A stretch of 64,000 bases of DNA from assembly GCA_020466095.1 (NCBI GenBank), contig CM035808.1, positions 24,972,796 to 25,036,795 on the forward strand, given 5' to 3'. Source of the DNA: Chlorops oryzae (taxonomy: Eukaryota > Arthropoda > Insecta > Diptera > Chloropidae). Below, piece by piece: positions 1-64,000 of this stretch. Position 1 is the stretch's first letter. Each line of letters begins with the position of its first letter. A model generated the notes under the pieces. That model was not told the DNA's origin, searched no databases, and was given only the letters and a program-made list of their open reading frames with translations. The position numbers and the translations under genes are program-made.

Positions 1-2090
1 GCCTTAAAAAACCCCCTTGTTCGGAGTTGGCATTTGATTGTAAGTGCCATTTTTCGGTCGAAAAAAATATCCTAGCAACATCATATTTCGATGTAAAATG
101 TTGGCTACAATGCCTGGACATATTGGGGGTGTATAGTCTTTGAATTAAATTAATTATTAATTAAAAATTTTGCTAAATGCGGTACAGAGCTTCTCAATCT
201 TTTTTCTATAATAATCAATTTAAAGGATATTGTCGCCGTCCATTGACAAAGCTCGCCACCTTGATGGTACTTAAAATTTATTCGAAATATGGTTTGAGAG
301 CACTGTCAGCAGTTAGTTCTGCCGTTTGGTAAGAATCTATTATTAAAATACCAGTTGCCAAATAATGAAATTTTTGAAACAGCTTTAATTTGTTGCTTTT
401 CCTACAGATTTCGAAATCACATTAACACCCAAAATTTCAGTATCGCGCAGAACAAAAGGTCACTTTTGTGACTACTTTCGATTTATTCTACAATGTGGCT
501 CAATTTGCTATTCCATTCATTTCCGAGTAATTAAAACCAAGACAATAATTAAACCATAGGATCAGAATTGTGAATATACCTACCTTATTGAGGATTAAAT
601 TCTCCATGGAACCTTGTTCATCTTCTCCATTCACCTCTGAGTGAAGGTGTTAAAGTACCAAAGCTCTGCCGGCCTTGGTTCCCTCATGATATAGCCGATT
701 CCTTCAAAGAGTTGCTTCAATTTACGAAAGAACTGTAGGAGTAAACACTCAAAACGACTGAGAATGACGACAATGACAGTTCTAATGATTGCTTCGTGAT
801 GCTCGAGTTCATTTATCGCCATCATTATCAAAGCCAAGAAAATCAAGAATCAGCGTAGTGATAAGCAGCGAGAGTCCTAAGAAAGAATTTTTTCTGTTAT
901 TATTATTTTTTTTTTTTTTTAGTATCATGAGGATAATGTAATAAGCTTTTGCTCTTTCATATTTTGATCCCGAGAATTCCAAGAACAAAAATTTGATTTG
1001 CTTTTATTTAAAAAAAAGAACATATCATTTTGTGTCCTTTTGTGCTCAATGGAACTTGCTTGGGATCCTTTAATTAAAGAATCTCTAAGAATTCCTTATT
1101 AGCAGTCATTGCGAAATTAGAGCACTCCTCCAGGGATATGCTTTTCCTAATGTACATTTCATTAGATCCAATTTCACTCGAATTCGCCACGTTGCTATAT
1201 TATGTTTTTAGTTTTTTCCTCAACGTTTTTCCTTCGTGCAAAATTATTTACATAATAGGAAAGGACACAAAAATCTAACAAACAAAAAATAATAATGTTT
1301 TTATGAAATCAAATTTTTCATGTAGAAAATTTGTTTTTTCGAGAAATGGTGGAGAAAGTTTTCCAAACATTTTTCATTCAACTTGTTACACAAACCGTGT
1401 CTTTTCAGCTTCCTTCTTTAGATTTGAAGTAATTGAATTAGGAAAATGCTAGAAATTTGCATAATGCCAATATTATTGGTTTGAATTTCACTCAATTCAG
1501 CTGTTGAGTCTCTTGAACGGAAAAGCTTTACTTAAGATTTCTGAAGATTTTCCTCAAGAACACTTTAGCGCGAGAGCACGTTTTATTTTGTTTTTTTTTT
1601 TTTTTCTTTTCTTCTTTTTGTGCTTATAATTTTATTAAAAGCAACTCGTGTTGGCGAAGAAACTCTTATCGATTTTAATAAAATAATTTTTTTTTTCCTT
1701 TATAAATCTTTTGACTTTATGGAATTCGTTTTTACGCCGCGATTGAGAAGATAAGAATTGGATGTTAAAATTCAGTTGCCAGAAAAGGCCGCAGCTGGAC
1801 AGGATTTTCGTACCTGTTAAATCTTGATCACTTGAAGCATGAAAACAATTGAAAAAGCTTTTCCACTAAGCCGTCTCTTGAGGCTTAAATCAATGTAGAG
1901 TTACGGACCTATTCCAATTCCTTTCACGAAGAACATCCACTTTATCATCACTAAAAATCCACAGCGAGGTGAATTCTTAACTCAAAAGTAAAAAAAATAC
2001 CCCTAAATCCAATTAAAGCATAGAATGATTCAATGCCTAAGAAATGACCAGGCTTATCTTGTCAAGGTTTCCTTTTTCTAAAGCCTTTTG
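1..2090. other. AT-rich non-coding DNA, no feature recognised
   Basis: No gene, RNA or clear mobile element is visible. Homopolymer T and A runs and short open frames are present, but none has family resemblance or splice context. It could be intergenic or part of a long intron. Confidence 0.6.
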
Positions 2091-2106
2091 CTCTCTCTCT
2101 CTCTCC

Positions 2107-2152
<46 letters not shown>

Positions 2153-2153
2153 G
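2091..2153. repeat. (CT)n microsatellite
   Basis: A nearly pure CT dinucleotide tract of about 60 bp with a few interruptions (CCC, TTT, TAT). It is seen directly. Similar but shorter CT or GA tracts lie near 5729 and 21608. Confidence 0.95.
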
Positions 2154-5100
2154 AGCAAAGTCATTTACTCCTAACTATGAAGATGACAGTCTGCTTTCGA
2201 CATTTTCGGCTCAAAAGATTAAATCGATTCACAGAAACGACACTAGGACGTCGTTATTGGCTAAAGCGTGTCTTTGGATCCAATCGAATCACTTTTCTTT
2301 GAAAGCATTTCAAAATATTATTCGTCCAAGGAAATCAGAAGGAGGAAAGCATAGGGAAATGCAATACTTTTGGGTCGTTGATAGAAAAGAAAAACCGAAA
2401 ATCGGCCGGCTCTGGAGAGGAAAATCCATCACCTTTTGACAGTTAAAGAATTTTTGAAACCTTTTCAATTCAGTCGAATTTGATTCGAGATAAGATGCTA
2501 GTCTTTTTCAAGTGTAATTCTATTTCAACGCAACATTCCAGACATTTCCTTTTCAATTCAAAGGTAAATGCGTGACAGACCTAAATGTGACACCAACATT
2601 AAGATACCATAAATGGGAAATTCAATTCAAATATATGTGAATGAAGAGGGAAGAAAACATTTTCTGTTTAAAGAGATAAGAGGCGCGATTCGATGGTAAA
2701 GGTAAGAGAAATAAGATTTAATTAATTTTTCAACTCAATTCATAGTTTGCCGTAGTTATGTGAATTCGCAATTCTGTTAATATTTGTCTTAAGTTACTTT
2801 TTCAATACAGTTATCCGTTTCAATTCATAAGTTTCCTTCACGATTTCTCCATCTCTTAATTAAGCTAAGAACAATACAAACAACTTTTCAACCTTCTCCT
2901 TCTTCCGACGCCGCCAAAGAAAAGGATTACACGAACATTAATTCCACGGAGTACACGGGAAGAGATGTAATTGAAATTAGTGCCGTCTGGATCGCAATGC
3001 AACATGGCCAATTAAAGTGAGGCAACATCAGCAAGAACCATACCAAGGCTACTGTGTAAAGGAAAAATAATATCTTTGATTTAATGAATGAGTTTTCTTC
3101 AAAAAAAAAAAAAATAATAAAATAAATAAATAAATAAAAAAAAATAAGAGAAAATTATAAAAGTTTCCCCTTTTTGTATTTTTTGCTTTGCTTTCATTTC
3201 TAAAACATTAAAGTTTTGATAAGAAACTCGTTCATTTCGGTCTCAAAGGAGCTTGGGAAATCTTTGCAATAGAATAGAACTCCCCAGCATCCTATATTTC
3301 CGCTCCAAGCTCCAATTGTTTGGCCATTTTTGCAACTTTTATTGCTTCAGTCCATCACTAGACGCTCCTTTTCGCAACGCGTGCGTGCGTGTGTGTCTGT
3401 GGGTAGACTTGTATATGTGTGTGTGGCGGTGCTGTGGACTAAGGCCTGACTGCGTGGCTGTGGCTCTGTGTGTCTGTTGTGCAGGTTTGTCTATGCGAGG
3501 CTGTCTACAATAGTTACGGAGTTACGGAGTGGAGCCAGAGCAATTACAATCTTTTGTGTGCCTGTAAATTGTTATTACAGTCGAAATTATATTGCTGTGG
3601 TCAAAACTTCATTGTGTTCACGTTCACGATTCCGGTTACGGAAGTATTCGCAATCAAAATGGCGAATATTGCGTTGCTTTCATTGGCTTTGACTTCAAAA
3701 ATAAGGAATTTTCAAATTTTAATAACTTTCTAGGCTTCCGTTCTAAAACATTCGACAGGCGTTGTTAATTGAAAGCTTTTTCAACGTTTTATTACAAATT
3801 CGTTTGGTTTTTTCTTCTTTCTTTAAATTTCTTTGTGTTCACTTCAAATTAAAGCTTATTTAATCAATTTGCATAAACGTTGATAGCAACAGACGGCCAA
3901 TGTCAATCGATCCGATGCTCTCTTTGATGTTTTTCAATAAATTCAACAATGATTTTTACTTGAATTTCGATAAAATTGCCTCAGATTTCAATCATCACAT
4001 TAAAAGCCGCAAATTACACGTAATTGTTTACAAGCAAAGAGCACTTTGAGAAGAGTTCTTTAGTGCTTTCGACTAGCCACATGAATTAATTAATAATTTC
4101 AAACCCACATTATCACTACTTTCCGCTCAATGCATGAGTAAAGTGAAAATACTTTAATTTTTTCCGGCTGTGCTTCACACTTCATTGAACTTTAATATTG
4201 GTTTTCTTTCATTCTTACTTTCGAAATCTCCTTTTAAAGGTGGTCTGTAGAATGCTGAAAATTTCTAGAAATTAGTTCAAACAATTCCCAATGTTTTTCA
4301 GAGCACGTTTGAACACGTCAATTATCAAAGTGACACTTTCGAATTGGGGCATCAACTCAGTGATTAATACTCTCAACGCTTGAGTTCAATTAAATTTTTG
4401 AGCTACAAAAAGGAATTAGGTCACCGATTAATCACGTATCCATTTAAGTTTCAAGAATGCCATTTGTCAACGTTTAAGGAGCATTTAATTTTAGGTGAGA
4501 AAATTAAGAGGGAATTAATTTATTGAAATTGAAATTCAATTGTATTTGAAGTCATTTTTGAACAGATTTTCCTTTAGTTACTGAGAATACACTGCGAGGA
4601 GATCTCAATTAGATCAAATAGTGCCAGGACTCCCCCTTCTCAATGTGCCAGCCAATGAATTCAAATATCTTTTGAAATATTGTGCTCTCATTAAAAACTA
4701 ACCCTTTCCTGATGAAACGACCTTCGGAGAAAACTCCTAATGGTCGATTGGAAACCAATTGTTGCATTTGTTTATTTGGGGTTAAGGAAAAGTGAAATAA
4801 AAATATGCGCCTTTCGTCGATCTCCTTTCAAATGCATTTCATTTAGACCATTCATTGATACCGACTAGTCCAATTGATTGTCATAGATAAATTATTTAAA
4901 ATTTCGACGAATTGTCCTCCGAAGAATTCAGTTGAACTCACAATTGACCTCGTCATTATTTCGGCAGGTTTCTAATTTAAACTACTCAAAAAAGTCATTG
5001 AAAAGAACTCGAGAACATTGTAGAGCTCATCGATTTTTAAAGCCATGAAAGCTATTGATAAAAGAAAAAAAAAAACAACTTAAGAACAACGAATTCTGTG

Positions 5101-5728
5101 CTCCGAGACACTTTCAAATAAGGAAGTTCAAATGAGCTTGCCAAAACCGAAATCTAATCGACTTCAGTTGACAAATTTTCCAAGATTCAAAAACGTCGGA
5201 GTTAGTTCATTTTTCATATATAAAAACGCACGCTTTCAAACAAACCACAGCAATTTTTTCAACGAATCATGATAAAAGCTACAATTTTCTTTTCCTATCT
5301 TTTCTTTTTTTTTTTTTTTGTTTTTTGCTGTTTTTGCTCCCCCTTGGCCAAAACGAATCTTGTTGCTGTCAAGTTCACTGTCATGAAATAATTCAACTGT
5401 AAACAAAAAGTGAAAAGGACAACTTGCATTGAAGACCAATTTTGTAGGAAACGATCGATTTTTTTTTTAAATTTAAAATGAAATGAAATAAAAGAAACCA
5501 GCTTCGAGAGGAAGCGACTATTCCGGAAGAGCGTGAGTTGACTGCATTATACATATTTACGTGGCACATCTAGTAAAATTCACATGGAAACCGTCAACAT
5601 TCCAAACAAGTTGCCAAATTAAATTTTTAAAACGCCGCGAGCAATGCTCAGTCATTTGGCTCTTCTCCGCAAACAAATATTTCGACTGGAGTTTCTACAA
5701 GTACCGAAAGAGCAATGGATGTACATTC
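2154..5728. other. Non-coding DNA with a GT-rich low-complexity patch
   Basis: No supported gene. Around 3379-3490 the + strand is rich in GTGT and TGTG words and gives overlapping short open frames. These have skewed composition and no recognisable motif, so I treat them as low-complexity artefacts. Confidence 0.6.
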
Positions 5729-5761
5729 AGAGAGAGAGAGAGAGTGAGAGAGAGAGAGAGC
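5729..5761. repeat. (AG)n microsatellite
   Basis: A short AG dinucleotide tract with one interruption, seen directly. Open frames crossing it on both strands encode Arg/Glu or Ser/Leu runs and are not credible genes. Confidence 0.9.
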
Positions 5762-8700
5762 GAGGGAGGAAGGGAGATGGAGCCAGATAGTATAATGTCG
5801 TTACAAAGTAGGTATATAAATGTTTTCTGCTTCATTAAACAAGATTTCAATTTAAAATTTCTGCAAGTTTCCATCCACAAAGCCAATCATTGAAGAATTT
5901 GGAGTTTTGTTGAAGCATTTTGTGTCGTCCTCGCTGAAGCTAAAGTGAAGGAAATAATCGAAACTAAAGCTACTCAATTTCTAGTTCGATTGACTTAGAA
6001 TGGAATCTTCTGATTCTATTTACAAGGAGCTGAAATGACTTTCTCCTTCTAGCATTAGAGGGTTTCAATGAAGAAGAGTTGAAAAGGAATTGCATCATTG
6101 GAAACTTGAACTTGAGGGGTCCAATCTTGGATATTGCAGGTTAATCAAAACGGAAAGAAAGATGTTCGAAATAAAGAGCTATAGTAGGAAAAAAACTTCA
6201 AGTGCTTTGAGGATAGAGACCATGAAAATCTACCGGGATCGCTGTTCCCGTGAATAGCTCACGATTGTCATGCTTAAAGGCGAAGTAAAATAATTTTTTT
6301 TTCTTTCAGTTTCACCTGATTAAATTTTCGTTTGTCTTTGATAAATTGCATCTGCGGAAATAATTTCTTTGCCTAATGAGACTGGCTGCCGTCGTGTGTC
6401 CTTAACTTGTTCAAACGTTTCGAAGCGAACGATTCATTAGAGCATAAACGTGGGGTTTTCTCGGATGAAAGGGAACGCCTCTGTTAATGAATCAGCTACA
6501 TTTATGCAGAGAAGCTGGTTACTCCGCTTTGAGGTAAGCCTCTGAAAAGATTTATTTTATTTACATTAGACTTAAATTTTCCAGCTGTTCAAAAAGCCTT
6601 TAATAGAGCGGCCAAAAATGCCTTAAACTAAGCTAAAGATTTCAAGAGAATTTCGTTTTCTTAACATTCTTTTGGACTTATGTATTTCGAGGCGATCCCG
6701 TGCTATGATTCAAAATTAAACATATTTCTCCTTCTACCTTATTTAAAGCAAAAAATCTTCCCCATCGCCGCAGCGCTGATTTGAAATATCGTAAAAACTA
6801 AACTTCATAATGTAAATAAATAAAACTTTAAGTCTGTTGAGTTTATTTATTCCCCTGCAAGTTGGCGAATAGCAAAACAGTTTTATGCGGTTTATTTTTC
6901 TAACATTTCCCCTAAGAGGATAAAGTTTGCCACAGTTACCCGATGTACTTTAATTAAAATGTTGACGAGGGATAAAAATAGAATCCGCTTTGCCATGTGC
7001 TCGCGTAATAAAACTCAAAGGAATTCCTTAAAGTGTTAAAAGTTCACATCAAAATGGCTTTGCAGGCCAAGCACTCAGTAAATTGTTTGAAACTATTGCT
7101 GATATTTTACTCGCTCTTAGAGGGCTCTTGACTTTATCGTTCTGCCTTCAGAAGGCGATGCAACATATTTTAATTTTTTCCTTTTTGAAATGCAGTAATT
7201 TTAATCCTCGGCAGGCTTAAATAAATGGACGAGTGGATAGAATGAGGGGAGAATTTATTACACATTTTTAAAGAAAACTTTCATTTGAGCTGCAACCGAA
7301 CGGCATCAATGAAACGAGACTATTTAAATCCTTTTTCTTTTGAGAAATCTATCAACACACATGTGTATGTATGTACATTTTCACTAAATAAGTGATCAAG
7401 ATTCAACATGTACTGCACTCATTTTATGACCGTGTTGATGAAGTATTTTACTCCAAAATGGAGAGAGAGAGTGAGAAAAAAAGCGATTACAAGGATTCTT
7501 TTTATCCTGAAATTCATCAAGCAAATTAGTTCATTTCCGCTTCAAGTGAATTCAGATAGTCTTGCAAGCCAGTTCTCATGTCCTCATTTATAATTCTTAT
7601 TACAGTTAGGGCTAAATTGATTGCGGCTGGCCACAATATAATTCATTTAGCTGAACATAAAAGTCGCATGCGAGAGTGTTGGAATGTTTGTATGTTCGCA
7701 TGTTGGCAGACAGAAAGCGCATTGCCCTAAGTCAAACGTAAATTAAAACGAAATGTCTAGAAGGAAGTCTTTGGCATGGAAGGAATTTCATATGGGAAGT
7801 CACAATTTCCTAGCTACGAGTATTTTACAGTCTTGTTTTGAGTGTCCTTTATGGGATGTTTGCTTGTCAAGAAATTCATTAAATTTCATATGAACATATT
7901 TCTGGACATTTCGACGAACAGCAACGGCAGGAAGCGTTCGAAAGCAAACTAAATTTTAAATTACCAATTTTGTTTTTAAAGATACCTGATGAACTTCTGT
8001 ATAGGAATATTAATGTATGCTGTTTGCATAAGAAGTTTCTCTATTTACATGTTTTTATTCACTATAAATTTGGTCTTTATCGGCAGAAAGTTAAGGATGT
8101 TTCGGAAAAAAAGTATTTGCAGTTGGCATGCCTTCTCTAGGTCTTGATTAGATTTTTTTCGCAAGAATGCACGGAATTTCACCTTGAAGAGAAATCATTG
8201 CTGAAAATAACTCATTTTCAGATAATCTCGATTTACTAAGCAGTTCTCTATTGTTCCATATCTATAGGATTTTCTTCGCACAGTCAGTTGCACAGTCAGT
8301 CTTATTACCTTCCTCTGTGTATAATTGCAAATAAGTAATACGAAATGTTCAAATAATGGACATTTCTTGGCTCAGACGATTTACTTTTGACCTTTTAAAG
8401 AGCTTACCAGAATGAAAAATTTATTGATTTTTAAAAACTCGTCGTCCTTAAGAGACCAATTCTGAATTTCATATCGATAAGAGGAAAGAAGAATCTTCAA
8501 TTTTTTTAAACAGAATTATGAAAAGCAATTCGCAAACGACTGCTCACTGTTTGAAAATAATATAAATAATATCTTCATTTGAATAAATTGTGTTTCCAAG
8601 AGAGATAGAAGCCGTCTTAATAGCAATAAATGTCACAGTCGGAAGGCCATTCTACCATTTCGCAAATGTAAATTGCTGTCAGGATATTCATAAAATCTTC

Positions 8701-9330
8701 ATAAGCACTAATGATATATGAAACTGATTCCAGGGACGCCGATTTTTTGTTCTCCTTCACTCTTTATTATAATTTTCCGGCAATATATTCTTATAGTTTG
8801 AAGGCTAAAAATGAAAATTGACACGAAATGATATTTTGATTTTCTCTCTTTTTTGCAAACTTCAATATTTGATTGGAATTTCCGAAATTGTTCTTTTAAT
8901 CGATTTTAGTAATTTAAATCGTAAATTGGAGAATATATCGAAATCAATAAAATTCGATATTAACGAAGAATGTTAAAACTCATTATTTGATTTATTTAAA
9001 ATAAAAAAGTAACTCGTGCCGATGGTGATTAGATTTCTATAAATCTGATATCCAAATTGTGGAAATACGAGACGGAAAGATTGACTGAAAGATTGTTATC
9101 TTTTCATCAATTTCGGACTAAGACTATGAAAGGACATCATGAAGAAATCGAACGACATTCGAAGATTTTAATTGAATTACTGAAAGATGGATATCAAGGG
9201 ACTGTCTTCATGCCATTTATAGTGACATAATTAGAGTTTTGAAAATGAAAAGAGCAAAAATTGATATTTGATTTCGATAATAATTTGTACGTAGATAATC
9301 TAATCCGGCTCGTTCATCATAGTACTTATA
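5762..9330. other. Non-coding DNA, no feature recognised
   Basis: AT-rich sequence with no supported coding region. A short tandem CACAGTCAGT-type repeat occurs near 8279-8300. Nothing else stands out before the foldback element that follows. Confidence 0.55.
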
Positions 9331-10443
9331 CAGGGTGTTTCGCATAAGGATGTATATCCGAAAGGAGGTGATAGGGGTGCTCAACATCGACCAAAAATCG
9401 TATGGGAGAGGGGGGTGGAAAATGCTCCCCTAAGGAGTTAGAGGGCCTTAAAGTTTTTAGGCAGTAAGTCGAGAAAAAAAATTCTCCCACGATAACGGTT
9501 CATCGTAGAAAAAAAACTGTTAAGCGGTTTGAAAGTTAATTCTATGCGCTTTTAGGCAAAATTAAATTCATGGTAAGAATTTAAGCCAATGATGGTTAAT
9601 TAAGCGGTCAAAGTCAAAAATTCTGAAAAAAATTCTATTTTTTTTACTTTGAGAGCCATTTTGGTATGAAAAAGGTCCTATTAACACATACTTTTCTAAT
9701 TTTTTTCAAAATCCTCGATTAATTTACTTCAAATCTGTGGTACATTTGTCATACCTTATTAGCGGTTTAACCTCAGGAAAAATAGGATTTATAAACAAAC
9801 TTGAACTTTTTTAAAAATCAATTTAAATAATCTCAACAAAAAATTACCAATTTTTCCAGTTAAAGTTCGTATAATGTTAAACCAAAATTTGTCTTAAATA
9901 AGAAATTGCTGGCTGGCCATTGTAAGCCAAAGATTGCTCTTTTAAGAATTTCATCACATAAAAAAAGTTCAAGTTTGTTTATAAATCCTATTTTTCCTGA
10001 GGTTAAACCGCTAATAAGGTATGACAAATGTACCACAGATTTGAAGTAAATTAATCGAGGATTTTGAAAAAAATTAGAAAAGTATGTGTTAATAGGACCT
10101 TTTTCATACCAAAATGGCTCTCAAAGTAAAAAAAAATAGAATTTTTTTCAGAATTTTTGACTTTGACCGCTTAATTAACCATCATTGGCTTAAATTCTTA
10201 CCATGAATTTATTTTTGCCTAAAAGCCCATAGAATTGGCTTTCAAACCGCTTAACATTTTTTTTTCTACGATGAACCGTTATCGTGGGAGAATTTTTTTT
10301 CTCGACTTACTGCCTAAAAACTTTAAGGCCCTCTAACTCCTTAGGGGAGCATTTTCCACCCCCCTCTCCCATACGATTTTTGGTCGATATTGAGCACCCC
10401 TATCACCTCCTTTCGGATATACATCCTTATGCGAAACACCCTG
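9331..10443. mobile_element. Long-armed foldback (inverted-repeat) element
   Basis: Two near-perfect inverted arms of about 482 bp (9331-9812 and 9961-10443) flank a 148-bp spacer. Both outer ends read CAGGGTGTTTCGCATAAGG inward. The flanks match as TATA on both sides (9327-9330 and 10444-10447), which fits a TA or TATA target duplication. The arms differ at only scattered bases, for example CAACATC against CAATATC near the ends. There is no credible coding sequence; open frames inside the arms are by-products. It is probably a non-autonomous DNA transposon, and I cannot assign the family. A roughly 35-bp piece related to its arm recurs near 27391. Confidence 0.85.
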
Positions 10444-10882
10444 TATATAAACAGATATAAATGTAGCAAAGGAGGTTCCTTTCGGCAATTTGAATTCCTT
10501 ATTGAATAAATAACTGAGCATTTACTTTCTGACATTTTAATTTATCTACGGAGAAGCATGATGGAACGTGCTGTTCGCCTTCGATGGCAACCGTTGCCCT
10601 GGCAGAACAACAGGTTATTATATACCTAAAGTATTTCTTTAATCGTTATTGACAATTTATGGTGCAATGGATATATAAACGCGAAGGTACGTACGTAGAA
10701 CTCTTTCGATGAGTATCGATATCGACATGCAAGGAATTAAGTAAAAGGGGATTAAACTTTTCGGTTACTTCTTCTTATGCTTTCAAAATGTTACAAATGT
10801 TTGCTTCAACAAAAATACCATTGTGTGATTCATTTTTGAAAGGCTTTAAGTTTACGTACTTCAGCAATACTCCAATGCCAAT

Positions 10883-11217
10883 TTTTTTAATTTTTTTTTT
10901 TGCGGCGAAGGGGTCAAAAACCCTTTCGGACTGTCAGCATCCGTGATTGCTGGGTGTGTGGTGATTCCACTAAAAAACATGCCCCTCTCTTCTAGTTGGG
11001 ATTCCTACCCTGGAAACGCTGTGGGATTACTTCGGGGTAGGGCCCAAAATTCGTCAAAAAATGACGCTCCCTAACAATTAATCTGCGGCCGGGTCCCGCT
11101 TCATACATTTATTTACCAGTCTGCATGATTCGACTGGGGCAATCGGCTAGCACCGCGGCTCAGAAAAGGCGGGGCCGTCAAGCCCGTGACCCGTGCCATG
11201 GGGCCTCCTGCCTCATG
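10883..11217 (-). mobile_element. Short poly-A retroposon (SINE or truncated LINE end), copy A
   Basis: Read on the minus strand, a GC-richer block runs from GGAGGCCCCATGGCACGG to a 3' poly-A following GCCGC. It is bounded by imperfect direct repeats of CTCCAATGCCAAT (10870-10882 on one side, diverged at 11219 on the other). In copy B the repeat on the opposite side is the better preserved one (14693 onward). A poly-A tail with 13-bp flanking repeats indicates target-primed reverse transcription. I do not recognise the family. Confidence 0.65.
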
Positions 11218-12190
11218 CTCCAAAGCCAATATAATGCCAATATATTATGTGATGAATTATAATTCGAAAAAATCCGAAATTTTTCTCTTCTTCAAATTAA
11301 CTCAATAACAGTAATTAGTTATATAAAAAATAAGGAGCATAATTAAGTCTCCTCAAGAGCTTTTTGATTGAAATAAATTTAAGAAAATATATACATTTAT
11401 ATTTTATGAGTAGATCATAACATACAAGCACGCACTTACTTATGAAGGCATGTATATGCCGGCAAAGTGTTTGCCAAATTATAATTTATATATCATGAGG
11501 AAAGATTGCGTGACTGAAATCAGTTATTAACGTAAAAATAATACCTTATTGCGGCACAGTTGGTCGCCTCAAGTCTACCTTGGTGTAAAGCTAAAACAAA
11601 ACAAAAACTTACAGAAAAAAAATCGGTGTTTGTTCTTGGTGTCATTTTTATTTCGCTCCTTCCTCCTGTTTATTTGTTTTATTTTTCATGTTTGATAGAA
11701 ATTTATGAACGCCTTCTTTTCAGGTATATTACATAAAGACATTATACATATACCAAGCCTCGACTTTGCGGAAATTGAGAGTCCATTCAACTGGATTAAT
11801 GATTTTGCTTTAGCGTGAGAAGGAAATACACATTCATACGTATGTAGATTTATCAATATAATACGTATATATAGATACCATATACATACATATATGGATG
11901 TGTGTTGGAAGATTGTCTTTGTAAATCTGAAATCGGCTAGCTCATTTTAGATTTTCATGTTAAGATGAAGATGGCACTTTATAATATAAATCGTGGTCAT
12001 ATGAAGTACCATTTTCTAATATTTCTCGTAACAGGAATTTCGTTGAGTAGTCTATAAAAAGAAGTCCTCTTATATGAAGCAGTCAATTTTTACTTGGTAG
12101 TAGAATCTCGTACCTCTCTTTATACTCTTTATTTAAATAAGGCTACATTAGGTATGTACTATTCAAAATTGTAAAATATCACTATCTATA

Positions 12191-12423
12191 AACCCAATTC
12201 TAAATAAATATTCCCCGGGAGCTTTTTCCCTACAAATTTTTACCCGCTGAAACAGGAAGTATTCCAAGCGTCAATAAAAAGGATAATGTGTTGGTATTTG
12301 CTTAAAAATTTTCGAAATTTTTGCTCCTTTTATTTTCCCTTCCCAATGTGTTCAGAATATGGGGAAATTTTTTTTTTCAAATCCGCAGGAAAAAAAATCC
12401 CCGGGAATATTTAGAATCGGGCT
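12191..12423. mobile_element. CCCGGG-type MITE, copy A
   Basis: Inverted ends: AACCCAATTCTAAATA with CCCCGGGA on the left, and TCCCCGGGAATATTTAGA with ATCGGGCT on the right. Related elements occur at 16954-17184 and 31870-32084, and a cousin at 27439-27656. It has no coding capacity. No convincing target duplication was found. Confidence 0.7.
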
Positions 12424-12865
12424 GTATCTATGACTTTTTATTTTTCGTCGGATCAAAAAATTGTTTAGCATAGTTTAAGGCTGAGAACACCTGGGATCAA
12501 ACAAAACGAAACTGAAACAAACGGTATTCAAAATCAACAGTTTTTAATGCCCTATGGGAGCGAATACACCAGAGTGAGTAGTAAAAACGAAACGGTTTTT
12601 GCGTCCGTGGACAACTAGTTCCAAAAGCTCTGTCAGATTTTCAACCAAAGCATACACAGAGAAAAAATCAACTAGAAAATTGGTTAATGCAAAACACAAA
12701 TATTTTTAAATTTAACAAATTTTCTTAATGGCAAAAATAAAGATTTTCCTTTTGAGTCAACCATATTTCAGGTTGAATTGACATGATAATTTTCAAAAAT
12801 GGATTTAAATTTCAATTGTTGGACTATCCACGGACATAATTGAAATGACAAGATAATTATTAAAA

Positions 12866-13867
12866 AAAAAAAGTTGGCAGTTATGGAACTGCCGTTGGAA
12901 GTGAAAACATAGAATGTGTATTGAAGTTTGAAATGCATAATATTTGATTTAAAATTATTAAAATCAATCTGGATTTTTACATTTAATGAGACTCAGAGAA
13001 ACAATTATAGGCATGTTATATGTAAAGTATTTTATTATTTTATTATTGAAATATATTGCTGGCTGCACAAAGTTTTAACAATTAATTACACTGCTCAACA
13101 CTAAATTTTCCTTTGACTTGAAACCAACTTTTTTTTTTGTCGTATTTGTTTCGCTGAAGCAAAATATATGCTTTAAGTTTGAAAGTTAGCTCGCGTTTTT
13201 TAAATATTCGCTAAGAAAGGTTTTGCGTTTTTTTGTCAATATTTTTTAGTCGTAGTTTTATCGTTCGAACCGTTTCAAAAAAATTTAATTCATATAAAAG
13301 AAGAGTAAATATAACAGCATATCCCTCATACATATGGATGAAATCGGTTCAACAGCTTAGGAGCTATAGGGCGATAAAGGCAAAAATTTTAAGAAATTTT
13401 TAACAACTTTGTACAAAAACTTGATTTCAAGCCCATATAATTTCCGAAGAAGATTCGGTATTCAGGTTTAGGCTATCTTAAGTAAATGAGTGAATTTCTA
13501 AGAGCATTTCAAGACCCAGAAAAAGAAAATGCGATGAGTTGTTCATATTGGAATTGGGTTTTTAGAAAAAATGAGACGAGTTTTTTTCGCCAGAAAATAT
13601 TTTATATATTTTAGATTCATTTGATTTTTCATCGTCGTCTCTATCATTATCCGAGGACACCGGAGATACAATATGTACAATACAATAATTTGCATGCCCA
13701 GTGACAATACTAAGAATCACAACGTCGAGCTTTCGTTTTCTATTAGTACCCAGCGGCCAAAGTGCTGCTTACAGAAGCGATGAACCGTCCCAGCGGCCAA
13801 CAATGCCTACCGCCTACAACCGCCTACCACATGTTCAATTTCGGTGCTATGATTCGATGTGTACATA
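12866..13867. other. Spacer between the duplicated segments, no gene seen
   Basis: AT-rich DNA unique to the interval between the two copies. No credible coding sequence is present. A short in-frame stretch near 13762 runs into the poly-C tract and is rejected as a gene. Confidence 0.6.
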
Positions 13868-14053
13868 AGGGAACGTGTCCAAACTACGTGAACCATTTTT
13901 TACTACTTTTTACCCCCACCCCCCCCCCCCCCCCCCCCCCCACCCCTCGGTGACAATCCGTAGAATAATTTAAGTGACCAATTTGTCCAAGTGTAGTACT
14001 TTCAGGACCCCCCTCCCCACCTAAAAGGGTCACGTAGTTTGGACACGTTCCCT
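13868..14053. mobile_element. Small inverted-repeat element with poly-C core
   Basis: Ends at 13868-13894 and 14027-14053 are inverted copies of AGGGAACGTGTCCAAACTAC plus CGTGA. The interior contains a C-homopolymer of about 20 bases (13915-13945) and a second C-rich patch at 14007-14020. It is probably a MITE. I could not find a target duplication, so the family is unknown. Confidence 0.6.
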
Positions 14054-14357
14054 AAAAACGTTCATAGGAAAAGTGCATAGCGCATTGAGATATCCTGAGC
14101 ATTTAAAAATTATATGTAAACACATTGGCATGACTATGTCGCTCCACCTCGCAGACACTCTCATGCTGAGCATATCACCGAGGCGTCCGCAATGAAAGAC
14201 GCTTGGACTTGTTCACCGCCGACACTATATTCTGCTGGGAACATACATACACGCATTATTCAAAATGTTACAAATGTTTGCTTCAACAAAAATGCCATTG
14301 TGTGCTTCATTTTTGAAAGTCTTTAAGTTTACGTACTTCAGCAATACTCCAATGGAA

Positions 14358-14692
14358 ATTTTTTTTTTTTTTTTTGCGGCAAAGGGGTCAAAAATCCTTC
14401 CAAACTGTCAACATCCGTGATTGCTGGGTGTATGGTGATTCCACTAAAAAACATGCCCCTCTCTTCTAGTTGGAATTCCTTCCCATGGAAACGCTGTGGC
14501 ATTACTTCGGGGTAGGGCCCAAAATTCGTCAAAAAGTGACGCTCCCTAACAATTAATCTGCGGCCGGGTCCCGCTTCATACATTTATTTACCAGTCTGCA
14601 TGATTCGACTGGGGCAATCGACTAGCACCGCGGCTCAGAAAAGGCGGGGTCGTCAAGCCCGTGACCCGTGCCATGGGGCCTCCTGCATCATG
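14358..14692 (-). mobile_element. Short poly-A retroposon, copy B
   Basis: Second copy of the minus-strand poly-A retroposon described for copy A, carried along by the segment duplication. A long A tail (minus strand) follows GCCGC. The repeat CTCCAATGCCAAT at 14693-14705 matches the left flank of copy A. An 81-codon minus frame here is not a gene. Confidence 0.65.
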
Positions 14693-15360
14693 CTCCAATG
14701 CCAATATATTATATTATGTGATGAATTATAATTCGAAAAAATCCGAAATTTTTCTCTTCTTCAAATTAACTCAATAACAGTAATTAGTTATATAAAAAAT
14801 AAGGAGCATAATTAAGTCTCCTCAAGTGCTTTTTGATTGAAATAAATTTAAGAAAATATATACATTTATATTTAATGAGTAGATCATAACATACAAGCAC
14901 GCACTTACTTATGAAGGCATGTATATGCCGGCAAAGTGTTTGCCAAATTATAATTTATATATCATGAGGAAAGATTGCGTGACTGAAATCAGTTATTAAC
15001 GTAAAAATAATACCTTATTGCGGCACAGTTGGTCGCCTCAAGTCTACCTTGGTGTAAAGCTAAAACAAAACAAAAACTTACAGAAAAAAAATCGGTGTTT
15101 GTTCTTGGTGTCATTTTTTTTCGCTCCTTCCTCCTGTTTATTTGTTTTATTTTTCATGTTTGATAGAAATTTATGAACGCCTTCTTTTCAGGTAGATTAC
15201 ATAAAGACATTATACGTATACCAAGCCTCGACTTTGCGGAAATTGAGAGTCCATTCAACTGGATTAATGATTTTGCTATAGCGTGAGAAGGAAAAACACA
15301 TTCATACGTATGTAGATTTATCAATATAATACGTATATACAGATACCATATATATACATA

Positions 15361-16647
15361 TTAGGTGTAGTAAAAAGAAATCCATTATTTTTGCATTAAA
15401 TTGAGGGCTTTATTTAAGATAGTTAGAATGACCCGATTTAGGTCAAATATGCGCCGTTTTGTTCGATAACTTGTTGCCATTTTGAAGGTAATTTCTTTAT
15501 GCCTCTCTCATAGAAGCCCTCGTTCCTATTAGCAAAAAATTGAGACAGTCGAATTTCAGAAGCCTCTCTTGAAGCGAATGTTTCACCAGCAAAATTGTTC
15601 GCCATGGACAGGAACAGATGGTAATCACTTGGTGCCAGGTCCGGACTATAAGGTGGATGCAGAAGAACCTCCCAACCAAACTCCCGGAGCTTCTGGCGAG
15701 TCACTATCGATGTGTGTGGCCTGGCGTTGTCCTGATGGAACACAATTCCTCTCCTATTGGCCAAAGCTGGCCGCTTATGGGCGATTGCTTCCTTCAGACG
15801 GTCCAATTGTTGACAGTAGAGTTCCGAGTTAAGAGTTTTGCCGTATGGGAGCAGCTCATAGTAGATAATTCCCTGCCAATCCCACCAAACACACAGCAAA
15901 ACCTTCCTGGCCGTCAATCCTGGCTTGGCCACCGTTTCCGCCGGTTCACCGTGTTTCGACCTCGACCGTTTTCGCTTGACGTTGTCGTAAGTGACCCACT
16001 TTTCATCACCAGTCACCAACCGCTTCAGAAATGGTCGATTTTGTTGCGGTTCAGCAGCGATTCGCAGATGGAAATTCGGTCTGTGAGGTTTTTTTGCGTT
16101 AACTCGTGTGGCACCCATACATCGAGCTTCTTTGTGTATCCAGCCTTATTAAAATGGTTCCAAACGGTTTTTTGTGCAATCTTTAGCTCTTTTGCAATCG
16201 AAACAGTGCTAACATGACGGTCGGACTCGATAATTTCCATGATTTTATCGACATTTTCGACAATTGGCCTTCCAGTGCGTGGTGCATCCTTGACATGGAA
16301 GTTACCGGAACGGAATCGACGAAACCAAAATTGCGCATGATTGGCTGTTACAGTATCAGGTCCATAAACGCTATTCACATTTTCAGCCGCCTGGCTTGCG
16401 TTTTCTCCCTTATCGAAGAAAAACTGTAAAATGTAGCGAATTTTCTCTTTGATGATGTCCATCTTTGACAAGCTCCCAAACAAAACTGAATCAATCAATC
16501 AAAAAAGTGTCAAAAAAGCTTTTTTAGTAGGAACTGTCATCTTTCTAATGCCCCCTAGCGGAACACGATCGGACATATACAACGCGAGATGCAGATAAAT
16601 AACTCCATCTATTGGAAAAATAATGGATTTCTTTTTACTACACCTAA
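15361..16647 (-). mobile_element. mariner element, copy 1 (defective)
   Basis: 1287-bp Tc1/mariner-superfamily element with matching inverted ends starting TTAGGTGTAGTAAAAAG (about 32 bp perfect), flanked by TA at 15359-15360 and 16648-16649. Copy A of the surrounding duplication reads straight through as ACATATATGG, giving the exact empty site. It is almost identical to 43231-44518 but one base shorter, and that base breaks its transposase. Non-autonomous; it could be moved only by transposase made elsewhere. Confidence 0.97.
15438..16462 (-). pseudogene. mariner transposase, frameshifted
   Basis: Encodes the same 341-residue mariner transposase as copy 2, but a single G is missing near 16034 (ATGG here, ATGGG in copy 2). 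The amino-terminal frame (HTH DNA-binding part and the WVPHELT linker) therefore stops just after the NRNKID stretch. The catalytic part, with TGDEKW, QDNARPHTS and YSPDLAPSDYHLF, lies in the next frame. A few missense changes also separate it from copy 2. The start is taken at the ATG whose complement is 16460-16462; a longer open frame upstream begins only with TTG. It cannot make a full transposase without frameshifting. Confidence 0.93.
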
Positions 16648-16953
16648 TATATGGATCTGTGTTGGAAGATTGTCTTTGTAAATCTGAAATCGGCTAGCTC
16701 ATTGTAGATTTTCATGTAAAGATGAAGATGGCACTTTATAATATAAATCGTGGTCATATGAAGTACCATTTTCTAATATTTCTCGTAACAGGAATTTCGT
16801 TGAGTATGTTAGTCTATAAAAAGAAGTCCTCTTATATGAAGCAGTCGATTTTTACTTGGAAGTAGAATCTCGTACCTCTCTTTATACTCTTTATTTAAAT
16901 AAGGCTACATAAGGTATGTACTATTCAAAATTTGTAAAATATCACTATCTATC

Positions 16954-17184
16954 AACCCAATTCTAAATAAATATTCCCCGGGAGCTTTTTCCCTACAAAT
17001 TTTTACCCGCTGAAACAGGAAGTCAATAAAAGCGTCAATAAAAAGGATAATGTGTTGTATTTGCTTAAAAATTTTCGAAATTTTTGCTCCTTTTATTTTC
17101 CCTTCCCAATGTGTTCAGAACGGGGGGATATTTTTTTTCAAATCCGCAGGAAAAAAAATCCCCGGGAATATTTAGAATCGGGCT
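16954..17184. mobile_element. CCCGGG-type MITE, copy B
   Basis: Duplicate of the element at 12191-12423 inside copy B of the repeated segment. The inverted ends are the same (ACCCAATTCTAAATA ... TTTAGAATCGGGCT), each followed inward by a CCCGGG-containing block. Non-coding. Confidence 0.7.
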
Positions 17185-17781
17185 GTATCTTATGACTTTT
17201 TATTTTTCGTCGGATTAAAAAATTGTTTATCATAGTTTAAGGCTGAGAACACCTGGGATCAAACAAAACGAAACCGAAACAAACGGTATTCAAAATCAAC
17301 AGTTTTTAATGCCCTATGGGAGCGAATACACTAGAGTAGTAAAAACGAAACGGTTTTTGCGTCCGTGGACAACTAGTTCCAAAAGCTCTGTCAGATTTTG
17401 AACCAAAGCATACACAGAGAAAAAAATCAACTAGAAAATTGGTTAATGCAAAACACAAATATTTTTAAATTTAAAAATTTTTCTTAATGGCAAAAATAAA
17501 GATTTTCCTTTTGAGTGAACCATATTTCAGGTTGAATTGGCATGAGAATTTTCAAAAATGGATTTAAATTTGAATTGTTGGACTATCCACGGACATAATT
17601 GAAATGACAAGATAATTATTAAAATAAAAAAAAAATTTTTCTAAAGTACCTATACAAAGAAGAAATGTGAAAACAAATTTATTTAACGTTCAAAGCAAAT
17701 GGCCACAAAGTCCTCTGCTGAACATAACCCCAAAAATTGCCATCGGATGGACTTCATCCGATTTTGTATTGCTTTCGCATT

Positions 17782-19967
17782 CATGTAGGAGTGTAGGTCT
17801 AACTATTCTTCTTCCTAATCCCTGGAATATGTTAGAGCTACGCTGCTTGAACATAGGCATATAGCATGAGGAAAAGAGAAGCATGCTATGGCAGCGAAAT
17901 ATTTAGCTCTGCTCTGGTAAAATGCATTGCCACTTTTATTTTTAATTTTGGGAGATTTTCGAGTACATTACATATAAAATATCTACCAAACTCATAAAAT
18001 GATATGAAAAGCTTGAAAAACATAAAACTAATCAAGGAAACTCAATATCTAGGAGAAAAAGATATTGTTTTTTTAGTCTTACCCTGTCCACATAACTTTT
18101 TGATCACACTGTTTCAGCAAAAATACTGAATTCTATGTACAATCAAATTCGTAGCCGTAGTCAAAAATGTATGTCAATTTATCACAAATTGAAAACATTT
18201 GTGCACATTAAGCAAAAACATATCGTAGTACATTTATTAAAGCTTCAATTATAACTTTTAAAGCTATATAAAAAACCCTAGCCGACGCCGCACAGTGCTT
18301 CGTTCCCATACATTCGATGGACAAAAATAGAAAGAAGTGTCGTAGGGCAATAAAATTTGGCACAAGTCCCTAATATGGCTTAATTAAGAAAATTTCGAAG
18401 TTTCATCAAAATTGACCCCTCCCACCACCCACCGCCCATACCACCCAAAGTTATTTTCGGCTATAAAAATGGATATTTTGCCAAAAATTTCTTAAAAATT
18501 GGGAGAAGAGTATATACATATGCGATCTTATCAAAAAATAATATTTCCTCCATTAATTTCGTAAGATTTTTATTACTGTTTTCACGTTCGCGTCTTAAGT
18601 CTTTTCGCAGACAGTTCTGTTAAAAAAACGAGAGATAAAGCAAGGACTTAAGACTCAATAATCAGCCACATTTTTTTAAAATTGCAACGAAAAACAACGA
18701 AGGTAAAGACTTATAAATGCATGCACATTTCATAAATATTGAAAAGCATACTTTTTGGCTGCATTTAATAATGTTTATTTACAAAGAAAACTTTAGTATA
18801 AATCATGAAAATATACATTTTTAAAATCTAACTTTTTCTTTATTTGTTGGTTCGATAAAAGTCTGATTTTTTCATAACTTATTAGAGGAATATATAAGGT
18901 ACTAAAAATAGGAATAAAAAAATACCCGTTTTTCCGTATTTTTTTTTTTTACTCCATTAAAGTTTCGATATTTTTTACTATGAAAAAAAAATTTGTGCCT
19001 TTTTCAAGCAGAAAAGCAAAATGATATTAAGCTCCTTTGCCTAAAAGCATATTTTTAATGTACTTCTCATATATTTGAAAAGTTAAAACAACAAACCTAA
19101 AGTCTATTATTAAAAAAACGTATTTGTGGCAATTTCTTGCGAAACAGCTTGAAACAAGTGTTTCATAAATCAAGAAAAACGCTTATGGGAAAAATGATTT
19201 TTTTCTCAATTGTTGGTTCGATAGAAGTCTGATTTTTTCATATCTTATTAGAAGAATATATAAGGTATTAAAAATAGGAATAAAAAAATACCCGTTTTTT
19301 CCGTATTTTTTTTTTTTTACTCCATTAAAGTTTTGTAATTTTTTGAATAACCAACCAAAAATTTGTGTTTTTCAAAGCAAAAAACCAAAACGACATTAAG
19401 CCCCTTAAAATTGCCTTAAAATTTATTTTTTATTTATTACTTATATATTGAAGAAGTCAAAAAATTAAGTTTGAAGTAATTTCACGAAAAAATAAATTTT
19501 TGAGATTATTTTTAGTGAATCGACTTGAGCGATTTTTTTGTTAAAGCAGTTTTGCTTAAAATCGTCTTACTTCAGCGCCCTCTAGTGGTGATCTAAAGAA
19601 TCAAACCATAAATATTTTTCTATAATTATATTAGTTGTTTTATTATCTTTCCGAAAATATATATTTCATCAATATATTAAAACAATTTTTTTTTTTTGAT
19701 TTTTGTCTATGGGTCGAAGCACTGTGCGCCGTGTTTCTTTGCAAGTGGCATCTTAGTGCCACTTTGTGTCCACCCGTATTGTTGTTGGTAGCTTTCTGAT
19801 AAATTTCTCGAATTTTTTGAATTTCCTATTAGTGCCTAAGGTTTTTGTTGGTAGCTTTTTGGTGAATCTCCCCAATTTGTTGAATTTCCTATACCTGCCT
19901 ATTGGTGTATTTCCCCATTGCGGCAGAGCCATTTCGACGTCGACAGTTAGACCTACACTCCTACATG
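17782..19967. mobile_element. hAT-like non-autonomous element (host of nested Transib)
   Basis: Ends 17782-17804 and 19945-19967 are perfect 23-bp inverted repeats starting CATGTAGGAGTGTAGGTC. The flanking octamers are TTCGCATT (17774-17781) and TTCGCAAT (19968-19975), a 7/8 match to an 8-bp duplication, and they fit the hAT preference nTnnnnAn. With the nested Transib removed about 750 bp remain, with no transposase. A roughly 63-bp tandem duplication lies at 19782-19907 and a small hairpin (AGTGGCA/TGCCACT) at 19744-19762. The family call rests on duplication length only. Confidence 0.7.
18291..19726. mobile_element. Transib-like non-autonomous transposon with RSS-like ends
   Basis: Both ends begin with CACAGTG pointing inward (18291-18297 and complement of 19720-19726), followed by CTTCG. 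Both flanks carry CGCCG (18286-18290 and 19727-19731), a perfect 5-bp duplication matching the GC-rich CGNCG preference known for Transib. The left end has a nonamer-like ACAAAAATA at 18321-18329 after a 23-bp spacer. The right end has ACAAAAATC (complement of 19698-19706) after a 13-bp spacer, or GACAAAAAT after 12. No transposase frame is visible. Inside, a 124-bp direct repeat occurs at 18844-18967 and 19210-19333. Transib is the family from which RAG1 is thought to descend. Confidence 0.85.
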
Positions 19968-19975
19968 TTCGCAAT

Positions 19976-20130
19976 CATATAGAACTATAGCTGCAACTTC
20001 GGCCAAAAGCTATTACGTGGTACACCACAACACTCGACTTATGGCGTGGTTCAACACAGTTGAACTGTTTTACCAAATCATGCCATAACGCGCCAAAATT
20101 TGGCCGAAGTTGCAGCTATAGTTCTATATG
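19976..20130. mobile_element. 155-bp hAT-type MITE
   Basis: Perfect 32-bp inverted ends (19976-20007 and 20099-20130) starting CATATAGAACTATAGCTGC. The flanks are identical octamers TTCGCAAT at 19968-19975 and 20131-20138. Its left duplication is shared with the right flank of the larger hAT-like element, so the two are stacked at one target. Too short to code. Confidence 0.88.
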
Positions 20131-20138
20131 TTCGCAAT

Positions 20139-21780
20139 GCTTAAAAAGTTCTAAGATGAATAAATATCTTATATGTCCAATTTTATAAAACAAATGAGAA
20201 TTATACCGAATGTAAGGAAATGTTATTAAAAATGTTTTCTTTTCAAATCAACCAAAAATGTTGTTGTACCCTATCCAATCCTTACTGCCTTCACATTAAG
20301 TAAATTTCGTCAATATTGAGTCAAAAATCAGAATATCAATAGCGACAAATTAGCAAGCGGAAACAATTAAGTGGATTTAATGAAAGTCTTCGCCGCAATA
20401 ATAACTAGCCGTACGACTCGTACTCAATTCAAATGATTTGGAACGCCTTTGCAATAAAATGTCTACACTTACGTTCAACATTAAACGTTTTAGGGCGAAA
20501 AAAACTTTCATGTTTATTACTTTCTTCTCAATGGGGAGGAAGAAAAAAAGTCAAGTATGACTGGATTTTTTTTTTTTTTTTTTTTTGTTCAACGTGCTAA
20601 GACGCTTTTCTTTTGGCAGTACGAACTGAAGAGGAATTCCCACTTCGTAGAATTTTGTGCCTTAATTGTTTTTGTTCTTGATTTATTTTTGTGACTGAAA
20701 GAAGAAAAGTAATAAATTGGTTGAGGCAACTATTGTTGTATTCCAATGGGGCAGACATTCGATTCGTATATATTTCATTTGCTTAATTATTTATTTAGAA
20801 GTGAACTTGAACTGCGTATCGTTGAACGATTGTTTTGAAAGCGAATCAATAAAATAAAAAAAAAGTCGAACAAAAAATTTTGTCTGAAAAAGTCCAACAA
20901 AAGTTTCAAGTGAATAAAGTGCAAAGAGGTACTAACTAAGATGGAATATCCTGCTGAGACGAAATATATTAAGCTTTCACATAGCTGAAAATAGAATGTT
21001 TACACAAGGGAGTTATGATTCTGGAATAAATCTCTAAAAAAAAAAAAAAGTTTGTGATTTTATTAATGTAGGACTCGCGAAATGGCCTCATATTTTGATT
21101 ATAAATGCTGTCGTTCACATTATTTATACATGCCACTGTCTTTCTGTCTTGTTTTTTTCTTTTTATTTTTTGTTCGGATTATTTTACGGAGGAAGTAAGG
21201 ATGGTTTTGATGGAGAGAGGGCGAAAATATTGTCAATTCCGTTTGGAAATTCTTTTTTGCCTTTTAAATTTTTTATCAGATATGTTAAGGGCGGCTAAAA
21301 ATCTCGTTTTAAAAAATGGTATAAAAAAGTGAAAAATGGGTTAGCATCCATTGTCACGCTACATGAAAATTGGAATACATATCTGCTCTATATATCATAT
21401 GATCTCTTTAAAAAACCTCTGTCAGCTGGGATCTATAAAAAAAAAAGTCCATACATGCCAGCGTTTTTCATAACTTCAGTTATATGGAATTTTATTCGAT
21501 AGCACTCTGCTGAGAATTCATTTGAAGGCATTTTCTTTTATGTAAAAGCAACAGCTTGCGTTCCAATAAAAGTATTCCACTTTTACATTTATTGGTCCAT
21601 AAAAAAGTCCTCTCTCTATCTCTCATTCTCTCTCTGTCTGTCTGTGTCTTTTACCGCCCTAATATAAATACTTCATAATAATTATCCTCTCGGTAAACTT
21701 TTTATTGTTCTTTCGGTCTCTACTACGTTTCAAAATTTGCAGCAATTCCAATGCTTTTTTATTTTTTCATTCAAGTTTAA
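20139..21780. other. Non-coding DNA with a CT-rich microsatellite
   Basis: AT-rich, no supported gene. A T homopolymer lies near 20567-20586, and a CT/CTGT-rich microsatellite at 21608-21649. Short frames near 21095-21330 have no recognisable features. Confidence 0.55.
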
Positions 21781-21975
21781 TTGATTGCCCGACTGAAGAC
21801 AACGGAACTTAAAGCCTCATTCCACCTAACCCTCCTTGAAGATAACGCCCATCGTAACCATTTAGTTGCATTGGGTAAACATTTTTCTGAGCCTATTCAG
21901 CAAATAATTGCGAACGATAAGGATCTGAAGGAAATTATCAAACATGTCGATACTCAATTCGATGGAAAGCCTTAA
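21781..21975 (+). pseudogene. Protein-like 3' coding fragment, family unknown
   Basis: This 64-codon frame reads like the carboxyl end of a real protein: balanced composition, charged helical pattern, words such as SFHLTLLEDNAHRNH and DKDLKEIIKHVDTQ, and a TAA stop. Yet TAA also lies immediately upstream of the frame, there is no ATG, and no in-frame splice acceptor can open it. A/T-rich sequence with AATAAA-like words follows (from 21976 and near 22002). It may be a 5'-truncated retrocopy or an old exon. I do not recognise the parent protein. A translated search against fly proteins would settle it. Confidence 0.35.
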
Positions 21976-24900
21976 AAAAATATATATGTATAAAAAAAAT
22001 GTAATAAAAAAGCAAAAAACAAAAATTACATAAAAACTTTGTCAGACTTTTCTTACGAGTTTATACGACACACCCATATGGTGTAGACTGGCGTAACTAC
22101 ACTTTCTCATTGATTTGACAGCCGTAATGTCACAATGACATGCAGTCATCGGACTAGTCAGGATGGTTGTAAAAACTTCTTTCTTTAGGTAAAACAAAAA
22201 AAAAAAAAAAAACCACAAAAACAAAATGAAACGAGAAATGAGAAAAGTCAGAAAGGAAAATGGAAGCTTCAACCGCCATTGTAATAACCATAAAATTTTA
22301 TTTATTTTGCATATTTTGGAATGTGAATGCCTTTACAGACCATTCTCATGTCACTTGAAGCTCATTTTTTTGGCATGTTCTCGCTTGCCCTAACGATTAC
22401 GAATCAGTTGTTCTCTATGAATGTGCCGTTGAGAGCTTAATAAAAGAAAAGAGGCGTTCTTTTTCTGCTTACGTTATGAGAAGCCGACATCGAAAATCGG
22501 GCAAAAGTTTTCTGATTGCGCTTCGACATTTTAGAAGCCACAAAAAGGACTCTTAACATCTTCAGAACTCGTTCAATTTCGATTTATGGGATTAAACTTT
22601 AAATAGGAATTTCTCGAAATAATATTGTGGAACCTTCTTTTTTTAAAGGAATCTTCCATAGCGTATGAAAAATGTTCTCTTGGGTAAACAAAGTTGCTCA
22701 TACGCCGGGTTGGACTAAAGTGTTTAACAATTAGGTAGGTACTTTTTAGATTTTTTGAAATTTGAAATGGGAATTTAACGGCTATTAAAAAGATGTCAAT
22801 AGTCAAATGAACCAACCCTTTTATGGACTCACGAGAAAAGACATAGCTGACATGTTGTTGAATATCTCGCTTTTTCAGTGAAAATACTCAATTTTTGCTG
22901 AGTCCTAGACTATAAAAAGTCTTATAAATATTCCTATAGAATAAATAATACAGGAGCTATCTGACTGACAGCAAATGAATTTTTAACTTGTAAGCTTCCC
23001 GTTAATCTATGCCTGAATTTTATTAACAAAAATTTCTTTCCTATTTTGAATGGCTTCCAAATAATTAAGCCTTATTTTCGCCTTGACGAGCATGGGTTCT
23101 CTTCCCTCCAAGTTTTCTTGTAAGCAACGCAATTCAAATTTTTGAACTTAACATTTTCTTCGTTTATGTTTTCCGCTAAATTCTTTGAAAGAGACTTCTT
23201 GATTCTACCGATTATGAGCATAAACTGTTTTCTTCGAGCATTTTGCACGTCCATTGCCTTACAATATGAAGTTAAGCGCTACAGAATCTTGCGCAAAACA
23301 GTTCTCACACACATATGCACAGAACATTTTCGAAGTTTTAACATTTATTTTCGAAAATAAAAAACGTGAGGAAAGTCTGAAGTATTCAGTTCTCTTCCAA
23401 TGAAATATTAATACAATGAAATTCATTGGATGTGGAAAAGCTGATTACACGATGCTTTCTCTTCCCGCTTTTTTTCAAAAACACCTGTTCATTCAATAAC
23501 ATTTTAAAGTTTGAGATTATGCTTATATTTTTTTTTGTTCTGTTAGTTAAATTAAACTGCTTAAATTCATTTTAAACGTGAAAAATGATAAAAGGGTTAT
23601 AATTCAATATTTCATAGAGATGTGAAATTGTTTTCAAAATTTGGCTTTTAGTCATTCGAAGGGGCTACATCAAAATTGTGAATAGCAATTTTTCAAAGAA
23701 ATTGTGGAAATAAATTTATTTGGGTGTTGATTGCGATGAAAAAAATAATAGAAGTATTTTAAGCTTACCTTGAGGAAAGTTCAGGTCCGCTGAGAGGGAA
23801 GTTAGCTTCAGTATAATTCATCTTTCAACAGTGATTTTTAGAAAAATTTTCCAACATGATCAAAAGATGGTTTGCTTGACGTACGAACGAAATCCGATTT
23901 ATTCAGATACTTGAAGTAAATAAAAACCATTGAATTCATAGCCATTATTCCGAATTCCTGGCCTACGGCGGAATATAAGGTGCTAGAGATAAAAAAGAAT
24001 AAACAGCTCATAGCCATATTGAGGATATTTTTTTAAATATTTTATAAAATGATTTTTACCTTCATTTTCCATGTTTCTATTGTTGATAATTCTATCTTGG
24101 AATTTTCTCCATTCACCCGATAGAGTTATAAAATTTGCAACTCATATTTTCAAGAAAGAAAGAAACACATTTCGACATTCCATTTGCTATACAAAAAAAA
24201 AAAAAAAAAAAGAATTCCAACAATAAAAAATCTTGAATCGAAACATTTTACAAATTGTATTTACCTTTGGAACCTTTGCACGCGCAGCATACAATCGCAT
24301 TCTTTCAATTGTATGCACTATATTCGTAGAGATTTCGACTTTGAATTCCATTTCGAAATATTCATTTCATTCATTCCAAACGGGTACAAGGGTATAGTTC
24401 CATTCAAAGCGATTCTTCATTGTGTCGCAAGTGTTCAAAAGGTAGTTTATTGACAACAAAAATGTGTCAAGCGCTTCACTTGTATAAAAAAATTTGCAAT
24501 TCGTTTTAAATAAGATGCCATTATTTACAGCTTCCTTAATAGATTTCATGAATTTTTTCAACGTTTATTGATTGCCGAATATAAATACGGGTAATCTAGT
24601 TTGAAGAAAAAAAAGGTACAGAAATCTTAGTTTTAGCCTCCATTTCTCTCTCTCAGGCAAAAAATTAAATAAATCGTCTTTATATCCGGCAGTGCTCATA
24701 AATATAAAATTCAAAAAAGGACTTTGATCTTTTCCATGAGGAAAATCAACTTTTAATCAAGGCATACCCGAGTATTCTGTACGAAGTTCATATTCGTGAC
24801 ATAAGCTATTTTTCAACACACGCATCCATGAAGGTCCCTTTCCACTGCATGTGAAGAATTTTATTTATTTACGTCATTAGTTTTTAGGCTATTGGGCAAT

Positions 24901-25532
24901 GGCTTTCATATGAAATTTCCTAAAAATACATATATATATATATATATACTAGTTTCAACGCAATGATGCTAAACTTCCGTTATTTCTGATGAAATTCTAA
25001 GAATAATAGACGCCTTTGAACCTTTCTTAGAGATTACGTGTGATTTGTACACACTCCTGATTCCGTTTTTATGTTTAAATAATGAAGATGGATGGATAAT
25101 GAAAACGTATGCAAAAGTTTAACTTCCGTAAAGAATATTTAAAGATAGATTATAAATTAAGAAGGAAGATTGTATTCAAAAGCTTCATTGCGGTTTTTAA
25201 AAAGCAGAGGAAAAATATTTAGGCAAATCAGAAGGACTTCTAAAATACCTTTCAAATTTATCCCCAGTTTAAATGAATGAGTACTTCTAAAGCTAGAAAT
25301 ACCCATTTAAACAGGAGGGAATAAGCTTAAAACGGATTTAGAGAAGGCCTTGTGAATTGTCTAATTGTTAAGTTTTAAGAATACTAAAGTATCCAAAGGA
25401 AAACAAGTAAGGATGCTTTGGTCAGGAGATTTTTATGATAGACCCTTAATAATGGATCGGTAAAGAAAATATTTATAGACGAAAATTATGTCTATAGAGG
25501 ACACAAAGTCGCGTATAAAAATTGTTATATTA
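21976..25532. other. Non-coding DNA, no gene recognised
   Basis: AT-rich sequence. Short frames on both strands (for example 22573-22815, 23142-23360, 24184-24453) show no motif, no splice context and skewed composition. A (TA)n tract lies at 24929-24949. Confidence 0.55.
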
Positions 25533-26071
25533 CACTAGTTTACAGAGACGAAAATGGCATGCGCTTATCTTTCAAAAGAATAGTTTTTGCGATATACGCA
25601 AAAAACGTGTTTTTTGTTTAATTTACGAGATTTTTCCAAAGAACTCCAAAACTGCTCGCCTAAATAAAAAAAAAAATTTATCAGTATGAAGCAGAAATCC
25701 TTCCCCTTTGCAACGATATATCATTTGTTACAATCGGTGCCTTAGTTTTTGAGCTATAGACATTTGAACTTGCAAAAGTTTGATTTTTTAAGGTTTTTGT
25801 TTTAATTTGCAAAAGTTCATTTTAACTTTTAAGTACTAACAAAACATTTAAACATTTTTTCGGTAACTAAAGGTCATGAACAGATATTTAGCGTATATAA
25901 AAAACTAAATTTCTCTAAAATTGGTTGAAAAATAAAGAAGTTATAAGAGATTTTCCACATTTCAAAAACAATTTTTTGGAAAAATAAACGGATGCCATTT
26001 TTGTGATCAGCAATCCTAATTTAGTTTAAGACCCTTCATTTCGTCTCTACTCTTTTTTTTTGTAAACTAGT
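25533..26071. mobile_element. TTA-flanked inverted-repeat element (MITE)
   Basis: Ends are CACTAGTTTACA and its complement TGTAAACTAGTG (12 bp), and both ends continue inward to a GAGACGAAA word after a small gap. The flanks are TTA on both sides (25530-25532 and 26072-26074), a 3-bp duplication. It is 539 bp with no coding sequence. TTA duplications suggest PIF/Harbinger, but the CACTA-like ends leave the family open. Confidence 0.7.
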
Positions 26072-27438
26072 GTTATCAGCCAAAATAATGACGTTCATTT
26101 TCAAACCAGAATGGATTGAAATTCAATTCCGGATTTTTTGTAGTTCGTGAACTAAATTTTGTTAATATTTTTAGTCGTCGAGTTTGAACCCGAATTTCAA
26201 TAGACTCAGCCTCAAGAAAATTTTTTTTGTGATTATTTTAGAGCAGGGGGAATTCGAAAAAATGGAATCGATCAAGTCGAATCCCTCATGCATCGAAATA
26301 AACATGTCTCTCAATGCCGACTGCTGATTGATGATCGAGCAGGATGCAATAATCTCTCAACGCGGCATATGCCAAATATATTGAACAATTTGAAAATCAT
26401 TTAAAAAAGAAGAAATTCAGATTTGTTTTTTCTACCCAAAATTAGTTCTTTCTGATTTCTTCATTGAAAAAAAAAAAAGTGGCATAAGAGGGTTAATCAT
26501 AAGAAAAAACCTGGAGTTTGCAAAACCGCTCAAAATAGCTGAAAAAAGCTATTTAGCTATTTAGTTTTAAACTTTGCTATATCGGTTCGTGTTCGAACTT
26601 AATATATTACCGACTTTTTTGTCACTACCCTGCAGTAAGCAGCTAGACAATTATCTGAAAATAACCAGTATTTTAACCAGAACTAGAAGAACCAGTGAAT
26701 TTTTCGAATAAGCTTCCACCATAAGTATACTCGTGATAATTGGAATAATCATATGCGTTCATTTAAGTTGAACTGTCAATCAATTGATAGTGACTGAATA
26801 AATGTTTTTTCCCACTATGTGCTTCAGAAAAAGGAAAACAAATCAACGATTCTGGTACCTCTTTGCCGTAAACAGGACTAGTATTTCACTGGTGAAAATT
26901 TTCCCAATTGCATCCAAAAGTACTAGAATGGTTCTGATGCATACTGTACAAATGCTTTCCTGTACAGATATACAGGTTTTCTACAGAATTTTATATGGGC
27001 AGAGGTATAGAAAAGAACTAGTACTGGTGGCTTTTGTACCAGTGAAGTACTACAAGTACAGCACTAGTTCAAATTCCTACAGGGTACTTGAAATAGAAAT
27101 TTTTTAGCTTCTAATCAAAATGTAGGGTGTTTTATACCTGAATGGCAGTTGACTAGACCATTGACCTCTAATTGACCATAGGAGACCAACTCGTGGAGTA
27201 GTTGGGCACTACAAGGCTAACTGGTACATATGGGTAAATTGTGAAAGTCTACTCGTGGAGTAGTTAAATGTGGGAGTGGTAATATTACAATGACAGCTGA
27301 AAAAGACAGTTTAAAGCACTGGTTAGCAAATTAAAAGGGAGTAGCACTGGTAATTTTGTTACCTGTCGGGGAGAAGTTGGAATTACTGCAGGGTTTTTCA
27401 TACCAAAATGGCTTCCAAAGTCAAAAAATATACAGGTG
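26072..27438. other. Non-coding DNA with a fragment of the foldback element
   Basis: No supported gene; a 101-codon frame at 26802-27107 has no recognisable features. At 27391-27430 the sequence TTTTTCATACCAAAATGGC and its surroundings resemble the arm of the 9331-10443 foldback element (10096-10130). The phrase CTCGTGGAGTAGTT is repeated at about 27188 and 27251. Confidence 0.5.
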
Positions 27439-27656
27439 TGTGATTGGATTCCCGGGAATTTATTTCCCCGGGAAATTGAAATAAATACTCGGAAATTTAA
27501 ATATGTTCGAAATTTTTTAATTGGAAAATTTTATCGTATAGCCGCTCTTTTGTTTTTGACAATGTCATTTCTTTCAAAATTGCCATACATTCTTCAAAAT
27601 ATTGGAGGAACGAAATTCCCTTTCCCCAAAATTTGGGGAAAGGGAATCCAATCACA
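27439..27656. mobile_element. MITE with TGTGATTGGATTCCC ends
   Basis: Inverted ends TGTGATTGGATTCCC at 27439-27453 and the complement at 27642-27656. Inside each end lie CCCGGGAA and TTCCCTTTCCCC blocks, recalling the CCCGGG MITEs at 12191, 16954 and 31870. The 218-bp element is open in one + frame, which is coincidental. No clear target duplication. Confidence 0.65.
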
Positions 27657-28411
27657 TGCCCGATAAAGAAAATTTCGAAATTTTAAATTTGAAGGCAAAA
27701 ACGCCCTTGAAAAAGAAAATAATTAAAACAAACTTTTATTCGCCTTAAAATGCCTGAAAGTTGGCTGCCAAACTGCATGATTTTTTTTTTCTGAAATGCA
27801 ATTTTTAACCGAAATTTTTTTTTTTCTGAAACTACTGTAAATTTCTGTCTCTCGCTTGCAGGTTCTGAGGGTTAAGTTTTAGATAAATTGAAAAATTTAA
27901 ACAAAAAATCCTTCTTTTACTAGAGAAAATTAGCACTCAAGGTGCAATTTATACAATTTCTGATGGCATCGAGAGGTTCGTGATCGAGAATTGTAGTATG
28001 CTCTATTCCCATTTTATGCACCGGTAATGTTTGCATGAAAACAGTAGGATCTACTGTTACATGTCTATTTTATTGGTATTTGTTTCAAAGGAGCAAATGT
28101 ATTGGTTTTATATATTTGCGCTGATTATCAACGAAGCCTTATCGTTTTTGCTAATAACTGAAATTGCTATAAACACTTCTTCAAAAAAAATTTTTTTTAA
28201 TTGTCTTAATATCAACGAAAAATAAAAGATTTAAATAGGCCGGATTTCTGAGAAAAACAAGTTGTTAAGAGTTAAAAAGAAAAATAAACTGATAGAAAAA
28301 ATAAAACGAAAAAAATATAAATATATTTGAAACAGGACTTACATGTGAACTTCATTGATCCTTTATACGTAATACGACTGGTTCTTTATATATTTTCAAT
28401 ACTAATTTAAA

Positions 28412-29624
28412 ATGCCACGAACTCAGCCCACTGAATATGTTGATCGAATTGGCGTACTGGACATGGAGCCCTTGGATTCGGTTGGAGAGTATTTGACATC
28501 CAAGGAGAATAACAAGATCTTCTTGTAAGGATCAAATTTTTTGAATGTTTTTATAAAAACTTGACGTATTTGTTGTTTCTACCCTTTGTTACAAAGAAAA
28601 CCACCACCAACCCGTGCCGCTGAAGATCTCGAGTCATTCTACCTGCAAGAAAAACTACAGCATCAAATTGTAATGAAGATGATGAATGAACACCAAGCGA
28701 ATAAAGTCCAGCATAAAGCCAAAATTGATTATCAATTATCCAAAACGGCAAAGGACGCTTTGGAACTGCGAGCTAAATTTGTGGACATCAATGCGATTGC
28801 CCGAGACTTAAATGAAAGGAAGAAATCATCCATGAAGAAAATCTCCTACGAAGTAGAAAAGCAAGAGAAATTCGTAGCGGAAATCAACGAAAAACTGGAA
28901 AAATATGAAGCGTTGAAAAAGTTCAAGAAAATATTCAAAGCATCCAACGATGAACACGAGCTTTATGAGAGCGTCTTGCAAGACGTTATCGAAATAGCCG
29001 GAATCCCCTCAATCAAAGATTTAACCGAACGCTGCGATGCCATCAGTAGGGGTTAACGTTTTCATTTTAAAATTACATGAAAATTTCTTTGAAAATTCTT
29101 TTGAAATTTTTTACAGTGTTAGCGCAGACCGAAATCGTTCAAATGAATTCAAAGCAATTACAATCGATATTAAAAATGCGCAATAAAATGGTGGCTACCA
29201 TTAAGAAAACCGAGCTGGTTTATGTCGGACTTAAGAATGAACTCGATCAGATGAATCATTTTTACCGCATGGCAATGCAGGATTGTCTGCGTTGGGAGAG
29301 GATTTTCAGAAAATCAACCGATGCGGTAATCGATTTCCGTTTGAAAAAGGGCATGGTCAAGGAGGGGATTAACAATTTATATAATCTCTTGTGCCGCAGG
29401 AAAAGTGAGCTAAAAGATTTCTCTCTCGATTTTCATAGCCACACAATCTGAAAACGCATTGATCAATTTCAGATATCAAGCCAATATATCAACGATCTGA
29501 AGTGGAGAATTGCTTGAGATTCATACTGACTGAAATAAGACTGATGCGCGATATTATCGAGGAGTACAATAACCCGAAAATGGGCAAAAATGTTAAGAGA
29601 GATGTTTGCAGTGCTGTCAAATAA
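28412..29624 (+). CDS. CCDC42/CFAP73-like (DUF4200) axonemal coiled-coil protein
   Basis: Four exons join in frame: 28412-28524, 28597-29045, 29117-29404 and 29473-29624, with introns of 72, 71 and 68 bp and GT/AG ends. The product is 333 aa. The amino end is MPRTQPTEYVDRIGVL. A charged coiled coil runs from about residue 45 to 165 (LNERKKSSMKKISYEVEKQ), then a KKFKKIFKASNDEHELYESV stretch, a second coiled coil, and the conserved-looking DCLRWERIFRKS (Trp247-Glu248) before a final helix ending near IIEEYNNPKM. This layout and the KWE/RWE-like motif match CCDC42/CFAP73 proteins. In Chlamydomonas CFAP73 belongs to the MIA complex that regulates inner dynein arms, so a sperm-flagellum role is inferred. 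It is convergent with the vanin-like gene 383 bp downstream. The family call is by eye; the gene model is strong. Confidence 0.85.
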
Positions 29625-30007
29625 TGCTTATAAGAATCTTTCATGCGAATATATAACTGATCCATTCAATTGATCCAAGAATATTAAACGTATTGATTTT
29701 TATTTTTTTAGCCAAGCGGATTTATTCGATCTCGAATAGACCTGTTTTTACGTCTTATTCACATCGTTACTAACTTATCCCGAATGAGTTTTAAAAAAGC
29801 CAGCAGTGTTGAAACCTGAAGGAGGATATTTAAATGAAAACTTGGTCGTTGTATTGACCTAATTGCACCGGATCGTTCGAAGTATTGTGAATACAATCCG
29901 AAAGTTAGTAGATCTTCATGCGGCGCGCGAAGTTTGAAGCTTGCAAAGACGTGTGTGCTGAAATAGATTCTCTCTAGCTGGGTAAGGAAAAAGAATAATT
30001 ATTGAAC
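29625..30007. other. Shared 3' intergenic gap between convergent genes
   Basis: 383 bp between two tail-to-tail genes, expected to hold both 3' ends. A weak ATTAAA word (29687) could serve the upstream gene. Nothing else is recognised. Confidence 0.5.
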
Positions 30008-31552
30008 TCACCCATTATCCGTTTGATCGAAGGAAACCGCATCATTGTTGAGCGAGTAAAATTGAAAATTCAAACTATTTGGCATTATCAATGTTTTTCC
30101 AATCTTCTCAAATTCGCCATCAATCTCGATAGATTCAAAAATGAGACTAGAATCGATATTTGTTTCATCTTTGAATACCTCACCACAGCTTTCTGCATTG
30201 TCGCTCGTGCAAGCGTACAAGGCACAAACTTTTATATCACTCCATTCAATTTTCTCGTAAGTACGCCTTCCGGCAAAAATACCAATGCGATATTTGTAAT
30301 AAGTCGAGCTGCTTACAATTCTCTTTGATGTCATCAGGTGAAAATTACAACAAAACTTATTGTAGCAAAGCTTGCGCAAAAAATTTGATTCACCGAGATC
30401 GAGCTGCTCGGAGTTATATACGCCAATTTGAGGGTCCTTCATTAGCTTAATGCCAGTCTGAGAACTTCGGCCACTGTTCTTCGATTTTGACATGTAATTT
30501 TGAGCGACGCTCTTCCAATCACCGGACTCGATCTTAGGAATCTGAGCAACAAATAACTTCCGAATTCCCACGTGACCGATCATAGCCGAAACTAAATGGC
30601 CCCTTTTACCCGCGTATATTCCAGTGCCAGTGACACCTTCTTCCGGATAACTCGCACCAGCTGCCAAAAGATTGACATTATTTCCATACGCCCAGGACTG
30701 TTGTAGTTGCGTTGCTGAAAAATTTTTCAAAATTTGACTTTTTATTTTTAAATATTAGAAAACTTCGGCTTTACCGGTCAGGAATGGCAGCTCCGAATAG
30801 AAGAAGCTCGTGAATACGAAATTCCTTATTCCAAAGCGATCTACTAATTGCTGTGCTGGCGTGTAGAATAAAATGTCAAAGCATATGAAGTGTCCGAATC
30901 GTACGCCAAAATCTGTTTCAAAAATCCCATACTCCGGCTCAAGCGTTGTGTTTTTATTTTCAACGTAGATGTGAACTTTACGGTAACGCGAAATGACGCT
31001 CCCCTCTCTATCGAATACAACATTCGTATTGTAAATATTGAGATCGTTGGTCGCACACGGTCTGGGATCGTCCAAAACAGTGCTGCAGTTCTCTTTCTCC
31101 GTCAAATTGATAACCAAATATTTTCGAACGTCCCTCGCTGTACAGGAAAGTTTCACAAGAAACTCGGCGAAATGTTCAGTATTTTTGGAATTCCCATGCT
31201 GTAAGCATGGAATGATCTTATCCTTCGGTGCGGGTACATAGGAAAAATGTAACTCATTGTTGAGTGTTCCTTCGGGAAAAACAATTATGTCTGTTTGATT
31301 CGCTTCCCTTGAACGTATAATTTCATCATAGGCACGCAGGTGATCGATCATTGCTTCATTTGATGTCATTCCAAATAAATTAGGGCGGAATTCAACTACA
31401 CCAGCCGTATAGTACTCTTTCGCAGTTGCCTTTAAATAAAAAATCAAGCAAACTTCAATCGAAACGTTAAAATTATCAACAATAATATGACATACCATGG
31501 TTATAATTATAAAAACGGACAAAAATATTCTGAGAAACTCCTCCGAAATCAT
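30008..31552 (-). CDS. Vanin/biotinidase-like secreted amidohydrolase
   Basis: Three exons on the minus strand, 31552-31496, 31429-30775 and 30714-30008, with 66- and 60-bp introns, give 472 aa. The ATG is taken at 31552; a slightly longer frame upstream begins only with TTG, and an initiator-like TCAGTT lies just upstream. Residues 1-20 (hydrophobic IFLSVFIIITM) form a likely signal peptide. A nitrilase fold follows with the complete triad: Glu72 in VFPEGTLN, Lys170 in RYRKVHIY, Cys202 in GHFICFDILF. Family hallmarks such as QQSWAYGNNVNLLAAG start the last exon. Vanins hydrolyse pantetheine to pantothenate and cysteamine, and biotinidase releases biotin; which substrate applies here is unknown. 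Asn-X-Thr/Ser sites (for example NQT, NLT, NTT) fit secretion. No GPI-type tail is evident. Confidence 0.93.
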
Positions 31553-32795
31553 CTTCAATGATATCAAGTAAACTGAAGCCTTATCCAGCTGATTCGTTTT
31601 GACATTTTTCTTTGACAGACTTTCGTAACAACATTAAGCTGTCAAGTAATCTTATCAGAAATCGCTTGATCAACATAAAGCCCACTGTAAACGATGAAAT
31701 TTTATTATTTTCTTGAGTCATTGAAAGTGTTTATTGTTTTCAACCTATTCAATGTCATTTTATGGATTGGTTTCACAAAATCTGTTCTCTTAATGAAGTA
31801 ATAGGATATTCGACATGAGGAACTTTTGCCCCAATGCAATGCATGAAGACATGATTTCGCGACTTTATCAGCCCGATTCTGAATATTCCCGGGGAACGAA
31901 TTCCCGGGGATTCGACCTTTCTTGACCGTAAACTTTTTCTTTTTTAAATATTTTGGTGAAGCAATTTAATGGAGAATGGGTATTTGACCGATACCCATAA
32001 TTTTCCTTACCCTATCTATTTAAAAAAAGAGAATTTTAGTTTCGAAAAAAAAGTAAATTCCCCGAGAATATTCAGAATAGGGCTGTATATGTCGTACTCA
32101 ATACTTTCGAGCAACGTTTTATTGCAATCGCTCAAGAGTTTATTGTGTGATTTTTATTATTTATTAATTCGAAAAGAAATTTAGAAAAATTGGGTTAATT
32201 GCAGCATTAATCACACGAAAGTTGATACAAGAAGGAAAATATATCGATAGTTTCTTTATATTCAATAAATTGAACAAATTTCTGAAGTGTTTTACGATTG
32301 GGTCAAAAAATATCCATAGAGATTTTTGTTCGATTGATTGTTTTAATGCTGCATATCAAGCAGGAGAAAAGAAGCTGGTTTCAATGATTTTGAGAAATGA
32401 TACAAGTTCTAACTGTTCTCGTTTTCTTCAGAATAGTTTATATGCCCAATAAAAAATGATGTGAATGAAAATTTGAATAATTTGGGCTTGGCCATGAAAG
32501 AAACATCAAGATAATGGTTTCAAAGAATCGCTGTGGAAAGGAGTCATTCAAAGATTACTCGGATGCAAAATATTGCCAATACCAAGGGAAAACTTAACGA
32601 CTGATGAAAAGATAAGTCTACAATCCCAAATTTAATTTGTGGTTGAAAATGTGGTTTAACATAGATAAAACTTTTGCCTTGGAATTCCAAGTTTCATATT
32701 CCAATAGAAGACAATCACAATATGTATTGATTTATGAGTTATAAGGCAATAAAACAAAATCCAGTTAACAAAGCTCAGAATCGTGTAGAAAGCGT
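31553..32795. other. Intergenic DNA upstream of the vanin-like gene
   Basis: Contains the vanin-like promoter side (no TATA seen) and a CCCGGG MITE at 31870-32084. Short frames at 31969 and 32222 overlap or follow the MITE and have no recognisable features. Confidence 0.5.
31870..32084. mobile_element. CCCGGG-type MITE, third copy
   Basis: Inverted ends: AGCCCGATTCTGAATATTCC on the left and the near-complement ending AATATTCAGAATAGGGCT on the right, each with a CCCCGGGG or CCCCGAG block inside. It is a relative of the elements at 12191-12423 and 16954-17184. 215 bp, non-coding. Confidence 0.72.
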
Positions 32796-32987
32796 CTAAC
32801 TTTTACTTTTACTTCGATAGTATTCCAATTTTCTATGCCTATTTTCGCTTGAAATATGAAATGAATGGATTTTTTGTTTCCGTCGCTGAACTTCTCTCGA
32901 GTTTCTCAAATCAGCTGGGGGATCTGAAGACAGAAAATAACAAACTATTATTAAGATAGATAACAAAAGAATTACAATTAAGCACAT
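32796..32987 (-). CDS. Candidate 63-aa small secreted or membrane-anchored basic peptide
   Basis: ATG-started frame of 63 codons. The first 19 residues are strongly hydrophobic (LIVILLLSILIIVCYFL), like a signal peptide or single membrane segment. A polar, Arg/Lys/His-rich tail follows (LRNSREVQRRKQKIHS ... RSKSKS). It sits between two genes for secreted proteins. Against it: no TATA element upstream, and the stretch TTTTCTGTCTTCAG inside looks like a splice acceptor, so the true first exon could lie elsewhere and the hydrophobic part could be intronic. I do not recognise a family. Confidence 0.3.
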   Translation of the reverse strand: MCLIVILLLSILIIVCYFLSSDPPADLRNSREVQRRKQKIHSFHISSENRHRKLEYYRSKSKS

Positions 32988-33173
32988 ATGAAAAGAATCG
33001 GAGCGTGAAGACCAAACTTTTCTCTCTTCTTTTTTGGCAAGATTTTTTTTTTTGTCTTTTTGATGTTCGCTATGTATTGATATGGAAATACATGCATAGG
33101 TAGGTGCGTGCAGCTTGCACTGTACTTTGAGCCTCTAACGGTGAAAAATGAATTTCGACTAGCTTCTGAGTAT

Positions 33174-33209
33174 TATAAATGCCTGGACGGGCGACGAAGC
33201 TGCTCAGTT
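33174..33209 (+). promoter_or_regulatory. TATA box plus initiator of first collagen-like gene
   Basis: TATAAAT at 33174-33180 and TCAGTT at 33204-33209 put the initiator A (33206) 32 bp from the TATA start, the standard insect core promoter spacing. The ATG follows 20 bp later. The neighbouring paralogue has the same arrangement. Confidence 0.75.
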
Positions 33210-33225
33210 ACGCATTTACTATGAA

Positions 33226-34240
33226 ATGGAATGGCAAAAGTCAATATTCGTTTTAGGTAAGCGACCAATAATTTCAATCTCTTTTACATGTGGTGAAATG
33301 TTGACGTAAAACTTTTTCAACAGCACTACTGTTTGCATGCTGTTTTGGGAGGCCCGATATAAACGACGACCGGTCTTTCTTTGATTCAAAATGTCGTTGT
33401 CTTCCTGGGCCACCAGGGCCCCCGGGATTACCAGGCAGACCTGGTTACCGTGGATATAGAGGATATCCTGGCATACCAGGTGGATGGAATGGTGGTGGTG
33501 GGGGCGGCGGCGGTGGTGGAGGAGGGGGAGGCGGTGGAGGAGGTGGTGGCGGCGGCGGCGGCGGCAGTGGTATTGGATGGAATGGTGGTGGTGGCGGCGG
33601 CGGCGGTGGTGGCGGCGGCAGTAGTGTTGGTGTCGGTGGTATTGGTGTCGGTGGCATTGGTTCCGGTGGCATTGGTTCCGGTGGTATTAGTGTCGGTGGT
33701 ACTGGTTCCGGTGGTATTGGTTTCGGTGGTGTCGGTGGCATTGGTTCCGGTGGTATAAGTGTCGGAGGTGGTAGTAGTGGTGGAAGCGGAGTTGGATTTG
33801 GCGGATTTGGAGGATTTATTGGTCCACCCTTTCCTCCTCCATTTTCGTATCAATTTCTACCATTTCCATTTCCAGGCAATACCGGAACGGTAACCATTGG
33901 AAATACTGGAAACAATGGAATACCAAACACTGGTAACAGCAACTCTAATTTCAATACTGATTTCAATAGTGATATTGACATTAACATCAATCGAGTGCGA
34001 GCATTGGCGAAACAGAAACAAAGCGCACATAAGAAAGGAAATTCAGCTTTGACGAGTGCAGAATGGAGTCCCGAAATGGACTATCAAAGCGCAGAGCACA
34101 CCTTAAATGAAATTGAAAATGATGATCCGACAGAACTTGATGGAACGGCAAATATGGATATCGGAAACGACTACCAAGATGATGAGGACACACCGAATTC
34201 TAACTCCGAGTTGCGAGGTTTTTTAGTTTCACTGAAATAG
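33226..34240 (+). CDS. Secreted collagen-like, glycine-rich protein (paralogue 1)
   Basis: Two exons, 33226-33256 and 33324-34240, with a 67-bp phase-1 intron, encode 315 aa. The start at 33226 is chosen because it is the only nearby ATG giving an in-frame 31-nt exon and a good signal peptide (residues 1-19, MEWQKSIFVLALLFACCFG). Residues 34-65 hold CRCLPGPPGPPG and further Gly-X-Y triplets, a short collagen-like helix. Residues about 66-165 are almost pure Gly with Ser, Val and Ile (GGIGSGGIGS-type repeats). Then come a Pro/Phe patch (PPFPPPFSYQFLPFPF), an Asn/Gly/Thr region and an acidic tail ending SELRGFLVSLK. There is no internal ATG or stop in the main exon. Exon 1 length, intron phase, SIFVLA core and carboxyl end match the next gene, so this is a tandem pair. 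Function unknown; a structural extracellular role (silk, cuticle, eggshell or gland secretion) is inferred. Confidence 0.85.
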
Positions 34241-35117
34241 CACTTTAAGAGAATGCACTTGTTTTGTTGTTGTAACATAAAGAAAAAACTGAATACCAAA
34301 AATTTATTTCACATTTTGAATTTATATTAAGACTTTTAATTATTTTTTTTTATTGAATTTTTTGCAAACTCGGCTGAGTACAGTTAAATTTTTATCCAAT
34401 GCTTCAATGCGCCGATAGCGTGCCTCAGAGAATGGTAAAATACGAAGAAGAAATGATAGCCTAAATACGGGGATTTCTACGACGACTTTACAAAATATCA
34501 AATAAAAAAAAATGAAATGATCGATGGAACGATTGATTGAATGGATCAAGCTTGCTTCAAGCTTGCAAAAGAGAACAAAAGAATCAAATGAATTGAAGAA
34601 AGAGGGTAAGGCAAGAATCAATCCGAAAAGTCAACGTCCAACGTGCAAAAATTTACATATCCTCACCCAAAAATAGCAGTCGAGACAAACTTTCACTTTT
34701 TCTACATAGATGTATCAATGAACTGAATTAAATTGGCATATGTTAACTTCTATGTTGTCAAATAAATAAGCCGAATTTGTTGGAATCAAGGCTTTTGAAA
34801 GTTTTCTCATTCAATATACATACATTGACAAACAATAGATCGACCAAAAAAATAACCAATGGACGAGACTATTTGAAAAGATCACTAAATCAGAGTAGGA
34901 GTTTTTTCTAACTGAAACGGTGGGTTGATTTCATTCTTATATAAATCATAAAAAAGCATTTTTTTTTTTAAAATATCGCGTGCTTTCCCTCGAGTTTTAT
35001 TATGGAAATGGTGGTTCCATTTAAATTGAACAAAATTTTTTGATTGACTATAGCAGAACAAGTTTATATTAGTTGTATTGCTTTTGCTTGGTAAAAGATA
35101 TGTCCATATCGAATTTT
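34241..35117. other. Intergenic DNA between the collagen-like paralogues
   Basis: ATAAAG words just after the first gene may serve its 3' end. A 93-codon minus-strand frame at 34340-34621 is Phe/Leu-rich with no recognised motif and is not called. Nothing else is seen. Confidence 0.5.
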
Positions 35118-35155
35118 TATAAAAGCTCAGTTGATGGACAAGATTGAATCAGTCA
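35118..35155 (+). promoter_or_regulatory. TATA box plus initiator of second collagen-like gene
   Basis: TATAAAAG at 35118-35125 and TCAGTC at 35149-35154 place the initiator A (35151) 33 bp from the TATA start; the ATG comes 15 bp later. The layout is the same as in the upstream paralogue. Confidence 0.75.
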
Positions 35156-35165
35156 CAAATTCGCA

Positions 35166-36318
35166 ATGATATGTAACATCTCAATCTTCGTTTTGGGTGA
35201 GAACGGAGAACTTAATTCGAAAAAACCAAGAATTATTTTTTATTTATATAAAAATTATTCTTTCAGCTGTTGCCATTGTGGGCTGTGGAGGCCGATCTGT
35301 TGGGAATAGCCGATCTTTTAGCTTCGATCCTTCACAACATTGTCATTGCCCACCAGGACCTCCAGGGCCGCCAGGACCTCCAGGTCCCCATGGACCACCA
35401 GGACCACCAGGGCCACCAGGAGCACGCGGACCGCCCGGACCACCGGGTCCAGCTGTCTTTATACCAGGTCCTCCACCGCCACCGCCGCCACCACCTCCAC
35501 CACCACCACCACCACCACGTCCAATGGCAATGCCCATGCCTATGCCAATGCCAATGATGATGCCAGGACCGCCCCGACCAGGCATGCCAACACGACCTCA
35601 GCGTCTTTATTCGTCATATGATATACATCCCTACACGAAATTTCACAAATTTCCGCCCTTCTCGTTTCGAAATTTAAATCCTTTCTACCCATTTTATGAC
35701 AGTGATGACGTAAACAATGACATCGATGAAAATGGTGCTAGGATGTCGAAACCTTCGGAGAAGAATCCTAAGCAGGAGCAGCAGCAAAACGATGGTAAGC
35801 CTGAACAGGAACATCTACAAAACGAGCAACAACAGCAACAAAACGAGCAACAACAGCAACAATACCAAGAGCAACAGCAACAGCTGCTTGAACAGCAACA
35901 CGAGCAGTATCTACAACAGTATCAGCAGTATCAGCAATATTATCAACAGCAGCAAGAACAGTATCAGCAACAATTGCAGCAACTGCAGCAGCAAGAACAG
36001 TATCAGCAACAATTGCAGCAACTGCAACAGCCACAACAGCAGCAGCAGCCACAAAAGGAGCAAGAGACGCAGCAACAAGAAACAGGTCCGCAAAAACAGC
36101 AACACAAGAAAAAACCCGCAAAAGCAGATGAACAAGAGAGCGATGAATCGAGTGTAGAATATGAAACGGGAAATCATGTTGACGATGAGTTTGAAGCTAC
36201 ACAAAACATGGAAGATGCCAGTGATTATTCCAATGAAGATGACGATGAGACAAATGACGAGTTCGAAAGAGATCAAGCAAGAAGCAAATTACAAGCCTAC
36301 CTCGTTTCATACAAATAG
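35166..36318 (+). CDS. Secreted collagen-like, Pro/Gln-rich protein (paralogue 2)
   Basis: Two exons, 35166-35196 and 35267-36318, with a 70-bp phase-1 intron, give 360 aa. The signal peptide is MICNISIFVLAVAIVGCGG. Residues 36-74 begin CHCPPGPPGPPG and continue as Gly-X-Y triplets rich in Pro-Pro, a collagen-like helix of about 11 triplets. Next come a poly-Pro run (about residues 78-94), Met-Pro repeats (MPMPMPMP), a Tyr/Phe/Pro-rich globular-looking patch (YSSYDIHPYTKFHKF), a long Gln-rich tract (about 190-285, QQQ with Tyr, Leu and Glu), and an acidic tail ending SKLQAYLVSYK. That ending parallels FLVSLK in the first paralogue. Gln codons mix CAA and CAG, so the tract looks selected and not like a simple expansion. 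An AATAAA follows at 36371. Function unknown; a secreted structural protein is inferred. Confidence 0.88.
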
Positions 36319-36492
36319 AAATCTCTTTTGACAAACAAAACCGATATGGAAGTCATAAATCTGAAAACAAAATAAAAAACTTTTTCAACAAAAAAAAAAA
36401 AAACAAATTGAATCCATTTTTCAAAAATTCTGAAGACCTTACATATCAAACTGTATATCCCCAGGTAATAAATGGCCTGAATGGATGTTTAA

Positions 36493-37447
36493 GGTGCTGA
36501 TTATGTATGGCAACCAAAAAAAGTTGAGTTGCCTCAGAGGCAACCGAACTATTAAGGCAACCGAACTAGAAATTGCGATTACGGATGGCAACTTATTTTG
36601 GTTGACTATTGCGTCGCGTTGCCAACTGAAAATCTAGCATTTTCGGCAACTAAAAGCATATGTTTCAAGAAAGCATCAATATTTTTTGAAATTTGTTGAT
36701 TTGAAACAGTTTTTTTGAAAAGTTTATGCATCAGGTTCACAAATTACGCGATAAAAAGAAATATATGGAGGTTATTTAGGAGATCTTTATACTCACTGAA
36801 AATTAGAAACCAGGGCGCACAGGAGGATTCGTAATACGTTGAAGAAATTGCAACAGCCAAGCAGCCGGCACGTTCAAAATCCATTTAAATTATTTTTAAT
36901 TCAACTAAGCAATGAGACATCGCGCTATGTACTCGATGAATAAAACGCGACGTGGATAGATGTGGAAATGTCTTTAATATGGTTTTGGAACAAACACCAA
37001 TATGCATAGTGCTAAAAGGAGAGCAAAATGTTCTAGAGCGACGAATGTGTGGAACATAATAGAGGCTTAAAAAATTCTTCGAAACTGGATCTTTACAGAA
37101 AATCTGGATTTCAGTACATTCTGGAATCATGTACATTAATGGAATCATTGGATTATTTCATTAAACTAAAGTTAGTACTTAACGATTCAGCTATTCGGCA
37201 AATGTATTCCTAATCTTTCACCGCCCTATATCTGGATGCTGTTCCAAAACCTCCTTTAATTTTTGTTAATATTTTTTTTTTTGCTATCACCATTTTGTCT
37301 TTAATAGATAAAAACTATCAATAATTACAATACTTTTGTATTTAAAAAAAATTTCATTTAACTATGTTCCATTTTACGAACTATTGCATCGCGCCTTGCG
37401 CGAAAGGCAACCAAACTAAAAAAAAGTTGCCATACATAATCAGCACC
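36493..37447. mobile_element. Degenerate PIF/Harbinger-like element
   Basis: Perfect 22-bp inverted ends starting GGTGCTGATTATGTATGGC, flanked by TAA on both sides (36490-36492 and 37448-37450). The element is 955 bp. GGCAAC words recur near both ends (36510, 36541, 36558, 36588, 37406), like subterminal binding repeats. In one + frame near 36870-36940 the words NPFKLFLIQLS and SRYVLDE resemble the amino-terminal region of Harbinger transposases, followed by a stop; farther on NVLERRM recalls the conserved VIER motif. Several stops make it non-functional. Confidence 0.75.
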
Positions 37448-38720
37448 TAAATTTAGAATGAGAAGTTTTTATCAGACATAAAGAGCCAAAATGTTACGAA
37501 AAAAGTACTATACAATAAGGAAATCAAGCCTTTGTAATAAGAAAAGAATGATCCTTATCGATGAAGTTAAGTTAGCTTCCATTGTTATGTAAATAAGTAG
37601 TACCTAGTTGTAGAAAATGGGATAGTATATTTTTGTTACTGCATCTGCTTTATTTTATACGAAACTTTAATAGCTGCTTTTACTATAATTTAATATAACC
37701 CTTGCTACACCAATAGCAGTTTACGCTGCAAATCCCCATAGTTTTTGCTATATGAACATTATATCTGTAGATATTATCTACAATCGGCTTTCCACACTTC
37801 TCGGCAATTTATGAAAAATAAATTTTTTCGATTGCCAAATAATACATTTTTCACTATAAGTGAAAAATGAGGGACCAAAAGCCCAAATAGTAATTAATAA
37901 TGTAATTAATAATAGCTATTATATATTTTTTTTGTTTATCTTTTTTTTATTTTGAATCTTCTTTATTTTATTTCTCCTTAAATTTTCACGCCTCCACCGA
38001 GCCTTGATCCGCTGACCACAGTCCGCTGAGCGACCGTCTTAACAATTACACTAAACGAACGAATTTAATGTCTTGGTAAAAATGCTTACTTGAGTTTATG
38101 GCTGCTCAGGTCTTAGGAAACGTACTTAAAGAATTTGTTCACTCCAAAAATTGTTTACTTGAAAATGAACCCATTACAAAATACCAAGTTAAAGCAGACA
38201 ACAGGTAGGAGCAGATATAAGGGAGCATGGCGAAAATGAGAGCACATTTCAAGGCATAGCAGAGAGCGAGAGAGAGTAAACGAGAGCGAATTTGAATAGA
38301 GAGAGATTGAAATGAATATCATTTACTCATTATAGCTGCATATGCTATGCAAATAGCCGCAGATGCTTTAAAATCATTCTCCTACAGTTATATTTATTTA
38401 CTAACAAAATATAGCTATGTTCGCTATGTTTGTTTCAAATCAAGACATTCTGCTAGCTGAAATTCATATAAAATATAGCAAATGCAGTAATAACACCGTT
38501 GCTATAGTTTATAGCAAGCAAGTAGTAGTTCTGTTTTTTGAGTGTAGGTTATACGTTGTTTGAAGGTTGCTACAAATGAGACCCTTCACACAGGTGGCAC
38601 GAGTTTGAATTGTTCTATAACACAGATAATTCCGATTTTTGGGGACCTTCAATTCGAAGGACTATGAAATCATTTGAAAAGATTGTGAAGCTGTAAATGT
38701 GAATTGAAGTTCTTCCTTAA
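37448..38720. other. Non-coding DNA with a tRNA-like patch
   Basis: AT-rich sequence with many GCTAT and TAGC words (37700-37780 and 38330-38530) that may be an old decayed repeat. No supported gene; the tRNA-like patch is listed separately. Confidence 0.5.
37985..38055 (-). repeat. Possible tRNA-derived SINE head
   Basis: On the minus strand, GTGTAATTGTTAAGACGG (complement of 38034-38051) resembles a polymerase III A box, and GCGGATCAAGGC (around 37999-38011) resembles a B box at a normal distance. The AT-rich tail is short and no full cloverleaf can be drawn, so a tRNA gene is unlikely. A decayed SINE is the best guess. Confidence 0.3.
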
Positions 38721-40307
38721 GGGGGTCTTCTCATTGAGCAACTTTTTTTTCGACTTTTTTTTTTTTGCATTTATTTATAGCTTGGATTTTTTGAAATTCG
38801 AAATAGTTTAGAGGATATAGCCTTCTTTGTCGAGCAAGATCTGCGCTAAAACGAGTAATTTTTGCGTTGCTTCAAACTTTAAACGCGTTTATCTCGAAAC
38901 CACGTTTTTCGAACTGGCGGCCATGATATCTCCAGTTCAACTGAACCGATTTTCATGAAACAAAGTGGAATCGACGCAGAATTGTCACCATTCTCGGGTG
39001 AACCTCGACCATAATTTTAAAAAATTTTTTACTATTTTTTTTTACACTAAACTACAAAAAAAAAAAGCCCGAAATTGAAATTTTTTTTTTAATGGCCGCC
39101 ATTTTGTCAAAAAAAATCACAAAATTAAGCTTGAGGTTCACCCGAGAATTACATATATACTGATTATAACCCCGTTTTTTTTCCATTTCGGACGCTCCGG
39201 AGACCCGGAATCGTGGCCGCCGTGACGACACCTTTTTTTTTCACCACCAACTTTGAAGTTTCATTACTTTTTTAACAGCCCACGTATCGAGGCAAAAAAA
39301 AATTTTTTATTTACTTCGAATCTTTTGTAATACAATAAATAACAAGTAAGGGTGTTATAGTCAGGCGAGCCTGACAATAGAATACCCGACACAGACACAC
39401 ATGTTCAAATAATTTTTAATATCAAGAGGTGTTAAAGGCCATTACGGGCCCCATATACCGACATTTGTTGAATTTCTTTATGAAAACCGCCCTTTTGCCA
39501 CGCCCACTTTTCCAATTTTTTTGAAATTCTAATCGGAGGCCTTAATATACGCTCAAATTCTAAGTTTCAGTGGAATATCTCAAAAAAATCCGAATTTGGG
39601 GTAATTTTTAGATTTTTGTGACAGACCCTAGTACTGGAGATACCCTTAATAATGGACCTATCAAAAATTGTTTTAGAGAGGATGTTTATGGCTACAAAGG
39701 AAGCATAACTGCCAAATTTCGTTCAAGTCCCATTTGAATTTCGGGTGTAAGAGACAATATTCGAAAAACGCCCTTCTGCCACGCCCACTTTTACAACTTT
39801 TGGAAATCATATTACTGGCCTTTAAACATGATCAAATATCAACTTTCATCAAAATATCTTGAAAAACTTCGGTTTTAGAGCAGTTTTTGTGATTTTCGTA
39901 ACAGACCCTAGTACTGGAGGTTCCCCTAAAAATGGTCCGATCGGGTCCATTCTCGAGCTCATGTCGCCGTGAGCACGCATACCAAATTTTGTCAAGATAG
40001 CTCAACTCCTTCGATAAGAAATTGTATACAAACAGACAGACGGACAGACAGACGGACAGACGGACAGACAGACAGACAGACGGACATGGCTAAATCGAAT
40101 CTCCTAGTGACGCTGATCATTTCTATATACATTTTGTATGGTCTATCTCGACTGGTTCTGGGTGTTACACACAACCACACAAACGCATTATACCCTCGAC
40201 ACAGAGTGTGTCGGGTATAAAAAAAGTTTTCAATTATTCCTTGCGTTTTCAAACAAGAATTTTTTTAAAAAGGGTCCAAAAAACGGGTTTTCAATGAGAA
40301 GACCCCC
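38721..40307. mobile_element. TTAA-flanked (piggyBac-type) non-autonomous element
   Basis: Perfect 17-bp inverted ends starting GGGGGTCTTCTCATTGA (38721-38737 and complement of 40291-40307), flanked by TTAA at 38717-38720 and 40308-40311. TTAA duplication is the piggyBac hallmark. A mini-me-like repeat (39341-40220) is nested inside; without it about 700 bp of non-coding sequence remain. No transposase. Confidence 0.78.
39341..40220 (+). mobile_element. mini-me/DINE-1-like dispersed repeat, copy 1
   Basis: About 880 bp starting AACAAGTAAGGGTGTTATAG, with a GTCAGGC-GA-GCCTGAC palindrome close to the start, and ending CGACACAGAGTGTGTCGGG plus TATAAA, a 7-bp-stem hairpin. Before the end lie a GACA/GACG array (about 40031-40084) and a block reading CATGGCTAAATCGA then GTGACGCTGATCATTTCTAT. 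Array plus block recall the (GTCY)n and core of Drosophila mini-me/DINE-1 elements, which are non-autonomous Helitron relatives; that parallel is from memory. Two more copies lie at 55964-56832 and 58368-59134. Nested in the TTAA element. Confidence 0.75.
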
Positions 40308-43230
40308 TTAAGTTATCATCCTGCCAGCAATCAGGAAAGACAACAAGTTTCAAATAAGACTAATATGACACTAGACCAGCCAAGGCGAAACGAAACCAAC
40401 CCGTTTTGTTGTGTGTCCAAGAAAAATATTAATTTCATGCACATAGTTTCGCAATATTTGGTTTGTTTCAGACTAAATGATCTACAATGTATTAATGTTT
40501 GACAAAACAGAAACAAACGGTGTTGACTTATCCAATGTGCTTTCACCCTCAAACGAACAGGCTACATTCAATGGTTTTGTAAATTTTTTTATTTCTACAG
40601 TTTTAACTGAATAAATCAAGCATTTAAACTGCCAAATAATATTCTCAGGTCCAATAAGGGGGAAAAATAATGAAGACGTGATCAACGAAATTTTAATCCA
40701 TTATTTAAAACAAAATATAAACGTTTAATGGGTCTCACGTCCTATTTCCATATCAATAAGCTTTAGTCAAAGAAATTATCAAAAGGTTTGTTGGAAAAAG
40801 ATAATTTTGTTTGATTAGCAAAGCGCAGATACGGCTACAAAAAACCAATAAACTCTTCTTGATTCTTTCATTCTTCATTCCAAGTTCCAACATTTCACTA
40901 CTTTCCTCTGGCATTGTTATGCAAATACAAAATCCAAATCTGCACGTCTTTTTTCAAAGTTGTTCGAATTGGCTATATTCAAAAGAAGTATAACTAAATC
41001 AAATTAAAGCTTATAAGCTTCAAAATTGTAGCATTAACTCAAACGAATATACATATATTTGTTCTTTTTAGCACATACAATTTATGTATTCCGTTTACAT
41101 GTTATTTTATGGTTTGATATGACGGCTATTGGACAACCGATAAATATTTCAATTCGGAAATGACAAGTTTCGTTGCCAGTTATGAACGTCATAATCGCCC
41201 ACTTAATGAATTATAAAGAGCCTGAAATTATTTAGCATGCTAAACTGTGTCAACAGGTTTGAGCTTTCTCTTAATTACTTAATCTTTTAAATTCTTTCTT
41301 ACATATCGGAAAACATGGCTAGATCACAAAGCTTCTTCTAGTGACGCTGATCATTTGAATTGACCTATTTTGAGTGGCTCGCGACACTGAGACGCCCAAG
41401 ACAATAAACGAGTAATTTCTTCACAGAAAGTTTCGGATATAAAAACGCTTGAATTATTTTTCATTTTCCTTATGCCCAAGTTCATCCCTTGTAGACTGCT
41501 CCATTCAAATCCACGTTCGCAATTGGGCTCACCAAATGCTAAAGCATTCGTTGTAATGGGCTCTGTTTACACGAGACCGGAACATTTCCTCGTTCTTTTC
41601 TTTATTCGAGAGTGGATTTAAAGAATCTTTATGCCTTATATTGGAACAATGCTCAATATACGCTTCGCAGCGAGATAATTTTCAGACTTTTCTCTCTGTA
41701 TCGCTTTCTCTCTCTCTCTCTCTGCGCGAATGAAGCACGTGCACATTACTTTGCCGCTCGAGAAACATTTGAACAAAATCAAAACAAACGAACTTTTTTC
41801 TTTGCAGAAAGCTGTTGAAGATGGAGACGGTTTTGCGCCACGTGCCACACTCCAGACTCGATGGAAGAGACAAAAAACAACCGAAAAGCACACAAAAAAC
41901 ACGTTTTAAGAGAAATAAATGGATGTCCTGTTAGAGAACTTTTGAGTCTCAACTACAAAGACTCTCGCTTAAAGTAAAGTTACGTTACTGAGACTGAAAA
42001 TCTTACTTCCGAAGTGTGGGTTTGATAAGTAATGGCTTGTTCGGTCGATTATTGGCTGTCTTTAGCAGGCTCTGATCGATTTTTTTTTTTCAGGAAAAGA
42101 AGTTTCCTACATTTCGAACATTTTTTTTGATTAAATAATTACATTATTTATATACTTTATAGATTAAAATTTTTATGCGAAGAAATTTTACCCTACTGTA
42201 TGATACATTGAATTAGCTTTAAATAATTCATTTTTCGCAGTTAATGGTTTAATTTAGGCTTCAAAAATAATTATATATCGATCTTTAAGAACAAATGAGG
42301 TATGTTGTTTTTTTTGTTTAGAAACCATTTATGAGTTCTCACGCGCGATAAAGTGCTAAAAGTTCACACATTTTAATCCATTTTATTTAAATTCTTTTAA
42401 GCCCTAAAACTAAATGGAACTTTAGAAAGCTTTTGTAATTTCCAGCATGCCAAGCAAAAACAATTTCTTCTCGTCCTTCGTCAGATAAAGCGCGACGAAA
42501 ATGTGAAATTGTTGCCACTCAAGCGTTAAAAAGTTGCTCTTAACTTTTCTAATCAGTGTCGTTCAGATTTCATGATGAAAAATGCTCGAGAAAATTAGCC
42601 ATCATGAGGACATTCCAATAAAGGATAAGGACGGCGCTTGTCCACATCAATGCAATAATATCCGTGGATGTGAAAATTTTTTCATTTTCACATGAATTTC
42701 AATTTCGATTTCAATTTCATTTGCCATCGTCAATCGCACAAAGCTCGCTCATCAGCACATTTTATTTAGTGACTTTTATTTATTGCTTTCACAAACAATT
42801 AATTTGCGGTGGCATTTATTGCAGCAAAACTGCCGGAGATGGCAACGAAGTGCAGCGTTTGCAAATTAAATTTCTGTTTGCCAAAAATTTTCGCCACAAA
42901 TATTTGCAAATGAAGAACAAAAGCTACAAAATTGCAATAAATAAATGAGTAAGTTACGTAAATTACTGCGGTCTGGCGTTGCATCAAGAGGATGCGGCGA
43001 AAAGAGCGGGCGAAAGAGAGGGTGGCCAAAGACGGAGTGAAAGTAGAAGAAGGGAAACATTCCGCTTTTCTTTTAATTTATAATTGTTTCTCATTGTTTC
43101 GTTGGCAGGGCGTACGCGTATTACAAACACAGCTTCAATTGAAAAGCTCAAGGACCACCCAGTAATGAGAAGGTCAATTTACTAGAACCGAGTACACTTT
43201 GATTGAATCGGAGGATGAAAGGTCAACATA
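40308..43230. other. Non-coding DNA, no gene recognised
   Basis: No coding region with support. Short frames near 40331, 40811, 41612 and 42664 lack motifs. A CT-rich patch lies at 41706-41723. A (AAACC/GGTTT) flavoured stretch near 40380-40530 loosely resembles words in the 12480-12530 repeat but is too short to call. Confidence 0.5.
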
Positions 43231-44518
43231 TTAGGTGTAGTAAAAAGAAATCCATTATTTTTGCATTAAATTGAGGGCTTTATTTAAGATAGTTAGAATG
43301 ACCCGATTTAGGTCAAATATGCGCCGTTTTGTTCGATAACTTGTTGCCATTTTAAAGGTAATTTCATTATGCCTCCCTCATAGAAGCCCTGGTTCCTATT
43401 AGCAAAAAATTGAGACAGTCGAATTTCAGAAGCCTCTCTTGAAGCGAATGTTTCACCAGCAAAATTGTTCGCCATGGACAGGAACAGATGGTAATCACTT
43501 GGTGCCAGGTCCGGACTATAAGGTGGATGCAGAAGAACCTCCCAACCAAACTCCCGGAGCTTCTGGCGAGTCACTATCGATGTGTGTGGCCTGGCGTTGT
43601 CCTGATTGAACACAATTCCTCTCCTATTGGCCAAAGCTGGCCGCTTATGGGCGATTACTTCCTTCAGACGGTCCAATTGTTGACAGTAGAGTTCCGAGTT
43701 AAGAGTTTTGCCGTATGGGAGCAGCTCATAGTAGATAATTCCCTGCCAATCCCACCAAACACACAGCAAAACCTTCCTGGCCGTCAATCCTGGCTTGGCC
43801 ACCGTTTCCGCCGGTTCACCGTGTTTCGACCACGACCGTTTTCGCTTGACGTTGTCGTAAGTGACCCACTTTTCATCACCAGTCACCAACCGCTTCAGAA
43901 ATGGGTCGATTTTGTTGCGGTTCAGCAGCGATTCGCAGATGGAAATTCGGTCTGTGAGGTTTTTTTGCGTTAACTCGTGTGGCACCCATACATCGAGCTT
44001 CTTTGTGTATCCAGCCTTATTCAAATGGTTCCAAACGGTTTTTTGTGCAATCTTTAGCTCTTTTGCAATCGAAACAGTGCTAACATGACGGTCGGACTCG
44101 ATAATTTCCATGATTTTATCGACATTTTCGACAATTGGCCTTCCAGTGCGTGGTGCATCCTTGACATCGCAGTTACCGGAACGGAATCGACGAAACCAAA
44201 ATTGCGCATGATTGGCTGTTACAGTATCAGGTCCATAAACGCTATTCACATTTTCAGCCGCCTGGCTTGCGTTTTCTCCCTTATCGAAGAAAAACTGTAA
44301 AATGTAGCGAATTTTCTCTTTGCTGATGTCCATCTTTGACAACCTCTCAAACAAAACTGAATCAATCAATCAAAAAAGTGTCAAAAAAGCTTTTTTAGTA
44401 GGAACTGTCATCTTTCTAATGCCTCCTAGCGGAACACGATCGGACTTATACAACGCGAGATGCAGATAAATAACGCCATCTATTGGAAAAATAATGGATT
44501 TCTTTTTACTACACCTAA
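43231..44518 (-). mobile_element. mariner element, copy 2 (structurally intact)
   Basis: 1288-bp element with perfect ~32-bp inverted ends (TTAGGTGTAGTAAAAAG inward) and TA on both flanks (43229-43230 and 44519-44520). It carries one uninterrupted transposase gene. Near identity to copy 1 indicates recent activity of the family. Because ends and coding sequence are both intact it is a candidate autonomous copy. Confidence 0.97.
43308..44333 (-). CDS. mariner transposase (intact)
   Basis: 341 aa from the ATG at 44333; a TTG-started extension of 12 codons is ignored because mariner proteins normally start here and are about 345 aa. The amino half holds paired helix-turn-helix DNA-binding regions (SQAAENVNSVYG, VSTVSIAKELKIAQKTVWNH) and the linker motif WVPHELT (116-122). 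The catalytic triad is Asp153 (TGDEKW), Asp245 (QDNARPH) and Asp280 (YSPDLAPSDYHLF), with 34 residues between the last two: the mariner D,D34D signature. It cuts and pastes its own element at TA sites in the nucleus. No stops or frameshifts. The subfamily is not assigned with confidence. Whether it is expressed is unknown. Confidence 0.95.
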   Translation of the reverse strand: MDISKEKIRYILQFFFDKGENASQAAENVNSVYGPDTVTANHAQFWFRRFRSGNCDVKDAPRTGRPIVENVDKIMEIIESDRHVSTVSIAKELKIAQKTVWNHLNKAGYTKKLDVWVPHELTQKNLTDRISICESLLNRNKIDPFLKRLVTGDEKWVTYDNVKRKRSWSKHGEPAETVAKPGLTARKVLLCVWWDWQGIIYYELLPYGKTLNSELYCQQLDRLKEVIAHKRPALANRRGIVFNQDNARPHTSIVTRQKLREFGWEVLLHPPYSPDLAPSDYHLFLSMANNFAGETFASREASEIRLSQFFANRNQGFYEGGIMKLPLKWQQVIEQNGAYLT

Positions 44519-45227
44519 TATACGATATTTAATCTGCGAGACTACTACACATAGTAAATATTTGTCTTGCCCTGCTCGTAAAAAAAAAGATATAATTGGC
44601 TTCCAAATGACCTGAAAGAGTCATTGGTCATTGATAACCAATGCAGTTAATTTCATTGCCTAGCGAATTGAGTGTCAATGGTAATGGTATTTTTTTCATT
44701 AGTCCGTGGAGTAGCAGGCGTATAGTATGACTAAAGGGGATTGTTATAAACTTATAAAAGAAAAAAAAACCACCTTTGAAATTAAAAAAGAAAATTGTTT
44801 TGGTGGACTGTACAACTTTACTTTACAATGAAACATTATGAAGTGAATGGAATCTTCCGCATACGGGTAAGCCCGTTTGTCAAGCACAACGCCGAGATCC
44901 AGGTTAGCTGATTAGTAAACAATTCTCTTGCTTTTGATTGTGAAAAAAAGTCAGTTGCAGGAGTTTATAAACTGCAAGGTAATTTCTAACAAAGCCACAC
45001 AGGTCATGTGCGTTTTTGAATCAGTTCAGAGGAGAGCAGAAAGGACTCGAAAACGCTTGCTCTTTCAATCGTAAACCGATTGACCATTATGGAAATTTGT
45101 TGTAAGGACTCTTCGTACAAAAAGGCTGCTGAAATGAGTTGAAGCCAAAGATTTTGAGCTGTACAGATTGAATTCAACAATAATTGCTGTTCTCATTGTA
45201 ACATATATCGCCATATTTTGCCTTTAA
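44519..45227. other. Non-coding DNA, no feature recognised
   Basis: AT-rich. A 24-codon ATG frame at 44828 followed by a GTAAGC donor-like word was considered and rejected as too short. Nothing else is visible. Confidence 0.5.
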
Positions 45228-45840
45228 CACTAGATTTCCTAAATAGGTACCTAGGTCATTTTGACTACTTTTCAATTTTAATTTGAAAAACAATTATGCA
45301 TACTTATATTGACACAGCTTCTTATAATTTTGTGACTTTTTTTTTAAATAATATGTAAATGCGTTTATTTATAATTTGCAGTAACCTCCCCTCCTTCATT
45401 TCTGGTACATGTTAGTACCCGTATTGCCCAAAAACAGTCATTTCGACTACCTGTAAATTATGAATTAACTATATGTGTTATATGACCAGTTCGCCTCTAG
45501 ATTGATGCAACAGTTTTAATTTTTTTCTTATTACGTTATTATTATTGTAATAACACAAATACTTCTGGCTTTCTGAATTGTAACGGTTTATGATCGCAAA
45601 AGAACCACAAGATGTGCACTTGTTATGCTCTGACAGTCGCTCTAGAACGTTGTTCAAGTGTTCTTGGAGTGTTTTTGGAAAACCTAAGGATTTGAAATTG
45701 AAAAGCTAACGAAATTGATTGAAAACAAACTCCTTTACACATGAGTAATTCTTGACAATGCCGTCAATTTGACTACTTTGGGGCGAAATAGGTATGTATG
45801 TATAGACTTAAGTTAGGATTAAGTTTCAGTATTTCTAGTA
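45228..45840. mobile_element. TTAA-flanked piggyBac-like MITE, degenerate ends
   Basis: Begins CACTAGATTTCC after TTAA (45224-45227) and ends GTATTTCTAGTA before TTAA (45841-45844). The ends are imperfect inverted repeats of a CACTAGAAA-like word, similar to piggyBac termini. GTCATTTTGACTAC and GTCAATTTGACTAC occur near each end. 613 bp, no transposase. The inverted match is short, so confidence is moderate. Confidence 0.5.
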
Positions 45841-48433
45841 TTAAGAAGAGGCTTCTGTGCTCGTATTAAAAAATTAAAAAATATGCTAGAGGCTAATTTT
45901 CCCGTTTAAGCTTGATGAAAAGCAATATTGCACCCAACGCATCAGCAATGAACCTGATCCGGCACCAATAGTTTTATTAAAATTCGATTGCAACAAAGTA
46001 TCTTAAATATGAAGCCACCTTGGTTTTATGCAGCCGGACTATCCACTTCGTAAAAGTCAACTAAATTCCTTAAGAAGAAGAAAAAAAAGAAAACCATAAT
46101 GAAATGTACGAAAAGTCATGAGCAGCAGAAACTATTTTTCTTCAAAGTAAGTAAGGAAGTGTCTTGGGAGCAGCTTCTATCGTGTAAATATTCCCATATT
46201 TTCCAAAGAAGTTCACACACATGAAATTTAATCTAATAAAAATATTTTTGATTTATAACACCGCTATACTGTTAACTCACATGCCGCACACGAAGCAACC
46301 GTTGCACAGAATTTCCCCCATTATTTTCATTTGCGGAAAAATGACGTTTCCCAAAGCACATGGACGGGCTTATCTGGATGAGAATTTTAAGGCATTCCTG
46401 CGACAAGCACAAAAAATTTTAAGTCGTTTGATTCGAAAAATTAAAAATGTTCGTCTTTTTTATTTTTTTTACAATGGGAGATGTGCGCCATTAATTTCTT
46501 TTTTATGTTGCCATATCCGCATGAAGGAACAATTTAATTCTTGCTGCATATGTCGCAATTCCTTACTGACTTTTCCACAAAAAAAAAATAAAAAATATAT
46601 ATATATATATATATGTATATAATACGCACAAGGAGAAGTCCTGTGTGAGTGCATTTCTTTTTTATGCTCTTAAGAAGGACTCTTGACATTTTTCATGAAT
46701 CAACGATTATTTTCTCTTTTTTTTTGGGATGGTTGCTGGAGGGTGGTGGGGATGGAAATGTTTGCCTTAGGTTTAATCCAATTTTCCTTTTGTGTCATGT
46801 AGTATGCATGAAATCGCTTTGTGATCATAAAGGACTTCCGTTATGCCGTCGTAAAAATGAGGTTCAAGAACACAATTTGCATTTAAACGGATGAAATTTT
46901 CTTTGATGAGTTGCGGTTCTGTTCTTCATTGTATCAATTCGGCCGTACAGTCGTCTCCGGTTAATATTATCATAATCAAAAATGAACGAACATTAGTGCT
47001 TAAAGGAAATAACGTTTTTTTTTTTATCCAACAGGTACATTTGGAATACAATGGGGAATCAAAATTGAACAGCTCTCGATGGCTTATGCGAATTTTGATC
47101 TAGGGAATACTGTAGTTAAATTTTTCTTGCTTTCAAGTGACTCCAAAACTCTGACATTATGCATAAAAAAATTGTGCAAAAGGATTCCTTAAATATGCTT
47201 AAAATCGAAAGGCAATGCAAATATAAATTGGAGTCTGAGCAAAGCAATTTTTAGGGTTGTTGCGAATTTCGAGGGTTTTCGCAAACTTTTTTCGTTAGAG
47301 GTCACTTCAGGCAATTGTGTTCTTTTAGCTTGTTACTGAACCAATCAGCTTAAAGGTTTTTTTTTTTAAAGCAGCTTATATCCTATGGTACACATAACGA
47401 GCAGTTGCCTGAATATTAGGAATTGAATCACTTAAGACGCTTGTTCGGTTTCACTGATGAAAGCACAACTGAGGCTGACATATTTGAGCTTCTTATGAAA
47501 TTCCTCAGAGACCCACCGAAGTATAATTAGCTTGGTGCATTGGATATTTCCGGAAGATGCTTCTCATGCAACACAATCAATTTGTAGCTGGCATCCCACG
47601 TGAACACCGTCAGTACCGCATTTCAGTGGTTACCAACACAATGCAATATTTATGCATGTTCGTGAAATTGTATTCAAATGAAGATATCGGAAAGCTGCAC
47701 ATCAATCCTAGTCAAAGATAATTACAAACTTGCTCAAATGCAGTGATGATGGCAAGTGTCAGCAGATGTATCCTCTGAGAGACCGAAATGGTAACAAATT
47801 AGCAGTGAGTTGATAACAAGTGCAGCTAAGAGTATGCATTCGATGTTTTGTGAAAATAATGAAAAGCTTTTATTAATGGTGCTTATTTGAGGTTTTTAAG
47901 AAAATTTAAGATTTGAATGAAGTGTTGTGAGTCACAACCGCAAAAATATTCCCTATCCCAATTCTCTCTTCTTATCTTCATCAATGAATGCATAACTACA
48001 ACCGCTATGCAAAAGACCTCAGCAGCGATCACCAAATCCAGAAGGCAAGTGATAGAAACATGAAACCTACATTTGGGCGACGACAATATTCAACACAAAT
48101 AAACATGTGAACGAAAGCTGAGAGGTTTTGGAACGAAGACGACGATAGACACAGACGGGCAAATGACATGAGGGAGGGCACGAGCTTGCAGATCATAAAG
48201 AGATGCAGCGACTGGGAAAGATATGTGCAAGGGATTGCACGTGCTCAAAACGGATCTGGGGCGAGAACGACGACAGCATAAGTAGCAATTAGTAGATTTG
48301 TAATAAAACAACAACAACGGGACAACATAAGCGATGTAAGCACTTCTGCATTGAAAGCTATGCAAGGAGGAATTTGGGAAAATAAACGGAGATCACGGAT
48401 CATGGGAAATGCAGGATCAGCACTATTTCCCTA
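45841..48433. other. Non-coding DNA, no gene recognised
   Basis: A 133-codon frame at 46221-46622 and others nearby end in Lys/Ile/Tyr repeats from a (TA)n tract (46597-46621) and lack motifs. A purine-rich stretch around 48100-48420 may belong to the LTR-like sequence that follows. Confidence 0.5.
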
Positions 48434-48748
48434 TAAAAATTGAGCATCGTCCACTGGACGGGCAGACTGGTTTTGATGTCTCAACTCTGACGTGCGTACT
48501 CAACCAGTGGCCACGGCGACTAGAGAGTAAGTTTCAAAGTGTAATTTTGTGCTAGACAAAGGATTGTTCAATAAAAATAAGGGATAAACTTTAATCCTTT
48601 GCTTATTCATTTTTATAAAAGGATACTATAGGGACTATTATACGCTCGACACTGTCTGAGCGCTTGGTACCCTGTATCTCGGCAATAGGAATATAGGTGC
48701 AATTATACGCTTGACTCAGTCTGAGCGCTTTGCACCCTGTATCCTAAC
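48434..48748 (+). repeat. LTR-like remnant with a tandem 3' repeat
   Basis: TATAAAA (48434) is followed by transcript-like sequence and AATAAAAATAAG about 140 bp later, a U3-R-like order. Then a ~60-bp unit is repeated in tandem: ATTATACGCTCGACACTG ... CTGTATC at 48638-48682 and a variant ATTATACGCTTGACTCAG ... CTGTATC at 48697-48741. No partner LTR or coding region is present in the window, and the ends are not defined. Confidence 0.3.
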
Positions 48749-49977
48749 AGAAGTCACATACTTTAGAATATTCACGTCTCTCAGTTTTGAAACATTCTTT
48801 TCGGTGCGCAAATCGAATATTGATGTCATTTTCAATTTGAAAAGCTATGGGAGATCCAAAATTTGTTCAACGAAAGCTTTCTAGCGCTCTTTTTATCCTT
48901 ATGAAAGTCTTGATATGTACAAACAGAGAATGATTTTACATCAGCACCAAGATCAGTGAATCTCTCTCAGTGATCTCTTTTCTCTACAAAATTTCCTACC
49001 GATATGTTTTGTATTCATTTCTTCGGCCGTATGGTCTAAACATTTCTTTTATGAAATGTTAACTTTCCTATATATGTCAAAATGTTACGAATAGTCCCAT
49101 AAGCGGCTGAAATAAATTTAAAATATTCACAAAGACAACATTTTATTGCGTATTCATCACTTAATGTATCTGTTAGGTACAAATCCCTTATTACATTATT
49201 TTAATTGGCGGAACAAATATTCACCGAAAATTTGTCGAGATTAATTGTTTAATTGCATAATATGTTTCACTGCCTGATTCAAATGATTTTATTCAATTAA
49301 TCTGAAATGAATATATAATTTTAACGTTCAACTTACAAATAAACAAACAAAACAAAAGACTCAAAACACCAAAGCCTCAGCTTCTATTCAAACGAAATTG
49401 TTGGTTTAATTCCAAACAAAATCAAATATTCATGATTACGAGAATCAAACGCAGATCTGAGCAATGTATCAGCATAATGCGGTATTAAAATAAAATTTAT
49501 TTACGCTTGATGAACATACATTCGAACTAAACACAGCCACAAATACAATTATCAATATCATTATGGTCTCTAAATATTCGGATATTTTGCTATCGCGTTG
49601 CATCATTACAAAATCCAGAAATTGTCCGAAAAGTGGAAAATTCAAACAAAGGCAAACGTAATAATTTTAAGTGACCGCTTGAACCTCATAATTTGGCGAA
49701 GCTTTTGCCTATTTGCAGAAAACGCATAAAATATTTATGTTTGAAAATCCCATTGCGGATTAAATGCTATAACATTTTGGTCTATGAATGTTTTATATTT
49801 TATTTCTGTGACATTTAAAAGGATTATTTCTACAATGTTTAAAGTTTTTTTGATAAATAAATAACGAAAATCGGAAAACATGTCTTTATGCTCGTTATGA
49901 TAATAGTCAATGTTTTTGGAAAGATATTCCTAAAGCTCATATTTAAGGATCATCAATTTTGGTTACTACATGATTTA
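48749..49977. other. Non-coding DNA, no feature recognised
   Basis: AT-rich sequence without supported genes or repeats. Confidence 0.5.
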
Positions 49978-50084
49978 GGCTGCGGATACACCGGATCAAA
50001 TGAATCATTGTCGACTCGTTGGTGAAAACAATCACTTTCTTTCTTAGTCAAACCCGTTTCATTTGATCAGGTGTGTCCGCAGCC
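49978..50084. mobile_element. 107-bp inverted-repeat MITE
   Basis: Arms GGCTGCGGATACACCGGATC plus AAATGAA (49978-50004) and the near-complement TTTCATTTGATCAGGTGTGT plus CCGCAGCC (to 50084). It could fold into a long hairpin. Short size and no clear target duplication leave the family open. Confidence 0.65.
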
Positions 50085-52041
50085 CGATTCTCCAAAAAGT
50101 AACTTCCGAAGACGACTCAATTTTTTTTTCGCACTTTATTGAGCCATTCATCAGGACACACTCTCTGTCATTCCAAAAAAAAAATTGTTCTATGAATCCC
50201 ACAATGACACTAAGCCAGATCAAAACTTCTTCAGAACTGCTTTAAGCTGTCCAAAATGGACAAAGTAAAACCCACCAACGTAAGAGCTTTCTTAAGAAGA
50301 TCCAAAGGATAACAAAAAATCACTTCATCCGTGATTTATGACTTCGTTCAGCAGCTACGATTTTAGCTTTTCAAACGTCCAAGGAAAGTCTCTGAATACA
50401 AAAACAAAAAAAAAGGTGAAAGCCAGAGAATGCTTAAGTTAAGAGGAGGACGAAGAAGAAAAATAAGAAGGCGATAACGACCCATAAAGTACAATCGTAC
50501 TCGCCTTAATTTAAGTATTATTTGACCACAGTCTACTTAGTTATTATGCTGTCTCCTCGCTTTTTAAAATAACAAATCGAATCTGTGAGAGCTTAAAGCC
50601 TTAATCATTCGCGACGCTTATCGCTTTACTTGACTTAACTTAATCAATCGGCAGATTTGATCAATTCTATTTCATTTTTATGGGAACATTTATAGAAAAC
50701 TTAACTCGATTTAAGTATTTCGGGTACAAATCCTTAAGATCCGTTATGTTCAGCCAGAATTAAGCTTTAAACGTACTCACTTTATCGGAAAGTGTTTTTA
50801 TATTTCAGATATTGCATTTAAGCGCCCTTAGGCGATCTGAAGTTTTTATTTACATAGTCTATATATTCAGAGTACAAGCATAACGGCTTTTCCTGGCTGC
50901 TGGCAATGATTACATACAAAAGCTGTAGCGGAACCGCAAAGGCAATTTCGACTTTCACCCACGACACAGAGATTCATACATATATACGAGTATTTATGCA
51001 AGTAGGTGTCTATGTATGTATGCACAACCGGTGCAGAGATTTCGATTATCTGGCATACGTTCGGTTGAGTCAATTGACCAGTAGAGGAGACAACTTTCAT
51101 TGCAATTTGGTAGGGATTAAAAATATCCTTTTGCTGGATATGCTATGGCACTTGAGTTTTTTTTTTTTTTTTTTACTTACTGTTCCTGTTGGTTTTAACA
51201 TTTTGTTTGCTTGTGCTCACTGGGAGTATCGATTCACAGTCAAAAGAGTTTTTCCAATTTGGTCAACAAACGAACTGAAGTCAATGACTTTAGGTTTAAA
51301 CAACCACTTTAAAGGTTCCGAAAAGGATTTTTCTTTTAGTTAACATTTTGAAAAAAAATTTTTTTTTATAAGTAATTTTTGTTTTTCTAGGATGACTTCT
51401 AAGTAGCTTAACTATTCGTTAGAAAATGCACAATTTTGGTTGTAGAATTAAGTCGAATAATCACACTGAACGCCAAACTATTCTGCAGATCTCAAAACCC
51501 AAAACATTTTCAACTTCAAAAGACCATTACCACCAGAAGTCGATTTCAAAAGTTCCCACCATTTTCATTCTCCCTCTGTCCTTGCTTCTCTTTCCCTTTC
51601 GGATGCAACGAAACTGCAGTTAAGTAGGTTTTGCAGCAGGGATTTTTGTTGCGAAACTTTTGACCGAAACTTTTGATATTTGCATAAATTATGAACAGGC
51701 TTTTGTACTTCAATTTCTTATGACGAAATAATAACATCATTCCATGAGGTATTACGGTGGATTTTGTTGTCGTAATTATCGTTCAAAAGTTATCAAGTAG
51801 AAAATTCGCTGTTGAAAAAGTTTTCTTTTTTGCCGAACAACGCAGTAGGCCGGAAAAGAAAGCGATTGAATGTTTCTGGCTTTTTGCCCAAATATCCTTT
51901 TAATTTGGAAAAAATTCAAAAAAAATTCATTTTGAGAATATTTATTTATTCAAGAAGCTGTTGAAGGGATTTTATTTTTGTTTTGTCTATTTTTCTCAAT
52001 CGTTTGTTGGAAGAATAAAGAAGCAAATTTGATAGGCAATC
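50085..52041. other. Region upstream of the catalase-like gene
   Basis: No supported gene; frames at 50906-51343 and 51426-51627 are unremarkable. No TATA box is seen near the catalase-like start, in keeping with a TATA-less promoter somewhere in 51750-52040. Confidence 0.45.
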
Positions 52042-53577
52042 ATGGAATCATCTGAGGCATGCTGCCCAGCCGGCAATCAATTAATGGAATTTAAAAACAA
52101 TATGAAAACAACAGCCGGAACAATTACGACTGCAAGCGGTAATCCTGTGGGCGTGGCAGACGCATTGATGACTGTTGGACCACGTGGTCCCGGCCTATTG
52201 CAAGACATACATTTTATGGATCATGTAGGTCATTTCGATCTGGAACGTATACCCGAACGTGTGGTCAGTGCAAAGGGTGCTGGTGCGTTCGGCTACTTTG
52301 AGGTATCGCACAATATTACCGACGTTTGTGCTGCTAAATTATTCGATAAGGTCAAGAAGCGGACGCCCGTTGGTGTGAGATTTTCAACGTTTGTCGGTGA
52401 GAGGGGCTCGGCCGATTCTGTTCGTGATATACGTGGATTCGCTGTGAAATTCTACACTGAAGATGGTATTTGGGATTTGGTTGCTAGTAATTTACCAGTG
52501 TTTTCAGTTCGTGATCCGCAAATGTTCTCGAGTCTTGTGCATGCGATGAAACGCAATCCGGAAACACATTTGAGGGATCCGGAAATGTTTTGGGACTTCA
52601 TGACGTTGCGTCGTGAGACAATCCATCATCTGTTGTTGTTGTACAGTGATCGTGGCATACCAGCTAGTTACCGCCATATGCACGGTTATGGTGTTCATGC
52701 CTATAAGCTTGTCAATAATCGTGGTGAACCGATTTTTGCAAAATTCCACTTGAAATCGAATCAAGGCGTCAAGCATTTAGAGTCGCAAGAGGCCGTCAAG
52801 CAGGTTATGTGTGATCCAGATTTTGCAACTGCCGATCTCTTCAATGCTATCAAGACTGGAAACTATCCATCTTGGACGATGTACATTCAGGTTATGACGT
52901 ATGAGCAAGCAAAGAAATCACCATTCAATCCTTTCGATGCAACGAAAGTTTGGCCGCAAAGCGATTACCCGCTTATTAGAGTTGGTACTCTGCTTTTGGA
53001 TCGAAATCCCGTTAATTATTTCGCTGAGATCGAACAGATTGCATTTAGCCCGGCAAATATGATACCGGGTATTGAGCCGACAGCCGATCGGTTACTACAA
53101 GGTCGTCTCTTCGCCTACGGCGATGCACAACGATATCGTTTGGGTACAAATTACCAGCAAATTCCTGTTAATTGTCCGTATCGTGTTTCGATCAAGAATT
53201 ACCAACGCGATGGTTCGATGACTGTTCACTGTAATAAGGGCGGTGCACCAAATTACTACCCAAATTCGTATGGTGGACCCGAGGTTGATTCGCGCTCGAA
53301 ATGCTTGACAACATGTTGCCCGATTTCCGGTGATGTTTTTCGCTTCCCCGACGGTGGCACTGAGAATAATTTCGATCAGCCGGCTCACTTTTGGGAAAAG
53401 ATTCTGAATGAATTCGAAAAGAAACGATTGGTCGAGAATTTGGCCGATCACTTATCGCTTGCAACTCAGGAAATTCAGGAGCGTGCGGTTAAAAATTTTA
53501 ATATGGTAAACACAGATCTGGGAACGATGCTCACTGAAGCACTCAATGTGAGGAAATTGCAAAAAGCACGGCAATAG
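52042..53577 (+). CDS. Catalase-like protein, probable pseudoenzyme
   Basis: Single open frame of 511 aa covering the whole catalase fold: arm (NPVGVADALMTVGPRGP), FDLERIPERVVSAKGAGAFGYF at about 65-86, β-barrel, NYFAEIEQIAF, heme-ligand segment GRLFAYGDAQRYRLG and GGAPNYYPNSYG. In active clade-III catalases the distal side uses His75 and Asn148 (human numbering). Here the equivalents are Ser76 (RVV-S-AKG) and Ser149 (DLV-AS-N), while the proximal Tyr359 and Arg355 are kept. Without the His, peroxide cleavage should fail, so a heme-binding or regulatory role is inferred. The carboxyl end (KLQKARQ) has no SKL-type peroxisome signal. It has no introns, unlike the usual fly catalase gene, suggesting an old retrocopy; Drosophila has an intronless catalase paralogue (CG9314, recalled as testis-expressed) that may be the orthologue. 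AATAAA at 53707. The intact 1.5-kb frame argues for purifying selection. Confidence 0.95.
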   Translation: MESSEACCPAGNQLMEFKNNMKTTAGTITTASGNPVGVADALMTVGPRGPGLLQDIHFMDHVGHFDLERIPERVVSAKGAGAFGYFEVSHNITDVCAAKLFDKVKKRTPVGVRFSTFVGERGSADSVRDIRGFAVKFYTEDGIWDLVASNLPVFSVRDPQMFSSLVHAMKRNPETHLRDPEMFWDFMTLRRETIHHLLLLYSDRGIPASYRHMHGYGVHAYKLVNNRGEPIFAKFHLKSNQGVKHLESQEAVKQVMCDPDFATADLFNAIKTGNYPSWTMYIQVMTYEQAKKSPFNPFDATKVWPQSDYPLIRVGTLLLDRNPVNYFAEIEQIAFSPANMIPGIEPTADRLLQGRLFAYGDAQRYRLGTNYQQIPVNCPYRVSIKNYQRDGSMTVHCNKGGAPNYYPNSYGGPEVDSRSKCLTTCCPISGDVFRFPDGGTENNFDQPAHFWEKILNEFEKKRLVENLADHLSLATQEIQERAVKNFNMVNTDLGTMLTEALNVRKLQKARQ

Positions 53578-55963
53578 TTTTGCGGTGCTATTCAGCAAAG
53601 AAAGGCACATAAAGATCGTATATTATGTACATACATATTTTTTGTTATTAATATTTTGTTTTTTTTTTTTATGAAGCCATAGATATTTTTAACAAAATCA
53701 TGTTCGAATAAACTTTTTACTTGGAGAAAAAAGCATTGAAGTTTTCCAGTTCAAGGGTAACAACCAGCAATCTTGCAATCAACTTTCGAAAATTCCCCGC
53801 TTTCCTCCTCTTCAACCTTGCTAGGAGTCCTTTAGGCACTCCCAAAATAAAGGTTATTTTGCGGTCAATAAAAACCACTAAAAAATGTTCGCGCTAACTA
53901 CTTTGAGGTTAAAGTTGACGAGTCCTGTGCAAAGATTCAGAAACCTAAAGCTTTATACTTGGCTGTGAAGCATTTTAAAAGGTTCATTCTTTTACCCCCC
54001 TCGAACCATCGAGCAATAAGTTTAAACGGCACAATTACTTGGAAGCTCGCACCAAGCTCAGAATAAAATAAAACAAGACAAAGCGAAATTGTACTTCATT
54101 TGCTTTATCTATTTGAACGATCAAATATCTGGAGGCACTTTGCATTTGAAATGAGGACGTTTTCGCCGCCGCGCTCACGAGCTGTTTACAGATTTCATTG
54201 GATTACAATTGACAAGGAAGTGTAAAGTGCGCCCGCATAAATCGAAAACGGTTTAAATGCAAAATAAGATTTGTTCTGGAAAAATCCTATTACGGAGACT
54301 CGGGTTCACAAGGGAGATGGAATTTCCGGCAACTGAATTTTATAGCCAATTCAAATTTCATATATCATTCGATAAAAAATTTCATAGCATTTCTTTTTAC
54401 ATTCTTAAGGACCCTTAGGGTGTGTTTCTGTTCACTTGTGCCATCATCTTTATATTAATTATATGACCTTTTTTTCGGGGAACCATCGCATTTGTTATGT
54501 TTACGAGATTTTAATGATATTAATAAATCAGTTTAACGAGCGACTTTTCATAAATTCTTTACACCCCAAGGGAAGATCATAAAATAATTTAATTAAAAAT
54601 AATTAGCTTGAGTGAAAGGGAACAAATTAAATTGGTACCTATTAAACTGGTGTGTAAGGCAGCTTTTCAATTTGTGTATGAAAAAAAACAAGTTTTTTTT
54701 AATGCACTTGTATTAAGAACGTGCTAAGTACTTATGATAAGCTGCGGCTTGTAATAAGAATAAATTTAAGAAGAAAAAAATAATATGTTCTCCCAGTCAT
54801 GTCATTCGAGTCGCGGCGAAAGCACTTAAGAAAGGGAAAAAAACCACACAACAGCTTTTCATGAATCCGCATAGACGCCTTTTCACTTGTCTTGAATGTA
54901 ATGGCCCGTTTAAACGGTAGGACTTCAAACAAAAGCACACTACATCCTTTCAGCCCGCATCGTCTGCACATTAAAGTCACCTAATTACGTAATTGCCATA
55001 AGCACAACTGGCTGCCTCAAGCAAATTTACGCTTGAGATTTTTTTTTCTTTCTTTTTTTCCCCCTCATACTTTTACTTTTGTCTATTCTTTTACTTTTCG
55101 CTTTTTAGCACTATGATTCCAGGCCAGATAAAAGCTTTCGTCTTAATGGTGGTAACAAACAGTACTTTGCACTTTTGGCGCTTTGGCTTAAAAGCAAAAG
55201 CTAATATAAAACTATTTGAGTCATAGTCATTGGAGAGTTGGGAACAGTTTTCCCCCGTTTTTTTTATTTTTTATTTTTATTTTCGTCACTCGGGCACTTA
55301 ATTCTTTTTTATTTGTCGTGCAATTAATTAAAACTACAAAAATAAAACAGAAACAAAAAAGTCTCAACACTTTTGGGCACTAAAAATGTACAATTGTGTC
55401 TCTAGCTCGCTGAACTTTTCTAAGTTTTATGGCCGATAAATTTTGATTAAGCTTTTGGCAAAACTAAAAGATATCCGTATAAATTTAAGCTCGGGTTCAA
55501 ATCTAGAAATGGATAGAATTCTTTTTCTTGAAAGACAAATGTCTCTTTTTGTCACATAAATGGATTACGCACGTTCAAAGAATGAGTGACACGATTAGTT
55601 GTTTCTCTAATGAAATTTTTACATCAAGAAACACTTAAGCCATAAATTTTCTTAAAAGGGAAGACCTGAAGTTAGAATAAAAGGGAAAAGATGTTAAGTA
55701 TTTACTTTATCGGTGGTCGAAGACAGCGATGTCCAAACCTATAAATTGACTTTCATATTTGTGCGTGTATGTGTCTATGCGCTGTCGCGCTGCAGTATAT
55801 GGGACAGGTCGTGGGTTGGTATAAAAGGTGCCTGTTGCTTTTCCATACATTCAACTCACCTCATTTAACATAGGGCTGTCATTTGAAAACAACCGGTCCC
55901 TTTTCAAAGAGTGTGGGCTTAGTGGCAAAGACTCACCTTTGCCTTCGAATGATAGTGAGTTTG
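53578..55963. other. Non-coding DNA downstream of the catalase-like gene
   Basis: Begins with the catalase-like 3' UTR (AATAAA at 53707). The rest is AT-rich without supported genes. A promoter-like TATA site near 55820 is listed separately. Confidence 0.5.
55820..55857 (+). promoter_or_regulatory. Candidate TATA/initiator promoter, target gene unclear
   Basis: TATAAAAGG at 55820-55828 in a GGT...GTGCC context is followed about 31-33 bp later by ATTCAACTC, a passable initiator. The first downstream ATG (55949) runs within 15 bp into a mini-me-like insertion (55964). Either the downstream gene was disrupted or this is a chance match. Confidence 0.35.
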
Positions 55964-56832
55964 TTTTTATACCCGACACACTCTGTGTCGAGGGTATATT
56001 GCGTTTGTGTGGTTGTGTGTAACACCCAGAACTAGTCGAGATAGACCATACAAAATATATATAGAAATGATCAGCGTCACCAGGAGATTCGATTTATGTT
56101 CATCTGTGCGTCTGTCTAACTGTCCGTCTGTATGTATACAGTTTTCTTATCGAAGAAATTGAGCTATCTTGACAAAATTTGGTATGCGTGCTCACGGGGA
56201 CATGAGTAAGAACAAGTTCGAGAATGGACCCGATCGGACCATTTTTAGGGGTACCTCCAGTACTAGGGTCTGTTATGAAAATCACAAAAACTGCTCTAAA
56301 ACCGATGTTTTTCAAGATATTTTGATAAAATTTGATATTTGATCATATTTAAAGGCCAGTAATATTATTTCCGAAAATTGGAAAAGTGGGCGTGGCAGAA
56401 GGGCGGTTTTCGAAAATTGTCTCCTACACCCGAAATTCAAATGGGACTTGAACGAAATTTGGCACTTATGCTTCCTTTGTAGCCTTAAACATCCTTCAAA
56501 AAAAGTTTCTTGATCGGTCCATTTTTAAGGGTACCTCCAGTACTAGGGTCTGTCATAAAAATCCCAAAACTGCCTTAAAATCGGACTTTTTCGCAAAATT
56601 TTAATGAAACTTAGAATTTGAGCGTATATTTAAGCCCCCGATTAGAATTCAAAAAAACTGGAAAAGTGGGCGTGGCAAAAGGGCGGTTTTCATAAAAAAA
56701 TCTATCAAAGGTCGGTATATGGGGCCTCTAATGGCCTTAAACACCTCTGGATATTAAATGTTATTTGAACATGTGTGTCTGTGTCGGGTATTCTATTGTC
56801 AGGCTCGCCTGACTATAACACCCTTAATTGTT
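55964..56832 (-). mobile_element. mini-me/DINE-1-like dispersed repeat, copy 2
   Basis: Inverted relative of the repeat at 39341-40220: starts TTTTTATACCCGACACACTC here and ends GTCAGGCTCGCCTGACTATA then ACACCCTTAATTGTT. Internal blocks match in order (GATCAGCGTCAC, GTCTGTCTAACTGTCC array, TACTAGGGTCTGT twice, GTGGGCGTGGCA twice). The GTCT array is shorter than in copy 1. Confidence 0.75.
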
Positions 56833-57186
56833 TAAATATTCATTTGCACGCCATTTTGAAATTTATTTTCTCTACCTATCGCGAAAAGCAAAAAACGTAC
56901 AAGTTTAAACGAACTCACCCAACTACGATCATTTTGGGTCTGGACCAGGCATCGGCGTGCCAGGAACACCGCGTGCGCATCGTTTTCAAATTTCAGAGAA
57001 CACACAAAAAAAAATTCTTTATGTCTTTTAGTGCATTTCCTCGCTCCTCTCACACATACACTATCATTTTAATTTTTCTGATGACTGGACTAGACTAAGG
57101 TGAGTCCGATAGAGGTTAGCCCTAGACCGGTCGAATTTCATATAAATTTGGGGTCGGACTTATCACCTAGGTCTGGTCGTTTTTTA
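56833..57186. other. Gap between repeats, no gene seen
   Basis: A 107-codon + frame spans part of the mini-me end and this gap and is not credible. Nothing else recognised. Confidence 0.5.
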
Positions 57187-57766
57187 AGGCTGGTCTCCAG
57201 TTCCCCAAGGAATGAAAAACTCCATATAAAAAAAAGCCAAAGAAATGCTTAAGAAATATTTCTTCAAGAAATTTTCTGCATGCAGTCCCCAGTTCGGCAA
57301 AAAAGTAGTACATATTTTAATACGTTTTTTTGACATAAAATGTGCTAGGTAACTCAGGCTATCAGCAGAAATAATTGCAAATGAATTGTTTCTTGGAGAA
57401 ATTTTGACAAGTGAGGTAGGTCAGTTGTGATTGTATAGAAATAGTGCATCCATTTTTCGGGTTTTTTCAAAAAAACATGGAGAAAAACCCCAAAAAACCA
57501 AAAACGCTTAATAAATTTCTCAAACGAGAATAAACGCGAATTAATATCGCTTGTTAAAGAGAGTAGAAGAATTTGCGCGCTTTTTATTCTGAACGTTTAT
57601 AATCGCGCCTTTTTAATTTCTGTGTTTCGTTTCACTTTTTTGACACATGTGACATATGACAGATTGCCTCTGTTGCACTAAAAAGTTCTGTAGTACTACC
57701 TTTTCTCCTCGGAGAAAAAAATAGAAAATTTCTGCTGACATTCCTTACCGAACTGGAGACCAGCCT
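57187..57766. mobile_element. TTA-flanked inverted-repeat element (PIF/Harbinger-like)
   Basis: Inverted ends AGGCTGGTCTCCAGTTC followed inward by AAGGAATG on both sides (left 57187-57214, right about 57739-57766), with TTA on both flanks (57184-57186, 57767-57769). 580 bp and non-coding. A related CCCCAGTTCGGCAA word recurs inside near 57288. TTA duplications suggest PIF/Harbinger. Confidence 0.75.
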
Positions 57767-58367
57767 TTACACTAAAACCACTTCGTTACTGCAATTTTGT
57801 TCGCAGCTCGGTAGGATTTTGTGTCTCAATCACATTTCCTTTGTAAATCGCCTTTTCTGGTCTAAATCAGATAAAAAAGTAGCAAGTAAAATACAATCGG
57901 CTTGCTTTAAAAATATATTTTTATCACTGAACATTTTTAACTAAAATATTGTAAATTATCATTAAAAATGATGTATAAATGTTTCATTCCTTTAGATTTT
58001 TATGAAGTCCTCAATAGCAGAGCAGAATTCATGTGAGGCAAAAGTGAAAACGAACGAAGAGAAATCTCAAAACTAGCCCCCAAATTTTCTACCAGAGCGT
58101 GAATGGCTACACCACTTACTACTCTGCATGGCGCGACATGTACGACAGATCTTAATCATTCTGCCGACAACCTGGTCTGCGGTATTCAAATTACACAAAA
58201 AAAAAAGTACATAGTCGATTCTAATATATTAAATACTCAAAATTTTGAATGCCGAGTAACCTCGGAGTACTCCTCTTTGGTGAATCGGCCTCTTCATTAT
58301 TGTAGAGAAGTTTTTTTTTCAAACTTTGTAGAGCTAGCAAGAAAGACCAAAAACAAAAATATAGAAG
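57767..58367. other. Gap between repeats, no gene seen
   Basis: A 94-codon + frame at 58103-58387 runs into the following mini-me-like repeat and shows no motif. It is not called. Confidence 0.45.
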
Positions 58368-59134
58368 AACAAGTAAGAGTGTTATAGTCAGGCGAGCCGG
58401 ACAATAGAATACCCGACACAGATACACATGTTCAAATAATTTTGAATATCAGGAGTTGTTTAAGGCCATAGGGGCCCCATATACCGACTTTTGTTTAATT
58501 TCTTTATGAAAACCTCCTTTTTGCCATGCCCACATATCCAATTCTCTTGAATTCTAATTGAGATTTTTGAATTTGAGATTTTTGTGGCAGACCCTAGTAC
58601 TGTAGGAGGTATTCTTAATAATGGACATATCAAAGACATTTTTGGAGAAGATGTTTATGGGTACAAATAAAGCATAAGTGCCAATTTTCGTTCAAGTCCC
58701 ATTTGAATTTCGGGTGTAGGGGACAATTTTCGAAAAAAGTAATTCTGCCACGCCCACTTTTTCAGTTTTTTGAAATCACATTACTTGCCTTTAAATATGT
58801 TCAATTTTTTCGTGATTTTCGTAACAGATCCTAGTACTGGAGGTACCCCTTAAAAATGGTCCGATCAAGTCCATTCTCGAACTTATTCTTACTCATGTCC
58901 CCGTGAGCACGCATACCATATTTTGTCAAGATAGCTCAACTTCTTCGATAAGAAAACTGTATACATACAGACGGACAGACAGACAGACGGACAGATGAAC
59001 ATAAATCGAATCTCCTGGTGACGCTGATCATTTCTATATATATTTTGTATGGTCTATCTCGACTGGTTCTGGGTGTTACACACAACCACACAAACGCAAT
59101 ATACCCTCGACACAGAGTGTGTCGGGTATAAAAA
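58368..59134 (+). mobile_element. mini-me/DINE-1-like dispersed repeat, copy 3
   Basis: Starts AACAAGTAAGAGTGTTATAG with the GTCAGGCGAGCC palindrome and ends ACACAGAGTGTGTCGGG then TATAAA. The order of internal blocks is the same as in copy 1, with internal deletions (near 58565 and 58806) that make it about 110 bp shorter. The GACA/GACG array at 58968-58997 is short. Confidence 0.75.
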
Positions 59135-61867
59135 GAACTTCAAACTTTGTCATCAAATAATACGAAATCCGATCGAATGTGAATACGTCTAGGTCAAAGA
59201 ACCAATGGCATAGAATGCGAAACCAGTTTTGCTCCATTTGTGAACTGATTTAATTCGTGAAACAAAAGGTCTGAAAAACTGCTTTGATGGAACCATAAAA
59301 TCCGAATAATATTGTTTAAAATGTGCCAAAAGATTATATTCCACCTACGCAAAGATGTTGTTAATTAAGAGTTCTCATACTCTTTTGTACATTTTTGCTT
59401 CACAACATGTACATATACATGTGCATCGACATACGTCTATAAAATATTAACACTCCCTTTACAAGTCATTTTCTTTAAAGATCCCCGTCGCTTCCTCATT
59501 TTATTCAACGGAACGGCAAAATCTTTCTTTACGTATTTTCCTTTAACGTTCGACCTGCGAAATTGGAATAAAACTTTTAATTGGGAAACCGATTCAGTGG
59601 ATTGCAGTGGAAACTCGCAGATGAAGCCGAAAATATTACGTGCTTTGGGTAATCGAAAATTGCACAAACAGCATTACAAATTCAGGCAAAGTTCCTGCAA
59701 CATGGGAAGGTCTTTGCTGGTCGAAATAATTTTAAAGTTTAAATTCTTCTAATAAATTTTTTAAAACATCTCTATTAAAAGCATACGAAATGAAAAATAA
59801 AGTTGGCAAAAGATTTATGTTTAAATACTCGGTTCAACCATTCGCGTGACAACTTCACTCGTTGATGGTGCACAAATCGTAACCGTCAACAATCGTCAAG
59901 CCAAAAAAAAAAGCGCAATAGGAAAAATCACCCAAGAGAATGAAAATCATCCACACACACACGGATACATCGAAACCGTTTATACACGAGTGTTAGAGGA
60001 AGGACGAAAAAATGTTGGTGTATAAATCAACAATGCGAAACGCCGTGCTCACTTGAAATGAAGTGAGAAAAAAAAAAACAAAACTGCCAACAGACTAAAA
60101 CACTCGAAAACAGAAAACAATAACTAACGATGAGGTAACAAAAGGGAAAGAGAGATTTCCTGAAACTGAAAAACAACTTCATCTTCGGCTAAAAGTTTTG
60201 TGGTAGCTCTGCCTTTTCGAGAGCGTTCATCGACATGAGAAGAAAAGATGATAAGTACAGTGAAAAACAATGCAGATGGAGCAATGACCTTCGATAAGTT
60301 GGAATGGAAAAAAGGCAACAAAAAATAAAAAATAGAGGAAAAACAGAGTTGACGTAACGTCGAGATTATGATGTGTGTATATCTATAGCGTTTTTCAATC
60401 TACGACGTAAACTGTTCTCGAACTTGGGGAGCTGCCAATTTGCAATGCCTCCTATACAAAGACTTTCCACCACGAAATTTCTTCATATGATTACTTCAGG
60501 CTTACTTCAAATTTATTTTTCAAGGCTTTAAGAATAAAATACCTATAAAGAAATAAAAATCTTCGTACAATATTTTCAACGATTTCGTTTTTCCAGTTCT
60601 TCCTTCTTTTAGTTGGTGTCAAAACTTCGCACTGCACCATTCCATAGGTTCATTCAACTCTGTTCAAATCTTCAAAGGCGGCAACAAAGCCCATCACTTC
60701 TTTGTCGACGTCTGGAAGAACTACCCGCCCTAAGCTCTACGGCTGAAAATTGTGTGAGTGTTTTCAATGTTCACTGTCAAGAGAATATTCCGTTTCCTTC
60801 GAATATTTTCTCCTTTTTTGTTCGTCCTATTCAAGGACGGAGGAACTTTTTTCATCATTTCACGTCGACTTCGCTTCGATGATCATTATTATCGTTTATC
60901 TATTCCTTAATAGAAAATAAGAATAAGGAACACGACCAAAATATAGTCATTACAAACGAATTTTTATGTTTATATGAAATCGCCAAAGGGATTGGCCCAA
61001 TATATGAAATCAATGAACGACGGTTGAACGATTCCAAAACTAATCAAAGCTCTATCCGAAAAATATTTTTCTACATTACTTAAATATACTTGTTAATTTT
61101 TAAAATAGATTTTATAAAACATTCTTACATGTTTGGTATATACGATTAAATAAAGTAGGGATGTTAAAGGCAAGTGAAGCTTTCTGTATGGATATATAAC
61201 GAGTTTTCCCTTACAACATAAACTTTTTTTTTTGTTGTTAAAATAGTCCTAAAATTACTCCTTACATAGAAAATTTTCTTCTTTTAAGTCCCTCAATCCT
61301 ATCACGATACAAGCACCTTCTGTATTCTTTAACAGTTACTGAACCTGCAAGAGCAATGCCCATGATAAGTATTTATCTGATCAGTTCAATGAAAGCAATG
61401 ATGATACTCTTGGTCCAAAGATACGATTCTTTCTAACTAAGAATTTTAATCAATAATTTTAAGGTCCAGATCATCATAAAAAAGTTTGAAAAACTTTAAA
61501 AAATAGTTTAAAAAACTATGAGACTTCTGCTCAGGATCAGGAGAAATGTGTGAAAAATTCGTACTATTTTGTCGAAAGCTACTAGATAATAGATGTATTT
61601 TTTTATTTTTCTCTGTTATGCTTCTTAGGATGCCATGACAAATGAAATATTCCCAAAAAAATTAATTTGGAAGTAATTCTTCTGCAAGGAAAATCAGAAA
61701 AATTCAAATTTTTTATACGATCTTAAAGTGACATCAGATTTTCTGGCTTCCAAATTTTTTTCTGTGATCCTCTTTCATATTAGTACGTTTAGCTATCTTA
61801 AGCTGAAGGAAGGATTTCCCGAAAGTCTTTCTTTGTCCCAGATATCCATTTAAATTCAACCGAAAGG
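59135..61867. other. Non-coding DNA, no gene recognised
   Basis: AT-rich. Frames at 59437, 60124 and 60613 lack motifs or splice context. No TATA box is seen just upstream of the small Cys-rich gene that follows. Confidence 0.5.
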
Positions 61868-62059
61868 ATGTGCGGAGGATGCGGATGCGGCTGCTCCATA
61901 CGTTGTTGTGGCCCTTGTGCTCCTACAGCATGCCCACCATACATGCTTAGGAATTGCGGTCCGTGTGGATGCATAACTTGCTGCGGACCTTACGTGCCCT
62001 GTGCTGGACATGGTCCTTGTATTGGGCCATTGTCAGGTGGAGCATGTAGAGGCTGGTGA
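61868..62059 (+). CDS. Cys-Gly-Pro-rich small protein, Mst(3)CGP-like
   Basis: 63 aa from ATG 61868 to TGA 62057. Sixteen Cys (25%) with Gly and Pro in repeated CGPC, CCGP and CGCG units (MCGGCGCGC, CCGPCAP, NCGPCGC, TCCGPYVPC) and no hydrophobic signal peptide. This is the composition and size of the Drosophila Mst84D/Mst87F/Mst98C proteins, structural parts of the sperm tail outer dense fibres made late in spermatogenesis. The frame is uninterrupted, and ATTAAA lies at 62092. I did not find the translational control element (ACATCAAAATTT) known for that family in the 5' flank, so regulation is uncertain. A keratin-associated-like or cuticular protein is the alternative. Confidence 0.75.
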   Translation: MCGGCGCGCSIRCCGPCAPTACPPYMLRNCGPCGCITCCGPYVPCAGHGPCIGPLSGGACRGW

Positions 62060-62658
62060 GACCGACGTCTTATTGTTTCATACCATTTCATATTAAAAAT
62101 ATTTAAATCATGATGGAGCTTCAAGATCGTATATAAAAAAGAAATTCGACATACATATAGTTTCATTTTGACGCTTTTCTTGGGAATGCCTACTTTGCTG
62201 AGGTTCCACAGGATAGCTTTTCAATCTAGGCGAATTTAAGGGTTTAGTGCATTTACTTTTTTTTAATTTGCTCGGGATTTTCTCGAAAGGAATCAAAACT
62301 TTCGACTATGTACTGTTGACTTGGGTAGTATTCGAAGAGTACTTCTTTTCTAGTTCTGCAGGGCCTTCAAATCACAAATTTTTAACATATGGGCCTATCA
62401 TTGAAGAGGGACTGGTCCGCAAAACGGCGGTTTTTTTTTCTTTTGGTCAATTGACGTAATTTTGTCTGGTTTTAGGATAGTAAAATAAGGAAAATAAAAA
62501 ACCAAATCCATATAAATATTCTGAGTTGATGAAAGTGTCATTTACAGGCTACCCTTAAACCAACCCGTTTATTACCGACCGCTGGTTAGCCGAATTCGAT
62601 GAAGCGAACTGCCATAATATAACCGGTAGGATTTGGAATAGTCAAAGGCCAGTCCTTA
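62060..62658. other. Non-coding DNA downstream of the Cys-rich gene
   Basis: Probable 3' UTR and spacer. The overlapping short frames at 62108 (-) and 62247 (+) have no features of note. Confidence 0.5.
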
Positions 62659-63009
62659 AGCCTGAAATACACTATATTTTACGTAGAGAAAATAGTGTAG
62701 AGTGTAGAGAATGTACCATTCTTTTGTACACAGAAGACCGTTTCTGCAGTTCTAAAGCTCTACGTATGGCTGCCGTCGACATATTTAGAGTAGATCTCTT
62801 ATTTGTGCTTCACGACTATTATACACTGAAAAATTTAATTTCTCTACTGTAGATCCTTAGAGAAAACATTATTCTGCAGTTTAAACAGACATGGAGCACA
62901 TGGAAGAGCTCTACTCTAAATATGTCGACGGCAGCTCTATTTCGACCTCTAGAATTGCAGAGACGGTCTTCAGTGTATACGTAAAAAACTCTATAGTGGA
63001 TTTCAGGCT
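62659..63009. mobile_element. TTA-flanked MITE, 351 bp
   Basis: Inverted ends AGCCTGAAATACACTATA on the left and AGCCTGAAATCCACTATA read from the right, flanked by TTA (62656-62658 and 63010-63012). A long imperfect inner palindrome includes GCTGCCGTCGACATATTTAG (62770-62789) and its complement (62917-62936). Non-coding; probably a PIF/Harbinger-type MITE. Confidence 0.75.
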
Positions 63010-63012
63010 TTA

Positions 63013-64000
63013 GGAAATTGACCGGCTCATTACTGCAGGGTTGCTTAGTTCCACTGTATCTCTTCCCAATAAGTCTGTTTGTATGCCGGACTGCATATAA
63101 AAAAGCAACCAAATTTAACTAAATTTATGCGGTTCTTCGACCACAAATCTTCTTAAAATAATCGATAGAAAAAAATTGCAAAATGTACCAAATTCTATGC
63201 AAACTGATTTGGTTTGTTGTGTAAAAACAAAATCGCTAAAGGTCAAGGGACAATACTGGTGAGTGCATCAAACTTTGAGCTTTAGGATGTTTTCAGGCAT
63301 TGCTGAATTACAGTGAGAGGTGCTCTCAATTCCGCTCAACTGAATCAACAAAATATTTTCTTAGCAATCGAAGTCATTGCGACGGCTACACCACTGTTGA
63401 GGAGAGCAAAGCTGGAAATTCATATATGACCACATTGCGCGCATTGCTCCAAGAGCTTTATAGTGTCATGTTATCATGTCGTTTCATGTGAACATATGTT
63501 CATAATAAGAGCGTCCTGAGGCCCAATTTTATATCAAAAGAGGATTAGATTTGGAGAGGGAGGGCAATACCGTACAAAGGACAAATCCATAAAGGCGATT
63601 TCTAATAGAAAGAATCGATAATAATCCGGGCTGTTATGGAAACCGACAACTGTCAGAATCAGATTTGAAACCAACACATTTTTCGTTTTGGGGTTATAGA
63701 ATCAGACTTTCAGTTTTGAAACTGTTTTCATTTTCGAATCAGGTTTGCATTGCTTTTATGTGTTACAGAAACAGATTTATTCCGGGCTGTTATGGAAACC
63801 GACACAGAATTGAATCAGAATTGAAATCAATATCTGTTTCAAATGGTGTTATGAAATAGACACAGTTTTGCTTTTTTCAAAGATAGCAAAATCGATTTTC
63901 GAAGACAGGAAAACCTGACACTTGAAAATGCTATAAAGAAAAAAAACAAAAACTACAATATGTGTTAAAAACTAGATCAATCTTCTCGGCCCCCGTGGCT
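63013..64000. other. Non-coding DNA with a direct repeat, to window end
   Basis: CCGGGCTGTTATGGAAACCG occurs at 63626 and again at 63782, a direct repeat about 156 bp apart; related ATCAGA/TTTGAAAC words lie between them. The last bases (GGCCCCCGTGGCT) look like the start of a tRNA-like sequence but are cut off by the window. No gene is supported. Confidence 0.5.

Follow-up and report, generated by a model that had tools for sequence, protein, structure and literature searches.

Transib elements with unequal, 12/23-type ends alongside symmetric relatives in the genome of Chlorops oryzae

According to excerpts of PMC8289069, most Transib families have symmetric ends, and those of HzTransib from Helicoverpa zea are symmetric with little or no similarity in the nonamer; ProtoRAG of amphioxus, in the same account, works best with unequal 27/31 ends, above symmetric pairs. 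Transibs with symmetric spacers of 20-22 bp and Transibs with 12/23 asymmetry are both listed in the available part of PMC8355894, and the asymmetric elements named there, in the legend to Fig. 2 after its reference 8, are Transib5 of Drosophila melanogaster and Transib2, N1, N2 and N3 of Anopheles gambiae. The same excerpt ties the recognition of asymmetry to RAG2 and counts a few asymmetric Transibs as the sole further case known, and a passage of PMC7204232 suggests a rather low sensitivity to asymmetry for the RAG-like complexes of invertebrates. It is an open question whether the 12/23 rule arrived with vertebrate RAG2 or had been a trait of the ancestral transposase before.

Asymmetric Transib ends are already known, and the element analyzed here adds a further case. 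It lies in a stretch of 64,000 bp of the Chlorops oryzae genome (assembly GCA_020466095.1, contig CM035808.1, positions 24,972,796 to 25,036,795), the whole of which is referred to below as the window. Symmetric and asymmetric Transibs are found side by side in this one genome, and long/short pairing can be traced in it through whole families, including one, named T2 below, that has its own transposase gene. The window element is useful for asking whether a 12/23 preference exists without RAG2. In the literature looked at, consisting of parts of the papers cited, we met no genome-wide tally of Transib spacer classes and end pairing, and such a tally may exist in print.

The window element and its family

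Read inward, the ends of the window element (Table 1) are CACAGTG-23-ACAAAAATA on the left and CACAGTG-13-ACAAAAATC on the right. The features on which a first-pass annotation had been built, namely CACAGTG at both ends, CGCCG on both flanks and a nonamer-like block exactly 23 bp behind the left heptamer, are all present on direct reading. That annotation had put the right spacer at 13 or 12 bp; the former value holds, with ACAAAAATC in the usual nonamer frame, and the latter is reached only if GACAAAAAT is counted, though 12 bp is the spacing seen in the relatives T2 and T3. A scan of 18291-19726 for open reading frames of at least 130 aa yielded none.

Table 1. Features of the Transib-like element, in window positions
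Feature	Positions	Strand	Remarks
Whole element	18291-19726	+	1436 bp; window family; non-coding, very probably a non-autonomous Transib
Target-site duplication CGCCG, left	18286-18290	.	5 bp, same letters as 19727-19731
Target-site duplication CGCCG, right	19727-19731	.	direct reading
Left heptamer CACAGTG	18291-18297	+	direct reading
Left spacer, 23 bp	18298-18320	+	direct reading and copy survey
Left nonamer-like block ACAAAAATA	18321-18329	+	direct reading
Right heptamer CACAGTG	19720-19726	-	direct reading
Right spacer, 13 bp	19707-19719	-	direct reading and copy survey
Right nonamer-like block ACAAAAATC	19698-19706	-	direct reading
Stretch homologous to T2 and T3 23-ends	18306-18458	+	about 70% identity; blastn and alignment
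Internal direct repeat, copy 1	18824-18950	+	127 bp; sequence comparison
Internal direct repeat, copy 2	19190-19316	+	87% identical to copy 1; sequence comparison

Within the window, CGNCGCACAGTG with at most one mismatch occurs twice, both times as an end of the element; 100 shuffles of the window contain it 0.19 times on average, and four of them at least twice. The two-part patterns CACAGTGN{22,24}ACAAAAA and CACAGTGN{11,13}ACAAAAA each occur once in the window, and in none and two of the 100 shuffles, respectively. Genome-wide end counts are a stronger control than these shuffles. With up to two mismatches allowed, the genome contains 224 left ends (by a pattern of heptamer and spacer without nonamer) and 210 right ends (by a pattern that includes the nonamer), 434 together, and not a single match to the reversed version of either pattern. 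When spacers of 14-22 bp were admitted, three exact ends with intermediate values were found genome-wide (18, 14 and 22 bp), against at least 100 exact matches for each regular end. The two-part 23/13 ends of the window element are confirmed as real.

A search of the whole genome for copies (442 Mb, 1044 contigs) gave 45 matches among the best 40 of 1285 candidates, and the ends were compared in 40 copies, the window copy and 39 retrieved ones, which represent 37 separate insertions and three segmental duplicates that repeat the flanks of another copy. The left spacer measures 23 bp in all 40, in 39 by the strict pattern and in L017 with the same spacing behind a mutated heptamer (TGCAGTG), the only left heptamer of the 40 that is not intact. 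The right spacer measures 13 bp in each of the 37 copies that allow its measurement (36 by the strict pattern, together with L039, in which the first spacer letter is changed); of the other three, L017 has a nonamer decayed into a run of A, the sequence of L043 gives way to Ns, and L047 is cut off. The right heptamer CACAGTG is intact in 37 of 37 copies whose right end was found in the first end comparison, which lacked those of L021, L043 and L047. Identical 5-bp flanks are present in 35 of the 37 copies with both ends found. Among these 35 target duplications, three segmental duplicates included, 22 read CGNCG, and C stands at position 1 in 35, G at position 2 in 31 and G at position 5 in 32; the duplication is 5 bp long and CGNCG-like, as initially proposed. 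The right end of L021 was found later, beside an abutting element: two Transib ends lie there head to head with 5 bp between them (CACTGTG-CGCCG-CACAGTG), an arrangement that recurs at about 640-655 of L068 (CACTGTG-CGCAG-CACAGTG), as if the second element had used the target duplication of the first as its target.

Pairing was analyzed with 191 exact ends on C1 and C2 among the matches listed (100 left ends, reaching to C2:99.1 Mb, and 91 right ends, with nine right ends on C3 left out). Each of the 64 inverted pairs formed within 10 kb combines one 23-end with one 13-end, never two ends of the same class, although these pairs, and likewise the 13 of T2 reported below, are not independent events, pairs within a family being inherited. 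No partner among the ends listed is available for 63 of the 191. The shortest paired element measures 380 bp and the longest 9209 bp, and lengths cluster clearly at about 1428 bp. Long/short pairing is an anatomical fact that is constant across copies, and unequal spacers belong to whole families and are not private to the window copy. Of the two outcomes that the first-pass annotation had left to other copies, a private deletion or a feature kept by all, it is the second that they display, and its remark that the spacers differ by about one helical turn stands as anatomy.

The copies of the window family are considered young because they depart from the family majority sequence by only 0.8-3.4%. 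In a comparison of 34 copies, from which the segmental duplicates L033, L036 and L046 were left out (all three stay in the other copy counts), substitutions amount to 1.1% in the left end, 3.8% in the right end and 1.4% in the interior. Indels are absent from the left end and equally from 37 of 127 interior segments of 39 bp, and gaps are found in the right end of five of the 34. Conservation is thus no higher in the ends than in the interior, and selection on the ends is not visible at the level of copies. Since the copies are young and their ends not extra conserved, constancy among copies says little about selection.

Elsewhere, the window carries two mariner-like elements, one with an uninterrupted frame of 353 aa matching Pfam Transposase_1 and HTH_48 (43308-44369, minus strand) and one split into two frames (15438-16498, minus strand). 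A catalase frame (52036-53577, plus strand; Pfam 1e-175) and two frames matching the carbon-nitrogen hydrolase and vanin C-terminal domains (30008-31633, minus strand; Pfam) were also seen, together with two frames that contain collagen-like GPP stretches as well as tracts of poly-Gly, poly-Pro and poly-Gln (33305-34240 and 35170-36318, plus strand), the first of which had no match in a Pfam scan.

Transib relatives with transposases in the same genome

No transposase was found between ends of the window family itself when 38 transposase places on C1 and C2 were compared with the exact ends listed: one place lies within 8 kb of such an end (C1:102859052, at a distance of about 7.8 kb), and no listed pair encloses any of the 38. 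The one long copy sampled, of 2.7 kb at C1:118341277 (L092), shows window-family sequence and a mariner frame in the 901 bp read inside it, and is an ordinary copy that contains a mariner. By eye, this mariner resembles the two of the window.

The RAG1 model PF12940, the only one used in this profile search, matched five loci in the C. oryzae genome and none in 14 control genomes. Autonomous Transibs are described in an excerpt of PMC4411706 as present in 'one or at most a few copies'; against this, the 654-aa frame of one locus, L053, used as a query, returned 70 matches among the best 68 of 1375 candidates, revealing many Transib lineages with long open frames. Four kinds of transposase-linked or T3-type element could be read to both ends in at least one copy. 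T1 (L053, L054, L055 and L066) has CACAGTG heptamers, spacers of 22 and 22 bp and target duplications CGACG or CGCCG; L053 itself sits, as judged by eye, between two LINE-like frames. This locus was considered as the autonomous partner of the window family and rejected, its ends beginning CACAGTGGTTCAG and its spacers being 22/22. T4 (L074 with L088) has CACTATG heptamers, spacers of 23 and 22 bp and the duplication AGCCG. These other Transib families of the genome are symmetric, 22/22 in T1 and 23/22 in T4.

T2 (L083-L087) is 3049 bp long and reads CACAGTG-12-CAGAAATTC upstream, where the nonamer is poor, and CACAGTG-23-CAAAAAATA downstream. Its five loci are 99.6-99.8% identical; the main frame, of 551 aa, is preceded by a frame of 122 aa that suggests an intron. 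Four of the five matched stretches contain no stop, and that of L083 contains one. Among 38 T2 ends genome-wide, for which spacers of 10-25 bp were allowed, the spacer is 12 bp in 19, 23 bp in 18 and 11 bp in one. All 13 inverted pairs are 12/23, among them pairs that bound short copies (433, 574 and 850 bp), which have end variants of their own, and 12 of the 38 ends have no partner among the ends listed.

T3 is represented by a frame of 557 aa at L089, the downstream side of which carries a T3 23-end and for which no 5' end was found in 4.4 kb, and by one non-autonomous copy of 1407 bp (L091:748 to L068:647) with spacers of 12 and 23 bp. This copy, the only T3 pair, has the flanks CGGCG and CTGCG, equal in four of the five letters of the duplication. 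The 89 T3-type ends (spacers of 11-26 bp allowed) fall into 12 bp (45), 23 bp (40) and 11 bp (4); no inverted pairs are found within this list, from which the 12-end of the 1407-bp copy is absent as a pair member because its letters GTTG differ from the fixed GTGG of the pattern. No partner was found in the 1.9 kb read for the T3-type 12-end of L090, or in the sequence read for that of L065. The latter end lies within a further element (L065:2885-4157) with inverted ends AGGGATCGGATTTTACATA, which seems to interrupt a T1-type transposase frame. The flanks retrieved for L081/L082, L077 and L080 contain no convincing Transib end.

By the definition of 12/23 asymmetry as spacers of 23 +/-1 and 12 +/-1 bp with an A-rich nonamer, the window family (23 and 13 bp) and T2 and T3 (23 and 12 bp) are asymmetric. 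Taken together, 34 ends in transposase-linked and T3-type loci have spacers of 12 bp (7), 15 bp (1), 22 bp (18) and 23 bp (8) with 8-26 bp allowed, in a tally whose nonamer forms were picked after the ends had been seen and which leaves a mutated end of L073 unmatched. The 15-bp spacer belongs to a T1-related 5' end (L075:458), where 22 bp would be regular, and spacer length can hence fall outside the two main classes. Given this spacer and the coexistence of symmetric 22/22 and 23/22 relatives with the same motifs, Transibs in general need no asymmetry.

The left 23-end of the window element matches the 23-ends of T2 and T3 far beyond the signal, in blastn alignments of 94 bp (71% identity) and 155 bp (70%), and other copies align with T3 at 70-71% over 170-177 bp. 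As it aligns with downstream 23-ends, the left end of the window element corresponds to a downstream end, and its right, short-spacer end to an upstream one; between the latter and the T2 upstream end, no clear alignment was found beyond the heptamer. Beside its 22-bp spacer, the upstream end of T1 has GGCCAAAAATGCC, and so has the T3-type 12-end of L090 beside its own spacer, which argues for a shared A-rich block whose distance from the heptamer has changed by about one turn.

The transposases of T1, T2 and T3 match HzTransib (PDB 6pqn) with E values of 8.3e-106, 1.1e-116 and 6e-98, and give weak matches to RAG1 or RAG1L. The relatives with homologous 23-ends, T2 and T3, encode Transib transposases, and the window copy is non-coding. 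The designation of the window element as Transib-like is thereby supported, and the search for an autonomous relative, as advised by the first-pass annotation, has been answered in part: T2 and T3 combine homologous 23-ends with a Transib transposase, and the comparison of the C1 and C2 places with the exact ends listed brought up no partner that bears the ends of the window family. T2 and T3 carry the D, D and E motifs, the surroundings of which align, and a GRP motif; the first Asp of T1, in IWGCDG, was missed by the motif pattern and read from the alignment, and at the third acid the pattern failed to match T4, L077 and T1c. The GRP motif is present in six of ten rows (T1, T2, T3, T4, L080 and L082) and absent from T1b, T1c and L077, perhaps because of short open stretches, and from the HzTransib chain piece, the letters of which begin later. 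The T1 motif was aligned to GGRPRQHL of RAG1, no more than a lead, as the stretch alone scores below zero; GGRPR is part of the nonamer-binding domain. In a tree of the ten rows, T2 groups with T4 (85/85) and both with T1 (97/95), T3 pairs weakly with L082 (64/58), and the tree is too weak to tell a single from a multiple origin of the asymmetry.

Possible function or inheritance of the unequal ends

The window element is very likely a non-autonomous (MITE-like) Transib with two-part ends that would be moved in trans by a Transib transposase, its membership being argued from the CG-rich 5-bp duplications and from its left end, which is homologous to the 3' end of an element with an HzTransib-like transposase. 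Each end consists of the heptamer CACAGTG, which would be cut at its outer edge, and of an A-rich nonamer-like block, N-CAAAAAT. The heptamer would be bound by the catalytic body of the transposase, and the block would be contacted and held by its N-terminal GRP region, the presumed counterpart of the RAG1 nonamer-binding domain. Heptamer and block are separated by 23 bp at one end, the downstream one in T2 and T3, and by 12-13 bp at the opposite end, which is upstream in T2, so that the spacers differ by about one helical turn; the transposase may prefer such a 12/23 pair and bring a long and a short end together, the asymmetry acting like a 12/23 rule, and excision followed by insertion into a CG-rich 5-bp target would leave CGNCG-like duplications. 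That a single-protein Transib transposase, without RAG2, enforces true 12/23 pairing, with spacers in classes of 12-13 and 22-23 bp and paired copies spreading, is a tentative proposition and a rather doubtful one. If true, the 12/23 rule would reside in the transposase with its GRP region, would predate RAG2 or owe nothing to it, and could have arisen from symmetric 22-23-bp ends through the loss of one helical turn upstream.

It is quite conceivable, on the other hand, that the asymmetry is inherited and without function, a founder having lost about one helical turn, the transposase tolerating the loss and copies and daughter families inheriting it. The A-rich block would then be merely a part of a longer terminal repeat, and only the functional part of the proposal is disputed. 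Such an inheritance is congruent with the youth of the copies, the ends of which are no better conserved than the interior, with the presence of symmetric families in the same genome and with the homology that links the 23-ends of T2 and T3 to those of the window family, on account of which these families may go back to a single ancestral event. Spacers of 12-13 and 23 bp, however, are kept with almost nothing between in three families that differ in spacer sequence, and the presence of GGCCAAAAATGCC in both a T3-type 12-end and a T1 22-bp end speaks for the block as a shared element. T2, moreover, groups with the symmetric T1 and T4 and apart from T3, though weakly. The end pairs counted, 64 of 64 and 13 of 13, agree with a 12/23 preference of the enzyme, but they are inherited. 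Sequence alone cannot decide whether long/short pairing is preferred or merely inherited; given five near-identical T2 loci, four of them stop-free in the matched main frame, the question is open to a single-protein experiment.

Membership in another superfamily with 5-bp duplications and CAC ends might be suspected in a non-coding element for which no transposase of its own was found among the C1 and C2 places, and is most improbable in view of the CG richness of the duplications and of the homology between its left end and the 3' end of the T2 element. Finally, a deletion private to one copy, or a chance resemblance to recombination signals in AT-rich DNA, where words like ACAAAAAT are common and two of 100 window shuffles gave a 12-type match, is ruled out by the copy survey, in which 40 copies agree with one another, with the 434 ends counted across the genome and with T2 and T3.

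Comparison with known systems

The window element, read as a non-autonomous Transib, shares with V(D)J signals the heptamer CACAGTG, an A-rich nonamer and 12/23-type spacers, and the transposases of its relatives weakly match RAG1. It differs in that its signals are the ends of a transposon that makes target duplications, in that one of the window-family spacers is 13 bp and in its nonamer, ACAAAAATM, the V(D)J consensus being ACAAAAACC. HzTransib and related structures (PDB 6pqn) are alike in having a transposase homologous to those of T1, T2 and T3, and unlike the window family, T2 and T3 in the symmetry and low nonamer similarity of the ends, as far as described in the excerpts of PMC8289069. 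ProtoRAG, from the same source, also has unequal ends, with spacers of 27 and 31 bp and two proteins. A likeness exists also to Transib5 of D. melanogaster and to Transib2 and N1-N3 of A. gambiae, compared here by description: these elements, too, combine heptamer and nonamer with unequal spacers of 12 and 23 bp (+/-1). In contrast to them, the pairing of long and short ends has here been tallied over whole families, with symmetric families alongside.
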